Source: Adlercreutzia sp. ZJ176 (lineage in GTDB: Bacteria > Actinomycetota > Coriobacteriia > Coriobacteriales > Eggerthellaceae). From it: DNA of 64,000 nt. The notes under the pieces were generated by a model. It was not told the DNA's origin and made no database searches. It worked only from the letters and a program-made list of their open reading frames with translations. Every line of letters starts with the position of its first letter. Within the stretch, counting starts at the first letter, position 1. Position numbers and translations under genes: made by a program. Of this stretch, positions 1 through 64,000 are shown one piece after another. Location: positions 62,001-126,000 of the forward strand of contig NZ_JAAKEC010000004.1 of NCBI RefSeq assembly GCF_011038975.1, written 5' to 3'.

Positions 1-776
1 TCCTCCCCTCCCGTCGCCGTCGCCTCGAAGAGCGCGAGCACCTCGTCCTTCACCGCGCGCACAGCTGGGTCGCTGGCGAGCGCCTCGGGGTCGCGCGAGC
101 GGCCGCGCGGCAGCTCGAAGCTGCGCACCACGTGGCGCGGCTCCATGAACACGATGCGGTCGGCCAGGATGAGCGCCTCGTCGATGTCGTGGGTGACGAA
201 CACCGCCGTCTTGCAGCACGCGCCCTTCCACAAATCGAGCAGCAGCAGCTGCAGCTTGCGGCGGATCATGGGGTCGAGCGCGCCGAACGGTTCGTCGAGC
301 AGCATCGTGGGCGCGTCGATGGCCAGGGCGCGCGCGATGGCGACGCGCTGGCGCATGCCGCCCGAGAGCTGGAACGGGTAGCGATCCGCCGCATCGCCGA
401 CGCCCACCTGCCCGAGCAGCTCGAGCGCCCGGGTGCGGGCCTGCCCCTTCGACGCCTTCCGGTCAGTCTTGCGGATGGCGAACATGACGTTGCGCAGCGC
501 GGTCTGCCACGGGAACAGCGAGTAGCTCTGGAACACGATGGAGCGGTCGGGGCCGGGGCCGGCGACGGGCTCGCCGCCGATGAGCACCTCGCCGCGCGTG
601 GGGCGCGCCAAGCCTGCGATCAGGCTCAGCATGGTCGACTTGCCGCACCCCGAGTGCCCCACCAGGCACAGAAACTCGCCCTCCCCGATCTCGAGGCTGA
701 CGTCCTCGAGCGCCGGGAAGGACTCGCCGTTGTTGACGTAGGAGTACGTGACGTCCTTGAAAACGATGGATGGCAT
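1..776 (-). CDS. ABC transporter ATP-binding protein, SsuB/TauB/NrtD type (C-terminus outside the window)
   Basis: This is the cytoplasmic ATPase of an importer for sulfonates, taurine, nitrate or similar small anions. The frame is open from the ATG at 776 to the window edge, about 258 codons. It shows Walker A (GHSGCGKST), the Q-loop (VFQSYSLFPW), the signature LSGGMRQR, Walker B (MLLDEPFGALD) and the switch histidine (VTHDIDEA). This order is typical of the SsuB/TauB family, which is usually 250-270 residues, so only a few residues are missing. The binding-protein gene lies 63 bp upstream on the same strand, and the permease is presumably beyond the window edge. The substrate cannot be told from the sequence. 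Confidence 0.9.
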   Translation of the reverse strand, partial: MPSIVFKDVTYSYVNNGESFPALEDVSLEIGEGEFLCLVGHSGCGKSTMLSLIAGLARPTRGEVLIGGEPVAGPGPDRSIVFQSYSLFPWQTALRNVMFAIRKTDRKASKGQARTRALELLGQVGVGDAADRYPFQLSGGMRQRVAIARALAIDAPTMLLDEPFGALDPMIRRKLQLLLLDLWKGACCKTAVFVTHDIDEALILADRIVFMEPRHVVRSFELPRGRSRDPEALASDPAVRAVKDEVLALFEATATGGE

Positions 777-839
777 GGAAGTCCTCGACGAAGAAAGCGC
801 GCCCGCGAGAAGCGAGCGCGCATGCCTGCATGACAGGGG

Positions 840-2018
840 CTACACGCCCAGGGTGTTGTGGGCCTCGTAGACCTTGAGGAGGCCCTCGTAGAACTCCTTG
901 TTCTCGCCGCGCTCGATCAGCGCGTCAAGCGCCGCCTTGTAGATGGTGGAGTCGAGGTGCGCGTCGATGAGGTCCTTGTTCGCATCCTCGATGTCGCCGT
1001 TGTCGACCATGTCGCCGTAGAACGCCTTCACGTCGTCGGTGTAGGGATCCATCTCGAACGTCATGGCCGCCACGTAGTCGCCCTTGCCGTACGTGATGTT
1101 CTCGACGTACTCCTCGGGCTGGCCGGAGTACGCGGTGATGATGGCGATGGTGCCCTCGTGGTCGTTGGCGATGTCGTACATGGCGCGCAAGTTGGCGATC
1201 TCGAACTTGATGAGCGCCGAGCGCTTCTCCTCGAACGCCGTGCGGTTGGTGGACTGGCGGCAGCAGGGGAAGTCCTTGCCGATGAGCTCGTTGGGGCGGA
1301 ACGCCACGGCGCACTTGCCGCCCTGCGTGGCCACGTAGCCGTAGCCGCTGTTCACGAAGCACATGTCGATCTCGCCGTTCTCAACGGCGGCCACCTCGGC
1401 GGCCGAGCTCTCCAGCAGGATGAACTCCACGTCCTTGCCGTCCTCGATGCCGTTTTGGCGCAGCCAGCTCTTGGTGACCATGTGCCCGGTCTCCATGCGG
1501 AAGCAGCCGATCTTCTTGCCCCTGAAGTCCTCGGGCTTGGTGTAGCGGTCCTTGTTCTCGATGAGGGTGACGCACTCGGAGCCGTTGGCCACCGTGCCGC
1601 CGAAGATCACGAGGTCGTCGCCCTGCCCCACGTAGGTGCAGGTGGGGATGGAGCCGAAGGGAAGCACGTCAACCGAGCCGTTGAAGAGCGCCGGCATGGC
1701 CTCAGGGAAGCCGCCGGAGACCACCTGCGTGGACAGCGTGAGCTTCTCCTCGTCGTAGTAGCCCTTGTTGAGCGCCACGATGATGGCCGCGATCTTGGAG
1801 TCCTTGCCCAGAAGGACGGCCTTGAGCTCCTCCACCTCGGGGTTGATGGTGTTGTCGAACGTCGGCGCCTCCCCGGCCGCGCTGCTCGCCGCCGAGCTCG
1901 CGCCGCCCGCGCCGCTGCCGCCCGCGCAGCCCGCAAGCGCCGTCATCCCCGCCATGGCCGCCGCAGCACCCGCGACCTTGACGAAGGTGCGACGCGTCAT
2001 CGTCCTCTGGTTGGTCAT
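840..2018 (-). CDS. ABC transporter substrate-binding lipoprotein, SsuA/NMT1-like, Tat-exported
   Basis: Extracytoplasmic binding protein of 392 residues that feeds the ABC transporter encoded just downstream. The N-terminus carries a twin-arginine motif (R9-R10-T-F-V-K) followed by a hydrophobic segment and a lipobox (L-A-G-C31), so it is probably a Tat-exported lipoprotein. The body reads as an NMT1/SsuA periplasmic-binding fold. I chose the ATG at 2018 because GGGAGG lies 7 nt upstream; an in-frame upstream ATG at 2051 lacks such a site. A long hairpin and an extended -10 promoter precede it (see those entries). The ligand is unknown; sulfonates, nitrate or organic anions are possible from family knowledge. 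Confidence 0.88.
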   Translation of the reverse strand: MTNQRTMTRRTFVKVAGAAAAMAGMTALAGCAGGSGAGGASSAASSAAGEAPTFDNTINPEVEELKAVLLGKDSKIAAIIVALNKGYYDEEKLTLSTQVVSGGFPEAMPALFNGSVDVLPFGSIPTCTYVGQGDDLVIFGGTVANGSECVTLIENKDRYTKPEDFRGKKIGCFRMETGHMVTKSWLRQNGIEDGKDVEFILLESSAAEVAAVENGEIDMCFVNSGYGYVATQGGKCAVAFRPNELIGKDFPCCRQSTNRTAFEEKRSALIKFEIANLRAMYDIANDHEGTIAIITAYSGQPEEYVENITYGKGDYVAAMTFEMDPYTDDVKAFYGDMVDNGDIEDANKDLIDAHLDSTIYKAALDALIERGENKEFYEGLLKVYEAHNTLGV

Positions 2019-2055
2019 GTGTTGCCTCCCTTGTTCCGTGATGTCGCTCATGAGA

Positions 2056-2096
2056 CAAGGGGAAGGCGCGACCCCGAGGGGCGCGCCTTCCCCTTG
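2056..2096 (-). promoter_or_regulatory. Perfect 15-bp hairpin in the 5' leader of the binding-protein mRNA
   Basis: Arms 2056-2070 and 2082-2096 are perfect reverse complements (CAAGGGGAAGGCGCG and its complement) with an 11-nt loop. The hairpin lies between the predicted promoter (-10 at 2117-2122) and the start codon at 2018, so it would be in the untranslated leader. No U-tract follows, so it does not look like an intrinsic terminator. An mRNA-stabilising or regulatory stem, or a protein operator, are the alternatives. Confidence 0.7.
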
Positions 2097-2116
2097 CTCT
2101 TGTCAATGCATGAGTG

Positions 2117-2145
2117 ATTATAGCATATATTGGCTTATATCAACT
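2117..2145 (-). promoter_or_regulatory. Predicted promoter of the ABC transporter operon
   Basis: Reading the minus strand, an extended -10 (TGC-TATAAT; box at 2117-2122) lies in an A+T-rich patch. A -35-like AGTTGA at 2140-2145 gives 17-bp spacing, and TTGATA at 2138-2143 would give 15 bp. Transcription would start about 90 nt before the ATG at 2018. Confidence 0.65.
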
Positions 2146-2243
2146 ATCAGCTTTACCACTACTTTAGAGGTAAGCAATTGCTTGGTTTTATCGGGTAGTA
2201 GAGCGGCACGCGCTTCGGGCCGGCGCCATGCGCCATGAGCCGT

Positions 2244-2335
2244 CGCGCGGTCCAACCTGGCGCCGCGCGGTCCAACCCGACGCCGCACGCTGCCGCACGA
2301 TCCAACCCGGCGCCGCACGCCGCCGCGCGATCCAG
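2244..2335. repeat. Four imperfect tandem copies of a CGCGCGGTCCAACC motif
   Basis: Copies begin at 2244, 2264, 2294 and 2324 (intervals 20, 30 and 30 bp), with core CCGCRCGRTCCAACC. The last copy abuts the nifU stop codon. This is a short tandem repeat in the gap between nifU and the ABC operon promoter. No open frame is apparent; it may be a slippage product. Confidence 0.7.
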
Positions 2336-2806
2336 CTACTCCTCTTCCTCTTCGTCCTCCTCGATCCCGTGGCCGTGGTCGTGCTCGCCGATGTCGCTCA
2401 CGGGCTTCTCGAGGCCCTCGATCACGATTCCGTTCTTCTCGGCGTAGTCCCACAGCGCCGCGTGGATGGCCTCCTCGGCCAGAAGCGAGCAGTGCACCTT
2501 GACGGGCGGCAGGCCGTCAAGCGCCTCCATGACCGCCTTGTTCGTCACCTCGAGCGCCTCTTGGACGGTCTTGCCCTTCACGAGCACGGTCGCCATCGAG
2601 GAGGTGGCGATGGCCGCGCCGCAGCCGAACGTCTTGAACTTCGCGTCCTGGATGACGCCGTCGTCGTCGATGTCGAGGTACACGCGCATGATGTCGCCGC
2701 ACACCGCGTTGCCCACGGTGCCGCAGCCGCTCGCGTCCTCGATCTCGCCCACGTTGCGCGGGTTGGTGAAGTGGTCCATGACCGCCTCGGAGTAGTTCAT
2801 TGCCAT
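2336..2806 (-). CDS. nifU: NifU/IscU-type Fe-S cluster scaffold protein
   Basis: Cytoplasmic scaffold on which the cysteine desulfurase encoded 9 bp upstream assembles [2Fe-2S]/[4Fe-4S] clusters. The 156 residues cover the IscU_N-like domain with conserved cysteines at C36, C62 and C106 (contexts NAVCGD, TFGCGAA, VHCSLLA); a further C28 is present. There is no C-terminal Nfu domain. The last ~20 residues form an unusual histidine- and glutamate-rich tail (HDHGHG followed by a run of acidic residues), which could be a metal-binding or low-complexity extension. AGGAG lies 6 nt before the ATG at 2806. It is the second gene of a nifS-nifU operon. Confidence 0.92.
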   Translation of the reverse strand: MAMNYSEAVMDHFTNPRNVGEIEDASGCGTVGNAVCGDIMRVYLDIDDDGVIQDAKFKTFGCGAAIATSSMATVLVKGKTVQEALEVTNKAVMEALDGLPPVKVHCSLLAEEAIHAALWDYAEKNGIVIEGLEKPVSDIGEHDHGHGIEEDEEEEE

Positions 2807-2815
2807 GGGATGCTC

Positions 2816-4030
2816 CTAGTTCTGCTTCGAAAAGCTCTCGTCGATGATGGATGTCACGCGGCCCTGCTTGAAGTCCTCGTACAGCGGGCTCATCGCGCGC
2901 AGGTTCTCGAGCGTCTTCGCCAGCGCGTCGACGGCGAAGTCCACCTCCTCGCGCGTGGTGTCGCGCCCGAGCGTCATGCGCAGCGAGCCGTGCGCGATCT
3001 CGTGCGGCAGGCCGATGGCCAGAAGCACGTGGCTCGGGTCGAGCGAGCCGGAGGTGCAGGCGCTGCCGGACGAGACGCAGATGCCGCGCGCCGCGAGCTG
3101 CAGCAGCATGCCCTCGCCCTCGATGAACTCGAACGAGAAGTTCACGTTGTTGGCGAGGCGCCGCGTGGCGTGCCCGTTGAGCTTGGCGTGCGGGATCTCG
3201 GCGGCGATGCGCGCGAAGGCGTGGTCGCGCAGGGCGGCTTGACGCTCATGCTCAGCCTCGCGCTCGGCGCATGCCAGCTCGAGCGCGCGAGCGAACCCCA
3301 CGATGCCCGGCACGTTCTCCGTGGTGGCGCGACGGCCGCGCTCCTGCTGCCCGCCGTCGATGAGGTTCTGGAGCTTCACGCCGCGTCGGATGTACAGAAG
3401 GCCGGTGCCCTTCGGGCCGTAGAGCTTGTGCGCGCTCGCCGACAGCATGTCGACGCCGAGCTCGCGCACGTCGACGGCCTCGTGGCCGAGCGCCTGCACC
3501 GCGTCGGTGTGGAAGATCACGCCGTGCTCGTGCGCGATGCGCGCCAGCTCGCCGATGGGCTGCAGCGTGCCGATCTCGTTGTTGGCGAACATGACCGACG
3601 CCAGGATGGTGTCGGGGCGCAGGGCCGCCTCGAAGTCGGCGGGCGACACGAGCCCCTCGGCGTCGACGGGCAGGTAGGTGACCTCGAAGCCCTCGCGCTC
3701 GAGCGCCTCGCAGGCATGCAGAACCGCATGGTGCTCGATGGCGCTCGTGACGATATGGCGGCCCTTGCCCGCGTTGGCGCGCGCGAACCCCTTGACCGCC
3801 CAGTTGTCGGCCTCGGAGCCGCCGGAGGTGAAGTACACCTCGCGCGGCGCGGCTCCGATGAGCCCGGCGATGGAGGCGCGGGCAGCCGCCACCGCGTCCG
3901 AGGCGCGCTGCCCGAGCGGGTAGATCGACGAGGGGTTGCCGAACTCGGTGGTGAAGTACGGCAGCATGGCGTCGAGCACCTCGGGCCTGACCGCCGTAGT
4001 GGATGCGTTGTCCAGGTAGATCTGCTTCAT
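2816..4030 (-). CDS. nifS: Cysteine desulfurase, NifS/IscS family
   Basis: PLP enzyme that removes sulfur from L-cysteine and passes a persulfide to the NifU scaffold. At 404 residues it has the family length. The PLP lysine is K202 in SAHKLYGPKG, and the catalytic cysteine is C325 in SSGSACTSGS, the short-loop arrangement of group I (IscS/NifS) enzymes. The start at 4030 has AAGGAAG 6 nt upstream; a longer frame to 4171 runs through the promoter and is rejected. It is first in an operon with nifU and diverges from an IscR-like gene, so Fe-S-dependent feedback on this promoter is a reasonable inference. Confidence 0.95.
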   Translation of the reverse strand: MKQIYLDNASTTAVRPEVLDAMLPYFTTEFGNPSSIYPLGQRASDAVAAARASIAGLIGAAPREVYFTSGGSEADNWAVKGFARANAGKGRHIVTSAIEHHAVLHACEALEREGFEVTYLPVDAEGLVSPADFEAALRPDTILASVMFANNEIGTLQPIGELARIAHEHGVIFHTDAVQALGHEAVDVRELGVDMLSASAHKLYGPKGTGLLYIRRGVKLQNLIDGGQQERGRRATTENVPGIVGFARALELACAEREAEHERQAALRDHAFARIAAEIPHAKLNGHATRRLANNVNFSFEFIEGEGMLLQLAARGICVSSGSACTSGSLDPSHVLLAIGLPHEIAHGSLRMTLGRDTTREEVDFAVDALAKTLENLRAMSPLYEDFKQGRVTSIIDESFSKQN

Positions 4031-4124
4031 GATCGCGCTTCCTTTGCGTGGGAGGGGCGTTGCCGAAGGCGGCGAAACGCAAGCCCGCCGCCCCTCGTCG
4101 TTTCCCGTCATCCCATAGTCTAGT

Positions 4125-4180
4125 AGTTTGCTGGGCTTTAATATACGGGTTTCGACGACAAAGTCAAGCAAGTTGCTAGG
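4125..4180. promoter_or_regulatory. nifS promoter and candidate Rrf2/IscR-type binding region
   Basis: On the minus strand, TTGACT (4162-4167) and TATATT (4140-4145) are separated by 16 bp and point at nifS. Two similar direct blocks, AGTTTGCTGGG at 4125-4135 and AGTTGCTAGG at about 4171-4180, flank this promoter and could be sites for the divergently encoded Rrf2 protein. The operator assignment is an inference. Confidence 0.55.
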
Positions 4181-4223
4181 TTTTTTGCTAAGCTATCGTC
4201 CAGAACGACTGAGAGGCAAGCTC

Positions 4224-4706
4224 ATGAAGATTTCGACGAAGACCCGGTACGGGATGCGGTTCATGATCGACCTCGCCCAGCACGCGGACGAGGGCTGCGT
4301 GGCGCTCAAGGACGTGGCGGCGCGGCAGGGGATCTCGAAGAAGTACCTCGAGCAGGTGGTGGCGCCGCTTTCCAGCGCGGGGCTTCTGCGCGTGACGCGC
4401 GGGTACGCGGGCGGCTACGAGCTGGCGCGCCCGCCCGAGGAGATCACGCTCGCCGACGTGGTGAGCGCCTCGGAGGACGGCCTCGAGCTGCTCGACTGCA
4501 TGAGCGGCCTGTTCGCGTGCGAGCGGCAGGAGGGCTGCCTGTCGCAGCGCATCTGGGGCGGCCTGCAGCAGGCGATGTTCGACTTCCTCGACGGCATGAC
4601 ACTCGCCGACGTGGCGGCCGAGACGCCGGGGACGGAAAGAGCGGAGGAAGCGCAGGGCATGGCGGAGGTGGCGAAGGCGCAGCCCGCCGAGCGCGCGGGC
4701 GCCTGA
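4224..4706 (+). CDS. Rrf2-family transcriptional regulator, IscR-like
   Basis: Winged-helix regulator of 160 residues. The N-terminus (MKISTKTRYGMRFMIDLA) is typical of Rrf2/IscR proteins. Three cysteines, C92, C99 and C105, sit almost exactly where E. coli IscR binds its [2Fe-2S] cluster (C92/C98/C104). The protein is therefore likely an Fe-S-sensing repressor of the divergent nifS-nifU operon. GAGAGG lies 7 nt before the ATG at 4224. The last ~30 residues are alanine/glutamate-rich and probably disordered. Confidence 0.9.
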   Translation: MKISTKTRYGMRFMIDLAQHADEGCVALKDVAARQGISKKYLEQVVAPLSSAGLLRVTRGYAGGYELARPPEEITLADVVSASEDGLELLDCMSGLFACERQEGCLSQRIWGGLQQAMFDFLDGMTLADVAAETPGTERAEEAQGMAEVAKAQPAERAGA

Positions 4707-4763
4707 CGCCGGCAGCTCGCCCGCCGCAGGGCGGCGGCGCCGGCGCGATCGCCCGCCGGCCCG

Positions 4764-5414
4764 CTAGCGCAGCTTGTCGCGGCGGGCGCGCCAGTCGGGC
4801 ATGAAGTGGTCCATGAGCGCGCGGAAGCGCGGGCCGTGCCCGTGCTCGAGCAGGTGGCACAGCTCGTGCACCACCACGTACTCCAGGCACTCCGGCGGGT
4901 AGAGCGCCAGGCGCACGTTGATGCAGATGCGTCCCGTGGCCGGCTGGCAGCTGCCCCAGCGGCTCGTCATGTTGCGGTAGGTCAGCTTGCCTGCGCGCAC
5001 GCCCATGAGGGGCTCCCACGCCTCCACGAGCGCGGGCACGCACGCCGACACCACGGCCTTCCACTGGGCGACCTCCTCGGGCGTCGCCTCGGCGGCGCGG
5101 AGGCGCGGCGAGTCTGCCAGCGCGCTGACCTGCGCGTCGATCCACGCGCGCTTCTCGCGCACGAAGGCGCGCACGAGGGCGTCTGACGTGCGCGCGGGCG
5201 CCGATACCTCCACGCGCGGGCCGCCCGCCGCAGGCCGCACGCGCAGGCTCACGTTCTTGACGCGCTTGCGCGCAACCCACACGTCCAGCCCGTCCACCGC
5301 CAGGAGCCGAGGCTCAGGTGTCTGCCTGCCCGCCGCGCGCGGGGCCGGCCTGCGCGGCGCCGACGCGCGAGCCGCTTCGCGCCCGCCGCCTGGCCGCGGC
5401 GCGGCGCTACCCAT
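4764..5414 (-). CDS. YgjP-type (M48-like, DUF45) zinc metallopeptidase
   Basis: 216-residue protein with the zinc-binding HELCH motif (residues 183-187), a further histidine cluster (HGHG, 191-194) and the family signature SRWGSC at about 151-156. This places it in the YgjP/DUF45 group related to SprT and M48 peptidases; the physiological substrate is not established. The first ~35 residues are low complexity, so the true start could be later. Its ATG at 5414 overlaps the end of rsmI (stop at 5407-5409), suggesting translational coupling at the end of the TetR-activase-rsmI operon. Confidence 0.85.
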   Translation of the reverse strand: MGSAAPRPGGGREAARASAPRRPAPRAAGRQTPEPRLLAVDGLDVWVARKRVKNVSLRVRPAAGGPRVEVSAPARTSDALVRAFVREKRAWIDAQVSALADSPRLRAAEATPEEVAQWKAVVSACVPALVEAWEPLMGVRAGKLTYRNMTSRWGSCQPATGRICINVRLALYPPECLEYVVVHELCHLLEHGHGPRFRALMDHFMPDWRARRDKLR

Positions 5415-6432
5415 GCGCTTCCACCGCGATCTCGTAAGCGTCGTTGCGCGCGAGGCCGTACTCGGCGGACAGGCGCTTGGCGACCTCCTTCGTGCGCAGG
5501 CCCTGCGCGGTCAGCTCGCCTGCGCGCACGCGCGCCGCGCCAGCGGCGTCGGCGGCCGCCGCGGCCGCCTCGCGCGCGTTCGGCCCGTCGATCACGAGCA
5601 CGATCTCGCCGCGGATGCCGCCTGGCTCCCCCGCGCGCGCCGCGAACGCGTCGCGCACCGCGCCCGCCAGCCCGCGCAGCACCTCCTCGTGCAGCTTCGT
5701 GAGCTCGCGGCACACCGTCACCTCGCGCAGGGGAAACGCCTCGGCTACGGCCTTCAACGCCCCCACCAGGCGGTTCGGGCTCTCGTAGAACACGAGCGCC
5801 GCGTCGAGGGCGCGCAGGGACTCCAGGCGCGCCCGCTGCTCGGCGGCCTTGCGCGGGAAGAACCCGCCGAAGAAGTAGCTCGTGTTCGCGCATCCGCTCG
5901 CCACGTACGCCGTGGCCGCCGCCGAGGGGCCGGGCAGCACCTCCACAGGCGCGCCCGCCGCGCGCGCGGCCGCCACGAGGCGCATCCCCGGGTCGGACAC
6001 GCCCGGCATGCCCGCGTCCGAGCAGTACGCGATCACCTCGCCTGCGCACACGCGCTCGGCCACGCCCGCCGCGCGTACGCCGATGAGCGCCTCGTCGAGG
6101 CGCTCGAGGCGCTTCTCGATGCCGAACGCCGCCAAGAGCCTGCCCGTGACGCGCGTGTCCTCCGCGCACACCACGTCGGCCGCGCGCAACGCGTCGAGGG
6201 CGCGCGCCGTCATGTCGCCGAGGTTCCCGATGGGCGTCGGCACGATGACGAGCCGGCCGCGCGCGTCGCTCGCGCCAGCAGCGCCCAAATCGCCCGCGCC
6301 GGCCGCAACCTGCGCGTCGCTCGCGCCAGCAGCGCGCGACCCGCCAGCCGTCCGCGGCATACCTGCGTCAGCCGTCCGCGGCGCGCCTGCGTCAGCCGGC
6401 CGCGACGCGCGCTCGCCCACATCAGCCCCCAC
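5407..6432 (-). CDS. rsmI: 16S rRNA 2'-O-ribose C1402 methyltransferase
   Basis: SAM-dependent methyltransferase acting on C1402 of 16S rRNA. The core has the canonical motifs LVIVPTPIGNLGDMT, AEDTR and YCSDAGMPGVSDPG. The protein is 341 residues, against about 280 for the family, because of a ~58-residue alanine/arginine-rich N-terminal extension built from short repeats (RTADAG, AAGASDA). The start at 6432 is a GTG four bases after the upstream stop, with a poor ribosome binding site, so translation may instead begin closer to the core near residue 58. It is third in the minus-strand operon. Confidence 0.9.
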   Translation of the reverse strand: MGADVGERASRPADAGAPRTADAGMPRTAGGSRAAGASDAQVAAGAGDLGAAGASDARGRLVIVPTPIGNLGDMTARALDALRAADVVCAEDTRVTGRLLAAFGIEKRLERLDEALIGVRAAGVAERVCAGEVIAYCSDAGMPGVSDPGMRLVAAARAAGAPVEVLPGPSAAATAYVASGCANTSYFFGGFFPRKAAEQRARLESLRALDAALVFYESPNRLVGALKAVAEAFPLREVTVCRELTKLHEEVLRGLAGAVRDAFAARAGEPGGIRGEIVLVIDGPNAREAAAAAADAAGAARVRAGELTAQGLRTKEVAKRLSAEYGLARNDAYEIAVEAHG

Positions 6433-6436
6433 GGCC

Positions 6437-9400
6437 CTACGCCTTGATCTCCACGTAGCTCACGCTGTCACTCTCGCGCTCACGCGTGGGCTGGGCGGGA
6501 GCGTCGCGGTGGGCGTCGCGCGAGGTGCGGGCCTCCTTCTCCTTCGCCGCCAAGTTCGCCTTCGCCACCGCGATCATGAGCTTGATGCGGTTGAGCTGGT
6601 TCACCTCCGAGGCACCCGGGTCGTAGTCCACGGCCACGATGTTGCTCTCGGGGTACTGACGGCGCAGCTCCTTGATGACCGCCTTGCCCACCACGTGGTT
6701 CGGCAGGCAGGCAAACGGCTGCGTGCACACCACGTTGGGGCACCCGTTGCGCACGAGCTCCACCATCTCGGCGGTGAGCAGCCACCCCTCGCCCATCGAG
6801 TTGCACAGCGATAAGATCTGGCTCGCGTACTCGGCCAGCTCGTAGATGTCGGCGGCCGGCTCGAAGCGCTGCGAGCGCTTGAGGGCGTCGGTCACGGGCT
6901 TGCGGAACTTCGCGATGACCTCGAGCGCCATGCGGCTTCCCACCGCGCCCTTCGACGAGCGGCCGAGCGGGTCCTTCTGGAAGATGGCGCCCGCGATGCC
7001 GAACAGGAAGAACTCGATGAGCCCGGGCACCACGGCCTCGCAGCCCTCGCGCTCGATCACGTCGACGATCTGGTTGTTCGCCGTGGGGTGGAACTTCACG
7101 AGGATCTCGCCCACCACGCCCACGCGCGGCTTGGTGCCCTCGCCGGCGAGCGGCAGCGTGTCGAAGTCCTCCACGATGGCGTTCACCGTGCGCTTGAACC
7201 CGCCGCGCGTGACGCCCTCGGCAAGCTGCGATTTGCAGGCGGCCATCCAATGGTCGAACAGGCGCTCGGCGCTGCCCGGCTCCACCTCGTAGGGGCGCGT
7301 GCGGTAGAGGCACTGCATCAAAAGGTCGCCGTAGCACAGCGCGTACACCGCCTGCAGCAGCATCTTCGGCGTGATGTTGAAGCCCGGGTTCACCTCGCCG
7401 AGGTCCTTGAACGACAGCGCGATGACCGGGATGTGCCCGAGCCCCACGCTCTTGAGCGCCTTGCGGATGAGCGCGATGTAGTTGGTGGCGCGGCAGCCGC
7501 CGCCGGTCTGCGTGATGAGCACGGCCAGCTTGTCGGTGTCGTACTCGCCGCTCATGACCGCTTCCATGATCTGACCCGTGACCAGGATGGACGGGTAGCA
7601 GATGTCGTTGTTCACGTACTTGAGGCCCGCGTCCACCGCGCCGTGGTCCACGCTCGGCAGAAGCTTCACGTTGTAGCCGAAGCGCCCGAAGATGGGCACC
7701 AGCAGCTCGAAGTGGTACGGCGCCATCTGCGGGGCCAGGATGGTGTAGCCCGCCTCCTTCATCTCAGGCGTGAACTGCGGGCGCGCGAACTCGGTGGACT
7801 CGCCCTCGCGCTGGGCCACCTGGGCGGCGCGCACCACGCCGTCGGCCTTCTCGGTGAAGCTCTCGGGCACGAGCTTGTCGATGTCGTCGAGGTTGATGGA
7901 CGCCGCCGGGCACGCGCGCCCCTCGGCCGCCGCGTCCGAGGCCGCCTCGGCCTCGCGGTCGGCCTGGTCCTTGAGCGCCGCGAGCAGGCTGCGCACGCGG
8001 ATGCGCGCCGCGCCGAGGTTCGACACCTCGTCGATCTTGAGCACGGTGTACACCTTGCCCGCCGCCTCGAGCACCTCCTGCACCTGATCGGTGGTGAGCG
8101 CGTCGAGCCCGCAGCCGAAGGAGTTCAGCTGGATGAGGTCCAGGTCACGCCGCTGCGTGGCCACCTTCGCCGCCGCGTACAGGCGCGTGTGGTACATCCA
8201 CTGGTCGACCACGCGGATGGGGCGCTCGAGCTGGCCCAGATGCGCGATCGAGTCCTCCGTGAGCACGGCCAGCCCGAAGCTCGTCAGAAGCTCGGGGATC
8301 GCGTGGTTGATCTCGGGGTCCTGGTGGTAGGGACGGCCCGCCAGCACGATGCCGTGCGTGCCCGTCTCCTCCATCCACGCGAGCGTCTCGGTGCCCTTCG
8401 TGCGTATGTCGCGCTTGAACGCCTCGTCCTCGGCCCACGCGGCGTCCACCGCCGCGTCCACCTCGGCCTGCGTCAGCGGCGCGCGCGCGACGCCCGCCTC
8501 CTCGGCGAAGTTCTGCGAGAGCTCCACGAACAGGCGCTTCTTCAGGTGCTCCTTGTTGTCGTAGGGCAGCCACGGGCTCACGAACTTGGTGTCGGACACG
8601 CGCAGCTCGTCGATGTTCAGGCGCAGCGCCTCGGGATAGCTCGCCACGATGGGGCAGTTGAAGTGGTTGCCCGCCGTGTCGTCCTCTTGGCGCTCCCACT
8701 TCGAGCACGGCATCCAGATGAAGTCCGGGTGCTTGTCGAGCAGGTTCATGATGTGGCCGTGGGAGAGCTTCGCCGGGTAGCACACGCTCTCGCTCGGCAT
8801 GGACTCGATGCCGGCCTCGTAGGTCTTCTTCGTGGACGGGTCCGACAGGATCACGCGGTAGCCCAGGTTCGTGAAGAACGTGAACCAGAAGGGGTAGTTC
8901 TCGTACATGTTGAGCGCGCGCGGAATGCCCACCGTGCCGCGGCGCGCCTCGTCGGCGGCAAGCGGCGCGTAGTGGTCGAACAAGCGACGGCTCTTGTACT
9001 CGAAGAGGTTCGGCACGTCTGACTTCGCCGCGCCCACGCCGAGGCTCTCGCCCTTCTCGCAGCGATTGCCCGTAATGAAGCGGCGGTGCTTGCCCGTCTC
9101 CTCGTCGCGGCCGAAGTCGTTCACCGTGAGCAGGCAGCTGTTCGAGCAGCCCTTGCAGCGCACCGTGCGGTGCGTCGGGGCGAGCGCCTCGATGTCCTCG
9201 AGCGAGAGCAGCGAGGAGGCGGGGGCGGCTGCGGCGCTGCCTCCCGCGAGGGGCTCGGACGCGCCGGCGGCAGAAGCGCTGTCCCCCGCGAGGGGCTCGG
9301 TAGAGCTCAGTCGCTCGGACAGTCCTGCTCGCTCGAAAGCGCCGCCGGCGCTTTCGGCTCGTGCGGAACTCGCTTGGTGAGCACCGCCGAGCCCCTCGCC

Positions 9401-11458
9401 CGCTGCGTCAACCTCCTGCAGGAAAGCTGCGGCCGCAAAGGCGCCGGCGGCGCGCAGCTGCGTGCGGTAGCGGTCGCGCGCCAGAAGCGCGGCGCCGAAC
9501 GCGCCCATGTTGCCGGCGATGTCGGGGCGCACGGCGTTCACCTCGGAGAGCTGCTCGAAGGCGCGCAGCACGGCGTCGTTCAGGAAGGTGCCGCCCTGCA
9601 CGATGACCTTCGTGCCCACGTCATGCGGGTCGCGGATCTTGATGACCTTGAACAGCGCGTTCTTGATGACCGAGATGGCCAGGCCCGCAGCGATGTCGCC
9701 CACCGTGGCGCCTTCCTTCTGCGCCTGCTTCACGCGCGAGTTCATGAACACGGTGCAGCGGCTGCCCAAGTCGACGGGGCGCTCGGCCTGGATGGCGGTC
9801 TTGGCGAACTCGGCCACGTCGAGGTTGAGGCCGGTGGCGAAGCTCTCGATGAAGCTGCCGCAGCCCGACGAGCACGCCTCGTTGAGCATGATGTGGTCGA
9901 TCACGCCGTCCTTCACGCGCAGGCACTTCATGTCCTGCCCGCCGATGTCGAGGATGAACTCCACGCCCGGCAGCATCTCCTGCGCGCCGCGCAGGTGCGC
10001 CACCGTCTCGATCTCGCCGGAGTCCACGCGCAGCGCCTCGAGCAGCAGCCCCTCGCCGTAGCCCGTCACCGTGGCGTGCCCGATGCGCACGAGCGGCTCG
10101 CCCGTGGCCTCGTCGCACGGCAGCGCGCGGTAGAGCTCGGCGAGCGCCGCCTTCGCGCACCCGAGCACGTCGCCCTTGTTGGAGGCGTACGTCGACCACA
10201 GAAGCGCGCCGTCCTCGCCGATGAGCGCGGCCTTGAACGTGGTCGAGCCCGCGTCGATGCCCAGGAAGGCCACGCCGCGGTAGTCCGCAAGCGACGCGCG
10301 GCGCACGCGCTCGGTGTCGTGGCGCGCCTTGAACTCGGCGTAGTCCTTGTCGTCGGCGAACAGCGGCGCCAGGCGCACCACCTCGCTCCCCTGCATGTCG
10401 CCGAGGTTCTCTAGGCGCACGAGCACGTCAGAGAGGCGCTCGGGCGCGGCGCCCTCCGCGGCGCCCGCGATGGCGCAGCCGCTCGCGACGAACAGGTGCG
10501 CGTTCTCGGGCACGATGATGGCGTCGCCCGCAAGGTCGAGCGTCTCGTAGAAGCGGCGGCGCAGCTCGGGCAGGTACTGCAAGGGGCCGCCGAGGAAGGC
10601 CACGTTGCCGCGGATGGGACGCCCGCACGCCAGGCCCGAGATGGTCTGCGTGACCACCGACTGGAAGATGGAGGCCGCGATGTCCTCCTTCTTCGCGCCC
10701 TCGTTGAGAAGCGGCTGCACGTCGGTCTTGGCGAACACGCCGCAGCGGCTCGCGATGGGGTAGATGGTGGCGTGGCTCTTCGCCAGCTCGTTCAGGCCGC
10801 CCGCGTCGGTGTTCAGAAGCGCGGCCATCTGGTCGATGAACGCGCCCGTGCCGCCCGCGCACGTGCCGTTCATGCGCTGCTCGATGCCGTTGTCGAAGTA
10901 GATGATCTTGGCGTCCTCGCCGCCGAGCTCGATGGCCACGTCGGTGGCGGGGATGAACGTCTCCACGGCCGTCTTGGACGCGATGACCTCCTGCACGAAC
11001 GTGATGCCGAGCCACTGGGACAGAAGCAGGCCGCCCGAGCCCGTGATGGCGATGGTCATGCGCTCGGCGGGGAACTGGGCGGCGGCCTCGCGCAGCACCT
11101 CGATGATGGTGGCGCGCACGTCGGCATGGTGGCGGCGGTACACCGCCCACTTCACCTCGCCGAGCGCGTCGAGCACGGCGAGCTTCACCGTGGTCGAGCC
11201 CACGTCGATGCCGAGGCGCAGAAGCCCGTCAGCCGCCGCGAGCACCGCCTCGCGCTCGGCGGCAGCCTCGGCCGCGGCTTCGGCCTCCTCCACGCGCGTC
11301 ACGCGCAGAGTGGCCGCGTCCTCGGTGGCGTCGGTGATGATCTGGACGTACTTCCTCTCCTCGCGCTTGGCGGACTTGCGCGCCGCGCGGGCGCCTCTCG
11401 CGGTCTTCCTCATGGTTCCCTTGGCTTTCTCGGATTTGTCGTTAGTCTTGTCGAACAT
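6437..11458 (-). CDS. Giant acyl-CoA dehydratase activase-related protein (two BadF/HgdC ASKHA domains, DUF2229, HgdB-like region)
   Basis: 1,673-residue cytoplasmic fusion related to the ATP-dependent activators of 2-hydroxyacyl-CoA dehydratases and benzoyl-CoA reductase. ASKHA domain 1 begins near residue 82 ([22 protein letters not shown], cluster motif [11 protein letters not shown]). ASKHA domain 2 begins near 395 ([34 protein letters not shown]). A cysteine motif CKGCSNSC lies near 767, followed by a DUF2229 region and an HgdB/benzoyl-CoA-reductase-like region. Family proteins are usually annotated without a defined substrate. Residues ~687-723 are encoded by the structured repeat at 9288-9399 and form an odd Ser/Ala/Glu linker. 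ATG at 11458 has AAGG upstream; a GTG at 11467 is the alternative. The tetR stop codon is 10 bp upstream, so the two are probably co-transcribed. Confidence 0.88.
9288..9399 (-). repeat. Structured palindromic element, copy A (in frame inside the activase gene)
   Basis: Outer arms 9288-9300 and 9387-9399 (GCGAGGGGCTCGG and its complement) and inner hairpin arms 9334-9343 and 9347-9356 are perfect. Between them lie two blocks identical or nearly so to copy B at 29221-29336 when read on the minus strand (starts GTGCTCACCAAGCG and GCGAGCAGGACTGTC). The stems of the two copies differ in sequence but both pair. The element adds about 37 in-frame codons to the host gene. A 16-bp word (CCCGCGAGGGGCTCGG) from its edge recurs about 42 bp away at 9243-9258. 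Confidence 0.85.
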
Positions 11459-11468
11459 GGTCCTCACC

Positions 11469-12080
11469 TTAGAGCTTGATCGATTCGCCGGGCTTTATGA
11501 ACAGAAGGCGCATGACGATGCGCGCCATGTCCTCGGAGCTCTCCTGCATGCCGCGCTCCAGCCACCGCACGATGACGCCCAGATACGCCGACGCGTAGAA
11601 CGCCACGTAGTAGTCGACGAACGGCGCGGGGTCGCTGCGGTAGCGCTCGTGCAGAAGCCCCAGGATGATGTCGGTGCACAGCGTGTCGCGCAAGCGCTGG
11701 CCGAAGCGCGCGTCGCCGCGCGGGCCGAGCATCGCGCGCAGGAAGTCGCCCTGCTCGCGCAGGTGGTCGAACAGCTCGACGAGCAGCGGCAGCGGCTCGC
11801 GCGATGCCTTGAGCTTCGCCAGGTCGAGCAGCGTGAGCTTGGACATCTCGCCGCGGAACTGGCGCAGGTCGCCCATGACCTCGTCCTCGAGCTGGGCGAG
11901 CAGGTCCTCCTTGTCGCGGAAGTGGTTGTAGAACGTGCCGCGGTTGAGGTCGGCGCGAGCGCACAGGTCGTTCACCGTGAAGCCGTCGAGCCCGCGCTCC
12001 TCGGTGAGCGCGATGAGCGCAGCGCGCAGCGCACGGCGCGAGCGCGTGATGCGGCGGTCGGTGCAACCGTCGGACGTCAT
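11469..12080 (-). CDS. TetR-family transcriptional regulator
   Basis: 203-residue one-component regulator. The helix-turn-helix region is clear ([33 protein letters not shown]); the C-terminal half is the variable ligand/dimerisation domain. The frame begins at 12080. A near-perfect 23-bp palindrome overlapping the promoter lies just upstream (12108-12130), so autoregulation is likely. The gene heads the operon with the giant activase, rsmI and the YgjP-like peptidase, which suggests that the activase is an inducible function. Confidence 0.93.
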
Positions 12081-12107
12081 GCGGTCCCCTCTTCGACGTC
12101 AAGGCCA

Positions 12108-12153
12108 ATAATCAACACGATGTTCATTATAGCGAGAACGGGGCGGCCCGTCA
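12108..12153 (-). promoter_or_regulatory. TetR operator overlapping the tetR-activase promoter
   Basis: Arms ATAATCAACA (12108-12117) and TGTTCATTAT (12121-12130) are inverted repeats with one mismatch around CGA. On the minus strand the -10 box TATAAT (12126-12131) overlaps the right arm, and CTGACG at 12148-12153 is a 16-bp-spaced -35 candidate. The geometry is that of an autorepressing TetR. Confidence 0.75.
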
Positions 12154-12171
12154 GCCCTTGCGGGCGCCCCC

Positions 12172-12378
12172 GTGCAGAAAAACAGCGGCGTTTTGGCAGA
12201 AATTTACAGATATTTGTCACTCGGAAGGCAACGAGGGGCTCTTTTCTCGCAGATCACCCCGCTTTCACTAGCAAAACCGCAGGTCGCATTTTTTTCGATA
12301 GACCGGAAGAGCGCTCATCTTGCTGCGAAAAGACCAATATCTGAAGATTTCTGCCAAAATGGGCGCTGAGAATTGCAC
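12172..12378. repeat. 207-bp intergenic element with long imperfect terminal inverted repeats (MITE-like)
   Basis: Core arms 12191-12218 and 12332-12359 are 28 bp long with three mismatches (both begin TTTTGGCAGAAAT when read inward). Shorter homology continues outward (GTGCA...CAGCG at 12172-12187, and its complement at 12364-12378). The interior is A+T-richer than the surrounding genes and has no convincing ORF. It fills most of the gap between the MATE and tetR genes (12081-12427). No target-site duplication could be confirmed by eye. Confidence 0.65.
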
Positions 12379-12427
12379 GCCGGGACGCCCCCCGCGCCAG
12401 CGGGCGGCGCTCGACGAAGCAGGCGCC

Positions 12428-13807
12428 CTACGCCAGCGGACGGCGCCTCTTCTTGCGCGCCTTCCCCGGGCGGGGCTTCATGAAGCCGTAGACGTCGCCG
12501 AGGCCGAGCATGAACGCGAGGGTGACCACGAGCGCCACCAGCTCGGCCGCGGGCGTGGCAAACCAGATGCCCTGCGGGCCGAACGCAAGCGGCAGCAAGA
12601 GCACCGCGGCGACCTCGAACACCAGCGTGCGCAGAAACGAGATGGCCGCCGACACCAGGCCGTTGTTGAGGGCGGTGAACAGCGCCGAGCCGTACACGCA
12701 GAAGCCCATGAGCAGGTACGTCAGCGCGTAGATACGAAACGCGCGCTCCGTGAGCGCGCAAAGCTCGGGGTCGTACCCCACGAACACCTGCGCCAACGCG
12801 CCCGCGCTCGCCTGCGCCAGCGCGAACATGCCCACGCCGCCCGCCGCCACGAACGCCATGCTCTTCCTGAACAGGCTGCGCATCTCGACGTGGTTGCACG
12901 CGCCGAGCTGGAAGCTCATGAGCGGCGAGGTCCCCATCGCGTACCCCATGAACATCGCGCCGAACACCATGGCCACGTACATGATGACGCCATAGGCCGC
13001 CACGCCGTCCTCGCCGATCAGGCGCAGCAGCTGGAAGTTGTAGAGCATGGCCACCAGCGACATGGCGATGTTGCTCACCATCTCGGACGACCCGTTCACG
13101 CAGGCGCGCGCCAGCACGCGGCCCTCGAGACGCGTGCGCCCTAGGCGCAGGAAGCTCGCGTTCTTGCGCGCGAAGTAGAGAAGCGGCACGCCGCCGCCGA
13201 TGAGCTCGCCGATCGACGTGGCGATGGAGGCGCCCACCACGCCCCAGCCGAACACGCCGATGAACAGCGCGTCGAGCGCCATGTTCGCGACGCCGGCCGC
13301 AACCACCACGCAGAAGCCCAGCTGGGGCTTGCCCGCCACCACGAAGAAGCTCTGGAACACGTACTGGAGCATGAAGAACGGGAGCGACAGCAGCGCGATG
13401 AGGCCGTAGACCACAGCAAGCTCGAGCATCTCGCCGCTCGCCCCCATGAGCTGGTACAGCGGGCGCAGGACGAAGGCGCCGACCACCGCGAGCACCACGC
13501 CGATGAAAAGCGTCGCGTACACGAGCAGCGAGAAGTAGCGGTTCGCGCGCTCGTCGTCGCGCTCGCCGCGCGTCTTCGCCACGATGGCGCTGCCGCCCGC
13601 GCCGATCATGAACCCCACCGAGCTCAGCACCATGAGGATGGGCATCGCCCAGTTCACGGCGGCGAGCGCGGTCTTGCCGGCGAAGTTCGACACGAACAGC
13701 CCGTCCACGATGCCGTAGATGGAGGTGAAGATCATCATCGCGATGGACGGCGCAGCGTACCTCAGAAGCTGGGGCATGCTGAAGTGCCTGCCCATGTCAA
13801 CGGCCAT
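12428..13807 (-). CDS. MATE-family multidrug/cation exporter
   Basis: 459-residue inner-membrane protein with about 12 hydrophobic segments and the two-fold internal organisation of MATE/NorM transporters (early SIAMMIFTSIYGIVDGLFVSNF, WAMPILMVLSSVGFMIGAGGSA). These pumps export drugs or metabolites using Na+ or H+. The start is the ATG at 13807, preceded by AAGGAG 9 nt upstream; the frame continues to 14785 but runs antisense through the neighbouring gene, so that extension is rejected. The C-terminus ends in a lysine/arginine-rich tail. Confidence 0.9.
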   Translation of the reverse strand: MAVDMGRHFSMPQLLRYAAPSIAMMIFTSIYGIVDGLFVSNFAGKTALAAVNWAMPILMVLSSVGFMIGAGGSAIVAKTRGERDDERANRYFSLLVYATLFIGVVLAVVGAFVLRPLYQLMGASGEMLELAVVYGLIALLSLPFFMLQYVFQSFFVVAGKPQLGFCVVVAAGVANMALDALFIGVFGWGVVGASIATSIGELIGGGVPLLYFARKNASFLRLGRTRLEGRVLARACVNGSSEMVSNIAMSLVAMLYNFQLLRLIGEDGVAAYGVIMYVAMVFGAMFMGYAMGTSPLMSFQLGACNHVEMRSLFRKSMAFVAAGGVGMFALAQASAGALAQVFVGYDPELCALTERAFRIYALTYLLMGFCVYGSALFTALNNGLVSAAISFLRTLVFEVAAVLLLPLAFGPQGIWFATPAAELVALVVTLAFMLGLGDVYGFMKPRPGKARKKRRRPLA

Positions 13808-14011
13808 GACGGGAAACTCCTTAGGGGTCGAGGTGCGGAAGGCGGCGCGCAAGCGGCCGCGCCGGCGGCCAGACGTGGTCGCGGTGCCCATTGTAACCCA
13901 AAGCCCCGATGGGTAAAGGGGCTCCGCCTGCGCGCGCCTTCCCCGCGAACCGCTCCGCAAGCCGCGAAATGCCCTACAATGGACCGAGTGAAACCTGCAG
14001 AAGGGACTTCC

Positions 14012-15502
14012 ATGGCAACCTCGGGAAGCAAGCCCACGCGTCGCAAGCCCAACCCCGCGGCGCGCCCCCAAGCCGCGCGACCGGCGCGGACGCCGCAGCC
14101 CGCGCAGCCCCAAGCCGCACGTCAGACGCGGGCGTCTCAGCCTGCCCAGCCCCGCGGCGCGCAGGCCGACCGCGCGGCCCGACCGTCGCAGCCCGCAGGC
14201 CGCTCCCCCCGACCGCAGCCCGCGCGACCGGCGCGGGCGCCGCAGCCCGCAACGCGCTCCTCCTCCCCGCGCCCCCGGGCGCAGGCATCGCAGCGCGCGC
14301 TTCCCCTCAGGGAGTCTGGCGCGCTCCCCGTCAGGGGGCTCGTCATCCTCATCGCCCTCATCGCCGCCGCGGCGCTCCTCTTCTCCGTCGGGAGCTGCGC
14401 CGCCAACGCCCTGTTCGGCCCCAGCCCCGCCGCTGCGCCCGAGGCTGCGGCGAGCGAGCAGCGCGTGAGCTTCGCAGCCGTCGGCGACAACCTGCCCGAG
14501 ATCAACGCCGCCGCCTACGCCGACGCACTCGCCGGCGAGGAGGGCGACGGCCTCTATGACTACGCGCCCATCTACGCGAACGTCAAGCCCCTCGTCGAGG
14601 CCGCTGACCTCGCCTACGTGAAGCAGGAGACGCACCTGGGCGGCGACGAGATCGGCCCGCGCGGCTGGCCGTCGTTCAACACTACCGACGCCATGGCCGA
14701 CGCCATCGTGGCAACCGGGTTCGACCTGGTGGCCTCCGCGTCGAACCACGCCTACGACTGGGGGACCTACGGCGCGGTAGAGCACTCGCGCAGCGTGTGG
14801 AACGCCCAGCCCGTGGCCTTCACGGGCACCGCCTCAAGCGCTGAGGAAGCCGCGCAGCTCGCGACCGTCGAGCGCGAGGGCATCACGTTCGCGCTGCTCG
14901 ACTACACCTACGGCGTGAACGGCTTCGATCCCTCCGAACTGCCCGCCCACGCGGTGAACTTCATCGACGAGGAGCGCATCCGCGCCGACGTCGCCGCCGC
15001 GCACGAGACAGCCGACGTCGTGCTCGTGGCCATGCACTGGGGAACCGAGAACCTGATGGAGGCCGACGCCGAGCAGCAGCGCCTCGCCAAGCTGCTCGCC
15101 GACCTCGAGGTTGACGTGGTGCTCGGCTCGCATCCGCACGTCATCGGCCCGCTCGAGTGGGTGGAGGGCGAGACGGGGCACCAGGCGCTCGTGGCGTACT
15201 CGCTGGGCAACTTCCTGTCGCACCACGACACCCCTCACGTGAAGAACGAGCTGGAGGGCATGCTCACCTGCGACTTCGTGAAGGACGCGGAGAGCGGGGA
15301 CGTGCGCGTGGAGAACGCGGCGTGGACCCCGCTCGTGAACCACACCGACGAGGACGGCAGCTTCAGCATCTACCCCTTGGGCGACTACACCCCCGAGCTC
15401 GCCGCCCGTCACACCCTCCTGGGCCAGGAGGAGGACCCCCTCGGGCAGCTGAACGCCCTCACGGACCAGACCATCGGCGACAAGTTCCCCATCAATAGGT
15501 AG
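14012..15502 (+). CDS. CapA-family putative phosphoesterase (capsule/poly-gamma-glutamate type), membrane-anchored
   Basis: 496 residues. The first ~105 are Pro/Ala/Arg/Gln-rich and probably disordered in the cytoplasm. One transmembrane helix follows (about 109-126, GLVILIALIAAAALLF), then an extracytoplasmic CapA/PGA_cap domain of the metallophosphatase superfamily: VSFAAVGDN, SASNHAYDWG, MHWGTE and GSHPHVIGPLEW carry the expected metal ligands. It may act in cell-envelope polymer synthesis or remodelling, but no other capsule genes are nearby. AAGGGA lies 6 nt before the ATG. Its 3' end overlaps the convergent torD-like gene by 11 bp. Confidence 0.88.
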   Translation: MATSGSKPTRRKPNPAARPQAARPARTPQPAQPQAARQTRASQPAQPRGAQADRAARPSQPAGRSPRPQPARPARAPQPATRSSSPRPRAQASQRALPLRESGALPVRGLVILIALIAAAALLFSVGSCAANALFGPSPAAAPEAAASEQRVSFAAVGDNLPEINAAAYADALAGEEGDGLYDYAPIYANVKPLVEAADLAYVKQETHLGGDEIGPRGWPSFNTTDAMADAIVATGFDLVASASNHAYDWGTYGAVEHSRSVWNAQPVAFTGTASSAEEAAQLATVEREGITFALLDYTYGVNGFDPSELPAHAVNFIDEERIRADVAAAHETADVVLVAMHWGTENLMEADAEQQRLAKLLADLEVDVVLGSHPHVIGPLEWVEGETGHQALVAYSLGNFLSHHDTPHVKNELEGMLTCDFVKDAESGDVRVENAAWTPLVNHTDEDGSFSIYPLGDYTPELAARHTLLGQEEDPLGQLNALTDQTIGDKFPINR

Positions 15503-16295
15503 CCCCGCACCCCACGAAAGCCGCAAGGAGCTGGGCAGCGGCAACGTAGAGCGGATGGCGCGCCTCGTCAGCGAGCCGTGCGGCGAAACCCGGCATCCAC
15601 GCGAGCACGTGCTCGTTGAGGAGCTCGTCGTAGGCGGCGGCCGGCGAGCCTCCTGGGAGCTCGCCCTCGGAGCCCCCGCCCCCAGCTGCCCCTCCCGCGG
15701 CCTGCACGGCGAGGCGGCACATGAGCTCGAGCTCGGTGGCGACGTGGTCGAGCGGCTCGTTGGTGCCCTCGGGCCTCCCCAGGCCGCACGCGCGGCAGAA
15801 GCGCTCCACCTCCATGGAGTGCGGGTTCACGAACAGAAGAGCCGGCACGCCCTCGGCCTGCGCGCGCCACACGCCCTCGTAGGGCGAGCACGCCGGCTCG
15901 GGCGCGCCCACGAACAGGCGCGTCGCCTCAGGGCGCAGCGCGCGCAGGAGCTCCTCGGCGCTCGGGGCCGGACGGCTCCCGGCCGCAGCCGGGCTCGCGC
16001 CCGCGGCCCCGTCCGCGCCAGGGCCCTCGCAGCCCGCGCCCGCGTGCTCCCCCTCCGCGCTCGGAAGGCCCGCGCCGAAGCCCCCGGGCAGCGCGAGCCC
16101 GAGCGCCGCCGCTATCTCACGTGCGGCGTCGAGCCATTCTCCCGACGCCGCGGCCTCGGCCAGCGTCGCGCCCGGGTAGCGCAGCGTCAGCGCCAGAAGC
16201 TCGCAGGCCGCAGCCCGCACCGCCCATGCTTCCGTAATCTCAGCATCAGGGCGCGCGCCGCGGGCCGTGTCCCCAACGTCCTGCGCTGCCCTCAT
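15492..16295 (-). CDS. TorD/DmsD-family molybdoenzyme maturation chaperone
   Basis: Cytoplasmic chaperone of 267 residues that would bind the Tat signal of the molybdoenzyme encoded in the same operon and hold it for cofactor insertion. All-helical TorD-like sequence with the typical central stretch (FVGAPEPACSPYEGVW, LFVNPHSMEVERFCRACGL, DHVATELELMCRLA). Two alanine/glycine-rich inserts make it longer than usual (~200-220). I start it at the ATG at 16295; the longer frame runs antisense-like through the gene upstream. Last gene of the six-gene module. Confidence 0.85.
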   Translation of the reverse strand: MRAAQDVGDTARGARPDAEITEAWAVRAAACELLALTLRYPGATLAEAAASGEWLDAAREIAAALGLALPGGFGAGLPSAEGEHAGAGCEGPGADGAAGASPAAAGSRPAPSAEELLRALRPEATRLFVGAPEPACSPYEGVWRAQAEGVPALLFVNPHSMEVERFCRACGLGRPEGTNEPLDHVATELELMCRLAVQAAGGAAGGGGSEGELPGGSPAAAYDELLNEHVLAWMPGFAARLADEARHPLYVAAAQLLAAFVGCGATY

Positions 16296-16302
16296 CTTGC
16301 CA

Positions 16303-16809
16303 TCACTTTCCACAGGAGCCCTCCTTCTCAATCGAAGCGACGTCCCGACCGCTGCATTCGCCCCGTCCGTCACGATCACCCTGGCCACCCTGCCGCCACA
16401 GGCGAACCGCCAGCACAGCGTTCGCCGCCATGTGCACCAGAAGCAGCGCGAACAGCACCTTCGCCGAAGCTGCGTGCAGCGGGTTCCAAAAATAGTACCC
16501 TCCGACGTACAGACCGAAGGCCGGCAGCACTGCACCCGACACCATCAGCCCGGACACGACGCACGCAGCCAATGCCATCATGAGCAGCACGTCGAGCGCA
16601 AGTCGTCCGTGCCGCGCGACCGCAACGTCATCGCGCAGCGAGCGCGCCGCATCAACCGCCCAGTCAACGTGCTGCACAACATGCGCGAGTAGCAGCACGA
16701 GCACGCCCAATCCTAGCCACTCATGCACTGACACGCCCGTGATCTGGGGCAGCGACACAATGGCATACGCAAGCAGCACAATTGCGTCAACTATCAGGAT
16801 CTTGCGCAC
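16303..16809 (-). CDS. DUF4405-like four-helix membrane protein, probable b-type cytochrome
   Basis: 168 residues with about four hydrophobic helices and paired histidines in the pattern expected for heme b (HEWLGLGVLVLLLAHVVQHVDW, then HAASAKVLFALLLVHMAANAV). The DUF4405 assignment is by pattern only. In this operon it could pass electrons between the quinone pool or NrfD subunit and the small CX4CH protein encoded immediately upstream. The start is GTG at 16809, 6 bp after the preceding stop codon. The polar C-terminal tail (~35 residues) is glycine/arginine-rich. Confidence 0.75.
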   Translation of the reverse strand: MRKILIVDAIVLLAYAIVSLPQITGVSVHEWLGLGVLVLLLAHVVQHVDWAVDAARSLRDDVAVARHGRLALDVLLMMALAACVVSGLMVSGAVLPAFGLYVGGYYFWNPLHAASAKVLFALLLVHMAANAVLAVRLWRQGGQGDRDGRGECSGRDVASIEKEGSCGK

Positions 16810-16815
16810 CTTCGC

Positions 16816-17181
16816 TCACCTCACCTTCCGCACCACGAACGCGAGCGCCAGCACGAGCACTACCGGCGCCACCACCCACAGGTTCAGGCTCGCGTCGGAA
16901 GCTTGGTGGTAGCGGCCGCGCAGGGTGTCCCACGCATGGCACTCCACGCTCGCGCAGCCCGCCTCGGGGCAGACCATCTCGTGGACGCCGTCGGGCTCGG
17001 GCACGTCGTCGTAGCCGTGGCAGGTGCCGCTCGCGCAGCCCGTGGCCGGGCACGCCGACTCGGGCGTGACCGCCCGCGGCGCCACGGCGCCGGGCCCGCC
17101 CTGGGCCATTGCCCCCGCGCCGAGCACGCACGCACACGCGAGCGCGAACACCGCGAGCGTCACCGCTATTTTCCTCGCCAT
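16816..17181 (-). CDS. Small exported CX4CH protein, probable diheme cytochrome c-like subunit
   Basis: 121 residues: N-terminal signal peptide (MARKIAVTLAVFALACACVL), a short extracytoplasmic part and a C-terminal membrane helix. The soluble part repeats a block, CPATGCASGTCH and CPEAGCASVECH, that is, C-x4-C-x4-CH twice. CX4CH is a known variant of the heme c attachment motif, for example in tetraheme cytochromes c3; no standard CXXCH is present. The extra upstream cysteine in each block is unexplained. I chose the ATG at 17181 because GGTGAGG precedes it; an ATG at 17208 has no well-placed site. Its place in the operon suggests an electron-transfer subunit of the molybdoenzyme complex. Confidence 0.7.
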   Translation of the reverse strand: MARKIAVTLAVFALACACVLGAGAMAQGGPGAVAPRAVTPESACPATGCASGTCHGYDDVPEPDGVHEMVCPEAGCASVECHAWDTLRGRYHQASDASLNLWVVAPVVLVLALAFVVRKVR

Positions 17182-17293
17182 ACGCGCCTCACCTTCCCGA
17201 ACCTTCATCCTAGCTGCGCGGCCATCCCCGGCCCCGGCAGCCGCCGCTCCTTCGCCCCGCTCATCCCACCACGAAGGCGGGCAGGGCGAAGGA

Positions 17294-17328
17294 GGCAGGC
17301 GGAGCTGGGAGGGTCAGCTCCGCCTGCC
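17294..17328 (-). promoter_or_regulatory. Strong intercistronic hairpin between the NrfD and CX4CH genes
   Basis: Arms 17294-17307 and 17315-17328 (GGCAGGCGGAGCTG and its complement) pair perfectly over 14 bp with a 7-nt loop. On the minus strand it lies just after the NrfD stop codon and is followed by TCCTTC rather than a U-run. It may attenuate transcription or stabilise the upstream mRNA, so the downstream three genes may be expressed at a lower level. Confidence 0.6.
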
Positions 17329-17342
17329 AAGCCGTCAAGCCG

Positions 17343-18569
17343 CTATTCCTCTTCCCCAGCCGGCTTGAGCGGCAGGTACTTCAAGCCGAGGCAGAGCAGA
17401 AGCCCGCCGAGCGCCACCACGCCGAGCACGATGCCGAGCTCGAGCATAGTAGGAGCGTACACCAATCCCTGATACACGCCCGCCATGCCAGCGTCCCAGT
17501 TTGTCGCCGCCATCGGCGTCAAGGCAGAAGCGTAGTCCAGATTCGGAATCTGGAAACCGCCCACCAGAAGCTGGATGCGCTTGAAAAGGATGCCTACGAT
17601 GGCAGCCACTGATGCAGCTACGATCAAGCCATTTTTGCGCAGGGAGGGCACGAAGCACACCACGGCACACGCAACGCACAGCACGATCTCACCCCAGAAG
17701 AAAGGGGCGAGCGGACCGGCGACCAGCATGGCGACCACCTCGGCACCTGATCCGTTCGGAAACGCACTTGTCAGGAGATCGCAGCCGAAGAAGTACAGAT
17801 CGACGCACACGAACGCGCCAAGCATCTTCGCGAGCTTCTCCACGTTAGCCTGATCGACGGCCAGGTACCCCACGCGACGCAGCGCGATCACCACCACGAG
17901 CACGAGCGCGGTGCCGCACACGAGCGCGGAGCTCACGAACCACGGGCCGAGGAGCGCCGTGTGCCAGAGCTCATGGGACTGCTGCAGGCCGAAGATCCAG
18001 GCCGTCACGGAGTGCACGAGCACGGCGCACACGAGCGCCACCACGGCGATCACGCGCAGGGCGGTGTGGCTGACCTTGCCCGCCTCGGCGCGCACCTGCG
18101 CCCACAAATACACGATCGACAGGATCAAGTAGGTGCCCAGCACGATGATGTCCCACATCAGCGGGCTCCCCAGGTTGGAGTAGATGAAAAGCTCCCATAC
18201 GCGGAAGGGCTGGCCCATGTCCACCACCACGAACCCGATGGCGAGCACCGTGCAGCAAATCGACGTCCACACGGCAACCTTCGAGATGCCGCCGAAACCC
18301 TTCATGCCGAACGCCTTGGGCACCGAGCTGATGATGAGACCGCCAGCCGACAGGCCCACGAGGAACATGAACATCGTGATGTAGGCACCCCACGAGTCAA
18401 GGTTGCGCATGCCCGTCTGCACCATGCCGCCGGTGAGCTGCACGATCCACAGCGCCACGCCGCAAACCGCGAGCAGCGCGCACACGCCAATGGCGATGTT
18501 GAGGCCCTTGCCCCCGTACCTGGCAGCAGGAGCCTTGGCTGCCTTCGCAGCCGAAGTATTCTCAGACAT
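17343..18569 (-). CDS. NrfD/PsrC-type membrane anchor of a molybdoenzyme complex
   Basis: 408-residue integral membrane protein with roughly ten hydrophobic helices. It matches NrfD/PsrC quinone-interacting subunits (early WGAYITMFMFLVGLSAGGLIISSVPKAFG, then DMGQPFRVWELF). In such complexes it exchanges electrons with menaquinone and passes them to the four-cluster ferredoxin encoded 18 bp upstream. It belongs with the Tat-exported molybdoenzyme. A strong hairpin follows the gene. Confidence 0.9.
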   Translation of the reverse strand: MSENTSAAKAAKAPAARYGGKGLNIAIGVCALLAVCGVALWIVQLTGGMVQTGMRNLDSWGAYITMFMFLVGLSAGGLIISSVPKAFGMKGFGGISKVAVWTSICCTVLAIGFVVVDMGQPFRVWELFIYSNLGSPLMWDIIVLGTYLILSIVYLWAQVRAEAGKVSHTALRVIAVVALVCAVLVHSVTAWIFGLQQSHELWHTALLGPWFVSSALVCGTALVLVVVIALRRVGYLAVDQANVEKLAKMLGAFVCVDLYFFGCDLLTSAFPNGSGAEVVAMLVAGPLAPFFWGEIVLCVACAVVCFVPSLRKNGLIVAASVAAIVGILFKRIQLLVGGFQIPNLDYASALTPMAATNWDAGMAGVYQGLVYAPTMLELGIVLGVVALGGLLLCLGLKYLPLKPAGEEE

Positions 18570-18587
18570 GTTTGTTCTCCTTTTCGC

Positions 18588-19208
18588 CTAGACGAGGTAA
18601 TAGACCGAAGGCTTGGTATCCCGCTCAGGAAGCAGCTGCTTATACTCACGTTCCCGGACCAAGCGAGAAACTTCGGAACCCGGGTCGTCAAGATCGCCCC
18701 AGAAGCGAGCACGACCAGGACACAGCTCCATGCAGGCGGGGGTTCCCCCTTGCGAGGTACGCTGATAGCAGAACGTGCACTTCTCAACAACGTGCTTCTG
18801 GTGGGCAGGAGTGTCGACGTCCCCCACCGCAAAGTCAACCGAGAACTTGGGCTCCTCCCAGTTGAACGAACGCACACCCGTGTAGGGACACGCCGCCATG
18901 CACATGCGGCAGCCGATGCACTTGTCGTAGTCCTGGCGTACAATACCCGTCTCGGGGTCCTTATAGGTAGCCCCCACGGGACACACCTTCACACACGCCG
19001 GGTTCTCGCAATGCTGGCACGAAGTCGGATAATACTCGAGATGGTTTTTTGGATAGACCCCCGAGGCAGTATCCATGACGGGTCCCCCATCATTTAACAC
19101 CCTATTCCACCAAATGCCATTCGGGAGGTTATTCGCCACCTTACAGGCAACGGCACACGTATGACACCCTATGCACCGTGTCACATCAATTGCCATTCCA
19201 TAGTGCAT
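18588..19208 (-). CDS. Four-cluster 4Fe-4S ferredoxin subunit (DmsB/NrfC/PsrB type)
   Basis: 206-residue electron-transfer subunit without its own signal, presumably exported with the catalytic subunit. Sixteen-cysteine pattern of four [4Fe-4S] clusters: CIGCHTCAVAC, CQHCENPACVKVCP, CIGCRMCMAACP and CTFCYQRTSQGGTPACMELCP. It should wire the molybdoenzyme to the NrfD anchor. The stop of the molybdoenzyme gene is 12 bp upstream. From about here to 21.6 kb the DNA is visibly A+T-richer than the flanks. Confidence 0.95.
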   Translation of the reverse strand: MHYGMAIDVTRCIGCHTCAVACKVANNLPNGIWWNRVLNDGGPVMDTASGVYPKNHLEYYPTSCQHCENPACVKVCPVGATYKDPETGIVRQDYDKCIGCRMCMAACPYTGVRSFNWEEPKFSVDFAVGDVDTPAHQKHVVEKCTFCYQRTSQGGTPACMELCPGRARFWGDLDDPGSEVSRLVREREYKQLLPERDTKPSVYYLV

Positions 19209-19220
19209 TGTAGTTCCCTC

Positions 19221-21638
19221 CTAGACTTTCTCAATAGCAACAACTACATCGTTAAATGATGCGTTGGTGCAGGCGGGATTGACATACCGAGACGTTAGGC
19301 TGCTAAAATGACCGTCTATGTACTGACGGTTTTCCCAACCCTTGGGAGCAGACAGCATCTTCCGAGGCAATCCTGCGTTGGCAAACGCATGCATAGACAC
19401 CGATCCACGGTCGTTGTAGACGCGAACCAGGTCGCCATCCTCTATGCCGTACTCCTCTGCATCCTCTGGGTTTATCTTCAGCAGCGGCTCTCCTCCGGCT
19501 AATTCGACAAGTGGAGCAGCCTCCCACCACTGCGAATGAGTATGGAAACGGGAGTGATCCGATAGCATGTGGAATGGATACCTATCGCGAAGCTCGGTCC
19601 CTTCCCTGACTTCATGTGGCGGCTCCCAATAGGGCACACGCTCCTTGCTCATATCTATCTCTTGGCCCCAATTGTATTCAGGCGCTGCCTTTTCGTGGTA
19701 GATACCGAGCAGGCTTGTGAACTTGTTCCCTTCCGCATACACATACGTACCCGGACCAGCCATGCGCATAGCGCCATTTTCTTTGAGCCTCTCGTACGAT
19801 ATACCAAACTTTTTCGCAAGATCGGTTTCAATCCACTCCTGCAAAAACTCACTGTCCGTCATCTGGAAATACTCGCCATATCCCAAAGCCCTTGCCAAAA
19901 GCGTAGCTATTTCGAAATCAGTCTTCGACTCAAACAAAGGGTTCGTCGCCTTCTCCTGATAAAGCATATAAGGATGGGCGGCAAACAAGCAGAAGATGTC
20001 TTCTTCTTCAAACCAATGAGCCGCAGGAAGAATAACGTCAGCCATCAATGCGTTCTCATTGAAATTGAGGTCTATCGACAATATGAAGTCAAGTTGCTCT
20101 AGCCAGTTTTTTGTATTGTTTCGTTCAACACCATTAGTCATTGCATTGCAGCCCACAAACACACATGCCTTTATGGGTGCGTCTTTTTTTCCGAACTTGC
20201 CAGTTTCGAGAATCTCATTCATGCGCAAGTTCGTGACATCAAGCGAAACGCCAGGAGCGCCTTTAGGCTTACCGCTCAGGGGGTTGCCGCTGAAACCAAG
20301 ATACTCGTTAATGCCAAACCCAGCTCCAGACTTGCCCAAATTGCCCGTAAGGCACGGAAGGATGGCCGTACAAAAGTAATTCCAATGTCCATTCACATAA
20401 TGGTTAAGTCCAAAAGCGGTGTAAATGTTAGAGGGACCCTCGTTGGCATACAGATCGGTGATCATCTCTATTTGCGTCTTGGGCACACCAGTAATTTCTT
20501 CGACACGGTCAAGATCGTACTCTTCGAGCCCCTCGCATACGAGAGTGTAGCTCGTCTTAACATTAAACCCCTCCACCTCGAAGGACCCCTCAAGAACCGG
20601 ATCTTCAATCTCGGAAAGAGGAGCGAACTTTCCATTCCCATCGGTGACGATTTGGGGATCCTTGCCGCCTGAAACCTCAATGCCCAGATCCGACTGCCGG
20701 AGAAAAAGACCATCTTCCTTCACGAGGCAAGGTCCTACCGTGTACTTCTTGACAAAGCTCTCATCTACCCACTTTTTGTCAATGATCAGCTTCGCCATCC
20801 CCAAGGCCAGCGCTCCATCAGTCCCAGCTTTAATCGGCACGAATATATCAGCTTTGGACGAGATAGTGTTGTAAACGGGGTCTATAACGATGAGCGTGGC
20901 ACCCGCTTCTTTCGCTTCGATGATGAAATGAGTCGTCTGAACTTGGGATATCGCAGGATTTGCACCCCACACTATAAAGGTCTTTGAGTTCTTGAAGTCC
21001 GTCGATTCATTTTGCGCGAACATAAGCCCAATGCCTACCGTCGGCACAATGCCATGCGCATGAGCAATATCCACGCTGCGATTGATCATTCCTGTGCCGA
21101 CCACGTTCGTAAAGCGATTCCAAATGTCATTATTCCGGCACCCGTTCGCCGTTCCAAACTGGCCAGAACCCCAGTAGAAAGCAACGGAGCCTTTTCCGTA
21201 CTCTTCCTCTATCGCATTCCACCTTTCAACGATATAGTTTATGGCTTCATCCCAGCTCACTCGTTCGAAAGAATCTACCGACCCGCGCTCTCCAACGCGC
21301 TTCATGGGGTACTTCACGCGATGCTCGCTGTACATACGATAGAGATGGGTAAGACCTTTGGGGCAGATGCGGTTGTATTGCGTGTCGGGCATGTCACGCG
21401 CTGATGTGCGAATGACCTTTCCATCTCTCGTATGAACGTTCAAAAAGCAACCACCCGCGCAATTGCCACGACATACCCCTGAATAAACCTGCTCTTCACT
21501 ACTCGCAGATTTGTTGTCATCCGCGAGTGCGGTGAGAGTATCGCTGCCGGTAAGCGCGGCGGCTCCAGCCGCGACCGCCGTTGTCTTGAGGAAGCTTCTG
21601 CGCGTAAGCCCAGCTCGTGGGCTTTTCGTTGTGGACAT
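19221..21638 (-). CDS. Tat-exported molybdopterin oxidoreductase, DMSO reductase family (catalytic subunit)
   Basis: 805-residue bis-MGD enzyme. Tat motif RRSFLK at 13-18, then a hydrophobic segment and a probable cleavage site near ALAD. The N-terminal [4Fe-4S] site is C56-x3-C60-x3-C64-x27-C92. Later landmarks include IVWGANPAISQVQ, VILPAAHWFE and the C-terminal NDRGSV cofactor-domain motif. With the ferredoxin, NrfD, CX4CH, DUF4405 and TorD genes downstream it forms a respiratory reductase acting outside the membrane. The substrate cannot be assigned; sulfoxide, polysulfide and the catechol-dehydroxylase-type reactions known in gut Eggerthellaceae are possibilities. Start at 21638 has GGAGGAG upstream. 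Base and codon usage is less G+C-rich than in neighbouring genes, suggesting acquisition. Confidence 0.9.
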   Translation of the reverse strand: MSTTKSPRAGLTRRSFLKTTAVAAGAAALTGSDTLTALADDNKSASSEEQVYSGVCRGNCAGGCFLNVHTRDGKVIRTSARDMPDTQYNRICPKGLTHLYRMYSEHRVKYPMKRVGERGSVDSFERVSWDEAINYIVERWNAIEEEYGKGSVAFYWGSGQFGTANGCRNNDIWNRFTNVVGTGMINRSVDIAHAHGIVPTVGIGLMFAQNESTDFKNSKTFIVWGANPAISQVQTTHFIIEAKEAGATLIVIDPVYNTISSKADIFVPIKAGTDGALALGMAKLIIDKKWVDESFVKKYTVGPCLVKEDGLFLRQSDLGIEVSGGKDPQIVTDGNGKFAPLSEIEDPVLEGSFEVEGFNVKTSYTLVCEGLEEYDLDRVEEITGVPKTQIEMITDLYANEGPSNIYTAFGLNHYVNGHWNYFCTAILPCLTGNLGKSGAGFGINEYLGFSGNPLSGKPKGAPGVSLDVTNLRMNEILETGKFGKKDAPIKACVFVGCNAMTNGVERNNTKNWLEQLDFILSIDLNFNENALMADVILPAAHWFEEEDIFCLFAAHPYMLYQEKATNPLFESKTDFEIATLLARALGYGEYFQMTDSEFLQEWIETDLAKKFGISYERLKENGAMRMAGPGTYVYAEGNKFTSLLGIYHEKAAPEYNWGQEIDMSKERVPYWEPPHEVREGTELRDRYPFHMLSDHSRFHTHSQWWEAAPLVELAGGEPLLKINPEDAEEYGIEDGDLVRVYNDRGSVSMHAFANAGLPRKMLSAPKGWENRQYIDGHFSSLTSRYVNPACTNASFNDVVVAIEKV

Positions 21639-21753
21639 TTCTCCTCCTACGTTCGCGAAGAGCGCCCCGTGCGCTCCTCTCCCCGAGGCGAAGGCCCATG
21701 CATGAACGCCTACGCCACACGCGAGGATGGCCAATCCCCGCATCATGGTTCGC

Positions 21754-21795
21754 AGTATACGCTCTTTGTTAGTTTGTCACAAGTCATTGTGACAA
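21754..21795 (-). promoter_or_regulatory. Promoter of the molybdoenzyme operon with an operator palindrome over the -35
   Basis: Perfect 9-bp inverted arms TTGTCACAA (21774-21782) and TTGTGACAA (21787-21795) flank GTCA. On the minus strand TTGTGA (21777-21782) serves as -35 and TATACT (21754-21759) as -10 with 17-bp spacing, about 115 nt before the ATG at 21638. The site has the size of a CRP/FNR-family or other dimeric regulator operator; the regulator is not identifiable here. Confidence 0.75.
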
Positions 21796-21801
21796 TGAGT
21801 T

Positions 21802-22914
21802 TTACGAGATAGGACGCTCGCCGGGATCGTCTTTGAGCGCATAGGACACGCTTCGCCCGCCGGCCTTGCTGCGCACGAGCACGCCTTTGTCCATGAGGTC
21901 GTTTATGTCTCTCAGCGCCGTATCAGCCGACACCTTGCATATCTTTGCCCACTTGCTTGCCGTGAGCTTCCCCTCGAAGCCGCCTTTGAGCCGCTCAAGC
22001 ATCGTACGCTGCCTGTCGTTGAGCGGCACTCCTTCAAGACGATTCCAAAAGGCGACCCTCCCCAGGACGCCCCCCATGCTCCTCTTGCTTTGCTCGATCG
22101 AGCCCTGCAAAGCCCGCAGGAACCACGCGAGCCATTCGGTGATGTCAGAGCTCCCTTTTTGCGCGTGTTCCAATGCGCAATAGTACCCCTCTCGATGCGC
22201 GAGGATGTACTGGGCCATGCTGTAGAAGCGTCGCGGGCTGCCATCGCTGCGCGCCAACAGCAGCTCGGTAAGAGCCCGCGCGATACGTCCGTTGCCGTCA
22301 TCGAAGGGGTGCACCGTGAGATACCACAGGTGTGCGATGCCTGCCTTCAGCAGCGGCTCCACGCTGTCACACTCGTTGACCCACGAGACGAACTCCCCCA
22401 TCAGCAAAGGAACGAGATCGGGATCGGGCGCCAGGAAATGCACCCGCTCCTTCCCTATGGGGCCGCTGACGACGCGCATCGGCCCCTCGCGATACCGCGC
22501 AACGTGGATCTTCCTCAAACCGCTGTAGCCCGCGGGAAACAGCGCGTTATGCCATCCGAAGAGACGCGCGTCGGAAAGAGGCTCAGCAAAACGGCGTGTG
22601 GCGTCGAGCATGACCGAAACCGCCCCATCGACATCGCGAGTGTCGGTCGCACTCGTGAAACCCTCCAACCCGAGCTGACGAGACACCGAGGAGCGAACCT
22701 CCTCCGCATCGAGCACGACGCCTTCGATCCTCGAGGAGGCGACGACCTCGCCCGAGAGGGCTTGGACCTCGACTTCCGACTTGACGTCGAAGCCCACGCC
22801 GGACATGCTGCCAAGCAGCTCCCCCTGCGCAAAGCGCGCTTCGCCGAGCAGCGGCAGAACCGTCGCGTCATCCCATGTGAAGTGGGTCCAACCGGTATGC
22901 TCGTGCAGGTACAT
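21802..22914 (-). CDS. Fic-domain protein with winged-helix C-terminus
   Basis: 370-residue probable AMP-transferase of the Fic/DOC fold. The catalytic motif HPFDDGNGRIAR begins at H202. An N-terminal inhibitory-helix motif, S60-S-R-I-E64-G65, fits the [S/T]xxxE[G/N] rule, so the enzyme is likely self-inhibited (class II). The C-terminal ~65 residues look like a winged helix (LTASKWAKICKVSADTALRDINDL), so it may bind DNA. I chose the ATG at 22914 (MYLHEHTGW); a TATACT sits only a few bases upstream, which would make the mRNA almost leaderless. An upstream start at 22935 is the alternative. Targets are unknown. Confidence 0.88.
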   Translation of the reverse strand: MYLHEHTGWTHFTWDDATVLPLLGEARFAQGELLGSMSGVGFDVKSEVEVQALSGEVVASSRIEGVVLDAEEVRSSVSRQLGLEGFTSATDTRDVDGAVSVMLDATRRFAEPLSDARLFGWHNALFPAGYSGLRKIHVARYREGPMRVVSGPIGKERVHFLAPDPDLVPLLMGEFVSWVNECDSVEPLLKAGIAHLWYLTVHPFDDGNGRIARALTELLLARSDGSPRRFYSMAQYILAHREGYYCALEHAQKGSSDITEWLAWFLRALQGSIEQSKRSMGGVLGRVAFWNRLEGVPLNDRQRTMLERLKGGFEGKLTASKWAKICKVSADTALRDINDLMDKGVLVRSKAGGRSVSYALKDDPGERPIS

Positions 22915-23002
22915 GCCAGCAGTATACCGAATCATGCGGCGAATGACGATCTATTCACCGCAGATTATGCGGAGATTAAGCTGCTGCTCTCTGCCTGCGC
23001 GC

Positions 23003-23398
23003 CTACAGGTACTTCCTGCGCTCGAGGCGCGCGCCCACCATAGGGAGGATGTCATCCTCGGTGAGGCCGGCGGACAGGCAGGCGCGGATCATGTCGTCGA
23101 TCACGAGCTCGACAGGGCTGTCGGCGGCACGATCAGCACCTACCTCATGGCGCTCGGCCACGAAGGTGCCGCGGCCCTTGCGCGTGGAGATATAGCCCTC
23201 GCGCTCCAAATCCATGTAGGCGCGGTTCACCGTGTTGTAGCTTATGTCCAAGTCAACGGCAAGCGCGCGCACCGTGGGCAGACGATCTCCCGCCGCGTAC
23301 GCGCCCGAGCCGATCAGGTACGCGATGCGGTTCTTCACCTGGATCCACACGGGTAAGCCGCTGCCATGGTCAACCGCAAACGATTCGAATGTGCTCAT
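23003..23398 (-). CDS. Short GntR-family regulator (YtrA-like)
   Basis: 131 residues: a GntR winged helix (IGSGAYAAGDRLPTVRALAVDLDISYNTVNRAYMDLEREGYISTRKGRGTFV) followed by a tail too short for a ligand domain, as in the YtrA subfamily that usually controls adjacent membrane-protein genes. It is 16 bp downstream of the SPFH gene and probably in one operon with it and the NrfD-like gene. AAGGTG precedes the ATG at 23398. Confidence 0.9.
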   Translation of the reverse strand: MSTFESFAVDHGSGLPVWIQVKNRIAYLIGSGAYAAGDRLPTVRALAVDLDISYNTVNRAYMDLEREGYISTRKGRGTFVAERHEVGADRAADSPVELVIDDMIRACLSAGLTEDDILPMVGARLERRKYL

Positions 23399-23414
23399 GA
23401 GCACCTTTCCATTC

Positions 23415-24407
23415 TCAGAGTGACGAGGTCATGTTAGCAGAACTCGCGTCCACGAAGCCGTCGCTTACCGCACTCGGCACCGTAACCACCGTACCGCCCG
23501 ACTTCTTCACCGTCTCGTACTGCATGAGCATGGTCCGCAGGCGCAGCGCCGCGTCAGGCGTGCCGTACACCGCCGCCGCCTCAGCGAGCATCTCGGCCAG
23601 GTCGGCCTCCACGCCCGCCACCGCCATGCGCGCGTTGCGCTCGCGATCAGCCTGGGCTTCAAGCGACATCACGTCCACAAGCGCGTCAGGCAGCACGATG
23701 TCGCGCACCTTCACTGATATGATGTCGACGCCCCAGTTCGCCGCCTGCTTCTCGATGTCAGCCTTGATTTCGACGTCAAGCTGATCGCGTCGCAGCGCCA
23801 CCTCGGCCACCGTCGAGCGCCCTACCGCCTCGCGCAGCGCCGTCTGCGCGAGGAACGACACGGCGGCATAGTAGTCTTCCACCTCGGTGCACGCCTTCTC
23901 CGCGTCCCACACCACCCAGAACAGCACCGCGTCAATGTTCACTGGCACCAGATCGGCCGTCAGCGTGTTCTCGGCATAGAACGGCGTGGCGATGGTGCGC
24001 TGGTCAACGCGGATAGTGCCGTGCTCGATGATGGGAATGGTGAAGAAGAGGCCCGGGCCGGCCACGCGATTCACCTTTCCGAAGCGCAGCACCACTACCT
24101 TCTCCCAGCTCAGCGCAATATGCACCGACGAGAGCACCGCAAGAGACAAAAGAGCCGCACCCATAATGGCCGCGAAGCCGATGCGTCCCGCAACGGCAAG
24201 CACCGCTCCCAGCACGAGAGCGAACGCGGCAACGAACACTGCGATGCTGAATATGGTTGCGCCGTTGCGCGACGACTTGCGCGGCACATACGAAGTCGCC
24301 GCGAGGATCTCCGCCTCCTTGTCGTTGGCCGCATGCGGCGCGTCCCTGTGCATGCGGCTCATGCCCCCATCACGCGCCACACCCGCTCGTTTGCCTGATC
24401 GAAACAT
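23415..24407 (-). CDS. SPFH/Band 7 domain protein (stomatin/slipin-like)
   Basis: 330-residue membrane-anchored scaffold protein. Two adjacent hydrophobic helices (about residues 50-105) are followed by an SPFH domain (EKVVVLRFGKVNRVAGPGLFFTIPIIEHGTIRVDQRTI) and a helical, alanine/glutamate-rich region likely to form coiled coil. Slipins organise membrane microdomains and often pair with NfeD proteases, but no NfeD gene is present. Instead it is flanked by an orphan NrfD-like gene upstream and a GntR gene downstream. The ATG at 24407 has AAGG upstream; a GTG at 24425 is the alternative. Confidence 0.9.
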   Translation of the reverse strand: MFRSGKRAGVARDGGMSRMHRDAPHAANDKEAEILAATSYVPRKSSRNGATIFSIAVFVAAFALVLGAVLAVAGRIGFAAIMGAALLSLAVLSSVHIALSWEKVVVLRFGKVNRVAGPGLFFTIPIIEHGTIRVDQRTIATPFYAENTLTADLVPVNIDAVLFWVVWDAEKACTEVEDYYAAVSFLAQTALREAVGRSTVAEVALRRDQLDVEIKADIEKQAANWGVDIISVKVRDIVLPDALVDVMSLEAQADRERNARMAVAGVEADLAEMLAEAAAVYGTPDAALRLRTMLMQYETVKKSGGTVVTVPSAVSDGFVDASSANMTSSL

Positions 24408-24493
24408 GGCATCCCGCCTTTCCACCTAGAGCCCGCTCATCGCGCAGCCCGCTCATGACCCAGTTTCCTTGCGCTGAACCCCACCCGACCCGA

Positions 24494-25408
24494 CTACCCC
24501 ACGCCGAACAAGGCGCCCGGCATCTGCGTAACGTCGAAAGCCGCCAAACCAACCACGCAGAAGCGCAGCGACAGGCCGCCCGCAAGCAAGCACGCCGCAA
24601 TCCACAGCAGCTGCACGCGCGCGTTGCCGTACGTGAGAAGGCGCTCCATCGCAAAAGGGATCGCGAGCCCGCATATCACCAAGCCACCCCAGAAGTACCC
24701 GGCCATGTCGCACGCTATGAGCTCCTGCGCACCTAAGCGCGTGCCCTCACCCGCAAGCGCCCCCAACACAAACGCCGCCAACGCCGCCGCCTCGCACAAG
24801 ATCAACACGCCGTCGACGCGGGCAAGCGCAAAGACAGGGCGTAGGCGAGGATGACGCGACTCCGTGAACGCCGCAATCACGAACACGCAGGCGATACCGC
24901 ACGAGAGCGACGAGAGCGTGAAGAGGACGGGAATGAGCGGCGTGCGAAACGCCAGCACCGAGGGAAGCGACTGCAGGAGGACTCCCGTGTAGGCAGCCGT
25001 CACCATTCCCGCCACCGCGCCCGTCCCGGAAAGGCCGAGAACCGCTGCGCGGGAAAGGCCGCCCGCGTCAAGCAGCAAGGCCAACGCGAGCGCGCCCGAG
25101 CAGACAAGCGTCGCTGCAAGGGCAAACGAGCCCACTGTCAGGGCCGTCGCATGCGGGGAGGTGAACAGGCCCAGCAGGCGATCGGGACGACCTACGTCTG
25201 ACACAAGGCAGGTCACGCCGAGCGCAAGCAGGACAAAGCAGCATGTCCAGCCGCGCGCGAACAAATCGCCCGGAAGCGCGAAGCCCGCCGAGGCGCAGCT
25301 GCGCGAGGGCTTGCACACCGCAGCGCACTCAAGCACGCTCAGCACCACGCAAAGGCCAGCACCTACACCGCCCAGGAAGAGGTACCCGATCGTCAACGCG
25401 TTGAACAT
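24494..25408 (-). CDS. Orphan NrfD-like integral membrane protein
   Basis: 304 residues with about eight hydrophobic helices, resembling the NrfD/DmsC membrane subunits (MFNALTIGYLFLGGVGAGLCV; FARGWTCCFVLLALGVTCLVSDVGRPDRLLGLF). No ferredoxin or molybdoenzyme gene is next to it, so it may serve as a quinone-reactive subunit for a complex encoded elsewhere, or work with the SPFH protein encoded 86 bp downstream. GAGGGGAG lies just before the ATG at 25408. The family call rests on the N-terminal half. Confidence 0.72.
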   Translation of the reverse strand: MFNALTIGYLFLGGVGAGLCVVLSVLECAAVCKPSRSCASAGFALPGDLFARGWTCCFVLLALGVTCLVSDVGRPDRLLGLFTSPHATALTVGSFALAATLVCSGALALALLLDAGGLSRAAVLGLSGTGAVAGMVTAAYTGVLLQSLPSVLAFRTPLIPVLFTLSSLSCGIACVFVIAAFTESRHPRLRPVFALARVDGVLILCEAAALAAFVLGALAGEGTRLGAQELIACDMAGYFWGGLVICGLAIPFAMERLLTYGNARVQLLWIAACLLAGGLSLRFCVVGLAAFDVTQMPGALFGVG

Positions 25409-25437
25409 GGCACTCCCCTCTTCCAGCGCTCCTGCTA

Positions 25438-25509
25438 TTGTCGCAATAACTCACGACAAAGAGAGTATAGCACCTCGCGACGAACGCGCGACAAACATGC
25501 GACAGATGC
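25438..25509. promoter_or_regulatory. Regulatory region with three 11-bp GCGAC iterons between NrfD-like and UPF0210 genes
   Basis: GCGACGAACGC, GCGACAAACAT and GCGACAGATGC follow each other at 25477, 25488 and 25499 with exact 11-bp spacing. Further CGACAA words occur at 25454 and, inverted, at 25438-25444. A minus-strand TATACT -10 lies at 25464-25469. One helical turn between repeats suggests a protein binding along one DNA face. Confidence 0.55.
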
Positions 25510-25610
25510 AGGGCGCCGCATAATTTGCTATCCTGACTTGACGTACCCCTACCCACAGACGGCGGCCTGGCGCATGACGCAGCCCGCCTTGCACCCGAAG
25601 GACGGAGCCC

Positions 25611-26975
25611 ATGCAGATCACGCCTGCCGAAATCGCTGAGACGCTTGCCATGGTGAGCAAGCAGAACCTCGACATCCGCACGATCACGCTCGGCATCAAC
25701 CTGCGCAGCTGCGTGGACGCCGACATCGACCGCCTCGCCGCCAAGGTCTACGACCGCATGGCCACGGCCGCCGAGCGCCTCGTGCCCACCGCCGAACAGC
25801 TCGAGCGCGAGTTCGGCATCCCCATCGTGAACAAGCGCATCTCGGTGACCCCCGTCGCCGAGATCTGCGCTGCCGTGTCCGCCGCCGACCTCACGCCCAT
25901 CGCCGTGGCCATGGACCGCGCGGGCAAGGAGGTCGGCGTCGACTTCGTGGGCGGCTTCTCCGCGCTCGTGCACAAGGGCGCCTCACGCGCCGACAACAAG
26001 CTCATGGACTCCATCCCCTCGGCGCTCGCCGCCACCGACCGCGTGTGCTCGAGCGTGAACGTGGGGTCCACGCGCGCCGGCATCAACATGGACGCCGCGT
26101 TCAAGATGGCGGGCATCGTCAAGAAGGCCGCCGAGGCAACGGCCGACAAGCAGTGCATCGGCGCGGGCAAGCTCGTGGTGTTCTGCAACGCCGTGGAGGA
26201 CAACCCCTTCATGGCCGGCGCCTTCCACGGCTCGGGCGAGGCCGACGAGGTGGTGAACGTGGGCGTGTCGGGCCCGGGCGTGGTGCGCGCGGTGCTCGCC
26301 GACCTGCCGCGCTCGGCCGACGTCACCACCGTGGCCGAGGCCATCAAGGCCACCGCGTTCAAGATCACGCGCGCCGGCGAGCTCATGGCGCGCGAGGCGA
26401 GCCGCCGCCTGGGCGTGCAGAAGGGCATCCTCGACCTGAGCCTGGCCCCCACCCCCGCCGAGGGCGACTCGGTGGCCGAGATCCTCGAGGCCATCGGCGT
26501 GGGCACCTGCGGCGGCCCGGGCACCACGGCGGCGCTCGCCATGCTCAACGACGCGGTGAAGAAGGGCGGCGTCATGGCGTCCTCGAGCGTCGGCGGCCTG
26601 TCAGGCGCGTTCATCCCCGTGTCCGAGGACGCCGGCATGATCCGCGCCGCCGAGGCGGGCGCGCTCAGCTTGGAGAAGCTCGAGGCCATGACGTGCGTGT
26701 GCTCGGTGGGCCTCGACATGATCGCCATCCCCGGCGACACCCCCATCGAGACCATCTTTGGCATCATCGCCGACGAGTGCGCCATCGGCATGATCAACAA
26801 CAAGACCACCGCCGTGCGCATCATCCCCGCCATCGGCAAGCAGGTGGGCGACCGCCTCGACTTCGGCGGCCTTCTGGGCTACGCGCCGGTCATGCCCGTG
26901 AACCAGCATGCCGGCACCGTGTTCGCCCACCGCGGCGGCCGCATGCCCGCGCCCCTCAACTCGCTGAAAAACTAG
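25611..26975 (+). CDS. PFL-family UPF0210/DUF711 protein
   Basis: 454-residue cytoplasmic protein of the UPF0210 (DUF711) family, which has a pyruvate-formate-lyase-like barrel without the glycyl-radical segment; the reaction is unknown. The sequence starts [34 protein letters not shown] and is typical throughout ([36 protein letters not shown]). In many bacteria it is preceded by a small ACT-domain gene, which is absent here. AAGGACGGAG precedes the ATG. Confidence 0.93.
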
Positions 26976-26991
26976 CGGCAGAGCCAAGAAG

Positions 26992-27017
26992 GGCGCGGGG
27001 CTCGCAGCCCCCGCGCC
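26992..27017. terminator. Hairpin between convergent UPF0210 and tlyA genes
   Basis: GGCGCGGGG (26992-27000) pairs with CCCCGCGCC (27009-27017). An A-run follows on the plus side, so a U-run would precede rather than follow in the tlyA direction. It is probably a shared terminator for the two converging genes, with a weak tail in both directions. Confidence 0.5.
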
Positions 27018-27040
27018 AAAAACGGCTTCGGCTCCGTGCC

Positions 27041-27805
27041 CTAGCCGCGGTACACGGCGCGCACGAGGTACTCCACGTTGCCCTGCGCGCCGCAGATGGG
27101 CGACTCCACCACGCCCGTCACGTCGAACCCCACGTCCTCGAGCGCCGCACGCACCTCCCCGACCGTGCGCAGGCGCACCGCCTCGTCGCGCACGATGCCG
27201 CGGTCGGTCTCCTCGTGGCGCGACTCGAACTGCGGCTTCACCAGCCCGATGAACACCGAGCCCGCGCGGCACAGCGGCGGGAACGCGCCTGCCAGCGAGG
27301 CGAGCCCGATGAAGCTCACGTCGATCACGATGAGGTCGAAGGGCGCGCCGAGCGCCTCGGGCGCGGCCTCGCGGATGTTCGTGCGCTCGAACACGCTCAC
27401 GCGCGCGTCCTGCCGCAGCTTCCACGCGAGCTGCCCGTAGTTCACGTCCACGCACGCCACGCTCGCCGCGCCCGCCTGCAGCAGGCAGTCGGTGAACCCG
27501 CCCGTCGACGAGCCGATGTCCACGCAGCGCATCCCGCGCACGTCCTGCCCGAACGCGTCGAGCGCGCCCTGCAGCTTGCGCCCGCCGCGCGAGACGAACT
27601 GCCTGCGCCCGCGCACGAGCACGTCGGCGTCGGGCCGCACGCGCACGGCCGCGCTCGTCACGTACACGTCGTCGACGCGCACCTCGCGCGCGATCACCGC
27701 GCGCAGCGCCTCGTCGGCGCTCGCGAAGACGCCGCGCTCGACGAGCAGCTCGTCCACGCGCACCTTGCCGGGCTTTTTCCTTGAGAGGGGCTTCGAAGTA
27801 TCCAT
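27041..27805 (-). CDS. tlyA: TlyA-family 2'-O-methyltransferase (rRNA methylase/'hemolysin')
   Basis: 254-residue RNA methyltransferase with an N-terminal S4 RNA-binding domain (VRVDELLVERGVFASADEALRAVIAREVRVDD) and a FtsJ-like Rossmann domain (CVDIGSSTGGFTDCLLQAGAASVACVDVNYGQLAW). Actinobacterial TlyA methylates 16S and 23S rRNA and affects capreomycin susceptibility. The start is ATG at 27805 or 27814; both lack a strong ribosome binding site. A 32-bp perfect palindrome ends 9 bp before the earlier start codon. Confidence 0.92.
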   Translation of the reverse strand: MDTSKPLSRKKPGKVRVDELLVERGVFASADEALRAVIAREVRVDDVYVTSAAVRVRPDADVLVRGRRQFVSRGGRKLQGALDAFGQDVRGMRCVDIGSSTGGFTDCLLQAGAASVACVDVNYGQLAWKLRQDARVSVFERTNIREAAPEALGAPFDLIVIDVSFIGLASLAGAFPPLCRAGSVFIGLVKPQFESRHEETDRGIVRDEAVRLRTVGEVRAALEDVGFDVTGVVESPICGAQGNVEYLVRAVYRG

Positions 27806-27823
27806 GCGCACCATGATACCAAA

Positions 27824-27855
27824 GCGCCCCGCGTGCCAGCTGGCACGCGGGGCGC
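27824..27855 (-). terminator. Perfect 32-bp palindrome between asd and tlyA
   Basis: The two 16-bp halves (27824-27839 and 27840-27855) are exact reverse complements, giving a 14-bp stem with an AGCT loop. On the minus strand it follows asd by about 105 nt and is followed by TTTGG. It could terminate the asd transcript, but it sits so close to the tlyA start that it may instead control tlyA translation. Confidence 0.65.
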
Positions 27856-27961
27856 GAAAGAGGCGCTTACAGGCTCGCAGGCTGCGCCCGCACGGCGCGA
27901 CCGGGCTCGACATCCGCGCACGGCGGCCTGCGCTCGCCAACCTGCGCCCGCCGGCTTGCGC

Positions 27962-29017
27962 TTACGCCTGGGGCAGCAGCAGCTGGGCGATCTGCACGGC
28001 GTTGAGGGCCGCACCCTTGCGGATCTGGTCGGCCACGTTCCAGAAGGCCAGGCCGTGCTCTACCGAGGGATCGCGGCGCAGACGCCCCACGTACGCGCCG
28101 TCGGTGCCGGCGAGCAGCCCCGGCATGGGGTAGGCGTTGCTCGCCGGGTCGTCCATCACGGTGATGCCGGGAGCCGCCTCGAGCGCGGCGCGCGCGGCCT
28201 CCACCGTCACCTCGTCGGCGAACTCCACGTTGATGGACTCGCCGTGGCAGCGCAACACGGGCACGCGCACGCAGGTGGCAGCCACCTTGATGTTATCGTC
28301 GCCCATGATCTTCTTCGTCTCCGCCACCATCTTCCACTCTTCCTTGGTGGAGTCGTCCTCGAGGAACTTGTCGATGTGCGGGATGCAGTTGAACGCGATG
28401 CGGTGCTGGAACGCCTTCACCGTGAGCTCGTCGTCGGCCTTGCCGTCGAGGAACTCGCGCGTCTGGTCGTAGAGCTCGCGCATGGCCGGCGCGCCCGCGC
28501 CCGACGCGGCCTGGTAGGTGGACACCACCACGCGCGTGATGCGGCTCAGGTCGTAGAGCGGCTTGAGGGCCGCCACCATCTGGATGGTGGAGCAGTTGGG
28601 GTTCGCGATCACGCCGGAATGCCAGCTGACGTCGCCCGGGTTCACCTCGGGCACCACGAGCGGCACGTCCTCGTCCATGCGGAACGCGCTCGAGTTGTCG
28701 ATCATCACGGCGCCCGCGGCCACCACGGCCTCGCGCATCGCCTTCGACACGTCGGAGCCCGCCGAGAACAGCGCGATGTCAACGTCCTCGAACGACTCCG
28801 GGGTCATCTCCTGCACCACCAGCTCGCCCGCCGGCACGTCGCCGCAGCCGCCGAACTCGAGCTTCTTGCCCGCGCTGCGCGCGCTCGCCAAGGCGCGCAC
28901 CTCGCAAGCCGGGAAGTCCAGGTCGTGCAGCACCTTCAGAAACTCGCGCCCCACCGCGCCCGTCGCGCCCGCGACCGCCACCACCGGCCGAGCCGGTATC
29001 TCTTTCGTCCAAGCCAT
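27962..29017 (-). CDS. asd: Aspartate-semialdehyde dehydrogenase
   Basis: Reduces L-aspartyl-4-phosphate to the semialdehyde with NADPH, the second step of lysine, methionine, threonine and diaminopimelate synthesis. 351 residues, full length. Nucleotide motif VAGATGAVG (15-23), catalytic cysteine C142 in NPNCSTIQ, and the later RVPVLRCHGESINVEF. AAGGAG lies before the ATG at 29017. It follows lysC on the same strand, but with a 350-bp gap holding a terminator and a structured repeat, so the two are not a simple operon. Confidence 0.96.
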   Translation of the reverse strand: MAWTKEIPARPVVAVAGATGAVGREFLKVLHDLDFPACEVRALASARSAGKKLEFGGCGDVPAGELVVQEMTPESFEDVDIALFSAGSDVSKAMREAVVAAGAVMIDNSSAFRMDEDVPLVVPEVNPGDVSWHSGVIANPNCSTIQMVAALKPLYDLSRITRVVVSTYQAASGAGAPAMRELYDQTREFLDGKADDELTVKAFQHRIAFNCIPHIDKFLEDDSTKEEWKMVAETKKIMGDDNIKVAATCVRVPVLRCHGESINVEFADEVTVEAARAALEAAPGITVMDDPASNAYPMPGLLAGTDGAYVGRLRRDPSVEHGLAFWNVADQIRKGAALNAVQIAQLLLPQA

Positions 29018-29163
29018 CTTCCGTCTCCTTCAACCAAGTTCAGCGGCTCGCAAACCGCACGTCATAACTAGAATTTATCAGCCACGAACCCGGACTACGC
29101 GTCAAATCGGCAGATCGGCGGCAAAACCCAGCCGTCTGCCTTCCCAGCAAGCGCCCGCACGCC

Positions 29164-29186
29164 AAAAGACCGCATAAAGAGCGGTC
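29164..29186 (-). terminator. Predicted Rho-independent terminator downstream of lysC and repeat copy B
   Basis: On the minus strand GACCGC and GCGGTC (29181-29186 and 29168-29173) form a 6-bp stem with a 7-nt loop, followed by TTTT (29164-29167). Short but well-formed. Confidence 0.6.
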
Positions 29187-29220
29187 AGTCAACCTTTCGA
29201 CGCAAAGAGGCCCTCACGCA

Positions 29221-29336
29221 AGGCGAGCTGCGGAGGGGTGCTCACCAAGCGAGTTCCGCACGAGCCGAAATGCCCGGTGGGCATTTCGCGCGAGCAGGAC
29301 TGTCTGAGCGACTGAGCTCCCCTTCGCAGCTCGCCT
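29221..29336 (+). repeat. Structured palindromic element, copy B (intergenic, lysC-asd)
   Basis: Outer arms 29221-29238 and 29319-29336 pair over 18 bp with one G-U wobble; inner arms CGAAATGCCC and GGGCATTTCG form a second hairpin. Between stems the sequence matches copy A (9288-9399, minus strand) almost base for base, with only one change in the right-hand block. It fills about a third of the 350-bp lysC-asd gap (29018-29367); the rest holds the terminator and nothing else recognisable. Confidence 0.85.
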
Positions 29337-29367
29337 GGCGCCCGCAGCTCGCCTGACGCGCGAGCGC

Positions 29368-30645
29368 TTAGCGCCCCTTCTTCATCTTCGCGGCGATCTC
29401 CTCCGCCGAGAGCTGCGTCTCCTCGAACACGCTGTCGGAGTCCAGCTCGAACGCGGTGTGCAGCACCTGTACGGCACGCGTGGCCTCCGACGCCTCGACC
29501 ACCATCGACAGCCTGATGGGCGACGTGGAGATGGCCAAGATGTTGATCTGGTTCTCGCCCATGGTGGTGAAGGCGCGCGCCGCCACGCCGGGCGACGACT
29601 TCATGCCCGTGCCCACGAGGCTCACCTTCGCGATGTCCTCGTCAACCACGTACTCGGTGGCGCCGATCTCGCCGATGATGCAGTCGAGCGTCTCTTCGGC
29701 GCGCTTCAGGTCGGCGCCGGGGCAGGTGAACGAGATGTCGGTGTAGCCGTCCAGCGAGATGTTCTGGATGATCATGTCGGTGTTCACCATGTTCGCAGCC
29801 AGCGCCGAGAACACCTTCGCGGCGACGCCCGTGTTGTCGGGCACGCGGCGGATGGTCACCTTCACCTCGGACGTGTCGTGCGCGATGCCGGTGATGACGG
29901 CTTCCTCCATGTCGGGGTCCTCCTTGATGTACGTGCCCTCCGCATCGGAAAACGCGGAGCGCGAGTGAATGACGACGTTCCACTTGCGCGCGAACTCGAC
30001 GGCGCGGCTCTGCAGCACGCCCGAGCCGGCGCTCGAGAGCTCGAGCATGTCGTCATAGGAAATCTGATCGAGCTTGCGCGCGCGCGGCGCCACGCGCGGG
30101 TCGGTGGTGTAGACGCCGTCCACGTCGGAGTAGATCTCGCACACGTCCGCGCCGATGCCCCAGGCCACCGCCACAGCCGTGGTGTCGGACCCGCCGCGCC
30201 CGAGCGTGGTGATGTCGCCGTTCGCGTCGATGCCCTGGAAGCCCGCCACCACGGGGATGGCGCCGTCGTCGAGCGCCGCCAGAATGCGCTCGTTGTGCAC
30301 CTTAACGATCTTCGCCTTGTTGTGGATGCCGTCGGTCTCGATGCCGGCCTGGCGGCCCGTGAAGCTCATGGACTTGTAGCCCAGCTCGCCGATGGCCATG
30401 GCCAAAAGCGTCATGGACACCTGCTCGCCCGTGGAGAGCAGGCGGTCGAGCTCGCGCGCCGGCGGGTTGGAGGTGACGGCGCGGCTGAGCCCCATGAGCT
30501 CGTCGGTGGTCTTGCCCATGGCCGAAACCACGGCGACCACCTTGTGCCCCTGCTGCCTCATCCCCACCAGGCGCTTTGCAACGTTCTTGATGCGTTCGGG
30601 CGAGGCAACCGACGTGCCGCCGAACTTTGCAACGATCAAAGACAT
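29368..30645 (-). CDS. lysC: Aspartate kinase
   Basis: Phosphorylates L-aspartate, first step of the aspartate-family amino acid and diaminopimelate pathway. 425 residues. The kinase domain starts [15 protein letters not shown] and includes [12 protein letters not shown] and [15 protein letters not shown]. Two C-terminal ACT domains follow (from about residue 265), expected to mediate feedback inhibition. This single-chain arrangement is typical of Gram-positive LysC. Its pathway partner asd is downstream on the same strand. Confidence 0.96.
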
Positions 30646-30767
30646 GGTTTATCTCTCAGTTTTCTTCCCTGTGCGTCCTCGTCGGGCACGCGCCGAAAAT
30701 GAGCAGGCGAAAACGTCGAAGAGAAGGCGCATGCCCGCGCACAAGCGCATAAACCCAGCAGCGTCCC

Positions 30768-30776
30768 ACTATAGCA
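30768..30776 (-). promoter_or_regulatory. Predicted extended -10 promoter of lysC
   Basis: On the minus strand, TGC-TATAGT (box at 30768-30773) follows a T-run and leads into a ~115-nt leader before the lysC ATG. No convincing -35 was seen, which is common for extended -10 promoters. Confidence 0.5.
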
Positions 30777-30906
30777 AAAAGAACGCGCGCCGAGGCCCTC
30801 TGCCAGCGAAATGCACGATCGGCCAGCCCACGAGCACGAAGGGCTAGCGCGCGCCGTCAGCCTGCGAACCCACCGCCCCGCGCCCGTGCCCGCAGGCTCG
30901 CGCCTG

Positions 30907-32139
30907 CTAGCGCGCGCCGTTCTCGGGCATCTTCCACATGAGGGCCAGCCCCACCACGAACAGCGCGGCCACGGACAAAACGCCGATGGAGGGGTTGCCG
31001 GTGAGCTGGGTGAACAGGCTCACGAGAAAGGTTCCCATGACGGCCGCGTACTTGCCGAGGATGTCGAAGAAGCCGTAGTACTCGTTAGCGCGCTCCTTCG
31101 GGATGAGCTTGCCGAACTCGCTGCGCGAGAGCGCCTGGATGCCGCCCTGGAACAGGCCCACGCACACCGCCAGGATCCAGAACTCCACCGCGCTGCGCAG
31201 GAAGAACGCCGCGAACAGCGTGATGCAGAAGTACGCGAACACCGCGATCATGAGCATGCGCCGCGTGCCGAAGCGCGCCGAGAGGCGCCCGTAGGCGATG
31301 GCCGACGGGAACGCCACGAACTGCGTCATCAGCAGCGCCAGCACGAGCTGCGTCGAGTCGATCCCCAGGTCAGTGCCGTAGGACGTGGACATCTTGATGA
31401 TGGTGTGCACGCCGTCGATGTAGAAGAAGTACGCCAGCATGAACAGAAGGATGCGCTTGTCGCGCGCGATGTCGCGCACCGTGGCCAGAAGGCCCGAGAA
31501 CGTCGCGCGCATCAGGTGCGGCACGCGCTCCTTGTAGTGCGTCTGGTGCACGTCGCGGATGATCGGCACCGAGAACGCCAGCCACCACGCCGCCGTGATG
31601 AAGAACGCGATCTTCATGCCGAGCATCATGTCGATGCCGATGCTCGGCCCGCCGAGCACCACCGCCAGACACGCGATGAACGGGATGCACGAGCCGATGT
31701 AGCCCCACGCGTAGCCATGCGACGACACCTCGTCGAAGCGGTCCTCGGTGGTGGCGTCAACCAAAAACGCGTCGTAGAACACCATGGAGCCGTTGAGCAT
31801 GACCGCCGAGATCACGTAGAGCACGAGAAACGCCAGCGCATGGGTGGGCACGCCGAGCGCGGCGCACGCCACCACGCCCGTGCCGACGAACCCCACGAGG
31901 AACTTCTTCTTGTTGCCGCGCAGGTCGGCCAAGCTGCCGAGCACGGGCATGAGCAGGGCCAGGATGAGCGAGGCCACCGTCTCGGCGTAGCCCCAGGCCA
32001 CCACGACCGACGAGCCGGGCTCGGCGAGGGAGGCGAAGTAGATGGGGATGAGCGCCGTCGAGAGCATGACGAAGCCCGAGTTTCCCACGTCGTAGAGCAC
32101 CCAGCTGCGCTCCTGCCTCGTCATCTTCATGCGCCCCAT
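30907..32139 (-). CDS. MFS transporter, UMF1 (Atg22-like) family
   Basis: 410-residue inner-membrane protein with about 12 helices. The start (RQERSWVLYDVGNSGFVMLSTALIPIYF) and loop SLADLRGNKKKFLVGFVGTG match the UMF1 family of major facilitators, related to the yeast vacuolar amino acid effluxer Atg22; the bacterial substrate is unknown. I use the ATG at 32139; the frame continues to 33459 antisense to the next gene, and that part is rejected. The gene diverges from the phospholipase-like gene. Confidence 0.88.
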   Translation of the reverse strand: MGRMKMTRQERSWVLYDVGNSGFVMLSTALIPIYFASLAEPGSSVVVAWGYAETVASLILALLMPVLGSLADLRGNKKKFLVGFVGTGVVACAALGVPTHALAFLVLYVISAVMLNGSMVFYDAFLVDATTEDRFDEVSSHGYAWGYIGSCIPFIACLAVVLGGPSIGIDMMLGMKIAFFITAAWWLAFSVPIIRDVHQTHYKERVPHLMRATFSGLLATVRDIARDKRILLFMLAYFFYIDGVHTIIKMSTSYGTDLGIDSTQLVLALLMTQFVAFPSAIAYGRLSARFGTRRMLMIAVFAYFCITLFAAFFLRSAVEFWILAVCVGLFQGGIQALSRSEFGKLIPKERANEYYGFFDILGKYAAVMGTFLVSLFTQLTGNPSIGVLSVAALFVVGLALMWKMPENGAR

Positions 32140-32178
32140 GCGACCCCGTGTCCTTCCGTTTGCGGAAATTGAACGAAA

Positions 32179-32207
32179 TTGATTTGATGCGCTGACTATT
32201 GTATATG
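32179..32207 (+). promoter_or_regulatory. Predicted promoter of the phospholipase-C-like gene
   Basis: TTGATT (32179-32184), 17-bp spacer and TATATG (32202-32207) in an A+T-rich patch between two divergent genes. The start codon at 32254 is about 40 nt downstream of the expected transcription start. Confidence 0.6.
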
Positions 32208-32253
32208 ATGTGACCCAGCACGCAGGTAAAGTTACGGTCAGATGGGAGCCGCC

Positions 32254-33219
32254 ATGCCCGCAATCATCACGCACGACACCTTCGGACACGAGGTCTACTC
32301 GACGCTGTTCGAGTTCATCGGCGGCACGCGTGACGAGGCCGAGGCGTTCCTTCTGGGGAACCAGGGTCCCGACCCGCTGTTCTACTCCGTGGTGAACCCG
32401 CGCCTCGCGCCGGCGCGCCGCCTCGGCTCGATCATGCACGACCAGATGCCCGCCGAGCTTCTGTGCGCGCTCAAGCGCTCGGTCGCCACGCTGCCGGAGG
32501 CCGACCGCTCCTGCGCCCGCGCCTATGCGCTGGGTTTTTTGTGCCACTACGAGCTCGACTCCGCAGCGCACCCCCTCGTGTTCTTCTGGCAGCACGCCCT
32601 CTGCGACGCCGGCGTCGAGGGGCTTGGCCGCGAGCACGGCTCCGACGTGCACGCGCTCATCGAGAGCGAGCTCGACGAGCTGGTGCTCACCACGCGACGT
32701 GACGCCACCATCGCCACCTTCAACCCCTCGAAGGACGTGCTGAAGGCGTCGCGGCACGTGCTCGACATGGTCTCGAGCATGTACGCCTACCTGGCGCGCG
32801 ACGTGTACGGACTGGTGATCCCCGCCGACACGTTCAAGGCGAGCGTGCGGGCGTTCCGCAGCGTGCAGGCGCTGTTCTACTCGCCGAGCGGGCTCAAGCA
32901 CAACGTGATCGGGCGCGTGGAGACGCTCGTGCGCCCCCACTCGTTCTACCGCGCCATGAGCCACCGCAACCGCGCGCTCACCGCGTCGGCCTTCGACAAC
33001 CACGAGCACGCCACCTGGGAGAACCCCTTCACGGGCGAGAAGTCGCACGCGAGCTTCGTCGAGCTGTTCGAGGGCGCCCGCGCCCGCGCGCTCGCCGACC
33101 TCGTCGCCTTCGACGCCCCCGCCCTCACCTTGGAGGGCGCACGAGCGATCACCCGCGACCTCAACTTCTCCGGCGAGCCCGTCAACGCCCGGATCATAGC
33201 CGTGGAGGACGCGCGGTAG
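32254..33219 (+). CDS. Zinc-dependent phospholipase C-like protein
   Basis: 321-residue protein whose first half resembles the S1/P1-nuclease-like zinc-dependent phospholipase C fold: ITHDTFGHEV, GNQGPDPLFY, SIMHDQMP and ALGFLCHYELDSAAHP supply conserved His/Asp residues. No signal peptide is seen, so it appears cytoplasmic, and the true substrate is uncertain. GGGAG just before the ATG at 32254 decides the start over an ATG 12 bp upstream. Confidence 0.8.
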   Translation: MPAIITHDTFGHEVYSTLFEFIGGTRDEAEAFLLGNQGPDPLFYSVVNPRLAPARRLGSIMHDQMPAELLCALKRSVATLPEADRSCARAYALGFLCHYELDSAAHPLVFFWQHALCDAGVEGLGREHGSDVHALIESELDELVLTTRRDATIATFNPSKDVLKASRHVLDMVSSMYAYLARDVYGLVIPADTFKASVRAFRSVQALFYSPSGLKHNVIGRVETLVRPHSFYRAMSHRNRALTASAFDNHEHATWENPFTGEKSHASFVELFEGARARALADLVAFDAPALTLEGARAITRDLNFSGEPVNARIIAVEDAR

Positions 33220-33277
33220 CAACGGCTTTGGGCGAGACAGCCCCCAGCCCCGTGCGCTCGCCATGCCGCAGGCGCAA

Positions 33278-33306
33278 GAGGGGCGGCCCCGGCCGGACCG
33301 CCCCTC
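33278..33306. terminator. Bidirectional hairpin between convergent genes
   Basis: GAGGGGCGG (33278-33286) pairs with CCGCCCCTC (33298-33306). It separates the phospholipase-like gene from the convergent DUF47 gene. No long T-run follows on either side. Confidence 0.5.
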
Positions 33307-33365
33307 CCCTTCGCGTATGTGAACCTGCCCGAGGGCCTCGCCTCGGGGACAAGCCCGCGGCGCGC

Positions 33366-33995
33366 CTACATGTTCTTGAGCAGGATGGTGCTCACGATGT
33401 CGGCGGCATGCTCGGTGGCGTCGCAGCAGCGTTCCATGCGCTCGTAGACGCGCGACCACACGAGCACGTGCATGACGTCGTCGTTCTCCACGGTGTGGAG
33501 GCGGCGCATGGCGGCGCTGTAGAGGCCGTCAGCCTCTTCCTCGTAGTCGTTGATGTCGAGGATGAGCTGCTTGAACTTCTTCGACTTCTTGAAGTTGTGG
33601 AACTCGCTCATGGCGCGGTCGAGCGCCTTGCACGACTTCTTGATGAGGTCGGCGAAGCGCAGGGCGTCCTCGGGCATGGTGCGGATGTCATACATGTACA
33701 TGTGCGTGACGACGTCCTCGATGTAGTCGAGCACGTTGTCGAGCGCATGCGCGAGCTCGACGATGTCCTCGCGGTCGATCGGCGGCATGAAGTCCGTCGC
33801 AGCGCTCGAGAACACGTCGTGGTTGATGCTGTCGCCCTTGCGCTCGAGCTCGTGGACCGCGGGGATCACGTCGTTCAGGTCCTCCGAGCCCTCGTAGCCG
33901 TCGAGCGCATTGATCAGGAGGTCGGACTCCTCCACGGCGAGCGCCGTCAGCTTCTCATACGCCTTGAAGTAGTCGTACTTCTGCTTCTTTGCCAT
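33366..33995 (-). CDS. DUF47/PhoU-like accessory protein of a PiT phosphate transporter
   Basis: 209-residue all-helical cytoplasmic protein of the DUF47 (TIGR00153, PhoU-like) family: MAKKQKYDYFKAYEKLTALAVEES, LERKGDSINHDVF and ERCCDATEHAADIV carry the conserved acidic/histidine metal-binding pattern. Such proteins are usually encoded next to pit and are thought to regulate low-affinity phosphate uptake. It lies 39 bp downstream of the pit gene. Confidence 0.93.
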   Translation of the reverse strand: MAKKQKYDYFKAYEKLTALAVEESDLLINALDGYEGSEDLNDVIPAVHELERKGDSINHDVFSSAATDFMPPIDREDIVELAHALDNVLDYIEDVVTHMYMYDIRTMPEDALRFADLIKKSCKALDRAMSEFHNFKKSKKFKQLILDINDYEEEADGLYSAAMRRLHTVENDDVMHVLVWSRVYERMERCCDATEHAADIVSTILLKNM

Positions 33996-34034
33996 CTTCG
34001 TCTCCTATCGAAGAATCGACTTGCCTTAACACGC

Positions 34035-35090
34035 CTACAGAATGAAGAGGAACATCTTCGCGCACGCGAATCCCAGGATGCCGCAGCCGGGGAACGTCAG
34101 GACCCAGGTCTTCACCATGTCGATGGCGATGCTCCACTTCACGCCCTTGGGGTTCTTCGCCGCACCCACGCCCATGATGGCCGTGGTGTTGGTGTGCGTG
34201 GTGGACACCGGCAGGCCGCCGAACGTGGCGAGCACGAGGCTCACGCACGTGGAGAGGCTTGCCGCGAAGCCCTGGAACGACTCAAGCTTGACCATGTCGA
34301 CGCCGACGCTCTTGATGATGCGCTCGCCGCCGACCGCCGTGCCGAGGCCCATGTTCAACGCGCAGAACACCATGAGCCACACCGGCAGCACCATCGACTC
34401 GGCGCTCGTGCCCATGCCGAGCGCCAGCGAGATGGCCAGCACGAAGATCGACATGAACTTCTGGCCGTCTTGCGCGCCGTGCATGAACGCCACGCCCGCG
34501 CCCGCCGCGACCTGCGCCCAGCGGAAGAACTTGTTGGCGCTCTTGCGATTCGCGTTGCTGAAGGCGCGGCTGATGATCTGGTAGAACAGCCACCCCAGGC
34601 CGAAGCCGAGGAGCGTGGAGAGCAGGATGCCGTAGATGACCTTGACCCACTCGGCGCCGTTGATGGCGCCGAAGCTGCCCTGCAGCGCGATGGCCGCGCC
34701 GGTGAGGCCCGCGATGAGCGAATGGCTCTGCGAGGTGGGAATGCCGAAGTACCAGGCCACCGTGCCCCACACGATGATGGCCACCATGGCGGCCATGAGC
34801 GCGATGAGCGACTGGTGGGCGTCGCCGCCGAAGTTAACCATGGAGAAGATGGTGTGGGCGACGGCCGACGTCACGAGCGAGACGAGGAGCAGCCCGAAGA
34901 AGTTGCAGATGGCGGCCATGATGATGGCGTGCTTGGGCTTCATGGCGCGCGTGGAGACCACCGTCGCGATGGCGTTGGGGGCGTCGGTCGCCCCGTTGAC
35001 CACGATGACGCCTATGTTGAGCAGCGTGACCACCAGAAGAAGCGGGTTCTGCATGAGTTCAGAAAGGAAAAGGGTCCACTCGATGGTCAC
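34035..35090 (-). CDS. pit: PiT-family inorganic phosphate transporter
   Basis: 351-residue membrane protein with about ten helices and the duplicated PiT signature (NGATDAPNAIATVVSTRAM in the first half; GGLPVSTTHTNTTAIMGVG in the second), plus GIPTSQSHSLIAGLTGAA. It imports phosphate (often as a metal-phosphate complex) with H+ or Na+. Upstream repeats at 35149-35242 look like Pho boxes, so induction by phosphate limitation is likely. First gene of a two-gene operon with the DUF47 protein. Confidence 0.94.
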   Translation of the reverse strand: MTIEWTLFLSELMQNPLLLVVTLLNIGVIVVNGATDAPNAIATVVSTRAMKPKHAIIMAAICNFFGLLLVSLVTSAVAHTIFSMVNFGGDAHQSLIALMAAMVAIIVWGTVAWYFGIPTSQSHSLIAGLTGAAIALQGSFGAINGAEWVKVIYGILLSTLLGFGLGWLFYQIISRAFSNANRKSANKFFRWAQVAAGAGVAFMHGAQDGQKFMSIFVLAISLALGMGTSAESMVLPVWLMVFCALNMGLGTAVGGERIIKSVGVDMVKLESFQGFAASLSTCVSLVLATFGGLPVSTTHTNTTAIMGVGAAKNPKGVKWSIAIDMVKTWVLTFPGCGILGFACAKMFLFIL

Positions 35091-35148
35091 AGGCGTCCTT
35101 CCGACGGTTCGGCTTCACGCGGCGGCGCCACGTGCAGGCAACTGAAGT

Positions 35149-35242
35149 TTAACAGTACCTTAACATTGTAAAGAAACAAACCGCTTTGTTTTACGCAGAC
35201 GGTGAGCCAGTTTCGTAAAGTTTAGGTAAAGCAAATGTAAAG
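35149..35242 (-). promoter_or_regulatory. Pho-box-like array upstream of pit
   Basis: GTAAAG occurs at 35215, 35226 and 35237 with exact 11-bp spacing (CTTTAC on the pit strand), again at 35168, and TTAACA occurs at 35149 and 35160, also 11 bp apart. Direct repeats with 11-bp period, including TTAACA/TTTACA words, are the hallmark of PhoP/PhoB-type response regulators. The stretch is strikingly A+T-rich for this genome. Confidence 0.7.
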
Positions 35243-35287
35243 AACCGTCAGAAGGCGCCAAGGCGCAGGCGGCACGGGGGCAAAACG

Positions 35288-35385
35288 CCGCTTGTCGTTC
35301 GCAGCGTCGAGCAGTTCCGTCCGTTCCATCAGGACGGACGGAACTGCTCAGGCTCCCAGCCGAAGCGCGCGAAGGTACGGCGCCG
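35288..35385. repeat. Duplicated 3' end of the MBL-hydrolase gene (left boundary repeat of the 35.4-42.3 kb block)
   Basis: Positions 35347-35385 are identical to 42327-42365, which encode the last residues of the MBL hydrolase, and CCGCTTGTCGTTCG (35288-35301) recurs at 42286-42299. Here the reading frame has no stop, so this is a remnant and not a gene. A perfect 15-bp hairpin (GAGCAGTTCCGTCCG and its complement, 35308-35349) sits between the two matching parts. Confidence 0.85.
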
Positions 35386-35405
35386 GAGCTTGCAAGCGAA
35401 AGCAA

Positions 35406-35435
35406 GCGGGCGGCGGGGATGTTCCCGCCGCCCGC
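35406..35435 (-). terminator. Terminator of the AAA-VWA-LRR-TetR operon
   Basis: Arms 35406-35417 and 35424-35435 (GCGGGCGGCGGG and its complement) form a 12-bp stem with a 6-nt loop, followed on the minus strand by TTGCTTT. It lies about 30 bp after the ATPase stop codon. A near-identical hairpin ends the molybdoenzyme operon at 54989-55014. Confidence 0.7.
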
Positions 35436-35466
35436 GTTCCTAGGCTCGCCGAGAGGCGCGCGGACG

Positions 35467-37071
35467 CTAGGCGTTCGAGTCGGACAACCCCATCCCGACG
35501 GCGCTGCCCATGTCGAGCGCCTGCGTCTCGAGGAGCTGCGCCTCCTTGATCTCGCTCATGATGTCAGTCAGGTCGCGAACGCGCGTCCTCAGGTTCTCGC
35601 GGGCCTCGTCCACTTTGAGCTCGCCGCTCCTTGCGTAATACGCGTCGCTTCCGAAGTACGAGATGAACTGCGTCGTGATGTTCCTCGTGCTCAGCTCGGC
35701 GAGGAACATGATCATCTCGCGGCCGTTGCCGAAGCACTCCTCCACGAACTTGATGCCGTTCTCGAGCTTCTTCTGGGATTGCTCGACCAGCGGCCCTATG
35801 GCGTCGACCTCCTTGCGGTAGGTCTGGCTCACCACCGCGAACGCCGCGCTGCCCGACTCGGCTCCCTCTGCGGAGCACGCCCCCGCGATGCCGCGGATCT
35901 TGCGGAAGAAGAGCTTCTCGCCGCGCACGAAGTCCCTGACGGCAGTGCCTGCCGCCACCTTGCGCTCAAGCTCGGCTTCGCGCTTGCTCAAGGGCGTGAG
36001 CACCGCCTCCTCCACCGTCTGGCCTCCCAGCAGCTTCGGCTTCGCGGCCCTCAGCTCGTCGCGCATCGCCAGCACGAGCTTCTGCTGGTCGAGCGCCTTT
36101 GCGCACTGCGTGGAGAGCGCGTCCAGGATCAAGCTGAGGAGGGCGACGCGCTCGTCGAACGGGGCGTCCTTGGCGCGGTTGACCACGTCAAGGCTCGCGT
36201 CCCCGTCGAGCACCTGGCTGATCTGGTAGTCCGAGCGGTACTTCTCGAACAAGGTGTAGTACACGGAGAAGCGGTCCGCGATGTCCTCGTCGCGCAGGAA
36301 CTGGGAGAAGAGGACGTCGTTGCACGCGACCCCCGACTCCTCGTAGAGCGCTATGACCTTTGCCAGGTCCTCCCACCCGCGCGCGGTGACGAAGCTCTTG
36401 CCCCCGCCCGGCTTCGACTCGACCTTGTAGAAGCAGTCGGGCTTGGCCTGCAGGAAGGACGTGACGACGGGGTGGATGCCCTTCTCGGCGGCGTAGCGCC
36501 CCCAGACGGCATAGTCGGGCTCTACGTCCAACTCGCGCAGGCGGTCCAGGATCACGACGTCGAACTCGTGGACCGACCGGTTGTACTCGGGCGGGTTGCC
36601 GGCGCACACCACCACCCAGTTGTCGGGCACTTTGTGGCGTCCGAACGTCTTGAACTGGAGGAACTGCAACATGGAGGGGTAGAGCGTCTCCGACACGCAG
36701 TTGATCTCGTCCAAGAAAAGGATGCCGCGCTCTTCGCCGGTTGCCTCCATGTAGTCGTATATCGCGCCCACGATCTCGCTCATCGTGTACTCCGAGGCGT
36801 CGTATTCCAGCCCCTTGAACTCGCGATGGACTATGTGGGGCAGGCCGAGCGCGCTTTGGCGCGTGTGGTGGGTCATCGAATATGAGACGAGGCCGATCTG
36901 CAGCTCCTGGGCGATCTGCTCGATGATGGCGGTCTTTCCTATGCCGGGGGCGCCGACGAGGAACATCGGGCGCTGCCGCTCCGGCTCGATGATGTACATG
37001 CCCGCGTCATCTTGCCTGAGGTAGGCGTTCACGGTCTCCTTGATCTGCTTTTTCGCTGTGGCGATGTCCAT
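35467..37071 (-). CDS. MoxR-like AAA+ ATPase partnered with a DUF2201/VWA protein
   Basis: 534-residue cytoplasmic ATPase. Walker A GAPGIGKT is at about residues 40-47, Walker B ILFLDEIN near 119, and a sensor-like VVVCAGNPPEYN follows. The C-terminal ~250 residues are helical, with heptad-like stretches. MoxR-family ATPases act as chaperones that load or activate partners through a von Willebrand A domain, and the VWA partner is encoded 9 bp upstream. The pair is widespread but its client is generally unknown. It is the last gene of a TetR-LRR-VWA-ATPase operon and is followed by a strong terminator. Confidence 0.9.
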   Translation of the reverse strand: MDIATAKKQIKETVNAYLRQDDAGMYIIEPERQRPMFLVGAPGIGKTAIIEQIAQELQIGLVSYSMTHHTRQSALGLPHIVHREFKGLEYDASEYTMSEIVGAIYDYMEATGEERGILFLDEINCVSETLYPSMLQFLQFKTFGRHKVPDNWVVVCAGNPPEYNRSVHEFDVVILDRLRELDVEPDYAVWGRYAAEKGIHPVVTSFLQAKPDCFYKVESKPGGGKSFVTARGWEDLAKVIALYEESGVACNDVLFSQFLRDEDIADRFSVYYTLFEKYRSDYQISQVLDGDASLDVVNRAKDAPFDERVALLSLILDALSTQCAKALDQQKLVLAMRDELRAAKPKLLGGQTVEEAVLTPLSKREAELERKVAAGTAVRDFVRGEKLFFRKIRGIAGACSAEGAESGSAAFAVVSQTYRKEVDAIGPLVEQSQKKLENGIKFVEECFGNGREMIMFLAELSTRNITTQFISYFGSDAYYARSGELKVDEARENLRTRVRDLTDIMSEIKEAQLLETQALDMGSAVGMGLSDSNA

Positions 37072-37080
37072 GGTGGCTCC

Positions 37081-38808
37081 TTAACTCAGTTTGCTCTCGA
37101 AGCGGTTGATGCCTTCTTTGTCGATCAGGACGCGCATGGCCCAGGGGGGCACTTTGGGGATGTAGTTGTCGCCGTCGTCGAGGAACACGAACGCCGTGTC
37201 GTAGTCGGGCACCTTCTCGGGGAAGTCGCCGATCCCGTCTGTGAAGTAGATGATGCCCTTCAGGTCGGACAGTTCGCCGTCCCGCTTCAGCTTGTCGACG
37301 TAGCTGAAGGCGGGGCGGAAGTCGGTGCCGCCCATTCCCCGTATGACGAAGCCCTCCATGAGCCGGTCGACGTCGCGCAGGTCGCTTATCTTCGTGTCGG
37401 ACTGGACTTTCGCATCGCACTGTATGACGTGGATGTTCACCTCGTGCGAGCAGTCCTCCTGCTTCTTCAGGATGCTGAACGTGTGCTCGACGAACTTCTT
37501 GACGAGCTCCCCCTCGCATGACTCGGACGTGTCGATGCAGATGGCGAAGTCGCGGATGTGGTTCGTCTCCTTGTACTCGAGGGGCTCGATGAGCGGCATG
37601 TCGCCGTACAGGCTCAGCCCGTAGGTGTAGAAGACGTAGTCGAACTCGTCGTCGTTGATCTTCATCTCCTCGGAGAGGGAGGCGAAGCGCCGCAGGAAGT
37701 CGGAGTAGTCGGCCTTCTTCCTGTTGGCTGCGGCCAGAAGCTTCGTGAAGTCGCCCGCTTCGCAGCCCCACGACGCCGAGAAGGTCTCCAGGTCGGTCTC
37801 CACCTGCTTGGCCAGCTCCTCCCAGCTGCGCTCTCCCTCGTCCTCCTCGGGGTCTCGCGTCGACTCGTCGACCTCGTCGCGCGGGTCGTCTGTTTCGTCC
37901 GCCTCGCTCGTCTCGGCGTCGCCGCGCTCGCCGTCTGCGTCCTTCGCTCCGGACTCGGAGCTCTCCGAGGTGTTCGGGGCGTCTTCGCCCTCCCTGCCGT
38001 CGGCGTCATCGTCTGGCGAGCTGTTGTCGTCCTGCCCCTCGGAGAGGTCGTACACGTCCTGGCGCTGCTCGTCCTGCGACGACGAGTCTCCGCCCGAGCC
38101 GCTGTCCCTGCCGTCAGATTCGCGCTTGTCGTCGGAGCTCTCGACGGTGCAGCTGTCATCGTCGGGGAGCACCGTCTTCAGCTGCGGCTTGTACGAGGGC
38201 CATCCGCGGTGGTAGTCGCGCTCGAACAGCGCGTGGAGCTCGTTCAGCCTGGCTCCGCTCACCCTCAGCTCATCGGGGCCCTGGGCCCACCTGAGCGAAC
38301 GCGTGAAGAGGCCGTACAGGTTGCCGGGCGTGAGCTTTCCCCCGCAGAGGCGGCGCAGCTCCTCCAGGGCGGCCCTGCGCTCCCCGTCGAGGGGGCTCGC
38401 GAACCGCTTCCCGCAAAGCTCCATGGCGGCATGCTCCGCCACGACGTCGCAGACGAGCCACCACGCCTCGACGTTCCCGCGGGTCGTGTCGTAGGGGTGG
38501 CGGAAGAGGCAGTGCATGACGGAATGCAGGTAGTCGCGCACGACCTCGTCGAACCCGGCGTCGAAGCGCCCTATCACCGTGTAGGGGTCGTAGTAGACGT
38601 ACGTCCCGTCAACGGCCAGCGCGTAGCGCCCGATGTTCTCCGTGAGCCGGGGCTCCATCTTCCAGAGCGCGATGTCGAGGAAGCGGAACTTCATCATGAG
38701 CTGGACGCGGGCTTCGTCGACGATCTCCAGCGCTATGCGCTGGGCCTGCTCGAAGCGGTCCTCTTCGTCTTGCAGCTTCTGCGGGAGGCTGCTGGATGTG
38801 GCGGTCAT
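37081..38808 (-). CDS. DUF2201-type putative metallopeptidase with C-terminal VWA-like domain
   Basis: 575-residue protein. The N-terminal part (to ~200) has a zinc-peptidase-like helix with H95, H99 and H104 (HSVMHCLFRHPY), but no glutamate in the usual HExxH position (S96), so catalysis is doubtful. A long, highly acidic Asp/Ser/Glu-rich linker follows (about 200-325). The C-terminal VWA-like domain has a MIDAS-type DTSES and FTDGIGD. This is the COG3864 arrangement that accompanies MoxR ATPases. I start at the ATG at 38808 (20 bp after the upstream stop); a frame to 38862 overlaps the LRR gene. Confidence 0.85.
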   Translation of the reverse strand: MTATSSSLPQKLQDEEDRFEQAQRIALEIVDEARVQLMMKFRFLDIALWKMEPRLTENIGRYALAVDGTYVYYDPYTVIGRFDAGFDEVVRDYLHSVMHCLFRHPYDTTRGNVEAWWLVCDVVAEHAAMELCGKRFASPLDGERRAALEELRRLCGGKLTPGNLYGLFTRSLRWAQGPDELRVSGARLNELHALFERDYHRGWPSYKPQLKTVLPDDDSCTVESSDDKRESDGRDSGSGGDSSSQDEQRQDVYDLSEGQDDNSSPDDDADGREGEDAPNTSESSESGAKDADGERGDAETSEADETDDPRDEVDESTRDPEEDEGERSWEELAKQVETDLETFSASWGCEAGDFTKLLAAANRKKADYSDFLRRFASLSEEMKINDDEFDYVFYTYGLSLYGDMPLIEPLEYKETNHIRDFAICIDTSESCEGELVKKFVEHTFSILKKQEDCSHEVNIHVIQCDAKVQSDTKISDLRDVDRLMEGFVIRGMGGTDFRPAFSYVDKLKRDGELSDLKGIIYFTDGIGDFPEKVPDYDTAFVFLDDGDNYIPKVPPWAMRVLIDKEGINRFESKLS

Positions 38809-38828
38809 GGCATCACCAGGCAATCTGT

Positions 38829-41453
38829 CTACAGGTCGTAATCGAAGACGCTCTCTGAGCACATCAGGCGCTTCGTCTCCAGGAGATGGGCTGACGTCGC
38901 GGCGTCCCGCAGGGCGGTGACGCGCTCGATTATCTCGTCGAGGTTATCGGGGTTCACATAGCCCCTCTCCACCAGCTCGTCGAAGGTAGCTCGGTCGTCG
39001 TGCAGGGCGACGTCGACGCTGATGTCCACGATGTTGTTGCGGACGATCCGCTCCAGCGACGTCCTGTTCGCGGCGGTGAGCATGAACGGGTCCTCGAGCC
39101 TGTCGAGGATCAGCCTCACCTGCTCATAGGCGCTGATGTCGTCCTTTTTGTCGCGCGTGATGACGTAGCTGTGCGCGTTCGCCAGGCATATGTCGAGCTG
39201 CTCTATGATGCCGGGCACGTTCACCCAGTTCGCGCCTCCGAGGCCGACTGAGATCCCGCGGATGCCGCTCTGCGTGTTGGGGAAGCGGAAGTCGAAGGCG
39301 CACCTGCCTTCCAGAGGCGTTGCAAGCTCGACGTGGATGCGCTCTATCCAGCATCGTACCGACAGGCCGCTTGCGCCGATGACCTTGAGGTCGGGGTTCA
39401 GGGACAAGAGCTCTATCCCGCGGGCGTTGTTGAACGCGTAGTCCTCGACCCTCACGATCTCGTCGGGGAACACCACTTCCGGCTCCGAGCCGGCGAAGAT
39501 GACGACGGAGTCACCGCGCTCTGACCTTCTGCACAGCATTCCGCACGCCAGGTAGAAGATGTCGTTTTCGGGGGACACGTCGATGCGCGCGAGAGACGGC
39601 ACGCCCCTCCCGTAATGCGCCCCCTCCGTCACCAAGGCCCTGTCTCCGAGCGACTCCAGGCTCGCGGGTATGCGGACCTCCTCGAGGTTCGTGTCGAAGA
39701 ACGCCTCGTCTCCGATGGCCTGCACGGAGTCGGGGATGCTCACGTGCCTCAGGTTCTTGCACACGCGGAACGCCGACTCCCCGATGCTGCGAACCGTGTC
39801 CGGGATGCGCACGCGCGTGATGCGGTCGTGGAAGGCGAAGGCCATCGGCTCGATCGCGACGGCGCCGTCGTAGACGCTGTAGATCTCCTTTTCCGCGTCG
39901 ACGAGCTGCACGAGGTGGGCTCCGTCGGCCTCTCTCCGGTAGAGGCCCCCCTCTCCGTCGTAGAACTGGTCCTTCGAGCGCTCGTCGACGGCGAACGTGC
40001 AGCGAGGACCCGAATGCACGATGTTGGTGCCCCTCGTCACGGACGTTCCGATGTGCCTGACCGTGGCGGGGACGGTCAGGCTGTCCAGCGACGACCCTCG
40101 AAACGCCGCGTCTCCGATTGACTCGAGCCACTCGTTCAAGACGGCCTCATGGAGCCGGGCGCAGTAGAAGAACGCCTTGTCCTCGATGCTCTTGAGGGAC
40201 GCCGGCGCTACGAACCGCTCCATGCCGGTGTCGGAGAAGGCGAACGGGCCTATCCTGACGACCGAGTCCGGCAGCGAGACGCGCTCGAGGCCCTTGAACC
40301 CGTGGCAGCATTTCTCGCCTATGACCTCGCATCCCTCCGCCACGGAGAGCTCTTTGCGGGGGCACGCGAGGGCGATCATCCGCTTGAAGTCGGCAGAGTA
40401 TAGCGCGGAGCCGTCGGTGGCGATGAACGGGTTCTCCTCGCTCACGATGACTTCCGCGAGGACCGACCCCTGGAGGGCGCCCGCGTCGATGCTTCGAACG
40501 GCCTTCCCGATGACGAGCTTCTTGAGCTTCCCGCTGCTGAGAACGCCTCTCTTGATCCGCTCGAGTCCTCCGGGAAGCACGAGCTCCTCGAGGTTGGGGC
40601 ATTGGTCGATCCAGCTCGCATCGAAGTCGGAGACGCTCTTCGGCAGGACGAGCCTTCTCAGGTTCGCGTTGCGCCGAAAGGCCCCGCTGCCTACCATCTC
40701 GATGCCGTCCGCGCAGATGATCTCCTCTGCCGCAACGTTGCCGGAAAGGGCGCTCGACGCTATCGCGAGGACGGGCACGTCCTCCACCTCCGCTGGGATG
40801 CTCAACGTGGGCGTTGCGGCTTTGACGCCGGTGATCTGCGCGCAAGAGCCGCCTATCACCACGTAGCGCCAGACGCTGCCGTCCGAGGTCTGAATCGAGC
40901 GCTCGCTTGACCTGCTTCCCTGCAGGGTCCCTCGCTGGCGGCGGCTGAAGCCGGCGCGCTTGTCGCCGATCTCCGCGATCTCCTTGAGCTGGGTGTCGCT
41001 CAGCGCTATGGCGGCCCCGCTGTCTGAGAAGCCCGTCGGGATCATAGACGGGAAGACCAGCCTGCTCCTGCCGCCCTCCTCCACGACATGGGGCCCCTCG
41101 TAGGGCTCGGCGTCAGGCTCATCCGGCTCGAGGGCTGTCCGCACGTTGCCGGCGATGTCGAATCGCCGGTTCGGCTCTATCTCCTCGGAGTGGAGGACGC
41201 AGTACCTCAGCCCCTTGGGAGTGGCGCGCAAGTTCGCGACGGGAAAGCTGCCGCGGTTGAGGACCTCGTAGGCGATCAGCCCGCGCGCGATCATCTCCTG
41301 GTAGGCTTCGCTGCCCTCGAGCGTCGACAAGGGCAGGTCGGTCGACTGCGTGCGCATGTTGTCCTGTCTCAGGGAGATGTTGTACAGGAGCACCTCTCGG
41401 TCTGCGGAGAGCCGGCCTTCGGCCAGGATCTCTTCATCGAACATCGTCAACAT
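38829..41453 (-). CDS. Large BspA-like leucine-rich-repeat (LRR_5) protein without export signal
   Basis: 874 residues. From about 215 to 700 it consists of TpLRR/BspA-type repeats of the form A-F-x(5)-L-x2-V-x-I-P-x-S-V-x2-I-G (for example SIGESAFRVCKNLRHVSIPDSVQAIGDEAFFDTNLEEVRIPASLESLG). BspA-like proteins are normally secreted and surface-bound, but here there is no signal peptide, anchor or transmembrane helix. The first ~190 residues may form a separate domain with a winged-helix look, and the last ~130 are helical. It lies between the tetR and VWA genes in one operon, so an intracellular recognition or scaffold role with the MoxR-VWA pair is my inference. AAGGAG precedes the start at 41453. 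Confidence 0.85.
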   Translation of the reverse strand: MLTMFDEEILAEGRLSADREVLLYNISLRQDNMRTQSTDLPLSTLEGSEAYQEMIARGLIAYEVLNRGSFPVANLRATPKGLRYCVLHSEEIEPNRRFDIAGNVRTALEPDEPDAEPYEGPHVVEEGGRSRLVFPSMIPTGFSDSGAAIALSDTQLKEIAEIGDKRAGFSRRQRGTLQGSRSSERSIQTSDGSVWRYVVIGGSCAQITGVKAATPTLSIPAEVEDVPVLAIASSALSGNVAAEEIICADGIEMVGSGAFRRNANLRRLVLPKSVSDFDASWIDQCPNLEELVLPGGLERIKRGVLSSGKLKKLVIGKAVRSIDAGALQGSVLAEVIVSEENPFIATDGSALYSADFKRMIALACPRKELSVAEGCEVIGEKCCHGFKGLERVSLPDSVVRIGPFAFSDTGMERFVAPASLKSIEDKAFFYCARLHEAVLNEWLESIGDAAFRGSSLDSLTVPATVRHIGTSVTRGTNIVHSGPRCTFAVDERSKDQFYDGEGGLYRREADGAHLVQLVDAEKEIYSVYDGAVAIEPMAFAFHDRITRVRIPDTVRSIGESAFRVCKNLRHVSIPDSVQAIGDEAFFDTNLEEVRIPASLESLGDRALVTEGAHYGRGVPSLARIDVSPENDIFYLACGMLCRRSERGDSVVIFAGSEPEVVFPDEIVRVEDYAFNNARGIELLSLNPDLKVIGASGLSVRCWIERIHVELATPLEGRCAFDFRFPNTQSGIRGISVGLGGANWVNVPGIIEQLDICLANAHSYVITRDKKDDISAYEQVRLILDRLEDPFMLTAANRTSLERIVRNNIVDISVDVALHDDRATFDELVERGYVNPDNLDEIIERVTALRDAATSAHLLETKRLMCSESVFDYDL

Positions 41454-41471
41454 CGGCGTTTCCGCTCCTTC

Positions 41472-42176
41472 TCATGCGCCTGCCTGTGCCTTCGCGCTCG
41501 GCGCGGGGTTCTGCTTTGGGCTGGCTGCCGCGGCGCCGGACAGCCTTGCCTTGAGCTCGTCGAGCAAGCGGGCGTCAGGGCGCCCGTCGTCGAGCGTCCC
41601 GTCGAGGTCGAACGGCTCGGCTGCGCCGTCATGGAACGCCTCGAGTATCTGAAGCGACTTCGAAGGCGCGTCTATCTCGAAGCCCTGCTTGATCGAGTAG
41701 TACATCAGCTCGTAGAAGCCGCCCCATACTTCGATGACGCGCTGCGATCGGGACTCGAACGCCGGGCGCGTGGGGTCGAGGTTCTCCAGGCCCCATTCGT
41801 AGTGCCCGCGCATCAGCTCGTCTGCCAGCTCGCGGTCCTTGAGCATGTCGTAGAGGAGGCGCCGGCCGCCGTCCTTGCTGAGCAGGTAGCCGTAGTAGAG
41901 GCATCCGATGCGGTGCGCGTCCAAGTAGCTCAACTGCGAAGGGGTCCCGTACCCGACGATGCCGAGCATGTCGGCGATCGTCGACAGAAGCCCGTTCAGG
42001 TATTCGGCGGCGAAGTCCATCTTGCGCGGGTAGTAATGCTGGACGAGGGCCCTCGAGATGCCGGCCTCCTCGGCCACGAGCTGATACGAGGTCGCGTCAA
42101 GGCCCCTGGTGACGAGGCTCTCTCGGATCACAGCCTCCAAGCGCTTCCTCAGCTCAGGGTTTTTGGTTCGCGGCAT
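41472..42176 (-). CDS. TetR-family regulator of the LRR-VWA-ATPase operon
   Basis: 234-residue TetR protein with a clear N-terminal helix-turn-helix (RGLDATSYQLVAEEAGISRALVQHYYPRKMDFAAEYLNGLL). The ligand domain is unassigned and the C-terminus ends in an Ala/Pro-rich tail. It is the first gene of the four-gene operon, 18 bp before the LRR gene. The 38-bp nested palindrome over its promoter is the obvious operator, so the operon is probably kept off until an inducer binds. Confidence 0.92.
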   Translation of the reverse strand: MPRTKNPELRKRLEAVIRESLVTRGLDATSYQLVAEEAGISRALVQHYYPRKMDFAAEYLNGLLSTIADMLGIVGYGTPSQLSYLDAHRIGCLYYGYLLSKDGGRRLLYDMLKDRELADELMRGHYEWGLENLDPTRPAFESRSQRVIEVWGGFYELMYYSIKQGFEIDAPSKSLQILEAFHDGAAEPFDLDGTLDDGRPDARLLDELKARLSGAAAASPKQNPAPSAKAQAGA

Positions 42177-42208
42177 GCCCAGCCTTTCGAGTCGACTTCA
42201 CGATGCTG

Positions 42209-42246
42209 CCGTATTAAATACTATACGTGTATAGCTGTCAATACGG
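42209..42246 (-). promoter_or_regulatory. Nested palindromic operator overlapping a near-consensus promoter
   Basis: Outer arms CCGTATT/AATACGG (42209-42215, 42240-42246) and inner arms CTATAC/GTATAG (42221-42226, 42229-42234) are symmetric about the same centre. On the minus strand a perfect -35 TTGACA (42237-42242), 17-bp spacer and TTTAAT -10 (42214-42219) lie inside it. Binding of a TetR dimer (or two) here would block transcription completely. Confidence 0.85.
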
Positions 42247-42285
42247 AAAGCTCGGCCAAGCCCCCTTCGCGTGGGGGAGAAAGCA

Positions 42286-42365
42286 CCGCTTGTCGTTCGT
42301 AACGTCAGAGCAGGCGGAACTGACTACTCAGGCTCCCAGCCGAAGCGCGCGAAGGTACGGCGCCG
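42286..42365. repeat. Right boundary repeat of the 35.4-42.3 kb block (intact 3' end of the MBL gene)
   Basis: 42327-42365 is identical to 35347-35385 in the same orientation, and 42286-42299 matches 35288-35301. This copy contains the real stop codon of the MBL hydrolase (42324-42326 is TAG on the minus strand). The layout is what integration into the 3' end of a gene leaves behind. Confidence 0.85.
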
Positions 42366-43001
42366 CTCGGCCCCTATGGTGGTGAGGTCGTTGTGCCCGG
42401 GCAGCACCGCCACGTCGTCAGGGAGCTTCGCGAGCTTCTTCACGCTCGCCGTCATGTCGGACAAAGACCCGCCCGCGAAGTCGGTGCGCCCCACCGTGCC
42501 GGCGAACAGCGTGTCGCCCGAGACGAGCACGGGCAGCCCGTCGGCGTGGTTGCCGAACTGCGGCACCATGAACAGGCAGATCGAGCCCTTGGTGTGCCCT
42601 GGCGTGGAGATCACCTTCCACTTCATGCCGCCCACCTCGATCACGTCGCCGTTGGCCACGGTGCGGTCGACTGGGCACGGGATCGCCGTGTGCGAGGTGC
42701 CGGTGTCGTCGCGCGGCTGCTCCACGAACGGCGCGTCGACCGCCGACGCGATCACCGGCGCGCCCGTGATCGCGCGCAGGTCGGCGGCGCCGTCGGCGTG
42801 GTCCCAGTGCGCGTGCGTGATGACGATGGCGTCGAGGCGCGCGCCGCCGAGCTCGCGCACGATGCGCTCGGCATCGCACGACGGGTCGACCACCATCGTG
42901 CCCCGCCCGTCCGAGATGATGTACACGTTGTTCTGGATCAGCCCCATCACCAGGTACTTCACGTCGACGCAAAGCCCTTGGACCTCATAGGTTCCCGCCA
43001 T
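42324..43001 (-). CDS. MBL-fold metallo-hydrolase, glyoxalase II-like
   Basis: 225-residue cytoplasmic hydrolase of the metallo-beta-lactamase superfamily. The metal site is visible: HAHWDHADG (HxHxDH), STPGHTKGS, LVSGDTLFAGTVGRTD and a final VLPGHNDLT. Family members hydrolyse S-lactoylglutathione-like thioesters or related compounds; the exact substrate is unknown. The gene follows rel by 6 bp and may be co-transcribed. Its last 39 bases are duplicated at 35347-35385. Confidence 0.9.
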   Translation of the reverse strand: MAGTYEVQGLCVDVKYLVMGLIQNNVYIISDGRGTMVVDPSCDAERIVRELGGARLDAIVITHAHWDHADGAADLRAITGAPVIASAVDAPFVEQPRDDTGTSHTAIPCPVDRTVANGDVIEVGGMKWKVISTPGHTKGSICLFMVPQFGNHADGLPVLVSGDTLFAGTVGRTDFAGGSLSDMTASVKKLAKLPDDVAVLPGHNDLTTIGAERRRTFARFGWEPE

Positions 43002-43007
43002 GGCCCC

Positions 43008-45401
43008 CTACTTCCTCTTCCCGATCGACTGCCCCGGCACCATGCGCCGCGCGTCGAACACCCCGTCTATCTCACTGAGGCGCTTGAGCGCGAGCTCGAT
43101 GCCCGACAGCGCCGACACCTGGAACAGAAAGCGCATCTCCACCATGCCATCGCGGTGCGTGGTGGTGGTGCACGACAGCACGTTGGCCCCCACCTCCGAC
43201 AGGGTGCGCGTCACGTCGAGCAGCAGGTTCATGCGGTCGAGCGCCTCGATGTAGATCTCCACCTGGAACGACGTGGCCGCCGAGGGCGTGCCCTCCCACG
43301 ACACGTCGATGATGCGCTCGGGCTGCTTCTTGAGGTCGATGGCGTTGGGGCAGTCGGCCCGGTGCACCGACACGCCGCGCCCGCGGGTCACGAACCCCAG
43401 GATCTCGTCGCCCGGAACCGGGTTGCAGCAGCGCGACAGGCGCACGAGCACGTCGTCGACGCCCTTCACCACGATGCCGTTGGAGGAGTGCGTCTCGTGC
43501 TTCTTCGCGCGCTTCACGCTGGTGAGCATCGGCGGCATGATGCCCGTCGCGGAGGCGCTCATGCCGAAGCCCGGCTTCTCGGCGTCCTCGGTCCCCTTGT
43601 CGACGAGGATCTTCAGCAGGCGGTTCGCCACGTGCTGCGCGCTCTCCTTGCCCGTGCCGAGCTGCACGAACATGTCGTCGGGGTCGTTGAAGCCCATGGC
43701 CTCGGCCACCGACTTCAGCGCGCGCATCGACTGGGCGCTCGAGATGCCCAGGCCGTGCTTGCGCATCTCGCGCGTGAGCTTGTCGCGGCCGAGCTGCAGG
43801 TCGTCGGAGCGCGACACCTTGGAGAAGTACGAGCGGATCTTGCTGCGCGCCGAGGGCGTCTTCACCATGGTGAGCCAGTCGCGCGAGGGCGTGGCGCTCT
43901 TCTGCGTGAGGATCTCCACGCGGTCGCCCACCTGCAGCTCGTAGCTCAAGGGCACGATGGAGCCGTTCACCTTCGCGCCCACGCAGTGGTTGCCCACCTC
44001 GGTGTGGATGGCGTAGGCGAAGTCGACGGGCGTGGCGCCGGCGCGCAAGCTCATGACCTCGCCCTTCGGTGTGAACACGAACACCTCGGAGTTGTCGAGG
44101 TCCATCTTGAGCGACTTGAGGAACTCGCGCGAGTCCTCCGTCTCGTCCTGCCAGTCCACCATCTCGCGCAGCCAGGCCAGCTGCTGGTCGAGCGCGTCGG
44201 CGCTCACCTTCCCGCCCGACTCCTTGTAGCGCCAGTGCGCCGCCACGCCGTACTCGCTCGCGCGGTGCATCTCCTCGGTGCGGATCTGCACCTCGAGCGG
44301 GCGGCCCGCCGGGCCCATCACCGTGGTGTGCAGCGACTGGTACATGTTGAACTTCGGCATGGCGATGTAGTCCTTGAAGCGCCCCGGCATCGGGTGCCAC
44401 AGCGTGTGCACGGCGCCGAGCGCCGAGTAGCAGTCCTTCACCGACTTCACGATCACGCGCACGGCGATGAGGTCGTAGATCTCCGAGAAGCCCTTGCCCT
44501 TCTTCGTCATCTTCTGGTAGATGGAGTACAGATGCTTGGGGCGCCCCATGATCTGCGCCTGGATGCCCACCTTCTCCATCTCCTCGTGGATGATGCCCAC
44601 CACGCCCGCGAGGTACTCCTCCCGCTCGGAGCGGCTCTCCGTGACCATGCGGCTGACCTGCTTGTACTTGTTGGGCTCGAGGTAGAAGAACGACAGGTCC
44701 TCAAGCTCCCACTTGATGGAGTTGATGCCGAGGCGGTGCGCGATGGGCGCGTAGATCTCGAGCGTCTCGCGGCTCTTGAAGATGCGGCGGTCCTCCTTGA
44801 GCGCGGCGAGCGTGCGCATGTTGTGCAGGCGGTCGGCCAGCTTGATCACGATGACGCGGATGTCCTTGCTCATGGCCACGAACATCTTGCGGATGGTGGC
44901 CGCCTGCTCGTCGGAGAGGCTCTCCACCTCGATGCGCGTGATCTTCGTGACGCCCTCGACGAGCTGGCGCACCTGCGCGTTGAACTCGCGCTCCACGTCG
45001 GAGGCGGTGATCTCGGTGTCCTCCACGGTGTCATGCAGGAGCGCCGCGCAGATGGTCTCGGCGTCCATGCGCAAATCGGCGAGGATGATGCCCACCTCGA
45101 TGGGGTGGATGATGAACGGCTCGCCGGACTTGCGGCACTGCCCCTTGTGCGCGGCATTAGCGAACGCGAAGGCGTGCTCGAGCATGGCCTCCTCGTCGTC
45201 GGTCATGTACGGGCGCGTGAACCCCTGCAGCTCGGCGAAGCGCTCCTCGGGCGTGCGCGTGCGGCGGTCGGCCTCGACGCCCGAGGCCATGGACCGCTCG
45301 GCGACGTAGGGCCGCCCCAGCATGAGGTCGACCGTCTGCTTGACGGCGACTCCCTTCCGGGCCCTGCCCAGCATCTCCTCGTTGTTGCCCTGCGCGCCCA
45401 T
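43008..45401 (-). CDS. rel: Bifunctional (p)ppGpp synthetase/hydrolase (Rel)
   Basis: Stringent-response enzyme making and degrading (p)ppGpp. 797 residues with the full domain order: HD hydrolase (HPIEVGIILADL, LLHDTVEDTEIT), synthetase (SEIYDLIAVRVIVKSVKDCYSALG), TGS (VFVFTPKGEVMSLRAGATPVDFAYAIHTEVG), a zinc-finger/helical region and a C-terminal ACT domain. The start at 45401 has GGAAGGGGG upstream and is preferred to 45446. It lies between the RecJ-RecQ fusion (78 bp upstream) and the MBL hydrolase on the same strand. Confidence 0.96.
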   Translation of the reverse strand: MGAQGNNEEMLGRARKGVAVKQTVDLMLGRPYVAERSMASGVEADRRTRTPEERFAELQGFTRPYMTDDEEAMLEHAFAFANAAHKGQCRKSGEPFIIHPIEVGIILADLRMDAETICAALLHDTVEDTEITASDVEREFNAQVRQLVEGVTKITRIEVESLSDEQAATIRKMFVAMSKDIRVIVIKLADRLHNMRTLAALKEDRRIFKSRETLEIYAPIAHRLGINSIKWELEDLSFFYLEPNKYKQVSRMVTESRSEREEYLAGVVGIIHEEMEKVGIQAQIMGRPKHLYSIYQKMTKKGKGFSEIYDLIAVRVIVKSVKDCYSALGAVHTLWHPMPGRFKDYIAMPKFNMYQSLHTTVMGPAGRPLEVQIRTEEMHRASEYGVAAHWRYKESGGKVSADALDQQLAWLREMVDWQDETEDSREFLKSLKMDLDNSEVFVFTPKGEVMSLRAGATPVDFAYAIHTEVGNHCVGAKVNGSIVPLSYELQVGDRVEILTQKSATPSRDWLTMVKTPSARSKIRSYFSKVSRSDDLQLGRDKLTREMRKHGLGISSAQSMRALKSVAEAMGFNDPDDMFVQLGTGKESAQHVANRLLKILVDKGTEDAEKPGFGMSASATGIMPPMLTSVKRAKKHETHSSNGIVVKGVDDVLVRLSRCCNPVPGDEILGFVTRGRGVSVHRADCPNAIDLKKQPERIIDVSWEGTPSAATSFQVEIYIEALDRMNLLLDVTRTLSEVGANVLSCTTTTHRDGMVEMRFLFQVSALSGIELALKRLSEIDGVFDARRMVPGQSIGKRK

Positions 45402-45479
45402 AAGCGCCCCCTTCCGTACGTCAAGCTCAGCCGTCACGGCGCGCAAGCGCGCCGCGTGGCGGTAGGTTTTGTTTTCCCG

Positions 45480-48400
45480 CTAGTTTCCCTCGCGCCAGCC
45501 GCGCGGGACGATCGGGTGCGAGACCCTCACGATCAGGCCCTGCGAGTCCTGGGCCAGGGCCCAGTCGCGGAACGCGTCGAACACGCCGCGCTCGCCGAGC
45601 CCCTCGCGGTAGCGCACCGAGTCGGTGAGCTCCACCTTCGACGCGCCCTCGTTCACGCGGATCCAGCGCTCGGTCTGCCCCGCGTTGCATGATACACGCG
45701 TCTCGATGAGCCCGAGCTCGCGAAACACCGCCACGCCGCAGGCGGCCGCCTCAGGCGCCACCACGTGCAGCTCGTCGGACGCGAGCGCGGCCAGATCGCC
45801 GTTCTCCATGCAGAAGTAGCTGCCCGGGGTCTGGCGCTGCCGTGCGCGCAGGCGACGGTACACCTGCGCCATCACGTCGTGGTCGGGCGTCATGTTCGCG
45901 AGGATGCGCTCGTTTAAGGCCACGTCCTGCCGCCCGTAGAGCAGGTGGACGCACGCGGGTTTGCCGTCGCGGCCCGCCCGGCCCGCCATCTGGTTGAACT
46001 CCACCTCGTTGAACGGCAGGTGGTAGAGCACCACGTGGCGGATGTTGGGGATGTCGACCCCCTCGCCGAAGGCCGACGTGGCCACAAGCACCATGATCTC
46101 GTCGTTGCGGAACAGATCCTCGATGCGCTTGCGCTCGGGGCGCGTGAGGCCCGCGTTGTAGAAGCCGATGAGCGGCGCGAGCTGCGGCACGCGGCGGCGC
46201 AGCAGGCGCGCCAGCGTGATGGACTGCTCGCGCGAGTTCACGTACACCACGGTCTTGCCGCCCGCCGCCACCAGGTTGGCCAGGTAGTCGTCGCGGTTGC
46301 GGATGTTGCGCTGGTCGTCGATGGAGAGGTTCTCGCGCGCCGTCTCGTCGATCACGCTGTCCTGGAGCGGGAGCGTGGCGTCGATGTCGGCGGCCACGCC
46401 GTCGGGCGCCGTGGCGGTGACGGCGAGCACCACGGGCGCGCCGAGCTGCGAGACGGCCATGCCGAGCTGCGTGTAGGCCACGCGCGAGCCCGCCTTCGCC
46501 AGGCCGATGTGGTGCGCCTCGTCGACCACCACGAACCCGACCCGCCCGCACGCGCCGATCTCGCCCACGTGGCAGATGAGGTACTCGGGCGTGGTGAGCA
46601 CGATGTCCACCGTGCCCGCGGCCAGCCCCGCGCACACCCGCTCGCGCTCCTCCGCCGTGGACTCGCCGGTGAGGATGCAGCAGGAGAGCCCGAAGCGCTC
46701 GAGCGCCGTGGTGAGGTGGAACGCCTGGTCGGCGATGAGCGCGCGCAGCGGGTACACGAACACGCTGGCCTCGCGGGCCAGAAGCGCCCGCAGCGCCGCG
46801 TGCACCTGGAAGGTGAGCGACTTGCCGCGCCCCGTGGCCATGACGGCCAGCGTGGAGGTCCCCGCGCGCAGGCGGTCGAGGATCTCGCGCTGCGAGGGGT
46901 GCAGCGCGCTCGTCCCGATGATGGCGCGCACGATGGCCTCCTCGAGCGCGTCGGCGTCCTCGCGGGCGAGCGCCTCCCAGCGGGCGCGGGCCGCCGCGCG
47001 CTGCACGAGCGCGTCGGGCTCCTCGTCGGCCGTCGCGTCGGCCTCGGCGCAGAGCTCCTCGTCGCTCATGCCGAACAGGTCGTCGAAGAACGCGAGCGAC
47101 GCGGGGTTCAGGCACGCCTTGAGCGCGCCGCACGAGCGCGCGGGCGCGAGCGTCTCGAGCATGGCCTTCACCGAGCGGCGGCCACGCCACTCGTCGATCT
47201 GCACGGAGAACGCCGCGTCGACCACCGACTCGTTGTACAGCAGCGTGTCGATGTAGCCGCAGTGGAACATGATGCCGTTCACCGCGCAGCGCCCGTTGGT
47301 GAGCGTGCACGAGAAGTGGTTCTTCTCGGCGCCCACCGCCCGGCAGCGCTCGAGCGACACGTTGCGCGCGAGGAAGGTGGGCTGGGGGTTCTCCTGCCCG
47401 AACGGCGCGAGCAGATCGAGCATGCCCACGGTCTCGAGCGTGAGCTCGTCGAGGTCGACGCACGCGTCGATCTCGATCATGGGGTGGAAGTCGTCTTCGG
47501 GCAGCGCGTCCATGTACGCGCACAGGCGCTGCGCGAACGCCTCGAGGTTCGCCACGGGAAGCGTCACGCCCACGGCCGCCTCGTGGCCGCCGAAGCGCGT
47601 GACCAGGTCAGAGGCGCTCTCCACCGCCGCGAACAGGTTCACCGAGCCCACGGATCGCCCGCTGCCGCGCGCCTCGTCGCCGTCGACGGTGAACAGCAGC
47701 GCGGGCACGCCGTAGGTGTTCACCAGGCGGCTTGCCACGATGCCCTTCACGCCCTCGTGCCAGCCCGCGCCCGCCACCACGAGCGCCCGCTGGCCGTGGT
47801 AGACCTCGGCGGCCTGCGCCTTGGCGATCTCGGAGAGCTCGGCCTCAATAGCGCGGCGCTGGTCGTTCACGCCCTCGAGCCTCTCCGCGAGCGCGCACGC
47901 CTCGCCGAAGTTGTCGCACATGAGCAGGTCGAGCGCGAGCTGTGCGTCGCCCATGCGGCCCGCCGCGTTGAGGCGCGGGATGAGCGAGAAGCTCAGCGAG
48001 GTGGCCGTGAGCGGCTTGCCCGCCGCGCCCGTGGTGCCCACGAGCGCGGCGACGCAGGGACGCGGGTTTGAGTTCATGCGCGCGAGCCCGTCGGCCACGA
48101 GCGCGCGGTTCTCGCCGCGCATGGGCATGAGGTCGGCCACGGTACCGAGCGTGGCGAAGTCGGTGTAGGAGCGCCACAGGTAGGGGTAGCCCATGCGCGC
48201 GCCGAGCATCTGCACGAGCTTGAGCGCCACGCCGACGCCCGCGAGGATGGAGCTCTCGCAGGCCGGGTCCATCTTGGGGTCGGCCACGGGCACGCCGCGC
48301 GGCACGAGGTCGGCCGCCTCGTGGTGGTCGGTGACGCACACGGGCACGCCGTCGGCCACGATGGCGGCCACCTCGTCTCTGCAGGCAATGCCGCAGTCGA

Positions 48401-48824
48401 CCGTCACGATGAAGTCGGGGTCAAGCGCCTTCACGCGCTCGTAGGCCGCCTGCGTGAGGCCGTAGCCCTCGTCGAAGCGGCGCGGGATGAAGGGCGTGGC
48501 CTTGCCGCCGAGTGCGCGCAGGCCGCGCGTGAGCACCGTGGTGGCCGAGATGCCGTCGAGGTCGAAGTCGCCGAACACCACCACGTGCAGGCGCCGGCGG
48601 ATGGCGTCCTCGAGCGCGTCGGCCACCTCGGCCAGCCCGGGGATGTCGTAGGGGTTGAGCCAGTCGCGCTCAAGCGAGGGCTGCAGGAACAGCCGCGCCG
48701 CATGCGGCGTGGCGACGCCGCGCGCAACCAGCGTTGCCGCGATGAAGCGCGGGAGGCCGAGGTCTTGCATGAGGCGCGCGACCCTCGCCTTGTCGGCGAT
48801 GCGTATATTGAACTGCGCTGACAT
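45480..48824 (-). CDS. RecJ-like DHH exonuclease fused to a RecQ-like DEAH helicase
   Basis: 1,114-residue DNA repair fusion. The N-terminal RecJ part has the DHH phosphoesterase motifs DFDLDG (86-91), VDCG (142-145), TDHHEA (165-170), GRMGDA (~289) and the DHHA1 GGHEAAVG (412-419), then an OB-like domain. The helicase part begins near 640 with Walker A MATGRGKS (662-669), DEAH (768-771), VTATA (~802-806), a motif V region SAFGEGVDIP and motif VI QMAGRAGRDG. A single chain would couple 3'-5' unwinding to 5'-3' degradation, the pairing that RecQ and RecJ perform as separate proteins in E. coli. All motifs look intact. Confidence 0.93.
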   Translation of the reverse strand: MSAQFNIRIADKARVARLMQDLGLPRFIAATLVARGVATPHAARLFLQPSLERDWLNPYDIPGLAEVADALEDAIRRRLHVVVFGDFDLDGISATTVLTRGLRALGGKATPFIPRRFDEGYGLTQAAYERVKALDPDFIVTVDCGIACRDEVAAIVADGVPVCVTDHHEAADLVPRGVPVADPKMDPACESSILAGVGVALKLVQMLGARMGYPYLWRSYTDFATLGTVADLMPMRGENRALVADGLARMNSNPRPCVAALVGTTGAAGKPLTATSLSFSLIPRLNAAGRMGDAQLALDLLMCDNFGEACALAERLEGVNDQRRAIEAELSEIAKAQAAEVYHGQRALVVAGAGWHEGVKGIVASRLVNTYGVPALLFTVDGDEARGSGRSVGSVNLFAAVESASDLVTRFGGHEAAVGVTLPVANLEAFAQRLCAYMDALPEDDFHPMIEIDACVDLDELTLETVGMLDLLAPFGQENPQPTFLARNVSLERCRAVGAEKNHFSCTLTNGRCAVNGIMFHCGYIDTLLYNESVVDAAFSVQIDEWRGRRSVKAMLETLAPARSCGALKACLNPASLAFFDDLFGMSDEELCAEADATADEEPDALVQRAAARARWEALAREDADALEEAIVRAIIGTSALHPSQREILDRLRAGTSTLAVMATGRGKSLTFQVHAALRALLAREASVFVYPLRALIADQAFHLTTALERFGLSCCILTGESTAEERERVCAGLAAGTVDIVLTTPEYLICHVGEIGACGRVGFVVVDEAHHIGLAKAGSRVAYTQLGMAVSQLGAPVVLAVTATAPDGVAADIDATLPLQDSVIDETARENLSIDDQRNIRNRDDYLANLVAAGGKTVVYVNSREQSITLARLLRRRVPQLAPLIGFYNAGLTRPERKRIEDLFRNDEIMVLVATSAFGEGVDIPNIRHVVLYHLPFNEVEFNQMAGRAGRDGKPACVHLLYGRQDVALNERILANMTPDHDVMAQVYRRLRARQRQTPGSYFCMENGDLAALASDELHVVAPEAAACGVAVFRELGLIETRVSCNAGQTERWIRVNEGASKVELTDSVRYREGLGERGVFDAFRDWALAQDSQGLIVRVSHPIVPRGWREGN

Positions 48825-48896
48825 AACGGGTACCTAACAGGCTCAACATGCTCTTCTTGTCTTGGAGCCTATTTTCGCACAAACCTCCCGCCCTGT

Positions 48897-48973
48897 CATG
48901 GCTCGCGCGCGTCCGGCTCGCGCGCGCCTGGGCGGCAGGCGACTGGCTCGCGCGCGCCTGGGCGGCAGGCGCA
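48897..48973. repeat. Tandem GC-rich repeat between the RecJ-RecQ and AAA_14 genes
   Basis: The word TGGCTCGCGCGCG recurs at about 48898, 48913 (as CGGCTCGCGCGCG) and 48944, the last two followed by GCCTGGGCGGCAGGCG. No frame is convincing. It is part of the 624-bp gap 48825-49448, whose other contents are the inverted-repeat element at 49096-49199 and the palindrome array at 49346-49427. Confidence 0.6.
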
Positions 48974-49095
48974 GCGAAGGCAACGAGCCGCGAAAGCCAT
49001 GACATGGCAAGGTGCCGAGGCGCCTCGTCTGCCCTGGGGCCCTCGAAGTCCTCGGAGTCCCCGGAGCACCCGGAGCCCTCGGAACACCCGGAGCA

Positions 49096-49199
49096 CCGAC
49101 AACGCGCCTTTTGCATCCACTTTTCCCGGGAAATCGCCGATAACGGCCTCGTTTCATCCAGAATCCCCTGAGGGGTGGATGGAAAAGCGCCGTTGTCGG
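49096..49199. repeat. 104-bp element with 25-bp imperfect inverted ends and a third internal copy
   Basis: Ends 49096-49120 (begins CCGACAACGCGCC) and 49175-49199 (complement begins CCGACAACGGCGC) match at 21 of 25 positions in inverted orientation. A further direct, degenerate copy starts at 49137 (CCGATAACGGCCTCG...TCATCCA). It may be a small mobile palindromic element or a multi-site operator for one of the flanking genes. Confidence 0.6.
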
Positions 49200-49345
49200 T
49201 AACGCCGTCGGCGATGTGAGCGACACGCAGAGAGCGGCAGCCATCACCCGAAGCAAAGGCGTGACGCCTTCGGAGGCCCATCGCGGCGCCCTGGGGGTAT
49301 TGCCTCGCGGTGCGATCATGGCGAAACCAGCGCCTTCAGTTCGTT

Positions 49346-49427
49346 TCGTCCTCCATGCCGGACGCTATTCGGCACTTTTCGTCCAGTATGATGGACGAAA
49401 AGTGATAGAATTTGTCCAGCATAGCGG
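49346..49427 (+). promoter_or_regulatory. Promoter of the AAA_14 ATPase with three GTCC-N8-GGAC palindromes
   Basis: GTCC-N8-GGAC occurs three times (from about 49348, 49381 and 49414) at ~32-bp steps. The middle copy lies in a perfect 13-bp inverted repeat (CACTTTTCGTCCA at 49373-49385 and its complement at 49392-49404). An extended -10, TGA-TAGAAT (49406-49411), follows. Regularly spaced identical palindromes suggest cooperative binding, perhaps by the ATPase itself. Confidence 0.65.
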
Positions 49428-49448
49428 ACGAGTTTGAGCAAGGGTGGG

Positions 49449-50729
49449 ATGAGTATGAACCACGACGTCTTGAAGAGCGTGATCTTCGACCAACACGAGG
49501 TCATCCGCTCTGCGCGCATCGTGCCCCGACGCTACGCGCTCGACCCTCAAGCCAGCTACGTCATCACCGGATTGCGACGGGCGGGAAAGTCGACCCTTCT
49601 CTACAAAGTCGCCCTCGACCTGGTTGCCTCTGGAGTGGACTGGACGCGCATCATCTACGTGAACTTCGAGGACGAGCGCCTCGCGGAGTTCGGCGTCAAT
49701 GACTTCAACGACATCGTGCTCGTCCAAAGGGAGCTCAGCCAAGAGCGGGGGTTTTTCTTCTTCGACGAGATCCAGAATGTTCCCAGCTGGGAGAAGTTCG
49801 CGCGGCGCCTCGCAGACGCAGGAGAGCGCGTCTACCTCACGGGAAGCAACGCGAAGATGCTCGGCAGCCAGATGGCGTCGACGCTCGGCGGGCGCTACCT
49901 GACGAAGCATGTGAGCCCCTACCGCTTCGACGAGTACCTCGACGCCGTCGGCCAACCCCATGACGCACCTGCGCTCTACGCGTCAAGCGGCGCCGGCGCC
50001 ATCGCCGCTCACTTCGAGCGCTTCTGTGTCAACGGGGGCTTCCCCGAGTCCCTTCGCTACGCCGCGCCCCGCGCGTACGTTGAGGGCGTTTACCAGAAGG
50101 TGCTCCTCGGGGACGTCGTCGCCCGCAACAACGTGAGAAACCCCCAGCTCCTGCGCGTGCTGGTGAAGAAGATAGCCGAAACGGTGGGCGAGGAGGCATC
50201 GTTCAGCTCGCTTCACGGCATGCTCAAAGGCATCGGCTTCTCCGCGAGCAAGGACACCGTAATCGACTACGTGACCCTCGCGGGCGACGCCTACCTCTTG
50301 TTCAGCATCAGCAACGCAACGGCCAAGTTCGTAGAGCGCGAGGGCAGCCCGAAGTACTACTTCTCCGACAACGGCCTGATCAGCCTGTTCCTCGACAAGA
50401 ACAACTCGGCGCTTTTGGAGAACGAGATCGCCGTCGCCCTGCACGATGCGTTCGGCGACGGCCTTCACTACCTGAAGTCCCGCACGACGGGCATCGACGT
50501 CGACTTCTACGTCCCCGAAGCCGGGCTGGCCGTCCAAGTCGCCCGCTCACTGTCGGACAGCGCGCGCAAGCGCGAGGTGGGAAACCTCGTCAAGCTCGCG
50601 AAGGCCGACAAAGGCACGAGAAGGCTCCTCATCGTCACCCAGAGCGAGTCGGACGCCATCGAAGAGGGCGACGTCTCGATAGAGGTGAAGCCGGCGTGGA
50701 AGTTCGTGCTCCAAGACCTCATCGGGTAG
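49449..50729 (+). CDS. AAA_14/DUF4143 family ATPase
   Basis: 426-residue cytoplasmic protein. An N-terminal AAA_14 ATPase has Walker A GLRRAGKSTLL (near residue 38) and a Walker B-like FFFFDEIQNVPSWE; the C-terminal DUF4143 part is PD-(D/E)XK-nuclease-like (GLHYLKSRTTGIDVDFYVPEAGLAVQVARS). These are common accessory genes in gut and oral bacteria; many genomes carry several copies, and their biological role is not established. AGGGTGGG precedes the ATG at 49449. A palindrome array lies directly upstream. Confidence 0.9.
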   Translation: MSMNHDVLKSVIFDQHEVIRSARIVPRRYALDPQASYVITGLRRAGKSTLLYKVALDLVASGVDWTRIIYVNFEDERLAEFGVNDFNDIVLVQRELSQERGFFFFDEIQNVPSWEKFARRLADAGERVYLTGSNAKMLGSQMASTLGGRYLTKHVSPYRFDEYLDAVGQPHDAPALYASSGAGAIAAHFERFCVNGGFPESLRYAAPRAYVEGVYQKVLLGDVVARNNVRNPQLLRVLVKKIAETVGEEASFSSLHGMLKGIGFSASKDTVIDYVTLAGDAYLLFSISNATAKFVEREGSPKYYFSDNGLISLFLDKNNSALLENEIAVALHDAFGDGLHYLKSRTTGIDVDFYVPEAGLAVQVARSLSDSARKREVGNLVKLAKADKGTRRLLIVTQSESDAIEEGDVSIEVKPAWKFVLQDLIG

Positions 50730-50813
50730 ATCGAGCCGGGAGGCGGCCGACGCCCAGGGCGCCGCGCGCCCAGCGTGAAAGAGGCATGCACCGCACACCG
50801 GGACGCAAGAGTG

Positions 50814-50839
50814 CCCCGCAGCTCGGATGAACTGCGGGG
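50814..50839 (+). terminator. Terminator downstream of the AAA_14 ATPase
   Basis: CCCCGCAG (50814-50821) pairs with CTGCGGGG (50832-50839), followed by TCCTTGT. The flanking GACGCAAGAG word recurs beside the hairpin at 55027-55062. It also faces the convergent tandem-MarR gene. Confidence 0.6.
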
Positions 50840-50886
50840 TCCTTGTCGCCCAGGGCGCCCCGCCCTCGAGCGGCGCCCTGCCCGCC

Positions 50887-51870
50887 CTAGGCGAACATGG
50901 TGGCACGCTCGGCTTCCACCACCTGCCTGGCAGCTCGAAGGTGGACCCCCACGGCCTCCTCGTTGCTGTGACAGGTCTCCAGGAGGGCGTCGAACACGAG
51001 AGGGAGCAGATCGGTCGCTTTCTGGCGGCCAGCTGGCGTGAGCGCGAGGTGCTTGGCGCGGCGGTTGTCGGCGCTGCGAAGCTTGGTCAGGAAGCCGCTC
51101 GCCTCGAGGTGCTTGATCGGGGACGTCACGTCGCTCGAGTTCAGGAAGAGGCGGCGCGCCACCTGCGAGCACGTGGCGGGGGCGTCCGCCAGGTATAGGT
51201 CGACCAAGATGCGGAACTCCGCGGTCCTAAGGCCGCAGGTGGCCAGCTTGCGCGCCGTGAGCGTACGCGAGATCATCACGGTGTCGAAAAACGCCGTGTC
51301 AAGGCGGTGATGCCCGTTCTCGATGCGCTGGACGCCATGGATGCACACAGCCGAAAGCGAGCTGACGATGGCCGCCTCAAGCTGCTCGCGCGTCAGGCAG
51401 CGCCAGTACGCCTCGAGGAACTCTCCCACGCGCGCGTCGGCGCGCTCGATGGCATGCAGGCCGCCCGCAGTGAGCTCAAGCTCGAACACGCGCATGTCGC
51501 TCGGCGCCTCAACGCGGCGCACCAGGCGCTCATCCGCCAGCTTCGCCACCGCCGCCGACACCGTGCTCAATCCCACGGAGAGGTTGTCTGACAAATCTGA
51601 CACGCGCAAGCGGCGCTCACCCGCGCCCAGAAGGCGCAACAGAATGCGGTACTGCAACGTGGTGAGCGCGCAGCTCTCGACGAGAACTTGGTCGATCGAA
51701 CGCGAGAGCAGGTGCATGAGCGTGAGGTAGTCAGCGGTGTCCTCCACCGTCTCGCGGTGCTGCGGCGAAGCGGCGTTCGCCAAACTCGCACGCCGCGCGG
51801 CATGCGGCATGAGCCCCACGGATTCCTCGCCCGCACGCCTGGCTTCCGCTTCCAGCACCGCTGCCCCCAT
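50887..51870 (-). CDS. Tandem-MarR transcriptional regulator
   Basis: 327 residues containing two MarR-type winged-helix domains in one chain: the first around LTTLQYRILLRLLGAGERRLRVSDLSDNLSVGLSTVSAAVAKLADERLVRRV, the second around GLRTAEFRILVDLYLADAPATCSQVARRLFLNSSDVTSPIKHLEASGFL. A classical MarR protein is ~150 residues and binds as a dimer; this arrangement could bind as a single-chain pseudo-dimer. GGGGAAGGG precedes the ATG at 51870. It diverges from the molybdoenzyme gene and is its likely regulator. Confidence 0.88.
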   Translation of the reverse strand: MGAAVLEAEARRAGEESVGLMPHAARRASLANAASPQHRETVEDTADYLTLMHLLSRSIDQVLVESCALTTLQYRILLRLLGAGERRLRVSDLSDNLSVGLSTVSAAVAKLADERLVRRVEAPSDMRVFELELTAGGLHAIERADARVGEFLEAYWRCLTREQLEAAIVSSLSAVCIHGVQRIENGHHRLDTAFFDTVMISRTLTARKLATCGLRTAEFRILVDLYLADAPATCSQVARRLFLNSSDVTSPIKHLEASGFLTKLRSADNRRAKHLALTPAGRQKATDLLPLVFDALLETCHSNEEAVGVHLRAARQVVEAERATMFA

Positions 51871-51904
51871 GCTAGCCCTTCCCCGAGATTGCGTCCGCTT
51901 CACG

Positions 51905-51954
51905 TGGTAATTACTCCAATCACAATATTATCCAATACGCACATTGTCAATAGA
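51905..51954 (-). promoter_or_regulatory. Promoter of the tandem-MarR gene and candidate operators
   Basis: On the minus strand TTGACA (51945-51950), 17-bp spacer and TATTGT (51922-51927). ATTGTCAAT (51944-51952) is a perfect odd palindrome over the -35, and GTAATTAC (51907-51914) is a second palindrome near the start region. Both are plausible MarR sites controlling the divergent genes. Confidence 0.6.
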
Positions 51955-52142
51955 GCAACCTTCTCTCCCCCGCGCATCAGGCGTAACCTAGACATAGGCT
52001 CGTGCGTTCGGGACGACGGGAGCGCAATCCCTCCACCCGCGCGATAGCGAACGAGCCGGCAGCGCTCGAGGCAGCGCTGGACAACGCATGTGGGCAGCGG
52101 GTTTGCGCCCCGTCGCCCCGTCAGCGAGCGAGAGGAGCTGAA

Positions 52143-54530
52143 ATGGCGGAAGAGTCTTTCGTATACACCGCATGTCCTGGCTGGGGAGACCATGACTACT
52201 GCGCGCTCAAGACCATCGTGAAGGATGGCAAGATCGAGCGCATGGAGCGCATCGTCTACTCGGCCCCCGAGGAGCCCGACGGGCACATCTGCCAGAAGGG
52301 CTGCCTTGCCGGGCGCCAGCCGTACGACCCGAAGCGCCTGCGGAAGCCGCTCAAGCGCGTCGGCGAGCGCGGAGGCGGCCAGTGGGAGGAGATCAGCTGG
52401 GACCAGGCGCTTGACGAGATCGGCGAGAAGCTGTGCCACGTCCGCGACACCTACGGCGCCTCCTCGGTGGTGCTGTGGAACCTCGGCGCCGGCGTGCCCG
52501 CGCAGTACAGCTTCGAGAACCTCATGCCGTTCCGCTTCGCCAACACGTTCGGCGTCACAGTGCCGCTCGGGTCCATCGGCCTCGACAACGGGCCGTTCTA
52601 CGCCGAGTTCTACAACGCGGGCAGCGAGTTCCCGCGCACGGTGGTCGACCCGCGCATCATGGTGGGCACCGACCTCATCTACGTCTGGGGCTGCAACCCC
52701 ATCGAGAACCAGATGCGCTGCGCCCAGAACCTCGTGCGTGCGCGCGAAGCAGGGGCGCGCATCGTTGATTTGGGCCTCATCTTCGACGGCACGGCCGGGT
52801 TCGCCGACGAGTTCGTGGGCATGAAGCCGGCGAGCGACGGCTACCTCGCCATGGCCATGGTGAACTACATCCTGCAGAACGACCTGCAGGCGAACGACTA
52901 CCTGCTGGCGCGCTCCATCGCGGCCTACCTCGTCGACGACGAGACGGGCCAGCTCGCACGCGACGCGGAAGGCAACTTCCTGGTATGGGACGCGGCGTCG
53001 GGCACGCCCGCTCCCGTCGCGCCCAAGCGCGGAGACTACCCCGAGGGCGCCGACGTGCAGCTGTTCGGCACCTACCAGGTTGACGGGCGCAGCCTCACCA
53101 CGGCGCTGCAGAAGCTGAAGGACTCGTCGGCGGAGTACACGTTCGAGCTGGCCGCCGAGAAGTGCGGCATCACGGCCGCGGACGCCGAGCGCCTCGCGCG
53201 CGACTGGGTGGAGGCCGAGAACGCCTTCATCCTGAGCGGCTACGGCCTGCGCTACCGCAACTCCAACGAGACGTACCGCCAGTTCCTGCTGCTCGGGTGC
53301 CTGACGGGCCGCCTCGGCAAGCCGAGAAGCGGCGTCTTCGAGGCTCTGCAGCTGCAGAGCTGGCCTCTGGTGTTCAACGACGCGCCGATCAGCTGCCCCG
53401 ACGGCGCGGCGAACGTGAAGTCGGTGCCCGTGCGCATGGCACAGTGGTTCGCCGCCGCCGAGGCTGATGACAGCCCGTACAAGGCGCTCATCGTGTGCAG
53501 CGGCAACCCCGTGCACCAGCAGCCCGACCGCCAGCGCTGGCTCGACGTGGTGCGCGACATGGAGCTGGTGGTGGACTATGACGTGTGGCTCACCGACACC
53601 GGCGAGATCGCCGACTACGTGCTGCCCGACCTCATGTCGTTCGAGCGGGAGGACCTCATCACCGGCGCGTGCTACAACCACCTCATCCTGCAGGAACCGG
53701 CCATCGAGCCGCAGGTCGACGGCCACGAGCCCGTGTGGGTGTTCAGCGAGCTCGCGAAGCGCGTGGACCTCGGCGACTACTTCACCATGTCCATCCCCGA
53801 GTACATCGACATCCGCCTGCAGACGAAGTACCCGCTGGTAGCGGGCATTCAGCCGCCCGTCACCTACGCGCGCCTCAAGGAGGAGAAGATCATCCGCGCC
53901 GCCGCGCCGCCCGAGCCGAAGTACACGCCGTACCTCAACCCCGCGGAGGTGCTCGACAACGAGACGGGGCGCATGGAGGTCATCTACGCGGAGAAGCTGG
54001 CCGACCTGGGCATGGCAACGACGCGCGTGCTCGAGCCGAACAAGATCGGCAAGTCGAAGGACTACCCGTACCAGCTGTTCACCGGCCGCCAGCGCTTCTT
54101 CATGCAGTCGAGCTTCACCGACGACCCCATCACCGTGAAGCTCTCGGGCGAGACGCCGGCCACGCGCCTGAACCCGGCCGACGCCGAGCGGGCGGGCCTG
54201 GCGCAGGATGACAAGGTGGAGGTGTACAACGACCGCGGGCACGTGGTGACGCGCCTCGACCTGGACGAGAGCATCCCCGAGGGCACCGTGCACGTGTGGT
54301 TCGGCTGGCGCCGCCGTCAGTTCGAGGAGGGCACGTACGCCGAGATCACGGCCCAGTGCGCGGGGCAGGACTCGCAGGGGCCGCTTGAGGACAAGTGGTT
54401 CGCCGACTGGCTGGCCGCCGGGCATCACCCCAACCCCTACGTGGAGTCGATGAGCTCGCTCACGGGCTCGACCGACTGCTACTGGGACTCCTGGTGCAAC
54501 ATCCGCAAGTACGCTGGCAAGGAGGCATAG
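52143..54530 (+). CDS. Cytoplasmic molybdopterin oxidoreductase, DMSO reductase family, with atypical Fe-S motif
   Basis: 795-residue bis-MGD-type enzyme with no signal peptide. The N-terminal cluster motif is unusual: C11, C20 and C50 are present (TACPGWGDHDYCALK...HICQKGC), but the position expected for the second cysteine is D16, with H17 beside it, so the cluster may have a non-cysteine ligand or be altered. Other landmarks: YVWGCNPIENQ, CSGNPVHQQPD, YVLPDLMSFERED and the C-terminal VYNDRGHVVTRLD. It is paired with a two-cluster ferredoxin 4 bp downstream and has no membrane subunit, so it may catalyse a soluble reaction such as a hydroxylation, dehydroxylation or hydration; the substrate is unknown. 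GAGAGGAG precedes the ATG at 52143. Confidence 0.88.
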   Translation: MAEESFVYTACPGWGDHDYCALKTIVKDGKIERMERIVYSAPEEPDGHICQKGCLAGRQPYDPKRLRKPLKRVGERGGGQWEEISWDQALDEIGEKLCHVRDTYGASSVVLWNLGAGVPAQYSFENLMPFRFANTFGVTVPLGSIGLDNGPFYAEFYNAGSEFPRTVVDPRIMVGTDLIYVWGCNPIENQMRCAQNLVRAREAGARIVDLGLIFDGTAGFADEFVGMKPASDGYLAMAMVNYILQNDLQANDYLLARSIAAYLVDDETGQLARDAEGNFLVWDAASGTPAPVAPKRGDYPEGADVQLFGTYQVDGRSLTTALQKLKDSSAEYTFELAAEKCGITAADAERLARDWVEAENAFILSGYGLRYRNSNETYRQFLLLGCLTGRLGKPRSGVFEALQLQSWPLVFNDAPISCPDGAANVKSVPVRMAQWFAAAEADDSPYKALIVCSGNPVHQQPDRQRWLDVVRDMELVVDYDVWLTDTGEIADYVLPDLMSFEREDLITGACYNHLILQEPAIEPQVDGHEPVWVFSELAKRVDLGDYFTMSIPEYIDIRLQTKYPLVAGIQPPVTYARLKEEKIIRAAAPPEPKYTPYLNPAEVLDNETGRMEVIYAEKLADLGMATTRVLEPNKIGKSKDYPYQLFTGRQRFFMQSSFTDDPITVKLSGETPATRLNPADAERAGLAQDDKVEVYNDRGHVVTRLDLDESIPEGTVHVWFGWRRRQFEEGTYAEITAQCAGQDSQGPLEDKWFADWLAAGHHPNPYVESMSSLTGSTDCYWDSWCNIRKYAGKEA

Positions 54531-54534
54531 AACC

Positions 54535-54951
54535 ATGGCATACAAGATGTTGGTCGACATCGACCGCTGCATTGGCTGCTGGACCTGCGCGATGGGCTGC
54601 AAGGTGGGCAACCACCTCGCAGACGACGAGTACCGCGTGGAGGTGAAGACGCACGGCTCGGGCATCGGCATCGACCGGCCGGCCGGCGTCTACCCCGACC
54701 TGCATATGTGGTGGCAGCCGATCTACCTGCCGAGCTGCACGTTCTGCGCGCCCCGCGTCGCGGCGGGAGAGCTGCCGTTCTGCGTGATGGACTGCCCGAC
54801 GCAGGCGCTCGCGCTCGGCGACGATGCGGATGCGGAAAGCGCCTACGCGCAGGCGAAGGCCCGCGTGGAGGGCCGCGGCGCCAAGGTGTGGGCGCTCGAC
54901 GACGCCGGCGAGGCCACGCGCGCGGCCGTCGAATACGCCACGGCACGCTAG
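54535..54951 (+). CDS. Ferredoxin subunit of the cytoplasmic molybdoenzyme
   Basis: 138 residues. Eight cysteines can build two [4Fe-4S] clusters: CIGCWTCAMGC and CTFCAPRVAAGELPFCVMDCP. It is shorter than DmsB-type subunits, which hold four clusters, and resembles small subunits of soluble molybdoenzymes. The C-terminal ~40 residues are alanine-rich. The start lies 4 bp after the molybdoenzyme stop codon, so the two are surely co-translated. Confidence 0.92.
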   Translation: MAYKMLVDIDRCIGCWTCAMGCKVGNHLADDEYRVEVKTHGSGIGIDRPAGVYPDLHMWWQPIYLPSCTFCAPRVAAGELPFCVMDCPTQALALGDDADAESAYAQAKARVEGRGAKVWALDDAGEATRAAVEYATAR

Positions 54952-54988
54952 CTCTCGCGCACGCCACAACGCGATAGCCTGACAACGC

Positions 54989-55014
54989 GGGCGGCGGGGA
55001 TGACCCCGCCGCCC
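54989..55014 (+). terminator. First hairpin after the molybdoenzyme operon
   Basis: GGGCGGCGGGG (54989-54999) pairs with CCCCGCCGCCC (55004-55014) around ATGA. Nearly the same hairpin ends the operon at 35406-35435. Confidence 0.6.
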
Positions 55015-55026
55015 GTCAAGACGCAA

Positions 55027-55062
55027 GAGGGCCCCGCCGCTCGCCCGAGCTGCGGGGCCCTC
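55027..55062 (+). terminator. Second hairpin, tandem terminator
   Basis: GAGGGCCCCGC (55027-55037) pairs with GCGGGGCCCTC (55052-55062), followed by GTTCTTGT. With the preceding hairpin it isolates the molybdoenzyme operon from the convergent RmlD-like gene. Confidence 0.65.
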
Positions 55063-55084
55063 GTTCTTGTGCGCGCGAACGTCC

Positions 55085-55927
55085 CTACGCCAGCAGGCCC
55101 TCCTCGGCCATGTAGGCGCGCAGGTCGTCCTCCCAGGTGGGCAGGTCGGCGCCTACCATCTCGAGCATCAGGCTCTCGAGCACCACGTTCTCGGCCGTCT
55201 TCGGGTCGGTCTCGGGCACGAGCACCTTGCCCGGCTCGTAGCCGGCGTACTCCAGGATCTTCGCCGCGAAGTCGTAGCGGCTCGCGCGGCCGCGACTCAC
55301 GATGTGGAACGTCCCCTTCGCATGCCGCTCGATGGCCTTGAGCATGAACGCCACGTACGTCGACACGCTTGTCGGCGCCGCGAACTGGTCCATGCGCGCG
55401 ACGTACTTCTCGCCCGCGCGCGCCGCGTCGAGGATGTCCTTCATGCGGCCGCTCTGCGCGTGGTAGAGCCACGACGAGCGGATGATGATGTGGTCGTCGG
55501 TGGTGTTGCGCACCATCATCTCGCCGGCGCGCTTGGACTTGCCGTAGGGCGTGTTGGGGTGCGGGCTGTCGAACTCGTTCACCGGCTCGTCGAGCTTGGA
55601 GGAGTACACGTCGTCAGACGACACCTGCACGATGGTGGCGCCGATGGTGTTCGCCGCCAGCGCGATGTTGCGCGCGCCGAGCGCGTTCACCTCGTAGGCC
55701 TTCACGCGCGTGCCCAGCGTGGTCGCGTCGCGGCGGATGCCCGCGCAGTTGACGATCACGCCCGGCTGGATCTCCTCGGCGAATGCCTCGAGGCGCTCGG
55801 GCTCGCACACCGACAGCTCCACGTCGGTGCCGACCACGTTGTAGCCCGCGCGCTCGAAGCGCTCGGAGATCACGCCGCCCACGAAGCCCTTGCAGCCCGT
55901 TACCCACACGATGTTTCTATCTGCCAT
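55085..55927 (-). CDS. RmlD-like NAD(P)-dependent sugar-nucleotide reductase (extended SDR)
   Basis: 280-residue short-chain dehydrogenase of the RmlD (dTDP-4-dehydrorhamnose reductase) type: nucleotide motif TGCKGFVGGVI, substrate motif VQVSSDDVYSS and catalytic Y-x3-K in YGKSK. No other rhamnose genes are nearby, so the assignment to rhamnose synthesis is open. GAGGAG precedes the ATG at 55927. It follows the TRAP permease gene by 37 bp on the same strand, an unexpected partner for a transporter. Confidence 0.87.
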   Translation of the reverse strand: MADRNIVWVTGCKGFVGGVISERFERAGYNVVGTDVELSVCEPERLEAFAEEIQPGVIVNCAGIRRDATTLGTRVKAYEVNALGARNIALAANTIGATIVQVSSDDVYSSKLDEPVNEFDSPHPNTPYGKSKRAGEMMVRNTTDDHIIIRSSWLYHAQSGRMKDILDAARAGEKYVARMDQFAAPTSVSTYVAFMLKAIERHAKGTFHIVSRGRASRYDFAAKILEYAGYEPGKVLVPETDPKTAENVVLESLMLEMVGADLPTWEDDLRAYMAEEGLLA

Positions 55928-55964
55928 GATTCTCCTCACTCGACGGCGCCTGGCCCGAAGCGCC

Positions 55965-58061
55965 CTACGCGGCGGCCTCGGTCGGCTCGTCATCAGCTGA
56001 AACCTCAACGTCATTCGCCCTGTCCCTGCGCGCCAGCATCCACTGGACCAGGCACATGCCCACGATAACAGCAAGGCCGACGACGTCGGTGAACGTACCC
56101 GGAATCATCATGCACAGGCCGCCCACGGCGAGCACCAGGCGGAACAGCGGGTTGAGGTGGCGGTGGAACAGCGTGTTGGTGAGCGCGCACTGCAGGCCGA
56201 ACACGCCCACGAGCGCCGTGGTGGTGTTCAGCACCACCGTGACCGGGGTCACGTTGTCACCCACGAGCAAAAGCACGGGGCTGAACGCGAAGATGTAGGG
56301 CACCACGAACTTGGCGATGCCGAGCTTGGTGGCGTTGACGGCCGTGGCCATCGGGCGCGACTTGGCGATGGCGCTCGCGGCGTAGGCGGCGAGGGCCACC
56401 GGCGGCGTGATGTCGGCCGCGATGCCGAAGTAGAACACGAAGAAGTGGGCGCACACCGGGTCGATGCCGAGCTGCATGAGGATGGGCGCGCAGGTGGAGG
56501 CCATGATGCAGTAGTTGGCCGTGGTGGGCACGCCCATGCCCAGGATGAGGCAGCACACCATGGTGAACACGAGGCCGATGATGATGAAGTCGCCCGCCAT
56601 GAGCACGATCACGTTGATGATGGTGGAGGCCAGGCCCGTCACCGTGATGCAGCCGGCGATCATGCCGGCCATCGCGCAGGCAACCGCCACCGCGATGGTG
56701 TTCTTCGCGCCCGCGGCGAACGCGTCGGCGCAGGTGAACAGCGCGATCTTCACCGTCTCGGCGAGCACGGCGCCGAACGTGGCGCCCTCTTCGCGCTCAC
56801 GCCAGTTGGTGAGCAGGAAGTTCACGAAGCCCACGAGGAAGGCGCCCAAGATGGAGATGGCAGCCGAGGCGGCCATGGTGCGCGTGCCCGAGGCCACGAG
56901 CCACACCAGGAGCACGAGCGGCAGCACCAGATAGCAGTTCTTCGCCAGATAGCCGAAGGTGGGAAGCTCGCTCTTCGGCACGCCCTTGAGGCCAAGCTTC
57001 TTCGCCTCGAGGTGCACGGCGATGAAGATGCCGGCGAAGTACAGAAGCGCCGGGATGATGGCCTTCGTGGCCACCTCGAGGTAGGGGATGCCCATGTACT
57101 CGGCCATGAGGAAGGCCGCCGCGCCCATGATGGGGGGCATGATCTGGCCGCCGGAGGACGACGCAGCCTCGACGGCGCCGGCGAACTCGGGCTTGTAGCC
57201 CACCTTCTTCATCATGGGGATGGTCACCGATCCGGTGGTCACGGTGTTGCCCACCGACGAGCCCGACACCATGCCGCACAGGGCCGACGCGATGACGGCC
57301 ACCTTCGCCGCGCCGCCGCTCGACCAGCCCGCGATGCGGTTGGCCAGCGAGATGAAGAAGTTCGAGATGCCCGTGCGCTCCAGAAACGCGCCGAAGATCA
57401 CGAACAGCACGATGTAGGTGTAGCACACGTTGATGGGCGTGCCGATGACGCCCGAGGTGGTGTAGAACAGCTTCTGCACGATCTTGCGCACCGAGGCGTA
57501 CAGGTCGGCCGACGAGGACGACGAGAACTGCCAATAGAACGCGTAGATGACCAGGCAGCCCACCACGATGATGATGGGCAGGCCCACGCAGCGGCGGCAC
57601 AGCTCAACTAAGACCAGGATGCCCACGATGCCGAGCGCCACGTGGAGAGGCTCGATGCGCGCGCCCATGAGCAGGATCTCGGTGCAGTTGACGGCGTAGT
57701 ACATGAACGCGCCGAAGCCCGCCGCCATGAGGACGATGTCGTACCACGGGATGTGGTTCACCTTGTGGTTGGTCTTGCGCGCCGGGTACATCATATACCC
57801 GATCACGATGACGAACGCCAGGAAACGCGCCAGGCGCGCCTCGGCCTGCTCGGTCGACAGCAGCGTCATGGCCAGGCAGTACACCGAGAACAGCACCATG
57901 ACGGCCGTGACCACGATCTTCGGGATGCCCTCCCAGATGCGCGTGTTCGACTCCTTGTCGTACTTGCGCATGACCTCCTCGGCGTCGATGTCGCCGGCGG
58001 GGATTGCGGCCACCATGGCATCGGCCTCCTCGGCGTCCTTCTTCCTCTTGAAAAGAGCCAT
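55965..58061 (-). CDS. TRAP transporter permease, fused 4TM-12TM (TAXI type)
   Basis: 698-residue inner-membrane protein combining the small (DctQ-like) and large (DctM-like) TRAP subunits in one chain, as usual for TAXI transporters. Long hydrophobic series; conserved loops such as SGSSVGNTVTTGSVTIPMMKKVGY and EAASSSGGQIMPPIMGAAAFLMAEY mark the DctM part. Uptake is driven by an ion gradient; TAXI systems import dicarboxylates or other organic acids. GTAGGAGG precedes the ATG at 58061. The binding protein is encoded 150 bp upstream. Confidence 0.93.
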   Translation of the reverse strand: MALFKRKKDAEEADAMVAAIPAGDIDAEEVMRKYDKESNTRIWEGIPKIVVTAVMVLFSVYCLAMTLLSTEQAEARLARFLAFVIVIGYMMYPARKTNHKVNHIPWYDIVLMAAGFGAFMYYAVNCTEILLMGARIEPLHVALGIVGILVLVELCRRCVGLPIIIVVGCLVIYAFYWQFSSSSSADLYASVRKIVQKLFYTTSGVIGTPINVCYTYIVLFVIFGAFLERTGISNFFISLANRIAGWSSGGAAKVAVIASALCGMVSGSSVGNTVTTGSVTIPMMKKVGYKPEFAGAVEAASSSGGQIMPPIMGAAAFLMAEYMGIPYLEVATKAIIPALLYFAGIFIAVHLEAKKLGLKGVPKSELPTFGYLAKNCYLVLPLVLLVWLVASGTRTMAASAAISILGAFLVGFVNFLLTNWREREEGATFGAVLAETVKIALFTCADAFAAGAKNTIAVAVACAMAGMIAGCITVTGLASTIINVIVLMAGDFIIIGLVFTMVCCLILGMGVPTTANYCIMASTCAPILMQLGIDPVCAHFFVFYFGIAADITPPVALAAYAASAIAKSRPMATAVNATKLGIAKFVVPYIFAFSPVLLLVGDNVTPVTVVLNTTTALVGVFGLQCALTNTLFHRHLNPLFRLVLAVGGLCMMIPGTFTDVVGLAVIVGMCLVQWMLARRDRANDVEVSADDEPTEAAA

Positions 58062-58096
58062 GCCTCCTACCCTCCTTGCCTTCTGAAAAACCATGA

Positions 58097-58135
58097 GAAG
58101 GGCTGCGACGAACGTCTCGTCCGCCACAGCCCTTC
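58097..58135 (-). promoter_or_regulatory. Intercistronic hairpin between TAXI binding protein and permease genes
   Basis: GAAGGGCTG (58097-58105) pairs with CAGCCCTTC (58127-58135). It lies in the 150-bp gap between the two genes and probably lowers permease expression relative to the binding protein, a common arrangement. Confidence 0.5.
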
Positions 58136-58211
58136 AAGGGCGAAGCTCGCTTAGGCCAGCTTCAAATCGCGGCGCTTGCGGTCACGCCGCGCGGATCATG
58201 CCGTCAGAGCC

Positions 58212-59216
58212 CTACTTGGACCCCGTCGTGATGTTCTGCTCGGCGTAGTACTTGGCAGCGCCCGGATGATACGGCACGGTGGAGATGGAGGCCGCGTTCT
58301 CGATCGCGAGCTCCTTGTACTTCGCATGCGCGTCGGCGTTCTTCTCGGCGCCCTCGAAGATGGACTTCGTCAGGCCGTAGATGGCGTCCTCGGACACGCT
58401 GTTGTTGGCGATGACCACAGCGCCCACCGACACGGTGGTCACGTCGGACTCGAGGCCGTAGGTGTCAGCGGAGATGACGGCCTTGGCGTAGTACGGGGAG
58501 GCCTCGAGCAGCTTGGCGACGTGCTCGTCATCCATGGAGACCAGATAGGCGGTCTTGGTGGTGGACAGGTCGGTGATGGCCGTGGTGGGGGCACCGGCGA
58601 CGATGAAGGCGGCGTCGATCTTGTTGTCCTTCAGGGAGTCAGCGGAGTCGCCGAAGGACTGGTACACCGGGCTGATGTCGTCAAGCGTGAGGTCGTAGGC
58701 GGCCAGCACGTCAAGCGCGTTGAAGTACACGCCCGAGCCGGCGGCGCCCACGGAGACCGTCTTGCCCTTGAGGTCGGCCACGGTCTTGATGCTGGGGTCG
58801 CAGGTCACGATCTGCACCTGCTCCTGGTAGAGGTCAGCCACGATGGAGAAGTCCTCGTAGCCGGCGCCCTCGAACAGGTTGGTGCCCTCGTAGGCGTAGG
58901 CGAGCACGTCGGACTGGCAGAATGCGATGTCGGCGTCGTCGTCCTGGAGCGCCTGCACGTTGGCCTGGCTGCCGTTGCCGGCAAGCGCCGTCACGGCCAC
59001 GCCGTAGTCGCCGTTGGTGGCGTACTGGGCGAGCACGTTGCCGTACGCGTAGTAGGTGCCCGACTCGCCGCCGGTCACGAAGCGCAGGTTGGCCGTCTCG
59101 GCGGGCGCGCCGCCGTCGGACTTAGCCGCATCGCCGCCACCGCCGCAGCCGACGAGGCCCATGGCCATCACGCCGGTGAGCGCGACGGCGAAGAGCGCGA
59201 GAAACTTCTTCTTCAT
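58212..59216 (-). CDS. TAXI-family TRAP transporter solute-binding lipoprotein
   Basis: 334 residues. Lipoprotein signal MKKKFLALFAVALTGVMAMGLVGCGGGG (lipobox LVGC), then a TAXI-type binding domain (LRFVTGGESGTYYAYGNVLAQY, KGKTVSVGAAGSGVYFNALDVL). It delivers the substrate to the fused permease encoded next. GGGAAG precedes the ATG at 59216. The divergent LysR gene is the probable regulator. Confidence 0.94.
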   Translation of the reverse strand: MKKKFLALFAVALTGVMAMGLVGCGGGGDAAKSDGGAPAETANLRFVTGGESGTYYAYGNVLAQYATNGDYGVAVTALAGNGSQANVQALQDDDADIAFCQSDVLAYAYEGTNLFEGAGYEDFSIVADLYQEQVQIVTCDPSIKTVADLKGKTVSVGAAGSGVYFNALDVLAAYDLTLDDISPVYQSFGDSADSLKDNKIDAAFIVAGAPTTAITDLSTTKTAYLVSMDDEHVAKLLEASPYYAKAVISADTYGLESDVTTVSVGAVVIANNSVSEDAIYGLTKSIFEGAEKNADAHAKYKELAIENAASISTVPYHPGAAKYYAEQNITTGSK

Positions 59217-59294
59217 GTCTTCTTCCCTTCCCTGTTTGGTAACAGAAAACTCATGTAAAGAGTCTGTGGGCATTTTATGCGAAAAAAGGCGGCG

Positions 59295-59376
59295 AATATA
59301 CACCTGCGGCGACATTTAACAAAAAATTTCGGTGAGATCACAAGATTTCACGGTAAACCAGGGGCGTTTTGGCTTA
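59295..59376 (-). promoter_or_regulatory. TAXI operon promoter and candidate LysR site
   Basis: On the minus strand TTGTTA (59317-59322), 16-bp spacer and TATATT (59295-59300). Farther upstream an inverted repeat CACGGTAA/TTACCGTG (about 59349-59356 and 59374-59381) lies between the divergent genes and could be the LysR binding site. The rest of the 362-bp gap (59385-59560) is a GC-rich low-complexity run of CGCGGGAGC-like words. Confidence 0.6.
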
Positions 59377-59578
59377 CCGTGTAAGCGTTGCAGGTGCGCG
59401 GGCGCGAGAGTGCGGGCGCGGGAGCACGGGCACGGGAGTGCGGGAGCGCGGGAGCGTAGGCGTGGGCTGGCGCATCGGACGCAGGCGGGCGCGCACGCGA
59501 GCGCGGAAGTGCGGGCACGCGCCGGACGCGCAGGCGCGCACGCGAAGAGGTCGCCGAGATGAGCTGGGGAGGTCAGCG

Positions 59579-60508
59579 GTGCTTGAGTCTTGGGATTGGT
59601 TCGTCGGGCTGGTGGAGGCCGGGTCGTTCACGCGCGCTTCCGACGAGCTGCAGATCTCGCAGCAGACGCTGAGCTCACGCGTGGCCGCGCTCGAGCGCGA
59701 GCTGGGCTGCAAGCTGGTGGTGCGCAGCACGCCGCTCGCCCTCACGCGCGCGGGCGAGACCTTCCTCGCCTACGCCCAGGAGCAGGACCTCGCGCGCTCG
59801 GCCATGCTGCGCCACGTGGGCGAGGCCACCATCGGCGGCGCGGGCAAGCTCAAGGTGGGCATCTCGAACATGCGCGGGCGCGTGCTCATGCCCTACGTGA
59901 TCGATCAGTTCCACCGCAGCCTGCCCGGCGTGAGCGTGAAGCTGATCGAAGGCACCAACGAGGAGCTCGTGCGGCTCGCCGAGCGCAACGAGGCCGACGT
60001 GGTGGTGGCGCACTTCGACAGCACGCACCCCGGCGTGGCCACGCGCCCGCTGTACCGCGAGGAAGTGGTGCTCGCCGTCCACCCGCATCTCCTGGAGAGG
60101 CACACCGGGCTCGCATGCGACGAGGCCGTGCCGCTGCTCGAGTCGGAGGGGCTCGCGCGGCTTTCGAGCTGCCCGTTCCTCCTCGAGACCATCGACGACA
60201 TATCGGGGCGCGTGGCGCGCAGCGAGCTGCAGAGCGCGGGCATCAAGCCGAGCGGACTTGTGGAGTCCGAGAACCTCATGACGCTGCTCGCGCTCAGCGT
60301 GGCGGGGATCGGCGGGGTGTTCTGCCCGGCCAACATGCTCGACGCCACGTCAAGCCTCACCGGCGAGCTCGTGCGCGTGCGGCTGTCGGAGGCCGCGACC
60401 TACGACATCTCACTCGGCATGCCCGCGAGCGCCGAGCCCTGGACGCCCGCGCAGATGTTCGAGGACGTGATCGGCGCGCTGTTCGGCGAGAACCTCGAGC
60501 AGGGGTGA
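59579..60508 (+). CDS. LysR-family transcriptional regulator
   Basis: 309 residues from a GTG start at 59579, the normal LysR length, with GGGGAGG 5 nt upstream. A longer frame from 59369 would add 70 residues translated from low-complexity DNA and is rejected. The N-terminal helix-turn-helix is clear (WDWFVGLVEAGSFTRASDELQISQQTLSSRVAALERELGCKLVVR), followed by the inducer-binding domain. It diverges from the TAXI TRAP operon and likely controls it in response to the transported compound. Confidence 0.92.
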   Translation: MLESWDWFVGLVEAGSFTRASDELQISQQTLSSRVAALERELGCKLVVRSTPLALTRAGETFLAYAQEQDLARSAMLRHVGEATIGGAGKLKVGISNMRGRVLMPYVIDQFHRSLPGVSVKLIEGTNEELVRLAERNEADVVVAHFDSTHPGVATRPLYREEVVLAVHPHLLERHTGLACDEAVPLLESEGLARLSSCPFLLETIDDISGRVARSELQSAGIKPSGLVESENLMTLLALSVAGIGGVFCPANMLDATSSLTGELVRVRLSEAATYDISLGMPASAEPWTPAQMFEDVIGALFGENLEQG

Positions 60509-60742
60509 CGCAGGGAGACGCAGCGGGTGGGCGACGGGCAGGCGGTCGGCGCGCAGCCGGCATATGACAGCCAGCACGGGGCCAACGCGGGGCCAACGCG
60601 AAGCCAGCGCGCGGCGCTCGCGGCGGGCGGCCGATGCACAGCGCGCGGCGGGCGTGGCGCCTGGCGCTCCCCCGCCGTCGCTTCGCCGCCATATCGGGTA
60701 TCATGAACCCATTACCGAAACCCTACCCGAGGAGGCACCACC

Positions 60743-61960
60743 ATGCGCAACTGTCTCGTCGCTCAATCGGGCGGCCCCACCGCCGTCATCAACGCGAGCC
60801 TGGCCGGCGTCATCCGCGCCAACCAGCTCAACCCCGTCTTCGACCGCGTGCTCGGCGGCATCCACGGCATCGAGGGCGTGCTCGAGGGCAAGCTGTACGA
60901 CCTCACCGAGCTCTCCGGCCGCGAGATCGAGATCCTGAAGCAGACGCCGTCATCGGCGCTCGGCACCTGCCGCTACAAGCTCAAGCGCGGGAACGACGCC
61001 GACTACCAGCGCCTCGTGGAGGTGATGAGCGCCCACGACGTCGACGTGATGTTCTACATCGGCGGCAACGACTCCATGGACACCGTCGACGCGCTGTCGG
61101 AGTGGGCCGCCGCCAACGGCCGGCCCGAGCGCTTCGTCGGCATCCCCAAGACGGTCGACAACGACCTCGTTCCCGTCGACCACTGCCCCGGCTTCCCGTC
61201 GGCCGCCAAGCTCGCCTGCCAGGTGACGCACGCCACGCGCCTCGACTACGACGCCTACACGCGCCCCGAGGTGTTCGTGCTCGAGACCATGGGCCGCGAC
61301 GCAGGCTGGCTCGCCGCGAGCTGCTGCGCCACGGGGGACGTGGATCTGCTCGTGCTGCCCGAGGTCGACTTCGACCGCGACGCCTTCCTCGCGCAGGTGC
61401 AGCGGAAGATGGACGAGACGGGCGAGTGCTACATCGTGGTGTCCGAGGGCGCGCACTACGCCGACGGCACGTACGTCTCCGCCGGCGACCCGGCCCATGA
61501 CGGCTTCGCGCACGCGGTCTTGGGCGGGGCGGCGCTCACCATCAAGCAGATGATCGTGGATGCGGGCATCGCACCCCGCGGCGTGGTGCAGGACCTCTCG
61601 CGCGCCGCGCGCTCCTCGAACTTCGCGCAGTCGCTCGTCGACGTCACCGAAGCCTACGAGCTGGGCATGAGCGCGCACATGCGCGCCGCCGACGCCGCGT
61701 TCACCGGCCAGGTGGTCGGCGTGGCGCCGCGCACGCCCGAGCAGATCGCGAGCGGCGCGTACGACGCGCGCTTCTTCGCCGCGCCCGCAAGCGAGTTCGC
61801 CAACTACGTGCGCCACTTCCCTCAGGAGTGGATCCTGCCCGACTACCAGGGCATCAGCGACGAGGCGCTCGCCTACTTCCGCCCGCTCGTCGCCGGCGAG
61901 CCCAAGCTCGTCTACGAGGACGGCCTCCCCGCCACCCTCGAGCCCTTCAACAAGCGCTAA
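60743..61960 (+). CDS. pfp: 6-phosphofructokinase, probably pyrophosphate-dependent
   Basis: 405-residue PFKA-family enzyme of glycolysis. The start LVAQSGGPTAVINASLAGV is typical. In the phosphoryl-donor site GGNDS (107-111), D110 replaces the glycine of ATP-dependent enzymes, and PKTVDND (135-141) has the lysine associated with pyrophosphate use, so PPi is the likely donor and the reaction reversible. GAGGAGG precedes the ATG at 60743. It is a single-gene unit ended by a strong terminator. Confidence 0.93.
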   Translation: MRNCLVAQSGGPTAVINASLAGVIRANQLNPVFDRVLGGIHGIEGVLEGKLYDLTELSGREIEILKQTPSSALGTCRYKLKRGNDADYQRLVEVMSAHDVDVMFYIGGNDSMDTVDALSEWAAANGRPERFVGIPKTVDNDLVPVDHCPGFPSAAKLACQVTHATRLDYDAYTRPEVFVLETMGRDAGWLAASCCATGDVDLLVLPEVDFDRDAFLAQVQRKMDETGECYIVVSEGAHYADGTYVSAGDPAHDGFAHAVLGGAALTIKQMIVDAGIAPRGVVQDLSRAARSSNFAQSLVDVTEAYELGMSAHMRAADAAFTGQVVGVAPRTPEQIASGAYDARFFAAPASEFANYVRHFPQEWILPDYQGISDEALAYFRPLVAGEPKLVYEDGLPATLEPFNKR

Positions 61961-61992
61961 GGCAGACAGCCCCGACAACCCTGCTTCCCCCA

Positions 61993-62021
61993 CGAGGGCG
62001 TCATGCGCGCCCTCGTTTTTT
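61993..62021 (+). terminator. Rho-independent terminator of the phosphofructokinase gene
   Basis: CGAGGGCG (61993-62000) pairs with CGCCCTCG (62008-62015), followed by six T residues (62016-62021). The clearest intrinsic terminator in the window. Confidence 0.92.
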
Positions 62022-62031
62022 AACTCCTTAT

Positions 62032-62060
62032 AAGTATACTTTTATGTTATACTTGTTTTG
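62032..62060 (+). promoter_or_regulatory. Promoter/operator of the vapBC-like pair
   Basis: AAGTATACTT (62032-62041) is a perfect palindrome, and TATACT occurs at 62035-62040 and 62048-62053. The A+T-rich patch just before the antitoxin gene fits a toxin-antitoxin promoter repressed by its ribbon-helix-helix product. Confidence 0.6.
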
Positions 62061-62082
62061 TTCAAATCGGATAGGAGACACG

Positions 62083-62316
62083 ATGCCGCAGCTTTCCCTT
62101 TACCTTGACGAGCCCACCATGGCAAGCCTGCGCGAGAGCTCCGCGCTGGCAGACCTGTCGCTCTCGAAATACGTGTCCAACCTCGTACGCGACCACCGCG
62201 AGAACGGCGGGTGGCCCGCGGGCTACTGGGACGTATATGGCGCGCTCAGGGATGACACGTTTACGGTTCCACCCGATGTCGACCCTGCGCTTGACGGCGC
62301 CCTCCCCACGTTCTGA
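62083..62316 (+). CDS. VapB-like antitoxin (probable ribbon-helix-helix protein)
   Basis: 77 residues. PQLSLYLDEPTMASLRESSALADLSLSKYVSNLVRDH reads as a short beta strand plus two helices, as in ribbon-helix-helix antitoxins; the C-terminal half would wrap the toxin. AGGAG lies 6 nt before the ATG at 62083. The PIN-domain toxin starts 10 bp after its stop codon. It probably represses its own promoter. Confidence 0.82.
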   Translation: MPQLSLYLDEPTMASLRESSALADLSLSKYVSNLVRDHRENGGWPAGYWDVYGALRDDTFTVPPDVDPALDGALPTF

Positions 62317-62326
62317 GGTGGCTGCC

Positions 62327-62734
62327 ATGTACTTTCTCGACTCATGCACCTGTATCGATCTCATGCGCGGAAAGCTGCCCCACACCTATGACCTCATGCG
62401 CGCGAACAGCCCCAAGCTCTTCGCCATCCCGGCCATCGTGGAAGCCGAGCTGCGCGTCGGAGCGGAGAAGAGCGCTCACCCCCGGGAAAACCGGCTGCTG
62501 CTCGAGCGCTTCCTGGCCCCCTACGCCATCGTCCCCTTCGACAGCACCTGCGCCGCAGCTTACGGCCGCATCCGGGCCAACCTTGAAAGTCGGGGGCTCT
62601 CGATAGGCGGCAATGACATGCTCATAGCAGCAACGGCCATCACGCACGAGGCCGTGCTCGTCACGGGCAACGTCCGCGAGTTCCAGCGCGTTCCAAGGCT
62701 GTCGATCGAATGCTGGGATGAGATAGAGTTCTGA
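62327..62734 (+). CDS. vapC: VapC-like PIN-domain toxin ribonuclease
   Basis: 135 residues of PIN fold. The expected acidic residues are present: D5 in MYFLDSC, a glutamate in AIVEAELRVGAEKS, and the pair region GGNDMLIAATA with a later TGNVREF. VapC toxins cleave tRNA or rRNA with Mg2+. GAGGTGG precedes the ATG at 62327. Encoded directly after its antitoxin. Confidence 0.9.
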   Translation: MYFLDSCTCIDLMRGKLPHTYDLMRANSPKLFAIPAIVEAELRVGAEKSAHPRENRLLLERFLAPYAIVPFDSTCAAAYGRIRANLESRGLSIGGNDMLIAATAITHEAVLVTGNVREFQRVPRLSIECWDEIEF

Positions 62735-62831
62735 GCACTGAGCCTTGCTCTTCTTCCCGCTATCGCTGCACAAGGCAAAGTACTTCACTATTCCCGAGCG
62801 TTTCGCAAATCCGCATCACGGGGAGGCAAGC

Positions 62832-63275
62832 ATGGACGATAGGCAGCTGGAAGCGATGTTCGGCATCAGCGAAGAGGCCATCGCGCGCAGGAGCGAGCCT
62901 TACGAGACAGGCGACTGGAAGCCCGGCACGACAACCCCTCTGGGCAGGCCCGCGCTTTACGGAAGCCGCATGAAGTCCGTAACCTATCGCGACACCGAAG
63001 ACGGAGTTGCGGCCATGGACGCCCGCGCGCAAAGCCTCGGCCTGAGCCGCTCTGACTACCTGCGCAACCTCGTCAGAAAAGACCTGGCCACCGCCTCGCA
63101 AGGCCGCAGGTGGAAGCTCTTGACAACAAGGGGCCTGGAGCAACGGGGAGAACCATTCCGCCTTCTTGATCAGAACCCCTTAGGCCATGCGTCTTCAGCA
63201 GGAACATCGTCAAGCAATGTTACGTCTTTGCCTCGTGGCAACACGAAAAAGCATAGGACGAGCGCGAGTAAATAG
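62832..63275 (+). pseudogene. Probably truncated antitoxin-like gene without a toxin
   Basis: The frame from the ATG at 62832 (GGGAGG upstream) starts with an antitoxin-like protein, MDDRQLEAMFGISEEAIARRSEPYE, followed near residues 60-87 by a ribbon-helix-helix-like segment (TEDGVAAMDARAQSLGLSRSDYLRNLVRKDL). After about residue 90 the translation becomes low quality and runs antisense over the last 106 bp of the MFS gene. I read this as an antitoxin whose 3' end, and any toxin gene, were lost at a rearrangement junction near 63.1 kb. A natural 147-residue protein cannot be excluded. Confidence 0.55.
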
Positions 63276-64000
63276 CACGGAACCTGCAGTACGATTCCTG
63301 CTATTTCCCAACCTAGAGCACCAAGAGCTGCGCCGAAGATAGGAGAGCCGAGCGACGATCCGAGGTTTTGAGCGAATTGCAGCACCGCCATGGACATGGT
63401 GGCGCCCATCGCCGTATTGCGAAGGAGCATCGGCGCCATGGGTCGCAAGCTACCACCACACATGCCAGCGCCTATGCCTTGAAGCACGATGACCGCCCAC
63501 ATGATCGCAACAGCAAAGCTGCCGGTGTGGAACATGATGAGGCCGGTGACGAGCAGCAGGGCCATCATGATTATGCCGATAACGTATTTGCGCCCAAGCG
63601 GCAGACGATCGGAAATGTAACCCGTGCTCGGCGCCACGATCAGCGAGATGAACATCGTGATCGACGCCAGCGAGCCAGCTGTAGCCGCATCGAAGCCCAG
63701 CTCCGTCTCAAGGAATGTGTTGTAGTAGGTATTCTCTATGCCGATGACGGCAAATGCGAAAAGGAAGAAGATTGCGCCGAGAACCCAGATGCGCTTGCTC
63801 TTCAGCAGCTTGAAGGATTGCAGAAACGTCCCGTCTATCCCCATGTCTCCCATAGCGCCTTCAGGCATGCGGAAGACGATGGCGAACAAGATGAAGGCGA
63901 TGGCGCATGCCGCCGCGAACACCATCATGGGAAGCGTCAAACCACCCGCCATGGCTAGCGGCGGCACCATGTTGAAGGAGATGACCGAGCCAAGCGGTAC
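63170..64000 (-). CDS. MFS transporter (N-terminus outside the window)
   Basis: At least 276 codons of a major-facilitator membrane protein. The frame is open to the window edge, and the visible part (the C-terminal two thirds) includes six or seven hydrophobic helices and the loop ITMFISLIVAPSTGYISDRLPLGRKYVIG, equivalent to the conserved MFS loop at the start of the second half. No substrate can be assigned. Its 3' end overlaps the antitoxin-like frame on the other strand. Confidence 0.85.
   Translation of the reverse strand, partial: VPLGSVISFNMVPPLAMAGGLTLPMMVFAAACAIAFILFAIVFRMPEGAMGDMGIDGTFLQSFKLLKSKRIWVLGAIFFLFAFAVIGIENTYYNTFLETELGFDAATAGSLASITMFISLIVAPSTGYISDRLPLGRKYVIGIIMMALLLVTGLIMFHTGSFAVAIMWAVIVLQGIGAGMCGGSLRPMAPMLLRNTAMGATMSMAVLQFAQNLGSSLGSPIFGAALGALGWEIAGIVLQVPCYLLALVLCFFVLPRGKDVTLLDDVPAEDAWPKGF

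Follow-up and report, generated by a model that had tools for sequence, protein, structure and literature searches.

MoxR-VWA pairs are widespread, and few have known substrates. Pairs with described functions mature particular clients, as published work relates for CoxDE and RavA-ViaA (PMC7159879) and for NorQD. In the MoxR-vWA ternary conflict systems the pair is joined by a conserved third protein; published accounts (Kaur 2020; PMC8195603) name VMAP, iSTAND, FtsH and beta-propeller proteins, and later iSTAND2 and TERNS3, as third components, and place the third gene 5' of the pair in the iSTAND2 and TERNS3 systems.

We analyzed a window of 64,000 nucleotides from Adlercreutzia sp. ZJ176, which contains a single minus-strand operon encoding a TetR regulator, an LRR_5 protein, a DUF2201/VWA protein and a MoxR-like AAA+ ATPase (Table 1). 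An earlier note had described four closely packed genes with a near-consensus promoter and a terminator, and the coordinates bear this out: the intergenic gaps are 18, 20 and 9 bp, and a promoter of this kind and a terminator-like hairpin are present. We judge it an evenly balanced question whether the operon products make up a cytosolic machine of three components, with an LRR recognition subunit, a VWA coupling subunit and an ATP-driven MoxR-like AAA+ ring. Our best reading is that the set is a MoxR-vWA ternary machine of a new type, in which an interchangeable recognition subunit would dock on the VWA-AAA+ engine through its C-terminal tail.

Table 1. Features of the ZJ176 operon, in window coordinates
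Feature	Position	Strand	Evidence
Intrinsic-terminator-like hairpin, 12 GC pairs, T-containing tail	35406..35435	-	Terminator scan
MoxR-like AAA+ ATPase, 534 aa, signature YSMTHHTRQSALGLP	35467..37071	-	AAA/AAA_5 about 3e-8
DUF2201/VWA protein, 575 aa: helical N domain, acidic disordered linker, VWA with intact MIDAS	37081..38808	-	
HxxxH ... E site (H95, H99, E125), without the Glu of HExxH, conserved	38434..38526	-	
LRR_5 protein, 874 aa, third component, looks cytosolic	38829..41453	-	LRR_5 1.3e-53
C-terminal tail ending FDYDL + stop, low-confidence (flexible) in AF2 model, probable docking motif	38829..38858	-	
C-terminal all-helical domain, residues 728-865	38859..39272	-	AF2 model; also on some non-LRR third components
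LRR solenoid, residues 185-722	39288..40901	-	Pfam, AF2 model, Foldseek
Putative winged-helix-like N-terminal domain, residues 1-95	41169..41453	-	AF2 secondary structure
TetR-family repressor, 234 aa	41472..42176	-	TetR_N 3.6e-6
Near-consensus sigma-70-type promoter TTGACA-17-TTTAAT	42213..42241	-	Sequence
Palindrome CTATACACGTATAG within promoter spacer, probable TetR operator	42221..42234	.	Conservation, single genomic site

The likeness to the ternary conflict systems lies in the overall plan: a MoxR-clade AAA+ protein (AAA_5 3.3e-8), a vWA partner with the MIDAS motifs DTSxS and GGTDF, and a conserved third protein whose gene lies 5' of the pair, as in iSTAND2 and TERNS3. However, the third component here is an LRR_5 protein (or an ankyrin, DUF6273 or DUF4132 protein) with an F/Y/L-x-L tail, and our Pfam scans of the ZJ176 protein and of a set of relatives found no VMAP, iSTAND, FtsH, beta-propeller, iSTAND2 or TERNS3 protein in this position. 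The ZJ176 VWA protein is also of the DUF2201 type without a C-terminal effector, and the bpMoxR match of the ATPase falls below its cut-off (22.3 versus 27). With RavA-ViaA, NorQ-NorD and CoxD-CoxE the set shares an AAA+ protein, a VWA co-chaperone and an intact MIDAS, but it differs in that a third gene nearly always lies alongside. The AAA+ protein has 21 Pfam matches, and the RavA-specific LARA domain, for which Pfam should hold a model, does not appear in that list; by sequence, the profile of the protein reaches solved structures mainly around the P-loop (best match midasin, 5.6e-8). Escherichia coli YehL-YehP with neighboring YehI also brings MoxR ATPase, VWA and DUF4132 proteins together in one region, and one Clostridial third component (L176) is a DUF4132 protein. 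Membership in the YehL-YehP group is not supported: in profile comparison, the P-loop is the sole part that aligns with YehL, and YehP gives no significant alignment. NLR/STAND receptors couple LRR recognition to an AAA+-type NTPase; the likeness is one of plan only, since here the parts are separate polypeptides, the NTPase is MoxR-like rather than STAND, and a VWA protein would be the coupler.

To place the operon among its relatives, we used two partly overlapping samples. In 100 genomes including ZJ176, 19 matches were dropped (9 fragments and 10 restricted to the P-loop) and 66 MoxR ORFs were followed; excluding 2 without a VWA gene within 3.5 kb and 13 with less than 1 kb of flank left 51 informative pairs. 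The GTDB sample, which includes Clostridia, yielded 82 MoxR ORFs and, after exclusion of 4 without VWA and 14 with short flanks, 64 informative pairs. An LRR gene adjoins the pair in 48/51 and 60/64 cases, respectively, and an LRR or other tailed third gene does so in 50/51 and 63/64; LRR ORFs more than 700 bp from the pair at the same loci number 1 and 9. With identical MoxR proteins removed, the LRR gene is adjacent in 97 of 104 distinct informative pairs from Eggerthellaceae, related families and Clostridia. Because of this adjacency we regard LRR, VWA and MoxR as a conserved core; the earlier note had named near-absence of this adjacency elsewhere as grounds to refute its reading, and the opposite is the case. 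Consistent with this, the pairwise distances of the three proteins correlate across 47 loci (r 0.83, 0.85 and 0.97; 0 of 999 permutations as high), some of which common species history by itself produces. Within the 2.72-Mb ZJ176 genome, LRR_5 occurs in three ORFs, and two of these sit beside the genome's two MoxR/VWA pairs, so the grouping goes beyond chance. Most of the sampled genomes that carry the set belong to gut-type anaerobes.

The composition of the locus varies around this core. The LRR gene is divergent and outside the operon at 16 loci, and at a few loci a protein of a different fold serves as third component. Third components scanned in the relatives match LRR_5, ankyrin, DUF6273, DUF4132 or nothing in Pfam; the replacement partners (L091, L094, L134, L168 and L176) were chosen by eye after the LRR count. 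The LRR is therefore not supported as the defining element, as other proteins can take its place. Nor is self-containment supported as a general property, since many Eggerthellaceae versions come with a methyltransferase as well as a small gene that stands apart.

The LRR protein was predicted by AF2 with a mean pLDDT of 86. Foldseek with the whole model returned the bacterial LRR structures 4gt6, 4fs7, PcpA and TpLRR, a search that the repeats dominate and that is uninformative for the two end domains. A counterpart of the N-terminal domain is a separate small ORF at 15 loci. The repeats and these structural matches recall BspA-type LRR_5 surface proteins, from which the ZJ176 protein differs in its added N- and C-terminal domains and tail and in its apparent location: by hydropathy it has no export-type segment, as the earlier note had held, and no membrane segment, and 136 of 140 LRR ORFs have no export-type segment by the same measure. 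Two Clostridial LRR proteins open with the motif FVTNSSSSSF, which gave no further lead.

Most third proteins terminate, after the helical domain, in a short F/Y/L-x-L-type tail. This pattern, defined after inspection of the tails and counted over related sequences that are not independent, fits 82 of 106 non-redundant third components, compared to 10 of 435 flanking ORFs and 4 of 84 VWA proteins; it also fits 20 of 74 MoxR C-termini. Twelve of the 106, including the LRR proteins of L141, L146, L148, L157, L159 and L161, lack any F/Y/L/W-x-L/I/F end. Ankyrin, DUF6273 and DUF4132 partners can have a similar C-terminal end, and the helical domain recurs on some non-LRR partners. We rejected the idea that the tail is a general tag on many ZJ176 proteins: D[FY]DL-stop has three matches in the genome, two of them the two LRR proteins and one with TGG in place of the stop. 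A search of 16 Clostridial genomes with the tail domain led to two more VWA/LRR/MoxR loci (L242 and L244) and also matched ORFs of L233 and L238, which we take to be translational GTPases. Four further tail-domain proteins (L240, L241, L243 and L245) have no MoxR/VWA pair in the stretches examined, which are bounded by contig ends, and may be orphans.

The VWA protein matches DUF2201 (6.5e-10; 39.6 bits versus a cut-off of 26.4), with DUF2201_N below threshold. Its reading frame extends back without a stop as far as a GTG at 38862, and we chose the ATG at 38808 because orthologues begin there. The VWA domain extends to the C-terminus, with no effector domain beyond it. The MIDAS pattern is present in 135 of 137 VWA proteins. 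Typical DUF2201 members carry HExxH in DUF2201_N; we did not find this metallopeptidase motif in the N domain here, where the 45 commonest variants listed have HxxxH without the Glu. The MoxR proteins of Eggerthellaceae often carry a fused ArsM-like methyltransferase, a domain that is absent from the window.

An automatic promoter scan omits the promoter because it requires A as the second base of the -10 box; TTGACA likewise precedes tetR in Adlercreutzia sp. ZJ473. The probable operator has counterparts in that strain (CTATACGCGTATAG) and in Slackia sp. ZJ119 (CTATACATGTATAA), and it is the sole such site in the ZJ176 genome with up to 2 mismatches allowed. The repressor therefore does look dedicated, as had been suggested, but its membership in the system at large is not supported: orthologous ORFs occur at 4 of 145 loci, in three genomes only. 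The terminator scan found 7 terminator-like sites where chance alone would give 6.1; the hairpin therefore weighs only by its strength and place.

We propose that the LRR solenoid binds a client or ligand, which would give this protein a sensing role, and that it attaches to its VWA partner through the helical domain and the flexible FDYDL tail, with the MIDAS metal or the retained HxxxH ... E site as plausible points of contact. ATP hydrolysis by a putative AAA+ ring would then remodel or release the bound complex. In related operons, the methyltransferase, whether joined to the AAA+ protein or encoded close by, could provide an output. In the ZJ176 lineage, an autoregulated TetR would keep the set off until a small effector appears.

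Several other explanations deserve consideration. Chance or neutral clustering of unrelated genes, for which we found no evidence, is made so unlikely by adjacency at nearly all distinct pairs that we effectively discount it. Alternatively, the LRR protein could be a client with a job of its own, folded or loaded by the MoxR-VWA pair as a dedicated assembly chaperone. The client-specific pairs introduced above provide precedent, most Eggerthellaceae loci have one LRR per pair, and the tail could serve as a chaperone-recognition tag. However, some Clostridia have several LRR genes per pair, and at the few loci with other folds the pair persists together with a comparable C-terminus, as expected for an adaptor more than for a single client; we consider this explanation rather unlikely. 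A role in metal or metalloid handling or cofactor insertion, in which the pair would insert a metal and the ArsM-like domain would methylate a small molecule, would accord with the precedent of CoxDE (PMC7159879), the retained HxxxH ... E site and the Cys-rich tails of three MoxR proteins. The methyltransferase is nearest to arsenite methyltransferases, but its 61 and 98 bits lie far under the curated ArsM cut-off of 263 bits, the window has no such domain, and no metalloenzyme cluster is common to most loci. The best candidate is a molybdopterin-type cluster at 14 of 65 loci (Molydop_binding in 6 of 104 flanking ORFs, among the matches listed); genes of this class abound in Eggerthellaceae, and we therefore did not retain a molybdoenzyme link. 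We find this role improbable.

The remaining alternative places the set among the MoxR-vWA ternary systems of biological conflict, directed against phage or otherwise; the LRR protein would sense the invader, and the methyltransferase of relatives would be the effector. Besides the shared plan, the distribution is patchy, with a strong match in 46 of the 100 genomes including ZJ176, some of them multi-copy and many of the assemblies incomplete. Among the 104 flanking ORFs, GmrSD_N appears in 3 (among the matches listed), and PADLOC matches include mad2 (4), Orf5 (3), HEC-06 (3) and type IV restriction (3), all counts without a control set. But the other flanking families, among the 25 of 129 listed, are transport, molybdoenzyme, UvrB, trigger factor, HypF and the like, and the four operon proteins have only weak PADLOC matches, the best being IetA at 2.9e-6 over residues 6-62 of the AAA+ protein. 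The LRR gene has a dN/dS of 0.28, which is not raised, the VWA protein has no C-terminal effector, no plasmid record matched with 80% of MoxR covered, and one distant viral contig was found. The conflict role raised in the earlier note thus finds little support; we set phage defense aside as the leading answer and regard such a system as unlikely.

We return to the three-part machine as our preferred reading. On this reading, gut bacteria possess a little-described intracellular machine, nearly always encoded by neighboring genes, whose LRR protein probably recognizes something. More tentatively, Coriobacteriia and Clostridia of the gut might share a modular surveillance platform on a split NLR-like plan: one AAA+/VWA engine into which interchangeable LRR, ankyrin, DUF6273 or DUF4132 recognition proteins, including tailed LRRs encoded away from any pair, would plug by the helical domain and F/Y/L-x-L tail, with ArsM-like methyltransferase output in Eggerthellaceae. 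In bacteria from the guts of humans and animals, the set offers a MoxR-VWA pair with a defined third partner, along with a short candidate docking motif and a repressor that looks dedicated. Were the tail indeed the plug, a sequence rule for finding more partners would follow, and bacterial LRR proteins would join an ATP-driven intracellular recognition machine, beyond serving only as surface adhesins.

The gene calls reproduce the intergenic gaps of 18, 20 and 9 bp that the earlier note gave for the operon, which comprises genes for TetR, an 874-residue LRR_5 protein, a 575-residue DUF2201/VWA protein and a 534-residue MoxR-like AAA+ ATPase. Domain search shows ordinary surroundings: a protein of the metallo-beta-lactamase fold upstream and, downstream, a phosphate transporter together with a PhoU-like protein. 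Only three ORFs with LRR_5 repeats occur in the whole 2.72-Mb genome, and because two of them adjoin its two MoxR/VWA pairs, the grouping goes beyond chance. The second pair (contig C16) has a MoxR protein that is 62% identical and carries a C-terminal methyltransferase.

Features of the operon and domains of its LRR protein
Feature	Position	Strand	Source
Four-gene operon: TetR, LRR, DUF2201/VWA, MoxR-like AAA+	42176-35467	-	gene calls
Promoter TTGACA-N17-TTTAAT	42241-42213	-	read from sequence
Strong hairpin	35435-35406	-	hairpin scan
LRR protein, N-terminal small domain, winged-helix-like in its secondary structure	residues 2-95		AlphaFold2 model
LRR protein, disordered linker	between N-terminal domain and solenoid		AlphaFold2 model
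LRR protein, solenoid	residues 185-722		AlphaFold2 model
LRR protein, all-helical domain	residues 728-865		AlphaFold2 model
LRR protein, low-confidence tail	after residue 865		AlphaFold2 model

The earlier note had called for a co-occurrence search, and its core of LRR, VWA and MoxR was borne out. Among 100 genomes of relatives, own included, MoxR matches at E up to 1e-3 occur in 54; 46 have a strong match, the eight with weak hits only being left out of that count. We took the surroundings of 66 MoxR matches and called a pair informative if the VWA gene was no more than 3.5 kb away and both sides had 1 kb of sequence or more, as for 51 of the 66 MoxR ORFs. An LRR-profile gene lies within 700 bp of 48 of these 51 pairs, including that of L088 (loci are given L numbers), whose third gene has no Pfam family. 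The other three are L091 and L094, which have a different third gene of similar end, and L085, where no third gene was found within the stretch examined. A contig scan of a second sample with the MoxR alignment confirmed at least 586 stretches; the best 80 loci, used here, come from Eggerthellaceae, related Coriobacteriia and Clostridia (Lachnospiraceae, Oscillospiraceae and others). They hold 82 MoxR ORFs, 64 of them informative, and the pair is abutted by an LRR gene in 60 and by an LRR or other third gene in 63, leaving L166 as the lone pair without one. The two samples have genomes in common; with identical MoxR proteins removed, LRR stands beside 97 of 104 distinct pairs. At distances of more than 700 bp from the pair there is 1 LRR ORF in the relatives and there are 9 in the best 80 loci; flanks past 3.7 kb total 199 kb and 342 kb, respectively. 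The LRR_5 matches listed per genome range from 0 to 25 among 41 relatives, with several per ORF. Across 47 loci, distances among MoxR, VWA and LRR proteins are correlated (r 0.83 to 0.97; 0 of 999 permutations as high), as is partly expected, since common species history by itself yields correlation. A sample of 396 Actinomycetota genomes yields matches at E up to 1e-60 in 10, own genome counted, every one from the window's family.

Most Eggerthellaceae loci have the order LRR-VWA-MoxR on a single strand. At 16 loci the LRR and VWA genes stand head to head and are transcribed divergently; in Clostridia the LRR gene lies upstream, downstream or between VWA and MoxR, and certain loci hold three to five LRR genes. 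A radical-SAM-like gene sits immediately upstream of the LRR gene at L099 (1888-2868), L100 (2542-3528) and L101 (2246-3265), a label that comes from Pfam on L099 alone, L099 and L100 being from the same assembly. At L064 (10448-11389), L065 (10487-11401) and L066 (10448-11416), an ORF of about 310 residues immediately follows MoxR; the L064 copy has no Pfam match.

The LRR protein looks cytosolic, as the earlier note had held. By a hydropathy heuristic, used in place of a dedicated predictor, the window protein has no export-type segment, and a clear one is found at the N terminus of three of 140 LRR ORFs (two at L146, one at L161), a set that includes some ORFs identical between samples. A fourth high value, at L150, is an effect of an upstream-extended frame. 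The AlphaFold2 model of the window protein has a mean pLDDT of 86, and bacterial LRR structures head its Foldseek list. Residues 8-105 have a counterpart in a separate ORF of 115-211 residues at 15 loci. The Clostridial LRR proteins encoded just 3' of MoxR at L146 (9503-11008) and L161 (9528-11012) carry an N-terminal FVTNSSSSSFI motif. A single open frame at L058 (3096-7103) joins an FAD-dependent oxidoreductase domain to an LRR protein, which might reflect a genuine fusion or be an artifact of the frame. Three Lachnospiraceae loci (L141, L154 and L157) have two to four LRR genes with a common N-terminal domain, weakly ankyrin-like by Pfam at L154, and without the C-terminal tail.

Most LRR partners end in a related short tail: FDYDL, FDFDL, VDFDL or VDFSL in the window's clade, RFAL or near variants in a divergent clade, and EFTLDW, KYSI, LDLDL and others in Clostridia. 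Of 106 non-redundant third components, 82 conform to a pattern devised after the tails were inspected, versus 10 of 435 flanking ORFs, some of which are surely spurious; 4 of 84 VWA and 20 of 74 MoxR proteins conform as well. Twelve of the 24 non-fitting third components have a similar end but no acidic residue in range, and twelve have no such end. In the window's genome, an exact D[FY]DL-stop is found on the two LRR proteins that adjoin the pairs. Where no LRR gene adjoins the pair, a neighbor may still bear the C-terminal domain or end in a similar way. The domain is matched by the third protein of L094 (E 1.4e-7), by an ankyrin protein (Pfam) at L134 (E 5e-5) and by a DUF4132 protein (Pfam) at L176 (E 0.46 with the first profile, 8.3e-6 with the Clostridial one). 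The match of the DUF6273 protein (Pfam) at L091 is not significant (E 1.8), and L168 has a similar end only, matching neither profile. The Clostridial profile matched 15 of 16 genomes searched, 11 of which had contributed rows to it. Six off-contig matches were followed: two (L242 and L244) lie between VWA and MoxR of another pair, and for the other four (L240, L241, L243 and L245) the stretch examined contains no pair.

The VWA protein is modeled (pLDDT 75.7) as a helical N domain, an acidic disordered linker (209-317) and a VWA domain, and in the PDB it matches integrin I domains and further domains of VWA type. Of 137 VWA proteins, with the window counted twice, 135 contain a MIDAS pattern and 128 contain GGTDFR or GATDFR. 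HxxxH stands where a metallopeptidase would have HExxH in the 45 commonest variants printed, and H95, H99 and E125 are invariant among 55 aligned proteins; this suggests that the N domain may keep a metal site without the catalytic base. In the AAA+ protein, Walker A and B are intact, the stretch VSYS[MI]THHTRQSALGLP occurs in 16 of 16 aligned proteins, and the best solved-structure match of the profile is midasin, confined to the P-loop region. One MoxR-like subgroup, at L035 (4007-5662), L060 (4965-6671) and L061 (5120-6799), has short Cys-rich tails such as CGCGSCSGC.

A C-terminal methyltransferase domain is present on 23 of 66 MoxR ORFs in the relatives and 21 of 82 in the best 80 loci (44 of 148 together, in samples that share genomes), and 15 more ORFs at these loci encode it separately, although L069 and L174, at least, have the appearance of the latter half of an assembly-interrupted MoxR ORF. 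The domain is related to arsenite methyltransferases, with scores far under curated cut-offs, and has no match in the window. The own-genome locus on C16 (L044, 8126-10576) has a MoxR-like ATPase fused to an ArsM-like domain.

The TetR repressor, which the earlier note had counted as part of the system, falls outside it: among 145 loci, some of them incomplete stretches, Adlercreutzia sp. ZJ473 and Slackia sp. ZJ119 alone have orthologues. The promoter spacer contains a palindrome, CTATAC-RY-GTATAG, in both the window and ZJ473, and a copy that differs at one position precedes tetR in Slackia; the palindrome is the sole genome site at up to two mismatches, versus nine for a reversed control. 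Given the few orthologues, the spacer palindrome and the single site, TetR looks like a dedicated, probably autoregulating local switch outside the conserved machine.

Comparing the window with ZJ473 gave dN/dS values of 0.27 for TetR, 0.28 for LRR, 0.25 for VWA and 0.13 for MoxR, with no arms-race signature in any of the four genes. The commonest families shown for 104 flanking ORFs are molybdopterin-binding proteins (6), transporters (4), methyltransferases (4) and GmrSD_N (3), and PADLOC models match at most four flanking ORFs each (mad2 4, Orf5 3, HEC-06 3, type IV restriction 3); as these counts stand without a control set, they neither establish nor exclude a defense setting. Plasmid records include none with 80% of MoxR covered. 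A MoxR search of viral sequences returned one distant viral contig, and four unannotated short fecal 'phage' records, which could be bacterial DNA, cover more than 80% of MoxR at 40-43% identity.

MoxR-vWA ternary systems were defined in 2020 with VMAP, iSTAND, FtsH or beta-propeller components, according to the available part of that paper (PMC7159879), and the available part of a 2021 paper adds iSTAND2 and TERNS3 (PMC8195603). In these parts neither paper names an LRR third component, and 'LRR' appears once in the former, within a reference title. The literature searched on MoxR-vWA with leucine-rich repeats and on DUF2201 does not describe such a set; DUF2201 is mentioned there in four papers, once or twice in each. 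We conclude that LRR, VWA and MoxR make up a genuine cytosolic system of three parts, widely conserved, and that it is a new variation on the MoxR-vWA ternary plan, in which putative recognition by the LRR protein together with putative docking through its tail is the most likely mechanism.
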